Below, in pieces: positions 1 through 33,608 of a stretch of 33,608 nt of DNA. The stretch is from NCBI GenBank assembly GCA_903931735.1, contig CAIZDL010000252.1, positions 1-33,608 of the forward strand, given 5' to 3'. The stretch's first letter is position 1. Each line of letters opens with the position of its first letter. The stretch is from an uncultured Rhodospirillales bacterium. Lineage in GTDB: Bacteria; Pseudomonadota; Alphaproteobacteria; Azospirillales; Azospirillaceae. The notes below the pieces were generated by a model. That model did no database searches, was not told where the DNA came from, and saw nothing but the letters and a program-made list of their open reading frames with translations. The position numbers were made by a program, and so were the translations under genes.

Positions 1-1539
1 AGCAATATTGCGCGCGACTTCTGCTGTGCCCTTATGGGCTTCGAGAACGTTGCTTGTAATTTTCTGTATGGCGCCACCTTGTTGGCCCGCAGCCACGGAA
101 ATAGCGCCAGATACCGCGTCAATTTCTTGAATTGTCAGTGCTATACCGCCAATCGCCTCAACAGCCAGTGCTGTTTGCTGTTGAACCGAGGCGATTTGAG
201 CACTAATTTCTTCTGTAGCATTGCCAGTCTGGTTGGCTAAATTCTTTACTTCATTCGCAACCACAGAAAAACCTTTACCAGCTTCACCGGCGCGAGCCGC
301 TTCAATCGTAGCATTTAAGGCGAGCAGGTTGGTTTGAGAGGCAATGTTTCTAATCAACTTTACCACGTCGCCAATCTTGGCGGCGGCACCGGCAAGCCCA
401 TGGACCAGTTGGTTGGTGGTCGCCGCCTTGGCAGAAGCGTTTTGGCTAATGCTCGTCGCGTGACCGACCTGGGCAATAATCTCCCGGCTCGAGACCGCCA
501 ATTCCTCCAGCCCTGCCGCCACAGTTTGAACATTTGCAGCCGCCAGCTCACTAGCAGAAGCGACCGCGCTCGTCTGTTGGCCTGCTTCGCTGGATATATC
601 CGTCAGTATTTGCGCACTCTTTTCTAGTTGGCCTGCGGAACCGATTACCGTGCCAATAACTTCAACTATTTTTGTATTGAATTGATCAACCAATTCGTTT
701 TGGGCGTGTGCTGCTGCTTCAATTGCCTTTTGTTGGAGTTTTTGCCGTTCAGCTAAATCATGCTCATTTGCAAGCTTGACCCGGAAAATTTCCATAGCTT
801 TCGCCATATCACCGATTTCATCAGGTTGCTCGGCCTCTGGAAAAGCGATTCCAAGATTTCCATCCGCCATCGCACCTATTTTATTCCGTAATGCTTGCAA
901 ATTTTTTGTAATTCCGCGGCTCACCTTCCAGGCAAGAAGGAGGGTCATGCTCAATATGAAAAATGAGATGGCGATAAGTTTAACGAGTAATTGTGCGAAC
1001 TCGATATCGATGTCGTCGATGTAAACCCCAGTTCCGAACACCCACCCCCATGGCTCATAGGCGACGGCAGATGATACCTTGCGAAAGGATCCTTCAGAAC
1101 CAGGCTTCGCCATATAATAATCGACAAAGCCACTTCCGCTTCGCGCGGCGGCAATTAAATCTGGTATATAGGCATAGCCATGATCATCCTTTGTCGCCAT
1201 GAAGTTCTTACCTTCACGATCAATTTTGAGGCCATGAACGACATTTGTGCCCGTATAATCATAAACGAAAAAATAGTCGCCCTTTCCGTAACGCATACCC
1301 CGAATCGTTGTTTTGGCTAACGTCTGGGCGGTCGCTATATCCATTTCGCCGGATTTAACCTTTTGACTAAATACCTTGGCGACGTCCCGCGCGGCCTCCG
1401 CCATATGGCGTGTCAAGCCAATTTTTTCGGTCAACATGTGGTCTTTGAGGGATGTTGCCGCCAAAATAGTGACCACGATCAAACCAATTGCCCCAATCGC
1501 AACCAGACTATAGAGCCTTGCCGTAAGTGTCATGCGCAT
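1..1539 (-). CDS. Methyl-accepting chemotaxis protein, single Cache domain (3' end beyond window)
   Basis: The reverse strand reads without a stop for 513 codons from ATG 1539 to the left edge, so only the C-terminus is missing. An N-terminal membrane helix (about residues 7-29) is followed by a single Cache-type sensor domain with the typical stretch [14 protein letters not shown] and [12 protein letters not shown], then a second membrane helix (about 180-200). A HAMP segment ([19 protein letters not shown]) comes next, then the coiled-coil signalling domain with the family hallmark [20 protein letters not shown] and [12 protein letters not shown]. It should sense small ligands in the periplasm and signal to CheA/CheW. 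I chose ATG 1539 because a GAGGGGG stretch lies 8 bases upstream; ATG 1545 is in frame but too close to it. The ligand cannot be told from sequence. Confidence 0.93.
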
Positions 1540-1651
1540 AAGCATTTCCCCCTCAAGGTAATCCTACGACAAGGTACGACGCTACTACTGAGCACCGCCT
1601 TCGAAATAATGTGAAAGAGCTTGCATTTTAACGTGAGCAATAAGCTCCATG

Positions 1652-1679
1652 ATATCGGAATACTATAATGCAGCATTTA
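1652..1679 (-). promoter_or_regulatory. Possible flagellar sigma-28-type promoter of the chemotaxis receptor
   Basis: On the reverse strand TAAA (1679-1676) is followed after 16 bases by TCCGATAT (1659-1652), close to the FliA consensus TAAA-N15-GCCGATAA. It lies about 110 bases before the receptor start, which suits a chemotaxis gene. The spacer is one base longer than consensus, so this is tentative. Confidence 0.35.
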
Positions 1680-1789
1680 ACACCAAACCAACCGCCACGA
1701 AACCGCCTACCAGCACGTCACACTCCCCGTCCATATCACACACTGCCGCTAAATACTACCTACTGCCCGATTTTTGAGCGATCGCGGTG

Positions 1790-2215
1790 GGCCATGGGGG
1801 GGGCACCTTACGCATTTCAGAGAAAACTCACTGACGGCCGAGGCGCCGGCTTCGATAATTGACGACGGCGCGAGGGCGTGAGTCCGGGCGACCAGCCGGT
1901 TCTCCGGGTGGATACTGCCGTCGGGCCCGCTCCAGACGGTGTTGCCAATGCTGGTCGACAGCCGCGCGCTCGGCTTCGAGATCGGCGGCGACCGCAAGAC
2001 TGGCCTCAAGGGACCGCAGCACCAATTCGACCACCAGTGTATAGAGGCGTGCAGCCTTGAGCGACCGACAGAACACCTCACCATAGTCGGTTTTCATCCC
2101 GCAGCAGACATTAGTGTCAGCCCGAGCAGCAGACGGTCATGATCGTTCGCTGGATCATACACGCCGTCGGCATCGGCAATCAGAGTGTCGAACAGCGCGC
2201 ATAGTGCCGAGCAAG
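1790..2215 (-). pseudogene. Decayed serine recombinase fragment
   Basis: Three reverse-strand pieces in different frames resemble parts of the large serine recombinases common in alphaproteobacterial mobile elements. The first (about 2210-2118) contains LIADADGVYDPANDHDRLLL, typical of the end of the resolvase catalytic domain. It stops at 2094. The next (from 2097) contains SLKAARLYTLVVELVLRSLE and AVDQHWQHRLERAR, typical of the C-terminal coiled coil. A frameshift near 1915 leads to HPENRLVARTHAL in a third frame. The catalytic serine region, the zinc ribbon and everything between are missing. The family assignment rests on recalled motif similarity; that the reading frame is broken is directly visible. 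Confidence 0.55.
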
Positions 2216-2587
2216 ACGACTCAAAGCACCCCCAGCCGGTTGCTTCTCCAACATTTGAAGTAATGGCCACAGAATTGGGCGGCGGAACCACCCAGGATTG
2301 GCTCCGCCGCCCGTCAGCCGGATGGGCACGAATGCAATTTATACCGTCAGCGATGGACGGACGCTCTGCCGCTAATAATCCGACCGTCAAGGCCACCGGC
2401 CACTCTAGACCGGTTGCTGTGTAAAGCCGCCGTTACTGTTGGCCCTCCTTACAGCCTTAAAAGTAATCTTGTTCAGGCCATTCGTCAAGAGGATTCAGAC
2501 GATATTTACCAATGCCCGCCTCCAGAGCCGGACGCACCGTCTTGGCCCGATGCCGTGAAATCCGACCAAAAAAGCAAAAAGTGGCTC
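2216..2587. other. Stretch with no recognisable gene
   Basis: Short open frames occur on both strands here, but none has a ribosome binding site, a recognisable motif or a convincing composition. It is probably further debris from the decayed mobile element next to it plus the upstream region of the SUF operon. Confidence 0.5.
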
Positions 2588-2633
2588 TTGACAACGTTCG
2601 AGGAACCAAGCAAATAATCAGGACCAATTTGGT
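2588..2633 (+). promoter_or_regulatory. Candidate SUF operon promoter with a dyad operator
   Basis: A perfect -35 hexamer TTGACA (2588-2593) is followed, 17-18 bases on, by an AT-rich CAAATAAT that could act as -10. Just downstream, ACCAA-T-TTGGT (2623-2633) is a perfect 5+1+5 dyad positioned to overlap the likely transcription start. This would be a natural site for autoregulation by the Rrf2 protein encoded next, but that is inference. Confidence 0.35.
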
Positions 2634-2656
2634 ACGGTATCAGTTTTCAGCCTTGG

Positions 2657-3085
2657 ATGCCCGCCGTGATCAAGATCAGCAAGCTTACAGATTACGCCGT
2701 GGTGGTGCTCACCCAGCTTGGGCGCAATAACACGGTTCACACCGTAGCGGCGCTGGCGGAGGCCACCGGCATTCCCGCGCCAACGGTGGCTAAGCTCTTG
2801 AAACCGCTGGTGACAGCCGGCTTAGTTGCCTCTCATCGCGGCGCCAATGGCGGCTATATCTTGAATATGGAACCTGAGCATATTACGGTTGCGGCGATCA
2901 TCACCGCGCTAGAGGGGCCGATTGCCGTGACCGAATGCGTGGGAGATGTCGATTCGACGTGCGGTGTCGAGCGGCTGTGCCCGATGCGCGGCAACTGGGA
3001 AAAAATAAATCGGGCGGTACAACGCGCACTGGAAGATGTTTCGCTGGCTGACATGGCGACGCCCTCCTGGCCGTTGGCAATCTGA
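2657..3085 (+). CDS. Rrf2-family Fe-S-responsive regulator of the SUF operon
   Basis: The 142-residue product begins with the Rrf2 winged-helix signature [13 protein letters not shown] recognition helix region follows (residues 37-60, [20 protein letters not shown]), then the wing RGANGGYIL. Three cysteines (C94, C102, C108, in [17 protein letters not shown]) match the iron-sulfur ligand pattern of IscR/SUF-type Rrf2 proteins, so it probably binds a cluster and senses Fe-S status. It heads the suf genes, ending 25 bases before sufB. The ATG at 2657 is the longest plausible start; GTG 2666 would give MIKISKL, which matches the usual family N-terminus. Neither has a strong ribosome binding site. 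The function is confident; its DNA target is not. Confidence 0.9.
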
Positions 3086-3110
3086 TCACGATAGACTGGG
3101 AGAGTTTCCA

Positions 3111-4586
3111 ATGAGCCCCGCCCCCAATACTTCAGACACTCTGGATCAGGTGAAAAATATCACCGATCAGAAGTATAAGTATGGCTTTGTTACCGAGATC
3201 GAGTCAGACACCGCGCCCAAAGGGCTGACGGAAGATACGATACGGTTTATCTCAGCCAAAAAGAACGAGCCGCAATGGTTGCTAGACTGGCGTTTGAAAG
3301 CATTTCGCCACTGGTTGACTATGAAAGAACCCAAGTGGGCGCGGGTCGCCTATCCCCCCATTGATTATCAAGATGCCCATTACTATTCCGCCCCCAAGAG
3401 CACACCACTGAAGAAAAGCCTCGACGAGGTTGACCCCGAACTTTTACGCACCTACGAAAAACTTGGAATTCCGATTAAGGAACAAGAACTATTGGCCGGC
3501 GTCGAGCCGACCATTGCGGTCGATGCGGTATTCGACAGCGTTTCCGTCGCCACAACCTTTAAAGCCAAGCTTCATGAAAAGGGAATTATTTTCTGCCCAA
3601 TCTCCGAGGCAGTGCAGACTCATCCAGAACTTGTGAAGCAATATCTCGGAAGTGTCGTTCCCTACTCCGATAACTATTTCGCAACACTCAATTCGGCGGT
3701 ATTTACCGACGGCTCGTTTGTTTACATTCCAAAAGGGGTCCGTTGCCCAATGGAATTGTCGACGTACTTTCGGATCAACGCCGCCAACACCGGACAGTTT
3801 GAACGCACCCTGATCATTGCTGACGCAGGCTCCTACGTTTCCTATCTTGAGGGGTGCACCGCGCCCAAACGCGACGAAAATCAATTGCACGCGGCGGTGG
3901 TCGAACTGGTGGCTCACGATGATGCTCAAATAAAATATTCGACCGTACAAAACTGGTATCCGGGTGACGAGCATGGAGTTGGCGGGATATACAATTTCGT
4001 CACCAAACGAGGCGCGTGCCGGGGCGTAAATTCAAAAATATCCTGGACTCAGGTAGAAACCGGCTCCGCGATTACCTGGAAGTACCCGAGCTGTATTCTT
4101 CAAGGTGACAACTCTGTTGGCGAATTCTACTCGGTCGCGATCACGAATAACTATCAGCAAGCGGACACCGGGACAAAAATGATCCATATCGGGCGCAACA
4201 CACGCTCGACCATTGTGGCAAAAGGAATTTCGGCCGGGCGGGCTCAAAGCACCTACCGCGGGTTGGTGAAAATTATGCCCAAGGCGATAGGGGCGCGCAA
4301 TCACACCCAATGCGACAGCCTATTGATTGGCGACAAGTGTGGCGCGCATACCGTTCCCTACATCGAGAGCCGAAACAAATCCGCCAAAATTGAACACGAA
4401 GCGACAACGGCAAAGATCAGTGAAGAACAGCTTTTCTACTGCCGCCAACGCGGCCTCACTCCGGAAGACGCGGTATCACTAATCGTAAATGGTTTTTGTC
4501 GCGAAGTTCTAAAGGAGTTGCCAATGGAATTCGCGGTCGAAGCACAAAAACTGGTCGGCATCAGCCTTGAAGGCAGTGTCGGATAA
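3111..4586 (+). CDS. sufB: Fe-S cluster scaffold subunit SufB
   Basis: This encodes 491 residues, the usual SufB length, and reads [19 protein letters not shown] near the N-terminus as in alphaproteobacterial SufB. The core contains the beta-helix region with [40 protein letters not shown] and [20 protein letters not shown]. SufB forms the SufBC2D complex in the cytosol, where the cluster is built. ATG 3111 is chosen over in-frame upstream codons inside the regulator gene because GGGAGAG lies just before it. The last 20 bases run close to sufC, whose start is 17 bases after the stop. Confidence 0.97.
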
Positions 4587-4602
4587 GGATGGGGACAATA
4601 AG

Positions 4603-5355
4603 ATGCTCGAAATTGTCAATCTTCATGCTTCCGTTGGCGACCGGCCAATTCTCAAAGGTATCGATTTGAGTATTAAGGCCGGCGATGTCCATGCAATTAT
4701 GGGGCCCAATGGCTCTGGCAAGAGCACTTTGTCCTATATTCTTGCGGGCAGAGACGGATACACGGTGACCGACGGTTCGGTAACGTATAATGGTGAAGAC
4801 CTGCTGGCGTTACCGCCCGAGCGGCGCGCCGCCACCGGTGTGTTCCTCGCCTTTCAGTATCCCGTCGAAATTCCCGGTGTTTCCAACTCGACCTTTCTCA
4901 AGACCGCGCTCAACGCGGTACGTCGGCAGCGCGGCGAGAGTGAACTTGATGCGATACAGTTCCTAAAGCTGGCCAGAGCCAAGTGCAAACAGCTCGGCAT
5001 GACTGACGAAATGCTTAAACGGGCGGTTAATGTCGGGTTTTCGGGCGGCGAAAAGAAGCGTAACGACATTTTGCAGATGGCATTGCTCGATCCGAAACTT
5101 ACCATTCTCGATGAAACCGACAGTGGACTCGATATCGATGCTCTGAGAATTGTCGCAGATGGCGTAAATTCGTTGCGCGGCCCGAATAGGGCGATGCTGG
5201 TGATCACACATTATCAGCGCCTCCTATCCTATATTGTTCCAGATTACGTCCATGTTTTGGCTTTTGGGCGAATTCAGCGGTCAGGTGGCAAGGAATTGGC
5301 ACTTGAGCTGGAAGCGCGCGGCTATGCTGAATTCGGCGTCAACGAGGCGGCCTGA
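4603..5355 (+). CDS. sufC: SUF complex ATPase SufC
   Basis: This 250-residue ABC-type ATPase has Walker A GPNGSGKST (about residues 36-44), the signature FSGGEKKRNDILQ in which the usual LSGGQ is modified as in SufC, and Walker B LTILDETDSGLDIDAL. A switch histidine follows in VITHYQRLL. It powers the SufBC2D scaffold; unlike transporters it has no membrane partner. The start at 4603 follows AAGGATGGGGA; in-frame upstream codons overlap sufB. The stop is one base before the sufD start, indicating translational coupling. Confidence 0.97.
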   Translation: MLEIVNLHASVGDRPILKGIDLSIKAGDVHAIMGPNGSGKSTLSYILAGRDGYTVTDGSVTYNGEDLLALPPERRAATGVFLAFQYPVEIPGVSNSTFLKTALNAVRRQRGESELDAIQFLKLARAKCKQLGMTDEMLKRAVNVGFSGGEKKRNDILQMALLDPKLTILDETDSGLDIDALRIVADGVNSLRGPNRAMLVITHYQRLLSYIVPDYVHVLAFGRIQRSGGKELALELEARGYAEFGVNEAA

Positions 5356-5356
5356 C

Positions 5357-6592
5357 ATGACTTGGCTCGACACTCTGCGCAACACGAACCGAAGCCGGTT
5401 TGCCGAGCTTGGGTTTCCCAAAACCGGGCAAGAGGCGTGGCGCTTCACCAACCTTGGCGCTCTCGCGGGCACGCCGTTTCAACCTGCCCCGCCCGCCTTC
5501 GCCAAGGTGGCCATCGAGACGCTGCCCTCAGTTACGCCCTCCCACCGGTTGGTTTTCGTCAACGGCTTCTTTTGTGCCAACGTGTCCGCGTCGGACATTT
5601 TGCCTGAGGGGGTAATTGCCGGGGGGCTTGCGGCAACGCTTAACCAACACCCAGCGTTGATTGAGGCCCACCTCGGCAAACTGGCCCACGACACCAACCA
5701 CGCCCCCCAGGCACTCAACACCGCCCACATCGCCGACGGCGCCGTACTGTACGTGCCCAAGGGTGTACGCGTGGCAAGGCCGATCGAGTTGGTGTGGATT
5801 GGCACAGGCGCCAACGAGCCGCTGTCCTGGCATCCCCGCCTGCTGGTGGTCCTGGAACCCGGCAGCGAGGCAACGCTGATAGAGCATCACCTCAGCCTGG
5901 ACGATGGCGCCGCCACCTTCGCCAACGGCGTTTCCGAACTGGCAGTGGGGGCGCACGCGCGCCTTCACCACTACAAAGTTCAGCGCGAGCGCAACAGCGC
6001 GTTTCACCTTTCCACCGTCGCCGGACGCCTGGAGCAGGGAGCTTATTACGAAGGCTTCCTGCTGACACTCGGAGCCAAATTATCGCGCAATGAAATAAAG
6101 TTGGTATTGGCTGGCCCTGGTGCTGAAGCCAAGCTGAGCGGAGCCTACCTCGTGCGCGGCCAACAACTGTGCGATACCACCACGCTCATTGATCACGCCA
6201 CGGCTCACGGCTCCAGCCAACAACTCTTTAAAGGCGTAATCGACGGTGCGGCCCAAGGTGTCTTTCAAGGAAAAATTCTGGTTCGCCCCGACGCTCAAAA
6301 GACCAATGCGCACCAGCTCAGCCGGGCGCTATTGCTTTCGGATGATGCCCGGATTGATGCCAAGCCAGAACTGGAGATCCATGCCGACGATGTTAAGTGC
6401 AGCCATGGGGCCACTACGGGCGATCTTGATGATGACGCCATGTTTTACCTGCGGGCTCGGGGGATCGATCAGGATAGCGCGCGCTCGCTGCTGATTGATG
6501 CCTATGTTAATGAGGTCATCGCCGAAATTACGTTTGAACCGGTGCGCGAGGCATTCGAAGCCCTTGCGTCCGCCTGGCGTTATGCCGGCTGA
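5357..6592 (+). CDS. sufD: Fe-S cluster scaffold subunit SufD
   Basis: The 411-residue product begins MTWLDTLRNTNRSRFAELGF, followed by the SufD hallmark GQEAWRFTNLGAL. The C-terminal half shows the SufB/SufD beta-helix with NAHQLSRALLLSDDARIDAKPELEI-type sequence, KCSHGATTG and DDDAMFYLRARGID. The invariant histidine of this region (in CSHGA) is present. SufD pairs with SufB and is involved in iron acquisition for the cluster. The start codon lies one base after the sufC stop. The gene is noticeably more GC-rich than sufB but has no sign of disruption. Confidence 0.96.
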   Translation: MTWLDTLRNTNRSRFAELGFPKTGQEAWRFTNLGALAGTPFQPAPPAFAKVAIETLPSVTPSHRLVFVNGFFCANVSASDILPEGVIAGGLAATLNQHPALIEAHLGKLAHDTNHAPQALNTAHIADGAVLYVPKGVRVARPIELVWIGTGANEPLSWHPRLLVVLEPGSEATLIEHHLSLDDGAATFANGVSELAVGAHARLHHYKVQRERNSAFHLSTVAGRLEQGAYYEGFLLTLGAKLSRNEIKLVLAGPGAEAKLSGAYLVRGQQLCDTTTLIDHATAHGSSQQLFKGVIDGAAQGVFQGKILVRPDAQKTNAHQLSRALLLSDDARIDAKPELEIHADDVKCSHGATTGDLDDDAMFYLRARGIDQDSARSLLIDAYVNEVIAEITFEPVREAFEALASAWRYAG

Positions 6593-6608
6593 ATAAGGGA
6601 AGCGCCCC

Positions 6609-7907
6609 ATGCCCGACACCCCTGATCCCCGTTGCCGGCCCCAGCCTCCTCATAAGGGCCTGCCTGCCGAGCCCTATGATATCGAGGCTGTCCGGGAGGA
6701 TTTTCCGATTTTGAGCCGATTGGTTCATGAACGGCCAGGACGATTGGGCAAACCGCTGGTGTACCTCGACAACGCTGCCAGCGCCCAAAAGCCACGCGCG
6801 GTTATCGACGCGATGACCCGCTGTATGAAGCTGGAATACTCAAACGTACACCGAGGCGTACACTACCTCAGCCAACAAACCACCGACGCCTACGAAGCGG
6901 TCCGCGACAAGGTCCAAAAGCTGATCAATGCCGCCTCGCGCGAAGAAATCATATTCACTCACAACGCCACCGAGGCCTTTAATCTGGTGGCCTCTAGCTG
7001 GGGCCGAAAGACTCTGGGGCCGGGTGACGAAATCATACTTTCAGTGTTGGAACACCACGCCAACATCGTACCTTGGCAATTGATCCAGGCGGAGAAGGGG
7101 TTTGCGATTAAGGTGATCCCGTGCGATGATCGGGGCATTCTTGATCTTGATGCCTACGCGGCGTTACTGGGGCCTCGCACCAAACTGGTCTCGGTAACCC
7201 ACGGCTCCAACGTCCTTGGCACCATCACCCCCGTCGGCGAAATCATCCGGCTCGCGCACGCCCACGGGGTTCCGGTGATGATTGATGGCTCCCAGGCCGT
7301 CACCCACATGGCGGTGGACGTTCAAGCTCTGGACGCCGACTTTTACGTCTTTACCGGCCATAAACTCTACGGCCCAACCGGCATCGGCGTGCTCTATGGC
7401 CGCAAAAAGATCCTTGCCGCCATGCCGCCCTATCAGGGTGGTGGCGATATGATTGCATCGGTCAGCTTCAACGGCACCACCTTCCGCGAGCCACCCTATC
7501 GTTTTGAAGCCGGGACGCCGCCGATTATCGAGGGAATCGGCCTTGGCGCCGCGATCGATTATGTAAAAACCCTCGGCCTTGCCAACATTTGCGCCCACGA
7601 ACGCACACTGCTGGAGTACGCCTCTGTACGTCTTGCAGCGATCGAGGGCGTACGCCTCATTGGCACCGCGCCGGGCAAGGCTGCAATAATTTCCTTTGTG
7701 ATCGAAGGCATTCACCCGCACGATATCGGGATGCTCGCCGACCAAATGGGCGTGGCGCTTCGAGTCGGCCGCCACTGTGCCGAGCCGCTGATGGAGCGCT
7801 TTGGCCTGGAGGCCACCTGCCGCGCCTCATTTGGACTTTACAACACCATTGCGGAGGCCGAAGCCCTGGTCGACGCGGTGCTGGCAGTCAAGGAGTTCTT
7901 CCGCTAA
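6609..7907 (+). CDS. sufS: Class II cysteine desulfurase SufS
   Basis: This encodes 432 residues, somewhat longer than typical SufS because of an N-terminal extension of about 25 residues (PDTPDPRCRPQPPHKG). The PLP-binding lysine is in FTGHKLYGPTGIGVLYG (K252), the PLP-stacking histidine is in VLEHHAN (around residue 149), and the active-site cysteine is C390 in RVGRHCAEPLM. It removes sulfur from cysteine as a persulfide and passes it to the partner encoded next. A GGGAAGCG stretch precedes ATG 6609. The stop codon overlaps the start of the following gene in TAATG. Confidence 0.97.
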   Translation: MPDTPDPRCRPQPPHKGLPAEPYDIEAVREDFPILSRLVHERPGRLGKPLVYLDNAASAQKPRAVIDAMTRCMKLEYSNVHRGVHYLSQQTTDAYEAVRDKVQKLINAASREEIIFTHNATEAFNLVASSWGRKTLGPGDEIILSVLEHHANIVPWQLIQAEKGFAIKVIPCDDRGILDLDAYAALLGPRTKLVSVTHGSNVLGTITPVGEIIRLAHAHGVPVMIDGSQAVTHMAVDVQALDADFYVFTGHKLYGPTGIGVLYGRKKILAAMPPYQGGGDMIASVSFNGTTFREPPYRFEAGTPPIIEGIGLGAAIDYVKTLGLANICAHERTLLEYASVRLAAIEGVRLIGTAPGKAAIISFVIEGIHPHDIGMLADQMGVALRVGRHCAEPLMERFGLEATCRASFGLYNTIAEAEALVDAVLAVKEFFR

Positions 7908-8389
7908 TGGTCCAAGACCCTTTCGGCGATCTGCGCGATCTCTACCAAGAAGTGATCCTCGATCACGGCAAGCATCCGCGCAACCACCGCCACCCAGCCG
8001 ACGCAACCCACGAAGCACGGGGCGACAACCCGCTGTGTGGCGACCGAATTACGGTGTACTTACGCATGACCACATCGGGCACGGTGGAGGATGTTGCTTT
8101 CGTCGGCCGTGGCTGTGCGATCTCAACCGCATCGGCCTCTTTAATGACAGAAGTAATCAAAGGAAAAACCGAGGCCGAGGCCCGGGTCTTGTTTGAATGC
8201 TTCCACGACATGTGCACCAAAGAGGATGCCGACTCCCACAGCCACGGCCCGGTCGATGAGGATGCTCTCGAACGACTGGCGGTGTTGGCCGGTGTCCGCG
8301 AATTTCCGGTGCGGGTCAAATGCGCAACCCTAGCTTGGCACACCCTGGCCGCCGCCATGACCGGCGGCCTCAAGGCGACGACCGAATAA
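7907..8389 (+). CDS. sufU: SufU-like sulfur acceptor / NifU-N-type scaffold
   Basis: The 160-residue protein has the IscU/SufU fold signature. It starts LRDLYQEVILDHGKHPRNH and carries three conserved cysteines: C44 in NPLCGDR, C70 in GRGCAISTASASL and C139 in RVKCATLAW. The insertion of about 20 residues before the third cysteine and the context after sufS favour SufU (a zinc-containing sulfur acceptor for SufS) over IscU. It starts inside TAATG of sufS, so the two are probably made in equal amounts. The true length is 160, since upstream in-frame codons lie inside sufS. The call is confident at family level; whether it is scaffold or transfer protein is not decided by sequence. Confidence 0.93.
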   Translation: MVQDPFGDLRDLYQEVILDHGKHPRNHRHPADATHEARGDNPLCGDRITVYLRMTTSGTVEDVAFVGRGCAISTASASLMTEVIKGKTEAEARVLFECFHDMCTKEDADSHSHGPVDEDALERLAVLAGVREFPVRVKCATLAWHTLAAAMTGGLKATTE

Positions 8390-8400
8390 TCGAGGCAGCC

Positions 8401-8757
8401 ATGGACGACACCCCCCAAGTGTTAACGAATACCACCGAAAAATCCCGCGATGCCATACTCTTTGACCGCGTTGTCGACGCCCTACGCATGGTCTTTGACC
8501 CAGAGATCCCGGTCAATATTTGGGATCTCGGCTTGATATACCGCGTCAAGACCACCGAAGATGGCGTCGTGGATATCCAAATGACCCTCACCTCGCCAAA
8601 CTGCCCGGTGGCAGAAGAACTGCCCAACTCCGTTCATGCCGTAGTGACCGCCATCGACGTTGTGACCAAATGCACTGTTGAGCTGGTGTGGGAGCCATCT
8701 TGGGACCAGAGCCGCATGAGCGACGAAGCCAAAGTACAACTGGATATGTTCTATTGA
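8401..8757 (+). CDS. sufT: SufT / MIP18-family (DUF59) Fe-S assembly factor
   Basis: The 118-residue protein belongs to the MIP18/DUF59 family, with the diagnostic VFDPEIPVNIWDLGLIYRV and MTLTSPNCPVAEELP, which contains the reactive cysteine. Members help deliver clusters to target proteins and commonly sit at the end of SUF operons. The start at 8401 lies 11 bases after the previous stop with CGAGGCAGCC in front. Longer in-frame reading overlaps the preceding gene and is not supported. Confidence 0.93.
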   Translation: MDDTPQVLTNTTEKSRDAILFDRVVDALRMVFDPEIPVNIWDLGLIYRVKTTEDGVVDIQMTLTSPNCPVAEELPNSVHAVVTAIDVVTKCTVELVWEPSWDQSRMSDEAKVQLDMFY

Positions 8758-8792
8758 ATTTACTGTCGCATGAGAAACCGGAGACCACCCCA

Positions 8793-9131
8793 ATGGCCCA
8801 ACCGAAAGTGATGAGCATTACCGACGCCGCCGCCGCCCGCGTCCGCGAAATGATGACAAACCGGAGCGAGCCCGCCCTCGGCCTACGGATCAGTGTCAAA
8901 TCCAAGGGCTGCTCGGGGCTCGCCTACTCGCTGGAATATGCGGAGACGATCCTGCCCCAGGAAGAAGTGGTGGAGGAAAAGGGAATTACGCTGGTCGTCG
9001 AGCCGTCTGCCATTATGTTTCTGGTCGGCACCGAAATGGATTACGTCGAGGACGCGATGAAGTCGGGCTTTGTATTCCGAAACCCCAACGAAACCGGGCG
9101 TTGCGGCTGCGGCGAAAGCTTTAGCGTCTGA
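8793..9131 (+). CDS. sufA: A-type Fe-S carrier SufA
   Basis: This encodes 112 residues of the HesB/IscA/SufA family. The three cluster-ligand cysteines are in place: C40 in KSKGCSGLAYSLEY, and C104 and C106 in GRCGCGESF at the C-terminus. A-type carriers take finished clusters from the scaffold to apo-proteins. It begins 35 bases after sufT, with GGAGACCACCCCA before ATG 8793, and is the last gene of the operon. Position in the operon supports sufA rather than iscA or erpA. Confidence 0.94.
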   Translation: MAQPKVMSITDAAAARVREMMTNRSEPALGLRISVKSKGCSGLAYSLEYAETILPQEEVVEEKGITLVVEPSAIMFLVGTEMDYVEDAMKSGFVFRNPNETGRCGCGESFSV

Positions 9132-9238
9132 TCCGGACGCCCCCACTTCCGCGCCTACGCATTTTCCCCACTGTTTTCTTCGTCGGGAGATGATGCTAAG
9201 CTATGCGCGGTCCTATAAAGCCTCGCTGCGGAGCCTTC

Positions 9239-9610
9239 ATGCGCACGTTGTTCGCCGCTCTCATGGTAGCCCTGCTGGTCGGCGCGCCGGCCGCCGCCAC
9301 GGCCCAAACCCACGCGGCCCCACCCCATAAAGAGGGCCAGGCGCGCACCTCGGGCTTGAGCAAAGACATGGCCCTGGCCGGTGGCGCCGTGCTCGGACTG
9401 ATTCTGGCGAGTGGCGTGGTCAATCTGGTCACCGCCGGCACCATGCTTTACGAAGGCGCGGCGGTCACCGACGCCCTCGAGACAGGCGCGGGCTTAGCCA
9501 TGCCGATCGCGGTCCTCGGCGCGGCACTGGGTGCGGTGTTGGGGCAGGAAACGGTGCTGCGCAACATCAACTGGCTAACCGGCGCCGAAGCCGCCAAAGG
9601 CGGACACTAA
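9239..9610 (+). CDS. Small exported membrane protein, unknown function
   Basis: The predicted product has 123 residues. It starts with a signal-like segment (MRTLFAALMVALLVGAPAAATAQ), followed by a short polar linker and two hydrophobic glycine/alanine-rich segments (about residues 42-65 and 82-100). It ends AAKGGH. I do not recognise a family. ATG 9239 is preferred over ATG 9203 because GGAG lies 9 bases upstream and the signal peptide then starts normally. It converges with the next gene, also a small exported protein with a similar layout and a histidine at the very end, so the two may be functionally linked. Confidence 0.65.
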   Translation: MRTLFAALMVALLVGAPAAATAQTHAAPPHKEGQARTSGLSKDMALAGGAVLGLILASGVVNLVTAGTMLYEGAAVTDALETGAGLAMPIAVLGAALGAVLGQETVLRNINWLTGAEAAKGGH

Positions 9611-9649
9611 AGCGCCCAGGGGAAAGAAGGGCGCGGCTCGGGAGACGGG

Positions 9650-10237
9650 TCAATGGCCGGCATCGGCCAGAGCATTACGACTGCCAGACTTGGCGTGCGC
9701 CTCTGTGTGAATGGCGTGTTCGAATTTTTCTTCGGTGGCTTCCTCAACCTTTTCACCGGCCACCAACGCCACCTTGGTTGATGCCATAATGCCGACCGTC
9801 GACTGCGCCATTTGAACAGCCCAATTGCCACCAAAGGACAGTGCGGACACAAACAACTCACCAATCCCAAAGGTTTCTATACAAAAACCAAGCACCACCA
9901 ACTCGGTCGAGATCCCGAGCACCTGGGCGAACGCCTTGTGCTTGTGACCGTGCGTATAAAGATCGTTGATGTGCTCAACCTTCGGCTTAAGCTCGGCAAT
10001 CTTGATTCCGATGCCGGCAACACTGGCCTCCAGAACCTCAGAGAATAAGTCGAGCACCACGAAGGTCTCGGGCGCCGTCTCCTCGTGCCCACCACCACCG
10101 TGGCCGGCTGGTGCGCCGTGGCCGCCCCCATGATCCCCTGCCCGCACCGGCATCATACTGGCAAACAACACAAGCACGCCAACCAGCGCCGCAGTTATAC
10201 TGCGGACGAAGCGGTCACGGTCGTCAGCCGTGACCAA
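9650..10237 (-). CDS. Exported protein with a His/Gly-rich segment, unknown function
   Basis: The predicted 195-residue product has an N-terminal signal-like helix (residues 10-32, ending MMPVRAG). A histidine- and glycine-rich stretch follows (GDHGGGHGAPAGHGGGGHEE), which may bind metal ions. After that come an amphipathic region with a second histidine cluster (YTHGHKHK) and one or two hydrophobic segments around residues 112-155. The C-terminal tail is charged. There is no ATG at a sensible position: the reading frame opens with TTG 10237, and the codons before it contain no better start before a stop. The role is unknown. It converges with the preceding small gene, 39 bases apart. Confidence 0.6.
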   Translation of the reverse strand: MVTADDRDRFVRSITAALVGVLVLFASMMPVRAGDHGGGHGAPAGHGGGGHEETAPETFVVLDLFSEVLEASVAGIGIKIAELKPKVEHINDLYTHGHKHKAFAQVLGISTELVVLGFCIETFGIGELFVSALSFGGNWAVQMAQSTVGIMASTKVALVAGEKVEEATEEKFEHAIHTEAHAKSGSRNALADAGH

Positions 10238-10385
10238 GGGGAAACCTACTGCGATCGACAGGGCTGATCACCTCGGAAGATGGTCTGCGGCCGAAGATGT
10301 TAACGGCCGGAAAACTTAACGAACTCTCAACCAATTTGGCACTGCCGTCGCCTGTTGTCAAGTTTTGGCGCTTTGCCGCCGGCCG

Positions 10386-11369
10386 TCAGCCCCAAACCGT
10401 ATCCCTCCGGCTATTGTTGAACACCGAAAGCGCGTCGCACAGGTCGGGCAACATGCGCTCGACGGCGGCCTCTCCCTCGGCAATGGTTTCCTCGGCCCGG
10501 TCAAATTCCAAAAGGCCGATATGACCAAGCCGGGGCGCGATATGAACATCGGGGGGTTCCCCCGCCAGCCGTGAGCGGGTAATCCGGTCGGTAATGATGT
10601 TGAACGACGACACCATCACGCCAAACAAGCTCGGCCCATCGTAATCGCGGCGAAAAATGCGCCGGGTCAAGGCGTTAAGTGCCGACGGGGGCGGAACGTT
10701 GCTGGGTTGCGGCGCCTCCAGCAACGCCAGCAGATCGAAGCCGGCCGCCGTCGGCACCTGGGCGCCCGGCTTGCGCGCCTTGCCCAGAATGTCGCCCGAA
10801 AGATTGACCGCGATCACCATCTGACAGCCCAGAGCCCGACACACCGACACCGGCACCGGATTAACCAACGCGCCATCGACCAACCACTGATTATCGATTT
10901 TGACCGGCGGGAAAACGCCCGGCAGAGAAAATGAAGCGCGCATCGCCTCCACCAGCGAGCCCTCGCGCAGCCACATCTCGTGCCCTGTCACCAAGTCGGT
11001 AGAAACGGCAACAAAAGGGGCGGGCAAATCCTCGATTTTCACGTCGCCAATATGACGCATCATTTCGGCGACCAAGTGGGTCCCGCCAATCAGGCCGCCG
11101 CTCGACAACTTGAGATCAAGATAGCTGACAATCTTGATCCGGGTCAACTTGCGCGCCCAATCCTCCAGCGCGGAAAGCCTGCCCGCGAGGTGAGCGCCGC
11201 CAACCAACGCCCCCACCGACGAGCCGGCAATCACATCGGGCTCGATGCCATAACGCCGAAGTGCCCGCAACGCACCAATATGGGCCCAACCGCGAGCCAC
11301 GCCCCCACCCAGCGCGAGACCGATGCGCGGCCGCTTACGAGTGCCGCCATTGCCTTCGGTCGCTCCCAT
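10386..11369 (-). CDS. Patatin-like phospholipase (RssA/NTE-type)
   Basis: From ATG 11369 the product is 327 residues. The patatin elements are clear: the oxyanion loop GLALGGGVARGWAHIGAL, nucleophile elbow GSSVG (serine about residue 51) and the aspartate of the dyad in WLVDGALVNPVP. These cytosolic or membrane-associated enzymes hydrolyse acyl esters of phospholipids. The frame also opens at GTG 11399, adding ten residues, but AGGACGG lies 9 bases before ATG 11369. It is divergent from the ABC exporter gene, leaving an upstream gap of about 190 bases. The substrate is unknown. Confidence 0.9.
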   Translation of the reverse strand: MGATEGNGGTRKRPRIGLALGGGVARGWAHIGALRALRRYGIEPDVIAGSSVGALVGGAHLAGRLSALEDWARKLTRIKIVSYLDLKLSSGGLIGGTHLVAEMMRHIGDVKIEDLPAPFVAVSTDLVTGHEMWLREGSLVEAMRASFSLPGVFPPVKIDNQWLVDGALVNPVPVSVCRALGCQMVIAVNLSGDILGKARKPGAQVPTAAGFDLLALLEAPQPSNVPPPSALNALTRRIFRRDYDGPSLFGVMVSSFNIITDRITRSRLAGEPPDVHIAPRLGHIGLLEFDRAEETIAEGEAAVERMLPDLCDALSVFNNSRRDTVWG

Positions 11370-11557
11370 TGGCCCTACCGTCCTGAAAAAATAATCCACC
11401 TGTCAAAACCATCATATCCGAACAGGGTTAGGGAATGAATAGGGTTCCAAGTTTTCGCAGCGGTCGCACCACGAAAGGCTGTTTATCGGCGGCAATTGTG
11501 CTATCGCTAACCTAACTTCCCGGCCCCAGCCCAGCCCCAGCTCAGAATGCTCGCGCC

Positions 11558-13384
11558 TTGACCGTCGCCGCCGCCTCCCCACCCCAAGACAAACACACCT
11601 CCAGCTCGGTGCTGATTCGCCGCGTGCTCGGCAACTACCTGTTGCCCTACCGGTGGCCATTCATCTGGGCGCTGATGTTCATGGCCGTCAACGCCGCCAC
11701 CACCGGCGCCATGGCGCGTTTGATGGAACCGGTGATGGACGGCGTGTTCACCATGCGCGACCGCTCGATGGTCTGGCCGGTGGCAATTGCCGTGCTGGTC
11801 GCCTTCACCGTGCGCGGCTTTTCCGACTATTTTCATTCGGTTCTCATGAACCGCATCGGGCAACATTTGGTTGCCGATCTGCAAAAGCAGCTTTACGGGC
11901 ATTTGCTTGAGGCCGACCTCGCCTTTTTTCACGCCACGTCCGCCGGGCAACTGATGTCCCGGGTGATGAACGATGTCGGCGTCATGCGCGGCACCGCCGC
12001 CGAGTGCCTGACCAGCATTGGCAAAAGCACGCTGACCCTGCTGTTTTTGGTCGGGGTGATGTTTTACAACGACTGGCGCCTCGCGACCGGCGCCTTCATC
12101 GCCTTTCCCCTGGCCGGGTGGTTTGTGGCCTCCATGGGCAAACGAATGCGCCGGGTCTCCTTCAACACCCAGGTGGAGTTGGGGAATTTTTCGGCCCAGC
12201 TTAACCAGACGTTTCAATGTATTCGGCATGTCAAAGCCTATGGCATGGAGGAACGGGAACGGACCCGGGTTGGCGCGATTATTGATCGTTTGTTTGCGTT
12301 AACCTGCAACTCGTTCCATGTCCAGTCACTAACCTCGCCGGTTACTGAGGTTTTGAGCGGGTTCGCAATTGTGGCTGTCATTGTTTATGGCGGGCTCAGA
12401 GTCATCGACGGCCACAGCACCGTTGGCGCGCTCATGTCCTTTATCGCGGCCTTTTTGCTCGCCTACGAGCCGATGAAGCGACTCTCGAAGGTCAATGCTC
12501 AGTTACAATCGGGCCTCGCCGCCGCCGAACGGGTGTTCGAGCTGCTCGATAACCCCGCCACCATCGTCAACCGGCCCCAGGCACAAGCGCTGGTCATACC
12601 GACGGTGGATAGCGCCAAAGGTGCGCGCTATGATGTCCACTTCCACGACGTTCATTTCGCCTATGCCGACGATACACCGGCCCTGCGCGGGATCACGCTG
12701 GAGGTTCCTCACGGCCAGACCGTGGCGCTGGTTGGGCCTTCGGGGGCCGGCAAATCCACCGCCCTCAACCTCATTCCCCGCTTTTACGATGTCCTACAGG
12801 GCTCGGTCTCGGTGGGCGGCCGGGATATCCGCGATGTTACGCTGGCATCCTTGCGCAGCCGAATCGCGCTGGTCAGCCAAGAAGTGGCGCTGTTCGACCA
12901 ATCCATTCGCGAAAACATCGGCTATAGCCTGCCCGGCGCCACCGAGGAGCAAATCGTTGCCGCCGCCAGGGCCGCCGCCGCGCACGATTTCATCGTTACG
13001 CTGCCCCAGGGCTACGACACTATGGTTGGCGAGCATGGCGTCAAGCTCTCGGGCGGTCAGCGCCAGCGCATCGCCATCGCCCGCGCCATGCTGCGTGATG
13101 CGCCGATTCTGCTGCTCGACGAGGCCACCTCCTCCCTCGACACCGAATCGGAGCGCGCGGTTCAGGGGGCGCTGCGCACCCTTCAGCGCGGCCGCACCAC
13201 CCTGGTCATCGCCCACCGACTTTCCACCGTGGTCGACGCCGACCGCATTTATGTGCTCGACCAGGGCCGGGTGATCGAGTCCGGCAGCCATGGCGACCTT
13301 TTGCAGCACAATGGCCTCTATAGCCGGCTCTATGGCCTGCAATCCAGCGGCACCGAATTTAACGCAGCCTTCGCTATCGCGTGA
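11558..13384 (+). CDS. MsbA-type ABC exporter (fused membrane and ATPase domains)
   Basis: The 608-residue half-transporter has an N-terminal six-helix domain (about residues 20-330) and a C-terminal ATPase domain. The ATPase shows Walker A GPSGAGKST (about 392-400), signature LSGGQRQRIAIARAM (about 497), Walker B ILLLDEATSSLD and switch histidine VIAHRLST. It resembles the MsbA / lipid-A-and-phospholipid exporters and should act as a homodimer in the inner membrane. There is no good ATG: the frame opens at TTG 11558, and GTG codons near residue 18 are alternatives, so the start is uncertain. The substrate cannot be read from sequence; multidrug export is the main alternative. Confidence 0.9.
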   Translation: MTVAAASPPQDKHTSSSVLIRRVLGNYLLPYRWPFIWALMFMAVNAATTGAMARLMEPVMDGVFTMRDRSMVWPVAIAVLVAFTVRGFSDYFHSVLMNRIGQHLVADLQKQLYGHLLEADLAFFHATSAGQLMSRVMNDVGVMRGTAAECLTSIGKSTLTLLFLVGVMFYNDWRLATGAFIAFPLAGWFVASMGKRMRRVSFNTQVELGNFSAQLNQTFQCIRHVKAYGMEERERTRVGAIIDRLFALTCNSFHVQSLTSPVTEVLSGFAIVAVIVYGGLRVIDGHSTVGALMSFIAAFLLAYEPMKRLSKVNAQLQSGLAAAERVFELLDNPATIVNRPQAQALVIPTVDSAKGARYDVHFHDVHFAYADDTPALRGITLEVPHGQTVALVGPSGAGKSTALNLIPRFYDVLQGSVSVGGRDIRDVTLASLRSRIALVSQEVALFDQSIRENIGYSLPGATEEQIVAAARAAAAHDFIVTLPQGYDTMVGEHGVKLSGGQRQRIAIARAMLRDAPILLLDEATSSLDTESERAVQGALRTLQRGRTTLVIAHRLSTVVDADRIYVLDQGRVIESGSHGDLLQHNGLYSRLYGLQSSGTEFNAAFAIA

Positions 13385-13526
13385 CGGACCGACTTTCCCC
13401 GATACCCTGCCCTTGGGACCGCGGCTTCCTGCGGCGGCGCCCAACGCCTGTGCTTTCCGCCAACGGATTCTTAGTGTATCAAGGGGTGTTCCGTCGCAAC
13501 GACTTTGCGGTGAGATTGAGGGCGCG

Positions 13527-14465
13527 ATGAAGGTCCGGCTCTGGCTGTTCACTTGGTTGACGATGACGCTTGCCGGTCTCGGCTCTGCACTGGCCGATGG
13601 CCCGGTGCAGCTTGCCATGGGCGTTCTGCCCCAAAGCAGCCCCTTGCTGCTGGTTGGCACCGTGTTTCGGGATTGTAGCGACTGCCCCGAAATGGTGGTC
13701 ATGCCGCTCGGCGACTACCATATGGGCGCTCAAGCCAACGAAGAAGAGGCCGAGGGCGTGGAGACTCGCTTTCGCGGGCGGTCGGAGCCGCGCCACCGGG
13801 TGTTCATCAACAATGCGTTTGCGGTCGGCCGCTATGAAGTGACGGTCGGGCAATTCGCGCGCTTCGTCCAGGCCACCGGGCGCAAAATGGACGGGTGCTG
13901 GATCTCGCAAAATCACGAATGGAAAATTCTCGAAGACCGCAGTTGGCGAATGCCCGGCTATGGCCAAACCGACCGCGATCCGGTGGTCTGCATCTCTTGG
14001 GAAGATGCCAAAGCCTACGTCGATTGGCTGTCGGGTGCCATGAAACAGCGTTACCGCCTGCTCAGCGAGGCGGAATGGGAATATGTCGCCCGGACCGGAA
14101 CCAAAACCGTGCGCCCCTGGGGCGATATGATTGGCCGCAACTTTACCAACTGCGCCACCTGCGGCAGCCGTTGGGATGGCCAGCGCCCGGCGCCGACCGG
14201 CTCATTCTCGGTCAACCGCTTCGGGCTTTACGATCTGCTCGGCAACGCCGCCGAATGGGTCGAAGACTGCTGGCACAATAACTACCGCGACGCCCCCACC
14301 GACGGCAGCGCCTGGACTTCGGGGGTCTGCGAGTTTCGGGTGATTCGCGGAGGCTCCTGGGTCGATGTTCCACGCAACGTCCGCTCCGCCCAGCGCGACC
14401 GCGACACACAAGGGATGCGCAGCGTTTTCCTCGGTTTCCGCATCGCCCGCGACATCAACCCCTAG
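13527..14465 (+). CDS. Secreted FGE/SUMF1-fold protein without the catalytic cysteine pair
   Basis: The 312-residue protein has a signal peptide (about residues 1-23, ending GSALADG) and then a full formylglycine-generating-enzyme-sulfatase domain: MVVMPLGDYHMG, VGRYEVTVGQFARFV, YRLLSEAEWEYVARTG, NRFGLYDLLGNAAEWVEDCW and FRVIRGGSWVDVPRNVRSAQR. In true formylglycine-generating enzymes two cysteines follow the RGGS motif; here those positions are not cysteine. It is therefore more likely a structural or binding member of the fold. Six cysteines in the domain may form disulfides in the periplasm. ATG 13527 follows TTGAGGG; longer reading would overlap the ABC exporter gene. Confidence 0.88.
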   Translation: MKVRLWLFTWLTMTLAGLGSALADGPVQLAMGVLPQSSPLLLVGTVFRDCSDCPEMVVMPLGDYHMGAQANEEEAEGVETRFRGRSEPRHRVFINNAFAVGRYEVTVGQFARFVQATGRKMDGCWISQNHEWKILEDRSWRMPGYGQTDRDPVVCISWEDAKAYVDWLSGAMKQRYRLLSEAEWEYVARTGTKTVRPWGDMIGRNFTNCATCGSRWDGQRPAPTGSFSVNRFGLYDLLGNAAEWVEDCWHNNYRDAPTDGSAWTSGVCEFRVIRGGSWVDVPRNVRSAQRDRDTQGMRSVFLGFRIARDINP

Positions 14466-14473
14466 ACGATAAA

Positions 14474-14510
14474 AATCCGGGTTTCCAAAGGCCGCCGGCC
14501 TTTGGAAACC
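14474..14510 (-). terminator. Intrinsic terminator, leftward
   Basis: A perfect 14-bp stem (GGTTTCCAAAGGCC at 14480-14493 with its complement at 14497-14510) has a 3-base loop. On the reverse strand it is followed by GGATTTTTATC. It lies between two convergent genes and ends leftward transcription of the patatin-like gene; it may also stop rightward transcription. Confidence 0.85.
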
Positions 14511-14555
14511 GTTGATCCTTTAGCGAAGGGGGTGGAGACAACCCGAAGCCGGCCG

Positions 14556-15563
14556 TTACTCGGCTTTGGTGAGCTGATGGTAGGCCGTGCGGAAGGCGGA
14601 CTCGAAAACCTCCAGCTCCTCCTGCACATAATCAAAAAATCCATATTGGCGCGCGACCTCGACCTCGACCAGATCGACCGGGTGGAACTCGCCGCCGTTC
14701 AGCTTGCCATCTTTCAGAAGGCTGTTGATCTGACGCAGCCCCGCCAACTCGGCCTGATAGGCGCCCGTGAACCACAAATCCGTGCTATAGTCCTGAATTT
14801 CGAAGTAGTTCTGCGGAACCCGTTCGCTCCAACGGCTATTATAAGGCCGAGTGATGTAAATCCGGTCACAGAGGTGCAACTCCCGAACAATATATTGACG
14901 GCGATACGTGCCATCGACCAAGCCATCGGGGTTGCTCTCATCGTCGAGGCCATAAAAATACAGCCACAACGCCCCCCGCACCGCGCCCTGATCGATCGGC
15001 AAATACTTCGACGGGCCGCCGACTTTGCCGGTTTTAACGCCAAGAAAATCAGCCGCCGCAGGGTTGACGTGCAAGTATTCACGCCCGCTGGCAGGCTGGA
15101 AACTATTAAAGACCAGGGGGATCGTGCTGGCGTTCATCACGACGGCAGTACGGGCCAACTCCTCGCCGCTCCGGCGCGGCACAAAAACCTGGGCCGGCAA
15201 CATCCGATCCAGCAGGCTGCTAACGTCCGGCCACTCCACCGGCCTCATCCAGCGCCGCCAATACTCCCACACCGCCGGGCGAAAGCTGGTGGGATCACCA
15301 AACGCGGCGATCCACAGCGTGTTCATCCAGTGAAACGGCGGCGCAAAGCGCGTCCCGACCCGCAAATGCTCCTCAAGGCAAGGGAGGAGCGGCTTGCCCT
15401 CCAACCAATCAGCAACCCAGGTGATCATGCCGCCGGTGCAGCTAATGATCGACGGCTCAACGTTCAACGCCCGCGCCGCTTCAAGAAAGCCGACGCCGTG
15501 AGCGTTGAGGCCACCAAGCCCCCCAAGTGCGAACGCGATGCCGCCATCGGTTCGTGTCTTCAT
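14556..15563 (-). CDS. Atypical patatin-like protein
   Basis: The 335-residue product looks patatin-like at its N-terminus: IAFALGGLGGLNAHGVGFLEA resembles the oxyanion loop, and the helix-strand pattern leads to PSIISCTGGMITW where patatins have the GXSXG elbow. Here the serine position is threonine (T43), next to C42 and two glycines. A later VDGTYRRQYIVREL resembles the DG motif of the dyad. It may use another nucleophile, or be inactive. I chose ATG 15563 because GGGGAAAG lies about 8 bases upstream; an upstream codon at 15620 is in frame. The patatin assignment is an inference from fold-level motifs. Confidence 0.65.
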   Translation of the reverse strand: MKTRTDGGIAFALGGLGGLNAHGVGFLEAARALNVEPSIISCTGGMITWVADWLEGKPLLPCLEEHLRVGTRFAPPFHWMNTLWIAAFGDPTSFRPAVWEYWRRWMRPVEWPDVSSLLDRMLPAQVFVPRRSGEELARTAVVMNASTIPLVFNSFQPASGREYLHVNPAAADFLGVKTGKVGGPSKYLPIDQGAVRGALWLYFYGLDDESNPDGLVDGTYRRQYIVRELHLCDRIYITRPYNSRWSERVPQNYFEIQDYSTDLWFTGAYQAELAGLRQINSLLKDGKLNGGEFHPVDLVEVEVARQYGFFDYVQEELEVFESAFRTAYHQLTKAE

Positions 15564-15661
15564 GGCCAGCTTTCCCCATGATAACCAAAGGGTAGAGTAT
15601 GCCTTCGCCTCCAGTGGCAAAGCAACCCGTGCGGATGCCGCAGGCGTGTCGCACCCCAGGT

Positions 15662-15712
15662 TGACCAGTCAACCGGTCAACCAGTCACGCGACCAGCCGA
15701 CCGATCAGCCCG
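15662..15712. repeat. Short degenerate tandem repeat
   Basis: About six imperfect copies of an 8-9 base unit related to ACCAGTCA follow each other between the start of the atypical patatin gene and the stop of the FlaF-like gene. No function is apparent; it may simply be replication slippage. Confidence 0.5.
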
Positions 15713-16079
15713 CCTGCCCTTCCAGATCGAACTTCGGAATCATCGGAACCGTGGGAGACTGAAGTAAAAGCTCAGACATATTCAGATTAAGCGAAACCAA
15801 CCGCCCCATAAGTTCATCATCAACCTCGGTCTGCAAAAGCTGCGCCGCCTTGATCATGAACTCGCTTGCCTGAACCAAAAAGCTCTTGGTGTCTGCCGCA
15901 ATCTCTTCGTCGGAGTTGAGCAACAGATTTTTAAAGAACAGCCACAGCGCAACATTATCATCGAGAACCCGCGACAACAACGCCTTATCGGTTGGGTTTT
16001 GCTTTGCGGTATCGATACGAACCGCCGCTTCCAAGAACGGATATGCAACCTGTTCTTGCGGCGTAAATTCCTCAGACAT
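15705..16079 (-). CDS. FlaF-like flagellin regulator
   Basis: The 124-residue protein begins MSEEFTPQEQVAYPFLEAAVR. Its middle, DDNVALWLFFKNLLLNSDEE, and the later helices ending LVSLNLNMSELLLQ, fit the arrangement of FlaF proteins of alphaproteobacteria, which promote flagellin translation and secretion as partners of FlbT. The length is close to that of FlaF. GGGGGTTTCACC precedes ATG 16079. No other flagellar gene is visible nearby, so the context neither supports nor contradicts the call. Treat the family name as probable rather than certain. Confidence 0.5.
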   Translation of the reverse strand: MSEEFTPQEQVAYPFLEAAVRIDTAKQNPTDKALLSRVLDDNVALWLFFKNLLLNSDEEIAADTKSFLVQASEFMIKAAQLLQTEVDDELMGRLVSLNLNMSELLLQSPTVPMIPKFDLEGQAG

Positions 16080-16219
16080 GGTGAAACCCCCAAATTTAGC
16101 GAATCCATCACACTCGAAAAAGCAACCCGACCGTCGTCGCCAACGCCCCCGAGCCGGCACTCTCCCAAAGCCAGCAATCACAATGATAGTCGTCGAATAC
16201 CAAATAATCAAGCACCGCT

Positions 16220-16246
16220 GCGAAAAGAGACGAATCCAGTCTCTTT
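16220..16246 (-). terminator. Weak intrinsic terminator, leftward
   Basis: AAAGAGAC (16224-16231) pairs with GTCTCTTT (16239-16246) over a 7-base loop. Reading leftward, the stem ends in TTTT. It lies downstream of the small membrane protein gene and could end its transcript. Confidence 0.45.
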
Positions 16247-16311
16247 ACACAATAGTAATCTTTTGACGAAATTCGGCAAGGGAGCCAAATCCATCCGCCC
16301 CCGGGGCAAGC

Positions 16312-16470
16312 TCACAGACTCCAGCCAATGACCTCGCGGAGCCAAGACACGGGTCCAATCATACTCACACCGAACAGCAGATAAGAGTACGACGCGAGGC
16401 TCTCGCCAATCAGCAAGCCGCCGACGACCACCGCCCCCAGCACACCAACCGCGGTCCGAAATTCATCCAT
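16312..16470 (-). CDS. Small membrane protein, unknown function
   Basis: The predicted 52-residue product (MDEFRTAVGVLGAVVVGGLL...) has one strongly hydrophobic segment at the start and a second weaker one near the C-terminus. A strong GGAGG lies 5 bases before ATG 16470. In-frame ATG 16482 and GTG 16506 lie upstream but lack this signal. No family is recognised. The ribosome binding site and the terminator-like hairpin downstream are the main reasons to believe it. Confidence 0.45.
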   Translation of the reverse strand: MDEFRTAVGVLGAVVVGGLLIGESLASYSYLLFGVSMIGPVSWLREVIGWSL

Positions 16471-16732
16471 CTCCACCTCCATCAGCCCGACGGTCGCCCA
16501 GATCACCAGCGAGAACCGCCACTGCCCTCAGCCTCTCTCATTGCGACGACCGATGCAGTGACCCTCGGCACAGAATCCAATTCGCCCCGGCGCCCATGGC
16601 AAGGCAAAGGTTGTGTAGAGCTGGAAAAAATGCTAGCACCGGTGAGGTTACAGCGTCGTTCCCGTGCGGTGCCGCCCCACCCCCGGCAAGCACACTCGGG
16701 CGCCCCCAAGTCCTGTTAGAAGAGTTCAATAC

Positions 16733-19453
16733 TTGACGACGACACCGACGCCACCACGCACCGACATTTCTCCAGTTACGATCGAAGACGAAATGCGTCG
16801 TTCCTACCTCGATTACGCCATGAGCGTCATCGTGAGCCGGGCGCTGCCAGACGTTCGAGACGGGCTGAAGCCTGTTCATCGCCGCATCCTGTTCGCCATG
16901 AAAGAAGGCGGATACGACTCGAACAAGGCCTACAAAAAGTCTGCGCGCATCGTCGGTGATGTCATGGGTAAATATCACCCCCATGGCGACAGCGCGATTT
17001 ACGACGCCATGGTGCGCATGGCCCAAGATTTTTCCATGCGCCTGCCCTTGATCGACGGCCAAGGCAACTTTGGGTCGATGGACGGCGATCCGGCGGCGGC
17101 GATGCGCTATACCGAGGCGCGACTCGCCAAGTCGGCAGAGGCGCTGCTCGACGATATCGACAAAGAAACCGTCGATTTCCAGGCCAACTACGACGAATCG
17201 AGCTGGGAGCCCACGGTTCTGCCGGCGCGATTCCCCAACCTGCTGGTTAACGGCGCCGGCGGCATTGCCGTCGGCATGGCCACCAACATTCCGCCCCACA
17301 ATCTCGGTGAGGTTATCGACGCCTGCTGCGCCTGCATCGACAATCCCGATATCACCGTCGACGAGTTGATCGAGCACGTTCCGGGCCCCGATTTTCCCAC
17401 CGGCGCGCTGATCATGGGCCGCGCGGGCCTGCGCTCCGCCTTTCATACCGGGCGCGGCTCGGTTGTGATGCGCGCCCGCTCCACCATTGAAGAGTTACGC
17501 AAGGACCGCTGTGGCATCGTCATCACCGAGGTTCCCTATCAGGTCAACAAGGCTAAGCTGCAAGAACGCATCGCCGAGTTGGTCAACGAAAAGGTCCTCG
17601 AAGGCATTTCGGATATCCGCGACGAGTCGGACCGCGACGGCGTACGCGTGGTGATCGAGCTGAAACGCGACGCCAACGCCGACATCGTGCTCAACCAGCT
17701 CTACCGCCACAGCAATCTCCAAACCTCGTTTGGCGTCAATATGTTGGCCCTGCGTGGCGGGCGGCCGGAAATGATGACCCTCAAGGACATCATCGCGGCC
17801 TTTCTCGCCTTCCGGGAACAGGTAATCACCAGGCGCACGGAATACGAACTGGGCAAGGCCCGCGAGCGCGCCCATGTTTTGGTCGGCCTCGCGGTGGCTG
17901 TCGCCAATCTCGACGCCATGATCGCCCTGATTCGCCGCGCCCCCGACCCGGGGACCGCACGCGCCGAGATGGTGGCCCGCCTTTGGCCCGCCGCCGACGT
18001 GGCCCCACTCATCGCCCTGATCGAAGAGCCGCCAAGAGGGGTGTCGGCAGACGGCACCTATAAGCTCTCGGAAATCCAAGCCCGGGCGATTCTCGACCTC
18101 CGCCTTCATCGCCTGACCGGGCTGGAGCGCGATAAAATCGGCGCCGACCTGCGGGAATTGACCGACCGTATCGCTTACTACCTGGAAATCCTCGGCAATC
18201 GCACCAAGCTGCTGGAAATTCTGCGCGGCGAGTTGGTCGAGATGAAGGAGCGCTTTGGCACTCCGCGCCGCACCGAAATCATGGATCTCGAATTCGAAGC
18301 CGATATCGAAGACCTGATTCAACGCGAAGACATGGTGGTAACGGTCAGCCACTCCGGCTACATCAAACGGGTGCCGCTGTCGACGTATCGCGCCCAGCGC
18401 CGGGGCGGTAAGGGTCGGTCCGGCATGTCGGTCAAAGCCGAAGATACGGTTTCCGATCTGTTTGTGGCCAACACCCACACCCCGCTGCTGCTGTTCTCGA
18501 CGCGCGGCATGGTCTACCAGCTCAAGGTTTATCGCCTGCCTTTGGGTAATCCCCAGTCCAGAGGCAAGGCGTTGGTCAACTTGCTGCCGTTATCCGAGGG
18601 GGAGACGATCTCCACCGTACTGGCGTGGCCCGACGGAGACATTGAAGCCGGCGATCTCAACGTGGTCTTCGCCACCTCCACCGGCGGCGTCCGACGCAAT
18701 CGCCTCTCCGACTTTGGGAATATCCGGGCCAACGGCCTGATTGCCATGAAGCTGGAAGAAGAGGGCGAGCGGCTGATCGCGGTCCGTACCGCCGCCGAGT
18801 CCGACGATATTCTGCTCGCGACCCGCGCCGGCAAGTGCATCCGCTTCCAGGCAACCGATGTACGTCTGTTTAGCGGCCGTACGTCTACTGGTGTACGTGG
18901 CATCCGGTTGGCTGGCGACGACGAAGTGATTTCAATGTCGATCCTGCATCATGTCGAGTCGGACGCGGACGAGCGCGCGGCTTACCTCCGGATGCGCCGT
19001 GAGAAAACCGGCGAGGACACCTCTCCCGATGGCGACGGCGCCGAGGCCCCCAGCCGCGCGATTTCGCTAACGCCCGAGCGCTACGAGGCGCTGGCAAGCC
19101 AGGAGGAGTTCATCCTCACGGTTTCCGACCGCGGGTACGGCAAACGGACATCCTCGTACGAGTACCGCATCACCAATCGCGGTGGGCAGGGCATCTGGAA
19201 CATGGAGATGAGCGACCGCAATGGCGCCATCGTCGCCTCATTCCCGGTGACCAACGGCCAACAAATCATGCTGGTGGCCGACAGCGGACAAGTCATCCGG
19301 ATGCCCACCCATGATATTCGCGTGGCCGGGCGCAAGACCCAAGGCGTAACTCTGTTCCGGGTGGCCGCAGGAGAGCGTGTGGTTTCGGTGGCATCTGTTG
19401 ATGAAGACACCGAAGCCGACCCAACATCTGAACTTGGCGACGCCACAGTATAA
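16733..19453 (+). CDS. gyrA: DNA gyrase subunit A
   Basis: This encodes about 906 residues with the complete GyrA layout. An N-terminal winged-helix breakage domain carries the quinolone-resistance region [17 protein letters not shown], with wild-type serine (S87) and aspartate (D91) at the usual resistance positions. The catalytic tyrosine is Y126 in AMRYTEARL. The tower and coiled coil come next, then the C-terminal six-bladed DNA-wrapping domain with the GyrA box QRRGGKG. TTG 16733 ([21 protein letters not shown]) is the likely start, with AGAAGAG 8 bases upstream; the frame also opens at GTG 16664. It shares an operon-like arrangement with coaD, 19 bases on. Confidence 0.97.
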
Positions 19454-19472
19454 CCCCCAGGGAAAGCCCACA

Positions 19473-20015
19473 ATGTCTAGAAAGCGCGTCGGCGTTTACC
19501 CAGGCACGTTCGACCCCATCACGAACGGCCACACCGACATTATCCAACGAGCGACCCACATTGTCGATCACCTGATCGTTGGCGTTGCCCGCAACGAGGG
19601 GAAGGGACCGCTTTTCAACACCGACGAGCGCCTCGAACAGGTGCGCGCCGAAGTGGCGGCCATGAACACCAACGGCACCACCGTCGAGGTTCGGGTTTTC
19701 GAAACGTTACTCATGCATTTCGCGGTGGAAAGCGGCGCCAGCCTGATCATCCGCGGCCTGCGCGCGGTCTCGGACTTTGAATATGAGTTTCAAATGGCCG
19801 GCATGAACGCCCGTCTCAACCCCAACGTCGAGACGGTGTTTCTGATGGCATCCGATCGCCACCAATTCATCTCCTCGCGCTTTGTCAAGGAAATTGGCCG
19901 GCTCGGCGGCGATATTCGCCATTTTGTCTCGCCAAGAGTGGCAGAAACCCTCGCCGCCCGCTTCGCCCACGAAGCCAACACAGGAGACTCATCAAAACGA
20001 GTCCAAACCCGCTAA
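19473..20015 (+). CDS. coaD: Phosphopantetheine adenylyltransferase
   Basis: The 180-residue enzyme makes dephospho-CoA from 4'-phosphopantetheine and ATP, the fourth step of coenzyme A synthesis. The nucleotidyltransferase motif is GVYPGTFDPITNGHTDII. The substrate-binding RGLRAVSDFEYEFQMAGMN is present, and the C-terminal ISSRFVKEIGRLGGDI completes the family signature. The C-terminus is about 10 residues longer than usual, with a polar tail. CAGGGAAAG precedes ATG 19473. Its position right after gyrA suggests cotranscription. Confidence 0.97.
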   Translation: MSRKRVGVYPGTFDPITNGHTDIIQRATHIVDHLIVGVARNEGKGPLFNTDERLEQVRAEVAAMNTNGTTVEVRVFETLLMHFAVESGASLIIRGLRAVSDFEYEFQMAGMNARLNPNVETVFLMASDRHQFISSRFVKEIGRLGGDIRHFVSPRVAETLAARFAHEANTGDSSKRVQTR

Positions 20016-20092
20016 GCGGTGGTTGACCCGCGCCTCACACCGCCCTATCTTGCCCCCACCAACCGCGCCGGCCCCAGCCGTCGCCAACAGAT

Positions 20093-20168
20093 GATCCCGT
20101 AGCTCAGTTGGTAGAGCACTTGACTTTTAATCAAGTGGCCCTGGGTTCGAATCCCAGCGGGATCACCA
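20093..20168 (+). tRNA. tRNA-Lys (anticodon TTT)
   Basis: The cloverleaf is complete. Acceptor arms GATCCCG and CGGGATC pair over 7 bases, the anticodon stem is CTTGA/TCAAG with loop CTTTTAA, and the T-arm is CTGGG-TTCGAAT-CCCAG. The CCA end is encoded (20166-20168). The anticodon is TTT at 20126-20128, so it reads lysine codons. The 3' end is a typical integration target, and an integrase gene lies 178 bases downstream. Confidence 0.97.
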
Positions 20169-20192
20169 TTTCCCCTCTGAAATCAACAAGTT

Positions 20193-20229
20193 AGCAGCAC
20201 AACCCGCCACAGCGGGCGGCGCTGCTTTT
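20193..20229 (+). terminator. Intrinsic terminator after tRNA-Lys
   Basis: AGCAGC (20193-20198) pairs with GCTGCT (20221-20226), enclosing a second pairing CCCGC/GCGGG. The structure is followed by TTTT. It is positioned to end the tRNA transcript. Confidence 0.65.
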
Positions 20230-20346
20230 GCGTGCGCCCAAAAACTAACCCCTTGATCTTCAACGTTTTTAGTGCTATTTCCACATTTCCTCCACGCTAC
20301 CAAAAGTAGTCGATCCTACACACATTGGACACGCGGGGTTCGCAAG

Positions 20347-21660
20347 ATGGGCTCCCATATCGAAAAAGAGCGGAAAATGTGTGATGACCGCGTCACCATT
20401 TATCTGCGAACTGATGTCAAGAAGGCAACTTGGCATTGTCGAATTGCCTTTCCAAAACAGCCGCATATCCGCCAATCGCTTCAGACCACCAATGAAAAAG
20501 AAGCCGAACGTAAGGCTGAAATCCTATACCGCGATCTGCTCTACCGCTTCGAACGAGGGCTCCCCCTCAAGCGCGTGAAGTTCGAGGAAGTGGCGGCTGC
20601 ATACTTCCTCCACCTTGAGGATGAGGTCAATCGGGGTATCACCAAGCTGGAGAGGCTGACCACCAACCGCATCATGAGCAAATATCCGGTCGAGTATTTC
20701 AAGGGCCGGTATATCGACACAATCACCAGCGCAGACATCACCAAGTTTTACGACTGGCGTAGAAAATATTGGTTCAGTGGTCCGGGAAGCAAGGTCGAAG
20801 AGGTCACCTATGAACGCGCAGGCAAGACCGTCGTATCGAAAAAGAAGCCGCCTAAGGCACCGGCCTTGAGCACGGTCAATAGCGAGAATGTCTTGCTCCG
20901 TGCGGTTTTCAATTACGCCGCTCGCCATGACTGGATCACCACCTCACAGATACCGGTGATCGAGACTAAAGTCCCACACGCACAAAAAAGCCGTGATGCC
21001 CACCGCCGACCCGGGCTTGATCGTGATGAAGTGAAGCGATTGATCGCAGCCAGCGAAAAACGACTTCAAGAGGCAGATAATGACGATCGCCTCTACCACC
21101 AACGAGCCATGCTCCACACCTTCGTTGGCTTGATGGCGTTCGCCGGCATGCGCCCGTTCGAAGCCATGAATTTAACCTGGAAGGATATGGTCGTCAGCCC
21201 GGAAGTTAAGGGGCCAAAGCGGTTCTGGAAAATATATGTCAGCGGGAAGAACAAGTCGCGATGGCTGGTTCCACTCAATGAGATCGAACCTTTTATCGAT
21301 AATCTTATCGCCTACACGAGGGGCTTGCTCAATGAGAAAGACCCAGAGCGAGACGACATACTGAAGTGCGATGACACGCCAATCTTTCTTGATTACAACG
21401 GAACAAAACTAAAAAGTTTGGCGGCTGGGTTTAAGAACCTTATGAAGGACGCCGGGCTTTATATTGACCCAGAAACCAAGAAGCCAAGGGATAGTTATTG
21501 TTTGAGGCATTATTACGCCACGGAACGACTTCTATCCGGTGTCGGAATATATACCTTGGCGGAGAACATGGGCACGTCGGTTCAGATGATCGAGCGGCAT
21601 TACGGCCACCTCAAGCCAGAGATGGCCGCAGCCGAACTCACCAAGACCAACAAGGCTTGA
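20347..21660 (+). CDS. Tyrosine integrase of the tRNA-Lys island
   Basis: From ATG 20347 the product has 437 residues. It has an N-terminal DNA-binding region and a SAM-like core-binding domain (about residues 78-200). The C-terminal catalytic domain has Arg I at R269 in FAGMRPFEAMNL, lysine in the beta-hairpin VSGKNKSRW, Arg II at R387 in YCLRHYYAT (the usual first histidine is tyrosine) and catalytic Y419 in IERHYGHL. The usual LGH before the tyrosine reads MGT. It should recombine the element into the 3' end of the tRNA-Lys gene. The frame also opens at GTG 20272. It points away from the tRNA, as in most islands of this kind. Confidence 0.92.
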   Translation: MGSHIEKERKMCDDRVTIYLRTDVKKATWHCRIAFPKQPHIRQSLQTTNEKEAERKAEILYRDLLYRFERGLPLKRVKFEEVAAAYFLHLEDEVNRGITKLERLTTNRIMSKYPVEYFKGRYIDTITSADITKFYDWRRKYWFSGPGSKVEEVTYERAGKTVVSKKKPPKAPALSTVNSENVLLRAVFNYAARHDWITTSQIPVIETKVPHAQKSRDAHRRPGLDRDEVKRLIAASEKRLQEADNDDRLYHQRAMLHTFVGLMAFAGMRPFEAMNLTWKDMVVSPEVKGPKRFWKIYVSGKNKSRWLVPLNEIEPFIDNLIAYTRGLLNEKDPERDDILKCDDTPIFLDYNGTKLKSLAAGFKNLMKDAGLYIDPETKKPRDSYCLRHYYATERLLSGVGIYTLAENMGTSVQMIERHYGHLKPEMAAAELTKTNKA

Positions 21661-21749
21661 TGCCCGTTCCTGAGAGAATTTCCGCACTGCAAAACACCAT
21701 GAAGGAATAGGCTTAATTTTTTATCAATAACACACCAAGCTTTGGGCAA

Positions 21750-21911
21750 TTACTCACAGCCGCTGCCAGCATTGGCGTGGTCCATGATCATATATCTGCT
21801 TGCCGGCACCAGGCTGATATGATACGAACGCCCCCAGATGATGGCGTTCACGCCACACTCGATCAATTCCGCCTCACAGCCAGCATGTCCGTGAACCCGG
21901 AGACTTGCCAT
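21750..21911 (-). CDS. Possible small protein, unknown function
   Basis: A 53-residue reading frame (MASLRVHGHAGCEAELIECG...) starts at ATG 21911 with GGGGG 7 bases upstream. Its start overlaps the start of the opposite-strand small gene within a shared CATG. Composition is compatible with a protein, but no family is recognised, and one of the two divergent frames may be chance. Included as a weak candidate. Confidence 0.25.
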   Translation of the reverse strand: MASLRVHGHAGCEAELIECGVNAIIWGRSYHISLVPASRYMIMDHANAGSGCE

Positions 21912-22071
21912 GCCGCACCCCCGCCACAGCCTGACCGACCTCATCCACGATCCAATCTGCTTGATCCTGATGGAGCGAGACGGCGTTCAGCCATGCGCGG
22001 TTTACCGGCTGATGAAGTCGGTAAAGCCGCTGGTCAATCAGGTTGAAGGCGAACAGCAAGAGGCTGCCTAA
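21910..22071 (+). CDS. Small phage-like protein, unknown function
   Basis: A 53-residue product (MPHPRHSLTDLIHDPICLIL then MERDGVQPCAVYRLMKSV and a charged tail) is encoded with a good GGAGA site 7 bases before ATG 21910. It ends three bases into the convergent DUF3768 gene. The short acidic/hydrophobic pattern DPICLILMERDGV is of a kind I associate with small accessory genes of alphaproteobacterial prophages and plasmids, but I cannot name a family. Confidence 0.45.
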   Translation: MPHPRHSLTDLIHDPICLILMERDGVQPCAVYRLMKSVKPLVNQVEGEQQEAA

Positions 22072-22409
22072 TACTCGTCAGCGAGCATGATGGTCAAAAT
22101 TCTGCAAGTTTTGGATACATCAGCAGGATCAGGCGATGCATATTGCATATGGCGATCGTAATAGTCGAACTTAAAAAAGATTTTATTGCCGTTGTGCTCG
22201 ATCTTTCCGAAGTCGTGCTCCCCGTAGGGGTCATTATCCTTTGTGAAGGTGTTGAAGGCTCTGATCTTGGCAAGGACCTCGTTCACACCGGCTTCGCCAA
22301 GGGCTTGGATACCAGCCGTCATCATGATCCGGCCAGAGCCCCTTCCGGTCCGGCGGAATTCATCGTTCAACGCTGCGATCTTCGAAGCGGCGGGGGATTG
22401 CGTGTTCAT
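22068..22409 (-). CDS. DUF3768 family protein
   Basis: The 113-residue product matches the DUF3768 pattern throughout: IAALNDEFRRTGRGSGRIMM near the N-terminus, ALGEAGVNEVLAKIRAFNTF, the hallmark DNDPYGEHDFGKIE, FFKFDYYDRHMQYASPDPAD, and the C-terminal TCRILTIMLADEY. The family is frequent on alphaproteobacterial plasmids and integrated elements; its function is unknown. It converges with the small gene on its left, overlapping by a few bases. Confidence 0.88.
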   Translation of the reverse strand: MNTQSPAASKIAALNDEFRRTGRGSGRIMMTAGIQALGEAGVNEVLAKIRAFNTFTKDNDPYGEHDFGKIEHNGNKIFFKFDYYDRHMQYASPDPADVSKTCRILTIMLADEY

Positions 22410-22451
22410 GGTTTGATCTCACATGTTGGCATGGTGATAGGGTTCGACCAA

Positions 22452-22503
22452 GATCGACTCGGGGTGATGGTTGGTCGGATCGACTCGGGCTGATGGTTGG
22501 TCG
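22452..22503. repeat. 26-bp tandem duplication
   Basis: Two directly abutting 26-base units (22452-22477 and 22478-22503), each beginning GATCGACTCGGG and ending GGTTGGTCG, differ at a single position. They lie in the gap between the DUF3768 start and the DUF6641-like stop. Confidence 0.9.
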
Positions 22504-22519
22504 GTGATGCTGGAACGCA

Positions 22520-22555
22520 GATCGACCGGCCGCTGCTGGAGCCGGCCGGTCGGTC
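22520..22555. other. GC-rich hairpin downstream of the DUF6641-like gene
   Basis: GATCGACCGGCCG (22520-22532) pairs with CGGCCGGTCGGTC (22543-22555) over a 10-base loop, with one G-T pair. There is no T-run on either side, so a classic intrinsic terminator is unlikely. It lies 13 bases beyond the gene's stop and may stabilise the transcript end. Confidence 0.6.
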
Positions 22556-22567
22556 AGTTGCTGGGGA

Positions 22568-23056
22568 TCACTTGCCGGCCTTCGGCGCCTGTGTGGTGGT
22601 GCCGGCCTTCGGCAGCTTCAGGGTGCGCTTGCGGCTATCGCTGGCGACCTTCAGCGCCGCATCCAGTTCACCCTGCATCACCGCCTTGCGGATGGTAGTC
22701 AGGGTCGGAACCAGCTTGTCCATGGCCCCGACCACGATGCTGGGCTTGCCGTTCACCGAGATCGGCTTGTTGGCGAACCTGAGTTCGATCATGATCCGGT
22801 CGCTGGCATCACGGAACCACATCCGCCGGAGCGTCTTCTGGACTTTCGCCCGCTCTTTGGCGCCGGTCGCCTTGTCGGCTACGACCCACTTCTCGACGGG
22901 GATGGTGTAGGTTTCACCCTTCAGTTCCGCCTCGGCTCCCGCTATCTGGTGATCCAGCGCCGCTGCCATCTTGCGGCGAAGATTGATCTTCGGGTCTGTG
23001 TTTTCAGTGCGGCGGTTGCTCTCACTGAAGGTCAGAGTATCTAACAAGTTGCCCAT
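22568..23056 (-). CDS. DUF6641-like protein
   Basis: The 162-residue product resembles DUF6641 proteins: an N-terminal RRKMAAALDHQIAGAEAELK helix followed by GETYTIPVEKWVVAD, then WFRDASDRIMIELRFANKPI, GKPSIVVGAMDKLVPTL and IRKAVMQGELDAAL. The tail is lysine- and alanine-rich. ATG 23056 is chosen because GGAG ends 6 bases upstream; ATG 23059 and 23068 are in frame. The family is typical of alphaproteobacterial mobile elements and has no known function. The family name is from memory of its motifs. Confidence 0.6.
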   Translation of the reverse strand: MGNLLDTLTFSESNRRTENTDPKINLRRKMAAALDHQIAGAEAELKGETYTIPVEKWVVADKATGAKERAKVQKTLRRMWFRDASDRIMIELRFANKPISVNGKPSIVVGAMDKLVPTLTTIRKAVMQGELDAALKVASDSRKRTLKLPKAGTTTQAPKAGK

Positions 23057-23064
23057 CATGCTCT

Positions 23065-23101
23065 CCATAGGTTGTCCGTGTTGCTACGGATAATCCTATG
23101 G
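23065..23101 (-). promoter_or_regulatory. Palindrome over the leader of the DUF6641-like gene
   Basis: CCATAGG-TTGTCCGT (23065-23079) mirrors ACGGATAA-T-CCTATGG (23086-23101) across a 6-base centre, with one mismatch and a one-base bulge. It ends at the ribosome binding site. It could be an operator or an mRNA hairpin that hides the GGAG. Confidence 0.55.
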
Positions 23102-23591
23102 ATGGTTGGGAAAAGATCAACTCAAGGTTGATGTCGAAGTCAGATTGTTCGAGCACTCGCTCGACGCCGGAGATGCGGCACTGACGCGGTTGGGGGGTTA
23201 AGGATCGTCGGGGGCAGAACCAGCAGGGGCTTGCCCGCCAGCACGCTGGGAAGCCCGTCCAGACGCTTCGAGCGGATTTCCGGCACCCACGCAGCCCATG
23301 AACAGGATCGCCCTGCACGGCGCTGGCTGGGGCTTTCCCATTACGCTTGCTGACCAGCGTGTCCACGGTCAGCATGATGGCCGGACTGCACATACCGCGC
23401 CGGCCACCCTCCCAGTTCCTTGCATTATTCGAATACCTGCCCATGGAAATCTGAGCTGCGGCTGAATAGTAGCGGCTTGTGCCAGCGCCAGGATGCGCGG
23501 CCATCGTGATGGGCAACGCGGGTGCTATGCTGCATGCACCGAACGGTCAACGACGCTGGTGGGCACGGCAGGGGCAACCGTGAAAGCAGCG
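23102..23591. other. GC-rich stretch without a confident gene
   Basis: A reverse-strand open frame covers 23516-23022, but its product (rich in Cys, Arg, Ser and Trp, with no motif) looks like chance coding in GC-rich DNA. Its 3' end also overlaps the DUF6641-like gene. No ribosome binding site or family match supports any frame here. Confidence 0.5.
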
Positions 23592-23930
23592 TCATGAACC
23601 GACCTGAGCATCATGGGCTGGCTGCTTCTTCCGTCTGCACGGTCCCTTGGTCAGGCTTTCGGCTCTGATTTCGGTCCACAATCTTTCCGCGAGATTGTCC
23701 AGTGCCTTGGCTCTTTGTAAATCACCAGTTGCTTCTGCCTCTGCACAAAGGTCGTCCAAGCGGGCATACAATCCGAGCATCACATCAAGGGCGGGTGGGT
23801 GATCGGTTGCCAGTATCCATGAATATAACCGGCTACTTCTACCAAGCATTTTTCGCGAAAAATCATTGCAAGATTTTACAATACCAAAATGTTTTAGCGT
23901 GCGATAAGTTTCATGAAGCAGCTCGTTCAT
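23592..23930 (-). CDS. DUF6626-like small protein
   Basis: The 112-residue product begins MNELLHETYRTLKHFGIVKS and continues with CNDFSRKMLGRSSRLYSWIL, which resembles the DUF6626 core (a phage-repressor-like helix-turn-helix layout with FSRR-LGRS). The C-terminal half is helical and charged and ends in a basic tail. A helix-turn-helix DNA-binding role is possible but not shown. The next gene upstream ends four bases before its start, so the two are probably cotranscribed. Confidence 0.6.
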   Translation of the reverse strand: MNELLHETYRTLKHFGIVKSCNDFSRKMLGRSSRLYSWILATDHPPALDVMLGLYARLDDLCAEAEATGDLQRAKALDNLAERLWTEIRAESLTKGPCRRKKQPAHDAQVGS

Positions 23931-23934
23931 TATA

Positions 23935-24336
23935 TTATGACACCGGCTTGTTCATGTCGGATAGCTGCTTTTGTTTCGCCGCAAGATTGTCCTTGGTTTT
24001 GGTTATCTCTGTTTGCTTTTTTATCTTTTTCATGGCCTTAATTGTGTTATCTGCTTGTTTTACAGCCGCCGCAATCTCTTCGCGAATTTTGGTTGTGAAT
24101 GGAAATTCATCATCTGCCATAATATGTTCGTCCTCCAATTGTGGTCTATATGACCAGTTTCCTGTTTCTTCGGCTTCAACTTCGTCCTTGATTGCCTGCA
24201 TTTTGGCAGCGGTGAATTTTTGTGGTGCCGGTGAAGCTTGGCGATCACGCCGTTTGATTTTCGGCTTGTTATTGGAATTTGATCGTTGAATATGATCGAA
24301 CTCTCGTTGAACCTCCGTCCAAAGTGTGCTGCCCAT
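23935..24336 (-). CDS. Charged small protein, unknown function
   Basis: The 133-residue product is rich in Lys, Glu, Gln and Asp, with no hydrophobic segment. Its C-terminal third (IREEIAAAVKQADNTIKAMK and on) is predicted by eye to be coiled-coil. GGGAG lies 9 bases before ATG 24336, and the stop is 4 bases before the DUF6626-like start. I do not recognise a family. It lies just downstream of the primase-helicase gene and shares its strand and AT-rich composition. Confidence 0.6.
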   Translation of the reverse strand: MGSTLWTEVQREFDHIQRSNSNNKPKIKRRDRQASPAPQKFTAAKMQAIKDEVEAEETGNWSYRPQLEDEHIMADDEFPFTTKIREEIAAAVKQADNTIKAMKKIKKQTEITKTKDNLAAKQKQLSDMNKPVS

Positions 24337-24400
24337 TATAATATCTCCCAGTGAATTGACGTGATATATGTTTCGATAATGTATTTATCTAATAGCACTT

Positions 24401-24447
24401 CATCACAACTCAATATTTTGACCTAAGATTGATATTGAGTTGTGATG
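24401..24447. repeat. Perfect 16-bp inverted repeat at the primase-helicase 3' end
   Basis: CATCACAACTCAATAT (24401-24416) and its exact complement (24432-24447) surround 15 bases. The repeat includes the primase-helicase stop codon. No T-run follows on either strand, so it is not a standard terminator. Confidence 0.85.
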
Positions 24448-27084
24448 TGCATATGAAAGAAGCTGTGGACTTCGAGATATATGACCGTGATATGTGTAGC
24501 GCACAAGCGATGTATGATTATTACGAGTTTTTATCTTGCCAAGGAATGCGAGCCTACTATCGACTTCTGATATTTGTGTTATAGAACTACTAAAAGATTT
24601 AGGGGATATTTTGTTCTTGTTTTCTTCATGTGTTACGGAAACTACCTCCTCGTTTTCCCTTATAGGGGTTTTCGTAACACCAGCGTCCAAAACATCTCTT
24701 GATATCAATGTGGTAGTTTGTGCTGACTTCTTCCGCTCTCGATATGCCCTCTGTTTTTCAGCAGGAGTTTGGGCATTGTCCTTCTTGGGCCTACCGCCCT
24801 TGTCCACCCCATCAACTGCGAGCACGCCGGGAATATGTTGGATTGGCATCCCTGTCCGCTCGTGTAGATATTCAGCTTGGTATCTGTCAAAGACATAAAC
24901 CTTATTGAATGCGCCACTTTCATAATCACGCAACGATGTTCGCATGACAAATTGATATAGCGGATTAAACTCCCGCCATCGAATCTGTGTTGATATATCA
25001 ATATCAAAGACAGTCTTCATAACATCTTGATCTTGACCGGATAACTTCAAGGCACCAAGCCATACGCACATCGTATGATGCTGGTATTGGTTCAAGCCTG
25101 TCGTCTTCAAAGATAATATTTCAGCATTTTTGCAGACATTTGTTATGTTTATGACACTAAAGTTCTTCTCCTCTGCATGCTGTGCGACAATAAATGGATT
25201 GGCACCGTGGTTTTCGCCAAGCCATTTAACAATCGCCATAAGCGGAGAATCTCCCTTTTTGAATTGATTGATTGATGCTTGGCGGTGTTCTGCAAAATAG
25301 TAAATTACTCCACGATCTTTCAGTGGCACTTTACGCTCGCGCGGTCTTTTGAGATTGATGAATTTGAATGCAACTTTATGCTGCTTATCCCAAACATTAT
25401 AGATCGGAGATTGTTTTATTTCATCGCCCATCAGCCAGACCACATTGAAGTTCTTGATATATTCCGGCGAACTTATCGTCCACAATGTCAGCCTTGTTTC
25501 ACCGCGCTTTTCCCAAGCCGTCTTATGACACCACACTGTCGCATATTGCTTTGATAGAGTTTCGAGCAAATCACGAAATGTAGCATTGATATCATCAAAT
25601 GCCTTATCCTCAACCAACGCATCACCGGCAGTTGTTGCAACAATCTGGAAATAGTCGCTATAGGTATCTCGCACTTGAAAATACCTATCTGCGAGATCAA
25701 TGTTGTAATCCCATTTCCGCTGATACATGCCAAGCACTTCGTATGCCTCATCGATGACAAGCGAGAACCCATGAAACTTACTTGCATCTAAGATTTGCAA
25801 TGCTGCGTTTGATATGAAGATCACAACGTTCTTGCTATACATCGCGTTAATGATTTCGTCAACCTGCTTTGATACCGGAACCGAATCTTGGTAAAATGCT
25901 TTCGATATCTGAAAGTTTCTGACATTTTGTTTCGAGCAAAACTCTCTAAACTCAAGCTCTCGTTCTTTGATGTTTTTGATTGTGTCGCAAACGTATAACC
26001 AACGACCACCTTGAATTACGATATTGTTTAGCATCTCGTAGGTTTTTCCAACGCCGCACGGAGCGTCGATTACGTTGACGACACAATCACTAAACCGCTC
26101 AACCCAATGCTGATCCTTTGGAGCCTGGATCACTGGAGCCTTCTGCTTTGAAGGAAGTTTTTTCATGATATCACAATCGCATTGCATCGCCTCATAAATC
26201 ACGGAGCCGATAGTTGGCGCCTTTGTTGCTTTATACTGTTTGTTGATTAATGAGCCATATTCGCCTGGAGTTTCTTCCGGCCATGCTTCACGGAGCACCG
26301 ACATTGCATTTGGCGTATATGAATGCACCGCCCATGACAGACGCAACCAGTCCTTACGATTTGGCCTGCCGGAGATTGTTTTAAGAAGAAACACAATATC
26401 ATCGTCAGTAATATCTTGTTCGTCGTTTGCGGCATGTGCAATCTCGTATTCGACATTGTTGGTTTCGACTTGTCTTACTGGTCGTGAGAATTCTTTATAA
26501 TATGCATCTTGAGCTTTCTCGATGTTTAATGGCTCACCTGAAGCTTTAAAAAATACTGCATCATCTGACCACTTGGCTGGAATATAGTAAATTCTTCCAA
26601 GCGTGTTGCAAGCATCATCAAGCTTGCAATCGAACATTTGATAGATAGTATCCCAAACAAGATCATGGCTTTCAGCCGCATACTCACGGTCAATTTGGAT
26701 GATGCCGCGCAGGCAATGGTTCTCGCTTGAGTGGCTTGTGGTTGAATAAATGCAGCCATTAAGGTTATACTTTCGGAAATACTCAATCATATCGTCTAAT
26801 GGAATATTGTGCTTATCTGCATCTATCATAACCCAAGAACCAAATCCTATTACGTTGTCGTCGTTGCGATATCCCTCAAATAATGATGGCATAATGGCCG
26901 GTGTATGGTTAAGTTTGAATTCCTTTGTCGCCTCTTTCGGAAACTTTGAAATGCATTCCAGCCAGTCGATAAATTCTGTCCACGTTTTCGAGTGGCGCTT
27001 TGGGTTAACATCTTTTGAATTATGAATATATGAAAATCTTATATTGATTTCATCATTTGATTTGTTATAAATATTGTCAGTCAT
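24403..27084 (-). CDS. Primase-helicase fusion protein of a mobile element
   Basis: The 893-residue protein appears to combine three parts. The N-terminus resembles archaeo-eukaryotic-type primases: WVMIDADKH (D88, D90) fits the metal-binding motif, YSTTSHSSENHCLRG (H118) the second motif, and DDACNTLGRIYYIP the third. Residues about 228-300 (SGRPNRKDWLRLSWAVHSY, then AWPEE and NKQYK) match a PriCT-2-type domain. The rest is a P-loop helicase-like region with Walker A DAPCGVGKT (340-348) and Walker B LVIDEAYE (D445, E446), and a basic C-terminal tail. It should start DNA replication of the element. The leader contains an AGGCGG site and a hairpin. Composition is markedly AT-rich compared with the backbone. 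Confidence 0.85.
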   Translation of the reverse strand: MTDNIYNKSNDEINIRFSYIHNSKDVNPKRHSKTWTEFIDWLECISKFPKEATKEFKLNHTPAIMPSLFEGYRNDDNVIGFGSWVMIDADKHNIPLDDMIEYFRKYNLNGCIYSTTSHSSENHCLRGIIQIDREYAAESHDLVWDTIYQMFDCKLDDACNTLGRIYYIPAKWSDDAVFFKASGEPLNIEKAQDAYYKEFSRPVRQVETNNVEYEIAHAANDEQDITDDDIVFLLKTISGRPNRKDWLRLSWAVHSYTPNAMSVLREAWPEETPGEYGSLINKQYKATKAPTIGSVIYEAMQCDCDIMKKLPSKQKAPVIQAPKDQHWVERFSDCVVNVIDAPCGVGKTYEMLNNIVIQGGRWLYVCDTIKNIKERELEFREFCSKQNVRNFQISKAFYQDSVPVSKQVDEIINAMYSKNVVIFISNAALQILDASKFHGFSLVIDEAYEVLGMYQRKWDYNIDLADRYFQVRDTYSDYFQIVATTAGDALVEDKAFDDINATFRDLLETLSKQYATVWCHKTAWEKRGETRLTLWTISSPEYIKNFNVVWLMGDEIKQSPIYNVWDKQHKVAFKFINLKRPRERKVPLKDRGVIYYFAEHRQASINQFKKGDSPLMAIVKWLGENHGANPFIVAQHAEEKNFSVINITNVCKNAEILSLKTTGLNQYQHHTMCVWLGALKLSGQDQDVMKTVFDIDISTQIRWREFNPLYQFVMRTSLRDYESGAFNKVYVFDRYQAEYLHERTGMPIQHIPGVLAVDGVDKGGRPKKDNAQTPAEKQRAYRERKKSAQTTTLISRDVLDAGVTKTPIRENEEVVSVTHEENKNKISPKSFSSSITQISEVDSRLAFLGKIKTRNNHTSLVRYTYHGHISRSPQLLSYAHHNSISILGQNIEL

Positions 27085-27102
27085 AGGTTGTTTACCGCCT
27101 TT

Positions 27103-27258
27103 CTAAAATGCAATGGACGAGATGCTATAAACATCTCGTCCATTGTTTTTGGTTATTGTTGAAGTGAATATGGCATTTTGATTGAAAGTATTATATATCG
27201 CAAGCTTTGTCGATGAGCTTTGGTATGTTGCAATTTTTGCAATGTCTGGATTAAGCAT
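27103..27258 (-). CDS. Possible 51-residue protein, unknown function
   Basis: ATG 27258 is preceded by GGGAG at 9 bases and opens a 51-codon frame (MLNPDIAKIATYQSSSTKLA...). The frame continues upstream to 27336, but that longer version would run through an intrinsic terminator. Its last 12 codons coincide with a second hairpin. It could be a real small protein, or the signal could belong to a regulatory RNA; the sequence does not decide. Confidence 0.35.
   Translation of the reverse strand: MLNPDIAKIATYQSSSTKLAIYNTFNQNAIFTSTITKNNGRDVYSISSIAF
27111..27150. terminator. Strong hairpin in the primase-helicase leader
   Basis: CAATGGACGAGATG (27111-27124) pairs perfectly with CATCTCGTCCATTG (27132-27145) over a 7-base loop. 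Rightward it is followed by TTTTTGG, a good intrinsic terminator; leftward by CATTTTAG, a weaker one. It lies 27-61 bases upstream of the primase-helicase start, so it could terminate an antisense transcript or attenuate the leader. Confidence 0.75.
27190..27195 (-). promoter_or_regulatory. Possible -10 element for the primase-helicase
   Basis: A perfect TATAAT on the reverse strand lies about 105 bases before the primase-helicase start, but no good -35 hexamer is found at 16-18 bases. If used, the leader RNA would contain the 14-bp hairpin. Confidence 0.3.
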
Positions 27259-27272
27259 GATTAACTTCTCCC

Positions 27273-27312
27273 AATAAAAAAACCCTTGAGCATTTTGGCT
27301 GGGCTCAAGGGT
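27273..27312 (-). terminator. Intrinsic terminator, leftward, after the modification operon
   Basis: A perfect 10-bp stem (ACCCTTGAGC at 27282-27291 with GCTCAAGGGT at 27303-27312) and an 11-base loop are followed, reading leftward, by seven T residues. This is a textbook intrinsic terminator. It lies about 450 bases beyond the methyltransferase gene and probably ends the operon formed by the 703-residue protein, transglycosylase and methyltransferase genes. Confidence 0.88.
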
Positions 27313-27313
27313 C

Positions 27314-27377
27314 TCCGGGATAATGTTGTCTGCCATTTGGCAGCAACCTCTGTGAATATGTTTTGCATTATTCCGGA
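27314..27377. other. Nested stem-loop region, possible structured RNA or origin
   Basis: TCCGGGATAATG (27314-27325) pairs with CATTATTCCGGA (27366-27377), 12 pairs including one G-T if read as rightward RNA. Inside, GTTG-t-CTGCC and GGCAG-CAAC form a further stem with an ATTT loop. It directly adjoins the terminator hairpin. Leftward RNA would fold less well, which favours a rightward transcript or a DNA structure. Confidence 0.5.
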
Positions 27378-27426
27378 TAAACGCCAGCCACGTTGTTTAT
27401 TCTATATATTATTTATACGCAATATC

Positions 27427-27763
27427 ATGAGCCAAAGTCATTATTTAAGTGAGTTTGATAAAGATTTATTGTTATCAAAGTTGCACCAAGTTGGTCAAAG
27501 GTAAACTTGCCATTACCATGATTGCCAGGATCACGCTGCCGTGCCCAACGGCAGGGTGATCCGGCGCCACCATGCAGCGCAGCGCCTCTGCTGATATTCA
27601 CGCTGGCCGACACTCCAGGCACGCTGGCACACAAGCCCGTCACCGATGATGTCGGCATTGTCCCCTACGCTCCTGCACATAGGCCCGACGCGGTTAGCGG
27701 GGGCGGCGAGTGCGTTCGACCATCGACGATCATGAGCAACCAAATGTTTATGTGCAGCGAAGG
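27427..27763. other. Stretch without a confident gene, with a GC-rich hairpin
   Basis: Rightward ATG 27427 opens a 25-codon frame (MSQSHYLSEFDKDLLLSKLH and a few more residues) that could be a truncated gene start. From about 27520 composition switches abruptly to GC-rich. There GGATCAC-g-CTGCCG (27528-27541) mirrors CGGCAG-g-GTGATCC (27549-27562), and longer frames on both strands lack any recognisable motif. Confidence 0.45.
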
Positions 27764-28603
27764 TCAACCGCCACGCATCTGGTTCCAAACCATCACGATT
27801 TCATGTCCAATTTTTCCGCCACGTGCATTAGAATGATGTGCATCATAAACTGAATGAATTGCATTTTGCGCCTTCGCAAGCAACCCCTCAAAGAACTTGC
27901 CATCGGTATTGTTTGTATGGACTACAGTAATGCTCGCTCGCTGCCCCAACATGTTGCACCAATTAAAGAACTCGAACTGGTCCGCATTATCGAAATTTGA
28001 ATAATATAAGTCTGGGGCACCAAGATATGGAGGATCACAAAAAACGAGGCTGTCATTCGGTATGGCTAACTTTTTGTATGACCCACAAACAATCTCAGTA
28101 TCCTGAAGCGCCTTATGCCAAAGCCTGAGTTTAAACTCAGATATAAGTGATGGGCCTTCACATTGGCGGCGATTATGTCCGGATGACGGGTCAAATATTC
28201 CTGTTGTCCTGTCTCTCATCCACATACATCCAAACGAAGTATTTAGAAGAAACAGCAGTCTTCCGCTTGATGGATTGCGGCGATATAAATCGCTCTCTTC
28301 CCAGAACTTATACTTTCTATCATTGGAAGAAAGTTTTACATATTCCCGCTCAATATCCTTGACCTCAACAATGATGTCTTCGGCATAGTCTTGTATGTCG
28401 CGGTAAATCTTTATCAACTCTGGATTGATATCGTTAACGATATATCGACGAGCGAGATTGTAATTTTTCGCATAACAAAATACAGACCCGCCGCCAAAAA
28501 ATGGCTCAACATACACATCAGTCCGTTGAAGGTAGTTTGAAAAATGCTTCAGTAGCCGCCCCTTGCCACCAGCATACGGGTATAGTGGTTTAAGTTCAGG
28601 CAT
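27764..28603 (-). CDS. D12-class DNA adenine N6-methyltransferase (Dam-like)
   Basis: The 279-residue enzyme has the D12-class order: PYAGGKGRL at the N-terminus, motif I DVYVEPFFGGGSVF (residues 29-42), IVNDINPELI, and the catalytic DPPYLG (D190-Y193). A conserved C-terminal region follows with HTNNTDGKFF and GHEIVMVWN. It transfers a methyl group from S-adenosylmethionine to adenine N6. The recognition site cannot be read; GATC is common in the class. No restriction endonuclease gene lies beside it. It starts 9 bases after the transglycosylase stop, so the two are almost certainly cotranscribed. Confidence 0.93.
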   Translation of the reverse strand: MPELKPLYPYAGGKGRLLKHFSNYLQRTDVYVEPFFGGGSVFCYAKNYNLARRYIVNDINPELIKIYRDIQDYAEDIIVEVKDIEREYVKLSSNDRKYKFWEESDLYRRNPSSGRLLFLLNTSFGCMWMRDRTTGIFDPSSGHNRRQCEGPSLISEFKLRLWHKALQDTEIVCGSYKKLAIPNDSLVFCDPPYLGAPDLYYSNFDNADQFEFFNWCNMLGQRASITVVHTNNTDGKFFEGLLAKAQNAIHSVYDAHHSNARGGKIGHEIVMVWNQMRGG

Positions 28604-28612
28604 GACGATAAG

Positions 28613-29782
28613 CTACTCTATAAACCGGCGATATCGCTTCAAGTCAACATCATCAATTGGAAATGCTCCAATTCCTACATCGCTAACGTTTTGAAAAACA
28701 CGCTCGATGTCCTCTTTAATGTCAACAAATGCCGAAGGAACGAGCCCATTATTTCTAAGCTCTGCAACGGACATCTCACTGTTTATGTTAATTTGGTTAA
28801 TTGCGTCATTCTGACTTATCATATTAGTCAGAATGCGTTGGCAATAATTTGTTTCCTCATCATCTCGTCGCCGTGTTTTTTCCAGAACAAGCCGAACCTC
28901 ATCATAGTTTATTTCTGATCCCATAATTTCGCTGCCATAAATTCCATATTGAACCGTGCTGGAACTATCATATGAAATCTGTGCCGTGGGGCAAATATAT
29001 TTCTTGATGCACCGATGTAGGATGTTATTAACCCAAACAGCCTTGAGACTGCTTCTGCCCAATATATGTATCCAGTTCCTATCTGCCGATATGCTGCGGT
29101 CCTTCCACAAATGCAGGATAATACGAACAGTTACGTCTGGATTGGCAGCAACCGGCCCAGCAAAGCTCCATCCCTCAAATTCAAATTCTTTTACGGCATT
29201 ATACCAAGCAACTGCTTGGTCAATATTCTGGCCTTGAATAACATTAAGAAACCTTGATTTTCGATATGTCCGTTCATTTTCGATGAATGCACAATTGTAC
29301 AATGTTTCGTCGAGACACTCTTGAAATAAACTGAATAGGTAGTTTGGAGCGCCAAGCGCCCATGTAGGGTAGTCAATAGTCATACTGTAATCTGAAAATT
29401 CTTCGCTCCATGCAATTATCCGGCTTCGGATTTTATCCGCCTGACGGCCATGAATGTCTTTGCGGAAGGTTTCTCCACCGGAAAATACGCCAGTTCCAAT
29501 TTGGTATCCGCCGGAATCCGATATCAAAATTGTTGTAGATCGATCTCTATTAGCAATCATTCCTTCCTTATCACGACATTTATTCGGATCAAGATGGGCA
29601 TGGCCCGCACTATAAAGAGCTGCCCCATGATACAATTTAGTATTCGACGGGCTAAACCAATTGAGTTGATCGCAAATTGGTGTGGGGGCGTTTGAGCAGT
29701 GGCGAACATACATAGCGCTCGCTGCTGGCGTCAAAAGAGGGTAGTTTGGGTTAAGCCCAATTTCTTCGACCTGATATGCCAT
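28613..29782 (-). CDS. DpdA-type guanine transglycosylase (TGT superfamily)
   Basis: The 389-residue protein has the TGT barrel motifs. ILISDSGGYQIGTG (D89) matches the DSGG(F/Y)Q motif, SMTIDYPTWA (D137) the base-recognition aspartate, FLNVIQGQN the VQG motif, and FEGWSFAGP the GGL region. HILGRSS corresponds to the YLMG motif and QISYDSSST (D272) to the nucleophile. All three key aspartates are present. The CxCxxC...H zinc site of bacterial Tgt is not seen. This and its partners favour the DNA-modifying DpdA branch, which inserts 7-deazaguanine derivatives into DNA, over queuosine tRNA modification. I chose ATG 29782 because GGAAG lies 6 bases upstream; the frame opens earlier at TTG 29842. 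Confidence 0.82.
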   Translation of the reverse strand: MAYQVEEIGLNPNYPLLTPAASAMYVRHCSNAPTPICDQLNWFSPSNTKLYHGAALYSAGHAHLDPNKCRDKEGMIANRDRSTTILISDSGGYQIGTGVFSGGETFRKDIHGRQADKIRSRIIAWSEEFSDYSMTIDYPTWALGAPNYLFSLFQECLDETLYNCAFIENERTYRKSRFLNVIQGQNIDQAVAWYNAVKEFEFEGWSFAGPVAANPDVTVRIILHLWKDRSISADRNWIHILGRSSLKAVWVNNILHRCIKKYICPTAQISYDSSSTVQYGIYGSEIMGSEINYDEVRLVLEKTRRRDDEETNYCQRILTNMISQNDAINQININSEMSVAELRNNGLVPSAFVDIKEDIERVFQNVSDVGIGAFPIDDVDLKRYRRFIE

Positions 29783-29810
29783 TGCAATCTTCCAATGCTG
29801 ACGCATACCT

Positions 29811-29839
29811 GACCGGAACCCCGCTATGGAGTTCCGGTC
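29811..29839 (-). promoter_or_regulatory. Hairpin in the transglycosylase leader
   Basis: GACCGGAAC (29811-29819) pairs with GTTCCGGTC (29831-29839) over an 11-base loop. It lies 28 bases before the transglycosylase start and after the stop of the 703-residue gene. No T-run follows, so it is more likely an mRNA processing or stability element than a terminator. Confidence 0.5.
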
Positions 29840-29876
29840 CAATATCTTGCCGACATGCTGCCCGACAGTATTCCGA

Positions 29877-31988
29877 TCAGTATGGCTTCGACGGGAGATG
29901 CACCCACATCCGCCCGCAAACCAAGATCAGCGGAATGCACATCCGTTTGCCGACCTCTCTGCCGGTTGTGCGGCGGTAGCGGTCATTTTCATCAAGCACA
30001 TATTCCTTGCCGACCGCTTGGTCAGAGCAAAGGTCAGGCAATCTTGTATAATGCTTATCCCTTAGTTCATACTCATTCAGACGATCATCCCCAGGCAATG
30101 GCTTTGGGTAATAGATGGTGGTGATGGGAATAGCCTCTTCATATGATAAGCATTCTCTGGCCTGCTCCCCTTCACCGATAACGATCTCATCCAACCGATT
30201 GGGAACCCGGATTTCCCATGGATTGCTGATAAAATTCCATATACGCTCCATCTTCTTTTCTGGAACGCACCACTTACCAACGATATGCCCAGCATTCATT
30301 TTGCCGACCACCATAAATTCACCACTGTAGACATATTCTGGCTTCGTATCATCTTTCTTTAATGAAGCCGCCGCTTTAATTGGTGGAAACCATATTCCGA
30401 TAACTCCATGCTCAATCGCTAAGATAATATCAATATCGGAAATCACACCGCTACGACCTTGCAAATCCTTCCATCTCTTAAACTCTTTTCTTGCTTTATC
30501 AAAATCGACTGCTTCAGATAGAATGTTTCCGCCATCAAACATTGCGAGCTTAAGGTAGGGAAATCCTGACGGAACTTCAGATTGATACTTCATCAAGCCA
30601 TTCTTTGGGTCCTTTTTGCCTGGCAGCCACTTTCGTTGCGATGTCGTTTCCCAGCGAGCGCCCATGCACTTAAATGAAATAAGGCTATTGCCCGACCACT
30701 CAATGTTTAGGTTCTCTTTCGATTTCGCAATTAGGTCAAGCTCTTTTGTACTGTAGCCGATGCTGAATACATCGAAGCCAGCCTTGTCATGTTCGGTATT
30801 TTGCCCATCATAAACAACAGGGAATGTTGTATCAAAGTCGCTTCCGCTTTCAGGTATGTCACCAATCTCAATGACGACAGAAAAGTGGTTCTCTCGGCAA
30901 TGAGACACTTTGCCATTATCGTCAATCCATGTCGGATATATCGGCATTAAATACATAGTGTAGTTATCTTGCCACATTAAAAATTCAGGTGGCATGATCA
31001 ACTTTCGAATGTTCTGAATTATCTCAGAAATCTGCTCGCTGCTTTGCGCCTTATGATCATACTGGGCCGCATACTGAGTTGCGTGTCGCAGCTTGACTGT
31101 TGCGTCAATTCTCCGTTGATCGCTGTCGGTCACATCAAATAGTGTAAGTGTGTCGCCGCTAACAGACCCAAGAATGAGGAAATTACCATCTTTTTCAAGC
31201 CACGTAGGCCTTGGAATTTGGACTTTTGTGTTGTCACCAATCTTCTTTGCAAAGTCAACGGGCTTGTCCTTAGATCCAACATCAGCATCCTTTTTTGGTT
31301 TGATGGACCGTATGAACTTTAGCGCCGCTACAATGCCTTTGCCACAGGCGACCTTGCCGTCTTTCGCCTTTTCATCATCAATGTATATGGTGTTGGATAT
31401 CCAGGTCACAAAATTGTGCCTATTATATTCCACCGCCCACGTCAGGATTGTATTGTATTTTGAGCGTAGCGTTGCATCAGCATTTGGAAAGAAAAAGGCC
31501 AAAAGAACTGGGCACGGGCTCTCCTTAAAGTTCGCAACCCACTTGTCGTCAATCTTGCCAAGTTTAGGGCGGCCAATGTTAATAAACCCCTTGCCTTCGT
31601 CAACTGCTTTCTTGAGGTCAATAAATGCGGCTAAAATAACTGCGCTATCTATATCTGGTACTTTTATTGAAAGCGTCAAAATCATGTCTAGTGTTCGATA
31701 TAGTGAGCCGAACCCTTTTTCATATCCATAAATCGAAACTTGCGCGTCCCGCAGATCGTCACTGTTCGCAATTTCACCAATATCGCGGAGGAGAGGATTT
31801 GCGTCCTCAATTGATAGCTTTGTTGTTTTGTCTCCTTTGAGGCAGATTGATACTTCAAAATCGTCTTGCATGATGTCTGGCTGAAGCTCATCTCCGCCAT
31901 TGTAGCCGGTGTCAAGGGTCAGAACCGCTTCACCGTTTTCTTTAGCCGCATTTACAGTGTTGAGATTTGCATCGATCTCGTTTGCCAT
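29877..31988 (-). CDS. 703-residue protein of unknown function, first gene of the modification operon
   Basis: A large soluble protein with no membrane segment or signal peptide. It has an acidic N-terminus (residues 1-45), a mixed alpha/beta region with YGYEKGFGSLYRTLDMILTL, and a lysine-rich linker near 235-250 (SIKPKKDADVGSKDKPVDFA). The C-terminal half is rich in Trp, Gly and Asp. I see no Walker, nuclease, methyltransferase or zinc-binding motif. GGGGG lies 8 bases before ATG 31988. It is the first gene of a leftward operon with the transglycosylase and adenine methyltransferase, so a role in modification, precursor handling, or virion/element structure is possible. This is context only. 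Confidence 0.8.
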   Translation of the reverse strand: MANEIDANLNTVNAAKENGEAVLTLDTGYNGGDELQPDIMQDDFEVSICLKGDKTTKLSIEDANPLLRDIGEIANSDDLRDAQVSIYGYEKGFGSLYRTLDMILTLSIKVPDIDSAVILAAFIDLKKAVDEGKGFINIGRPKLGKIDDKWVANFKESPCPVLLAFFFPNADATLRSKYNTILTWAVEYNRHNFVTWISNTIYIDDEKAKDGKVACGKGIVAALKFIRSIKPKKDADVGSKDKPVDFAKKIGDNTKVQIPRPTWLEKDGNFLILGSVSGDTLTLFDVTDSDQRRIDATVKLRHATQYAAQYDHKAQSSEQISEIIQNIRKLIMPPEFLMWQDNYTMYLMPIYPTWIDDNGKVSHCRENHFSVVIEIGDIPESGSDFDTTFPVVYDGQNTEHDKAGFDVFSIGYSTKELDLIAKSKENLNIEWSGNSLISFKCMGARWETTSQRKWLPGKKDPKNGLMKYQSEVPSGFPYLKLAMFDGGNILSEAVDFDKARKEFKRWKDLQGRSGVISDIDIILAIEHGVIGIWFPPIKAAASLKKDDTKPEYVYSGEFMVVGKMNAGHIVGKWCVPEKKMERIWNFISNPWEIRVPNRLDEIVIGEGEQARECLSYEEAIPITTIYYPKPLPGDDRLNEYELRDKHYTRLPDLCSDQAVGKEYVLDENDRYRRTTGREVGKRMCIPLILVCGRMWVHLPSKPY

Positions 31989-32016
31989 TTGATTTTCCCC
32001 CTTGTGATTATGGGCT

Positions 32017-32030
32017 AAAGTTGAAAGTTG
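32017..32030. repeat. Tandem 7-mer next to the palindrome
   Basis: Two abutting copies of AAAGTTG (32017-32023 and 32024-32030) run into the left arm of the large palindrome. Confidence 0.5.
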
Positions 32031-32109
32031 AATGGTTTCAAGAACAAATCATGAACAGGCAATATTACACAATGGGCGTTGTTCACTATATGTTCTTGAA
32101 ACCATTCAA
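32028..32109. promoter_or_regulatory. 82-bp palindrome with four symmetric GAACA half-sites
   Basis: A perfect 19-base arm TTGAATGGTTTCAAGAACA (32028-32046) is repeated inverted at 32091-32109. Inside, TGAACA (32052-32057) and TGTTCA (32080-32085) are symmetric about the same centre. The four GAACA/TGTTC units are spaced 11 bases apart within each arm, one DNA turn. It lies 40-121 bases before the 703-residue gene start, where an operator, recombination site or origin would be expected. Confidence 0.75.
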
Positions 32110-32380
32110 TATCGAGAATTTAGGCTGCTTCCATCGCATGGAAGATGATCGACAAATGCCGCGCCAAGTTTCCATCGCCACACTCCCGAACGTTCGAGTT
32201 CGTGCTGCGTCATCACCGGCGGCGTTCGAAAGCCCCGCGGCTGACGATGCGTGAATGTTAAGACACGGGATTGTTCGAGGCAATGGCAAAAGGGAAGGCT
32301 GGGCGATTTGAAAAATTTCACGAGTCGATTTGGTTTTGATGGTTGGAGGCGCGGCGCCTATTTGCCATGCAGCCGGAGGG
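32110..32380. other. Intergenic stretch without a recognised gene
   Basis: Short frames exist on both strands but none shows a binding site or family motif. Composition changes here from AT-rich (left) to GC-rich (right), marking a boundary between modules. Confidence 0.5.
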
Positions 32381-32953
32381 TTAAAGCACTTCGACGGCGG
32401 CGCGCATCAGGTCGTCATTCACTTCTATATACCGCTGCGTGGTGGTGAGGTGCTTGTGCCCAGCCAGTTGCATGATGACCTTCGCACTGATGCCGCTGTG
32501 GGCCAACTTGGTGATGAACCAACGCCTGCCCGAATGGCTGGTGGCGCCGTCCAGCCCTGCGGCGTCGTATAGATCGCCCATGAGTTGGCACAAGGTGTTG
32601 GCGCTGAATGCCGTCCGCTTCTGCGTCATCAGCAGGGGCCGGTCATGAGCAACGGTGTCCGCAAGCGTGGTGCGATATCGCTCGATCTCACGACGAAGCC
32701 GGTCACTGACGAACACGACCCGAGCATGCCCCCCCTTGGTGATTTCAGACGACAGCCGGATTTGGCTGCGCACCGTTTTGGAGTCGGCCTCGAAAACATC
32801 CCCGATCGTCAGCGCGGCGATCTCGCCTACGCGCATTCCGGCTTGGTAGGATAGGATGAAGGCCATCCGGTTGCGAGCGGCGTGCTTGGCTTGGCTGACG
32901 ACGGCGAGGATACGCTTTTGCTCGTGGTCGGTGAGAACTCTGGCTTGAGACAT
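32381..32953 (-). CDS. Minimal tyrosine recombinase (FimB/FimE-sized)
   Basis: From ATG 32953 the product has only 190 residues, essentially the catalytic domain with a short N-terminus, as in FimB/FimE-type recombinases. All catalytic residues are in place: R41 in QAGMRVGEIAAL, K73 in EITKGGHAR, H140 and R143 in SHSGRRWF, H166 in LAGHKHL and Y175 in TTQRYIEV. GAGG lies about 8 bases before the start; the frame also opens further upstream to 33019. It lies 270 bases from the large palindrome in front of the modification operon. Its substrate sites are unknown; a hairpin-like dyad lies 106-137 bases upstream of its start. Confidence 0.88.
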   Translation of the reverse strand: MSQARVLTDHEQKRILAVVSQAKHAARNRMAFILSYQAGMRVGEIAALTIGDVFEADSKTVRSQIRLSSEITKGGHARVVFVSDRLRREIERYRTTLADTVAHDRPLLMTQKRTAFSANTLCQLMGDLYDAAGLDGATSHSGRRWFITKLAHSGISAKVIMQLAGHKHLTTTQRYIEVNDDLMRAAVEVL

Positions 32954-32956
32954 CGC

Positions 32957-32965
32957 AAACCTCAT
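32957..32965. repeat. AAACCTCAT direct repeat copy at the recombinase start
   Basis: The 9-mer AAACCTCAT here is repeated at 33059-33067, where it forms part of a dyad. It may be chance, or a recombinase-binding half-site. Confidence 0.3.
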
Positions 32966-33058
32966 AATATGCTGGTTGCTCATGCCAAAGATTATGTTTC
33001 CAGGTTGGGTGAAGGTCAAACGAAGGTTGAACCCCAGCGATTACGGGCGCTTGGGGCG

Positions 33059-33090
33059 AAACCTCATGTTTTCATTAAAATGTGAGGTTT
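33059..33090. other. Dyad resembling a recombinase core site
   Basis: AAACCTCATGTTTT and AAAATGTGAGGTTT face each other across four bases (10 of the 12 inner pairs match). The geometry, two inverted arms around a short centre, resembles a tyrosine recombinase crossover site and lies upstream of such a gene. It could equally be a simple hairpin. Confidence 0.35.
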
Positions 33091-33248
33091 TCGGATGCCG
33101 CTCAGATCAAAGTGGGGAGCGATGTTGCAACTGGTGATAAATCATCTTATAAATGTTTGTGCAGTCAAGTTTGAGCGAAGGAAGCAATATGTGTGCATGG
33201 CAGGTTCAGGACAAGGACATGATAGCAGGCCGTTGCATGCCTATCCGG

Positions 33249-33608
33249 TTAACACATACACCTACTACATGTTGGATGTATCCAGTCGCCAGAATAAAGC
33301 GCGACATAGGTCGGCGCCTCGGCCCCGCCCGCGATACCCAGCAACGATCTGAAGGCATTGAACGGGTAGAAACGCCGATTGAAGCGGAAGGTGAACTCGT
33401 TGAGGTAGGCTTGCAGGTGCTTGGGGCTGACGCCGTGATGGGTGCCGTTGAGCCAGGCTTTCAGGTTCGAGAAGACCAGGTGGATAATCGGCATGAACTC
33501 TTCAGCGATCTCGGGATTGCCGCATTCGGCAATGGCGTGATGATCGTAGCCGAGCTTTCTGAGGCTGCCATAACCGCTCCAGTCGTCGCTGACGATCAGT
33601 GTGCCCGG
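33249..33608 (-). mobile_element. IS1595-family transposase, C-terminal part (continues beyond window)
   Basis: The reverse strand is open from the right edge to a stop at 33249-33251, giving about 119 codons of the transposase C-terminus. It contains the DDE-domain pattern SDDWSGYGSLRKLGYDHH, then HLVFSNLKAWLNGTHHGVSP, KHLQAYLNEFTFRFNRRFYP and a C-terminal cysteine-containing tail. The residue aligned with the usual third acidic position appears to be asparagine in FSNLKAW, a variant of this family as I recall it. The N-terminal zinc-binding domain and the upstream IS end lie outside the window, and I could not place the terminal inverted repeat on this side. Confidence 0.85.

Follow-up and report, generated by a model that had tools for sequence, protein, structure and literature searches.

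A DpdA-like guanine transglycosylase and an adjacent companion gene as candidate DNA-marking cargo of a putative tRNA-integrated island in an uncultured Rhodospirillales bacterium

The window, by which we mean the whole stretch of 33,608 nt analysed here, holds the following features between a tRNA-Lys gene and the end of its contig:

20093..20168 (+), tRNA-Lys(UUU), the presumed attachment site (ARAGORN)
20272..21660 (+), tyrosine integrase of the element (PF00589, 3.5e-8; phrog_1, 9e-33)
22568..23068 (-), DUF6641-like ORF (PF20346, 8.3e-5, below cut-off)
24403..27084 (-), primase/helicase-like replication protein of 893 aa (phrog_2467, no function given, 1.1e-36; phrog_9765, DNA primase, 1.3e-13)
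27764..28603 (-), D12-class (Dam-like) N6-adenine DNA methyltransferase (PF02086, E 8.9e-26)
28613..29782 (-), DpdA/TGT-superfamily guanine transglycosylase of 389 aa with D89, D137 and D272 (AlphaFold2 model, Foldseek, VIA, alignments A1 and A2)
29877..31988 (-), companion ORF of 703 aa, 94 bp upstream of the transglycosylase on the same strand, no known family
32381..33019 (-), short single-domain tyrosine recombinase of 212 aa (PF00589, 1.4e-24)

The transglycosylase ORF is intact: it runs from an ATG at 29782 to a stop codon that is included in 28613-29782 (-), and an alternative TTG start at 29842 would lengthen the protein to 409 aa. A sequence-only reading of this DNA had assigned the protein of 389 aa three aspartates of the TGT superfamily, and these are found where it placed them, D89 in ISDSGGYQ, D137 in TIDYPT and D272 in ISYDSSS. 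The VQG-type loop that it described reads NVIQG (G184), and the zinc-binding cysteines that it found missing are absent from the whole family, as the CxCxxC motif occurs in 0 of 93 family members, the window protein included, versus 20 of 24 TGT sequences (TGTs extracted from 30 loci). Both neighbours it had named are also present, the D12-class methyltransferase 9 bp downstream on the same strand (TIGR00571, 116 bits versus a cut-off of 114.85) and the primase/helicase-like ORF. No row of alignment A1 (13 rows) or A2 (60 rows) departs from the three aspartates, a conservation far beyond chance. According to the alignments, a section of the C-terminal region present in its relatives is missing from the window copy, which also reads T-N at a position that is H-N in most relatives. 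No family of Pfam, PF01702 included, of PHROGs or of PADLOC matched the protein at E up to 1, its best NCBIfam match was non-significant (E 0.19), and PF01702 matched a single one of 13 relatives (E 0.066, Pfam).

AlphaFold2 with A2 as input, that is the window protein and 59 viral-contig relatives, returned a model with pLDDT 88.7 and pTM 0.89. The single-sequence run reached a pLDDT of 31.8, and the alignment-based model alone was used. In a Foldseek search of the PDB, ranks 1-15 were TGT chains (E 4.7e-7 to 3.3e-6) and rank 16 was 7ui4, the 'DNA preQ0 insertase DpdA' of Salmonella (E 1.6e-5); the structural overlay on Tgt and DpdA that had been suggested as a check on the assignment is thereby in place, with TGTs as the best matches and DpdA matched as well. 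VIA-align gave a Z of 21.4 for human TGT (4.2 Å over 298 residues) and 20.7 for an archaeal TGT, and Z was about 20 over 278-298 residues among the TGT matches listed. Among the first eight matches in a viral structure library are a phage Motura protein named 'tRNA guanine transglycosylase' and the nt-1 protein R9TGF0 (E 3.9e-8), whose 464 aa equal the length of nt-1 DpdA2. The window protein is thus predicted by the model to be a TIM-barrel of the TGT fold with the catalytic residues. This fold cannot tell DNA from tRNA as the substrate, and the best structural matches are tRNA enzymes.

Set against set, hhalign scored the window family at 96.9% with DpdA2 (nine sequences) and at 90.9% with TGT (24), and four reversed-sequence controls stayed at or below 0.7%. 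The set-against-set alignments bring the DSGG, D137, QG, LG and D272 positions into register with TGT and DpdA2. The score of 1.8% with five sequences of the 9g type (DpdA1) says little, since the same 9g profile reaches just 2.4% even with TGT and 1.6% with DpdA2. Against single sequences, the family profile matched neither nt-1 DpdA2 nor 9g DpdA, and hhalign with A2 gave 1.5% for nt-1 DpdA2, 0.1% for 9g DpdA and 0.03% for an integrase control. A PDB search with the window protein alone returned nothing relevant, and with a 13-row profile human and mouse TGT had E about 1 and ranked behind unrelated dioxygenases. In a 49-row tree, the window protein and all bacterial and viral members stand opposite DpdA2 and TGT with support of 99/97, the bacterial and viral rows being intermixed inside this clade, and the six DpdA2 rows form one side of a branch (100/99) that does not contain the window family. 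The window copy sits on a long branch (2.62) and the tree program issues a warning of several long branches meeting, so its position within its own clade is not fixed.

Judged from the sequences, the window family appears as a separate DpdA-like lineage, set apart in the tree from DpdA2 and TGT; DpdA3 and DpdA4 are reportedly further DpdA subfamilies named by Cui et al. 2023. Its relation to DpdA2 is a distant one as far as profiles indicate. The profile and phylogeny checks proposed earlier gave a divided answer, as the family does not group with tRNA TGT and has its own clade (99/97), but lies outside the DpdA2 clade also. The core of the earlier assignment, a DpdA-like member of the TGT superfamily, is borne out by the fold, the catalytic residues, the absent zinc motif and a clade shared with phage proteins near preQ0-pathway genes.

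These phage proteins were found by tblastn in 13 of 50,697 phage records, namely 11 Pseudomonas phages of 284-288 kb, including PA5oct (twice), Paride and MIJ3, as well as Sinorhizobium phage Phosso and Vibrio phage 2.275.O. The homologue is labelled 'hypothetical protein' in all 13 records, and those of the jumbo phages PA5oct, Paride and MIJ3 are 33% identical to the window protein. IMG/VR encodes at least 592 relatives among at least 599 motif-matching stretches; we kept 80 of the relatives, and the neighbour counts use 81 viral loci. The single window protein as query found no locus in genomes and one viral locus.

Genes of the preQ0 pathway recur beside the viral members. In Vibrio phage 2.275.O the dpdA-like gene adjoins QueF, a YhhQ-type transporter, QueC and FolE, and in Paride it lies near a QueE-like gene and a weakly glycosyltransferase-like gene (gp116). 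By BLAST, FolE occurs in 43 of 81 viral loci (12 of 17 clusters), QueE in 23 (6 of 17), a Paride-gp116-like gene in 63 (13 of 17) and QueD in one, while QueC and QueF appear in none at the BLAST level used; these are minimum counts, since just 39 of the 81 loci extend 5 kb or more in both directions. FolE, QueE and the gp116-like gene were each absent from 13 background viral loci, a small set mostly of integrase-bearing contigs in which L204 and L206 themselves carry a dpdA-like gene, leaving 11 free of it (L202 and L203 were not counted as background). Support for a glycosyltransferase in the gp116 family is weak: PF00534 matches at E 0.00097, below cut-off, and the best PDB match has E 0.32. 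A gene cluster with a family B DNA polymerase representative is found in 74 of 81 viral loci, mostly upstream of the dpdA-like gene. PA5oct has already been credited with a system for deazaguanine synthesis and incorporation (Iyer et al. 2021, PMC7824862).

Two further phage genes deserve mention. A conserved gene of about 131 aa (cluster 3; 69 of 81 loci, L018-L097) lies at an offset of about +2.2 kb from dpdA and carries H-x-H and S-C-E motifs that look QueD-like by eye, a resemblance that neither Pfam nor a PDB profile search supported. A sliding-clamp reading, considered for a 245-aa phage gene next to dpdA and for the C-termini of the companions, was discarded, with hhalign at or below 0.84% and no support from PDB profile searches.

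Among bacterial genomes the dpdA-like gene is found in 9 of 82 from the taxonomic family of the window, 2 of 385 from its class and 4 of 398 from its phylum, with the window's own genome in each count. A companion ORF of 247-703 aa stands directly beside it in 13 of 14 bacterial loci, at distances between a 103-bp overlap and a 94-bp gap; the overlap, in L154, may only stem from a start codon called too early. Nine of these 13 companions precede the dpdA-like gene on the same strand, two are divergent and two convergent. The exception is L197, where the dpdA-like gene is truncated to 277 aa and no companion was seen. The 14 loci include L206, an IMG/VR contig found through the recombinase search, and omit the B510 copy (L009, L017; 97% identical to L152) and L204, which is identical to L153.

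The companions have diverged widely in sequence. The window companion weakly resembles two others, from L154 (E 2e-5) and L148 (0.03); between these two the E value is 3e-50. A second set comprises L150, L153, L196, L149 and L195, joined by L206 at 23-24% identity; L151 and L152 pair, and the companions of L155 and L190 match no other. For the window companion nothing fell below E 0.1 in Pfam, PHROGs, NCBIfam and PADLOC, and eight companions (window, L148-L153, L155) gave no convincing Pfam or PADLOC match (best E 0.0074). A PDB profile search with five companions (L149, L150, L153, L195, L196) revealed no nuclease or ATPase domain. The window companion matched one of 289 genomes, its own, and nothing was found among plasmids. 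A companion profile had no match at E up to 1 among the ORFs of the viral loci, and against phages the L154 companion returned a weak tape-measure match alone (E 0.02). The sequence-only reading had seen in the window a reduced, phage-like arrangement, a view we do not retain: in bacteria the dpdA-like gene comes in a distinct arrangement, together with a companion that was not seen in viral loci and mostly in the vicinity of the short recombinase, which at its other places is accompanied by restriction-modification (R-M) genes.

The same reading had placed the gene inside a tRNA-integrated mobile element, a setting that is supported in relatives. The integrase ORF starts 103 bp past the tRNA-Lys gene and its product is 33% identical to the tRNA-side integrases of L150 and L154. 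Four of nine stretches have a tRNA gene on the integrase side, tRNA-Phe in L150, L153 and L154 and tRNA-Pro in L155 (ARAGORN). In genomes G035 and G021 a 47-nt stretch that ends the tRNA-Phe gene recurs without mismatch on the opposite side, bounding elements of about 21.7 and 16.7 kb with the dpdA-like gene inside. In the window the far repeat was not found, as a genome-wide search for the 24-nt tRNA end, allowing up to one mismatch, gave a single occurrence. From 33249-33494 to the contig end an ORF resembles, by eye, part of an IS transposase, and a contig ending in an IS would account for the absence of the island's far end. The L155 element may be damaged, given that its integrase is split over two ORFs that overlap.

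Further parts of the window element have counterparts elsewhere. The primase/helicase-like protein is 22% identical to the product of an L150 ORF lying between the dpdA-like gene and the short recombinase, and the DUF6641-like ORF has homologues in L155, L182, L183, L185, L188, L195 and L197. A tandem pair of a 26-nt repeat lies at 22452-22503, near the integrase end. When 15 bacterial stretches were compared with the associated queries, just two matches emerged, one to a gp116-like gene (L154) and the other to a helicase (L150), and no preQ0 genes were matched beside the bacterial copies. The L154 gene (7793-8914, -; same stretch in L012) encodes a protein 46% identical to Paride gp116 and lies beside the dpdA-like gene; its sequence hints at bases decorated with sugar, or else at an exchange of genes with phages of this kind.

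Close copies of the short recombinase (E below 1e-60) occur in 8 of 9 genomes with the dpdA-like gene versus 5 of 73 without it (Fisher p 3e-7, kinship ignored). Of six recombinase places without the dpdA-like gene (L184-L189), five contain R-M or methyltransferase genes, which are of type I in L184, L187 and L189, type III in L186 and a cytosine-type methyltransferase in L188; in L185 one ORF was scanned and gave no match. In L153 the dpdA-like gene and its companion lie near a type III-like methyltransferase and a restriction subunit. Because other places of the recombinase hold R-M or methyltransferase genes, we read the pair as DNA-marking cargo.

Host supply of preQ0 or preQ1 is plausible. 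The claim that the element draws on host preQ0 gains from TGT, QueC and QueF, all found in the host genome, with TGT at a separate locus (G000:C50, E 3.5e-153), and is weakened by the lack of a PF01242 match for QueD in the 291-contig draft, QueD being found in 9 of 14 control genomes.

On the ground of fold, catalytic residues, family, pairing and island context, we propose that a DNA-guanine transglycosylase of the DpdA kind and its companion are DNA-marking cargo of a tRNA-integrated island, which would use a 7-deazaguanine base of the host and protect against restriction. We favour this proposal with moderate confidence, because the argument for a DNA substrate is reached through a distant relative. 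During base exchange TGTs employ one aspartate as nucleophile and another as acid/base. By analogy, D272 would be the nucleophile that forms the covalent intermediate and D89 the acid/base. The enzyme would release guanine from DNA and insert preQ0 or preQ1 made by the queuosine pathway of the host, while the companion may supply DNA binding or site choice, the role that DpdB has in dpd islands. Encoded on the same strand, transglycosylase, companion and adenine methyltransferase would together mark DNA; marked DNA would be recognized as self and protected from restriction, and the companion possibly restricts.

DNA is preferred over tRNA as the probable substrate chiefly, and by analogy, for the phage context and for the dPreQ0 that phage nt-1 DNA contains (PMC6884629). 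A paralogue that alters the tRNAs of the host, for instance when the element excises or a phage infects, would suit the closest solved structures, which are tRNA enzymes, but we consider it improbable given that the protein has neither a PF01702 match nor the zinc-site motif, that the host's own TGT scores 3.5e-153 and that phage relatives lie near replication genes and FolE/QueE. An intact ORF, all invariant catalytic residues and intact neighbours in the same direction likewise make it improbable that the island holds a degenerate or catalytically inactive remnant, although the long branch, the missing C-terminal stretch and the truncated copy in L197 would fit with one.

A further alternative is a two-gene defence akin to R-M, with the transglycosylase labelling the DNA of the host and the companion attacking DNA that lacks the mark. 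Such a role would agree with the pairing in 13 of 14 loci, the sequence diversity of the companions, as expected of arms-race genes, the type I (L184, L187, L189) or type III (L186) R-M genes at other places of the same recombinase and the type III-like R-M genes near the L153 pair. Since no nuclease or ATPase domain was recognised in eight companions (Pfam, PADLOC) or in five (PDB profile), we regard it as unlikely. Its most specific form, a compact 7-deazaguanine R-M system of two genes, would be carried in the R-M-type cargo site of tRNA-integrated islands, with a DpdA-family enzyme of jumbo-phage lineage that marks host DNA and a fast-diverging companion that senses or destroys unmarked DNA; we offer this as a doubtful conjecture.

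If the favoured proposal of DNA-marking cargo is true, a transglycosylase and one companion would constitute a much smaller bacterial set for 7-deazaguanine chemistry and a simple system for asking what the accessory protein does. The DNA 7-deazaguanine systems described in the sources cited here are dpd islands, bacterial clusters of more than ten genes (PMC6884629), phage pathways, and a predicted BREX-related system (PMC12839542), and a pairing of a dpdA-like gene with such a companion in bacteria was not found described in the open-licence literature. The window shares with the dpd islands the fold of DpdA 7ui4 and the proposed role of DNA marking in a genomic island, and differs in its two-gene arrangement; none of the dpd proteins was recognised among five window ORFs scanned (PADLOC), with the island end lying off the contig. 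The BREX-related capture system, a predicted seven-component HerA/PglZ system, likewise includes a TGT-like protein in a predicted defence locus, and its authors found no DpdB or DpdC there (PMC12839542). It differs in the HerA/PglZ components, none of which appeared among the window ORFs scanned.

As to phages, DpdA2 of nt-1 (YP_008125322; Hutinet et al. 2019, PMC6884629) resembles the window family in DSGGxQ, H-x-LG, SYDSS and the absence of CxCxxC, and its gene adjoins preQ0 synthesis genes, as do those of some phage members of the window family. It differs in its separate tree branch (100/99), and the single protein has no BLAST or HMM match to the window family. The PA5oct, Paride and MIJ3 homologues belong to the same sequence family as the window protein and differ in their phage setting with QueE-like and gp116 genes. 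A large phage family, labelled 'hypothetical' in the 13 named records matched, would also be linked to DNA modification, and the catalytic-domain-only tyrosine recombinase of this bacterial family might serve to find further defence cargo. Finally, L197 (noted at 4145-6351) has two ORFs that by eye resemble housekeeping queA and tgt, with a tRNA-Leu gene between them, a few kb from the truncated dpdA-like gene of G565.
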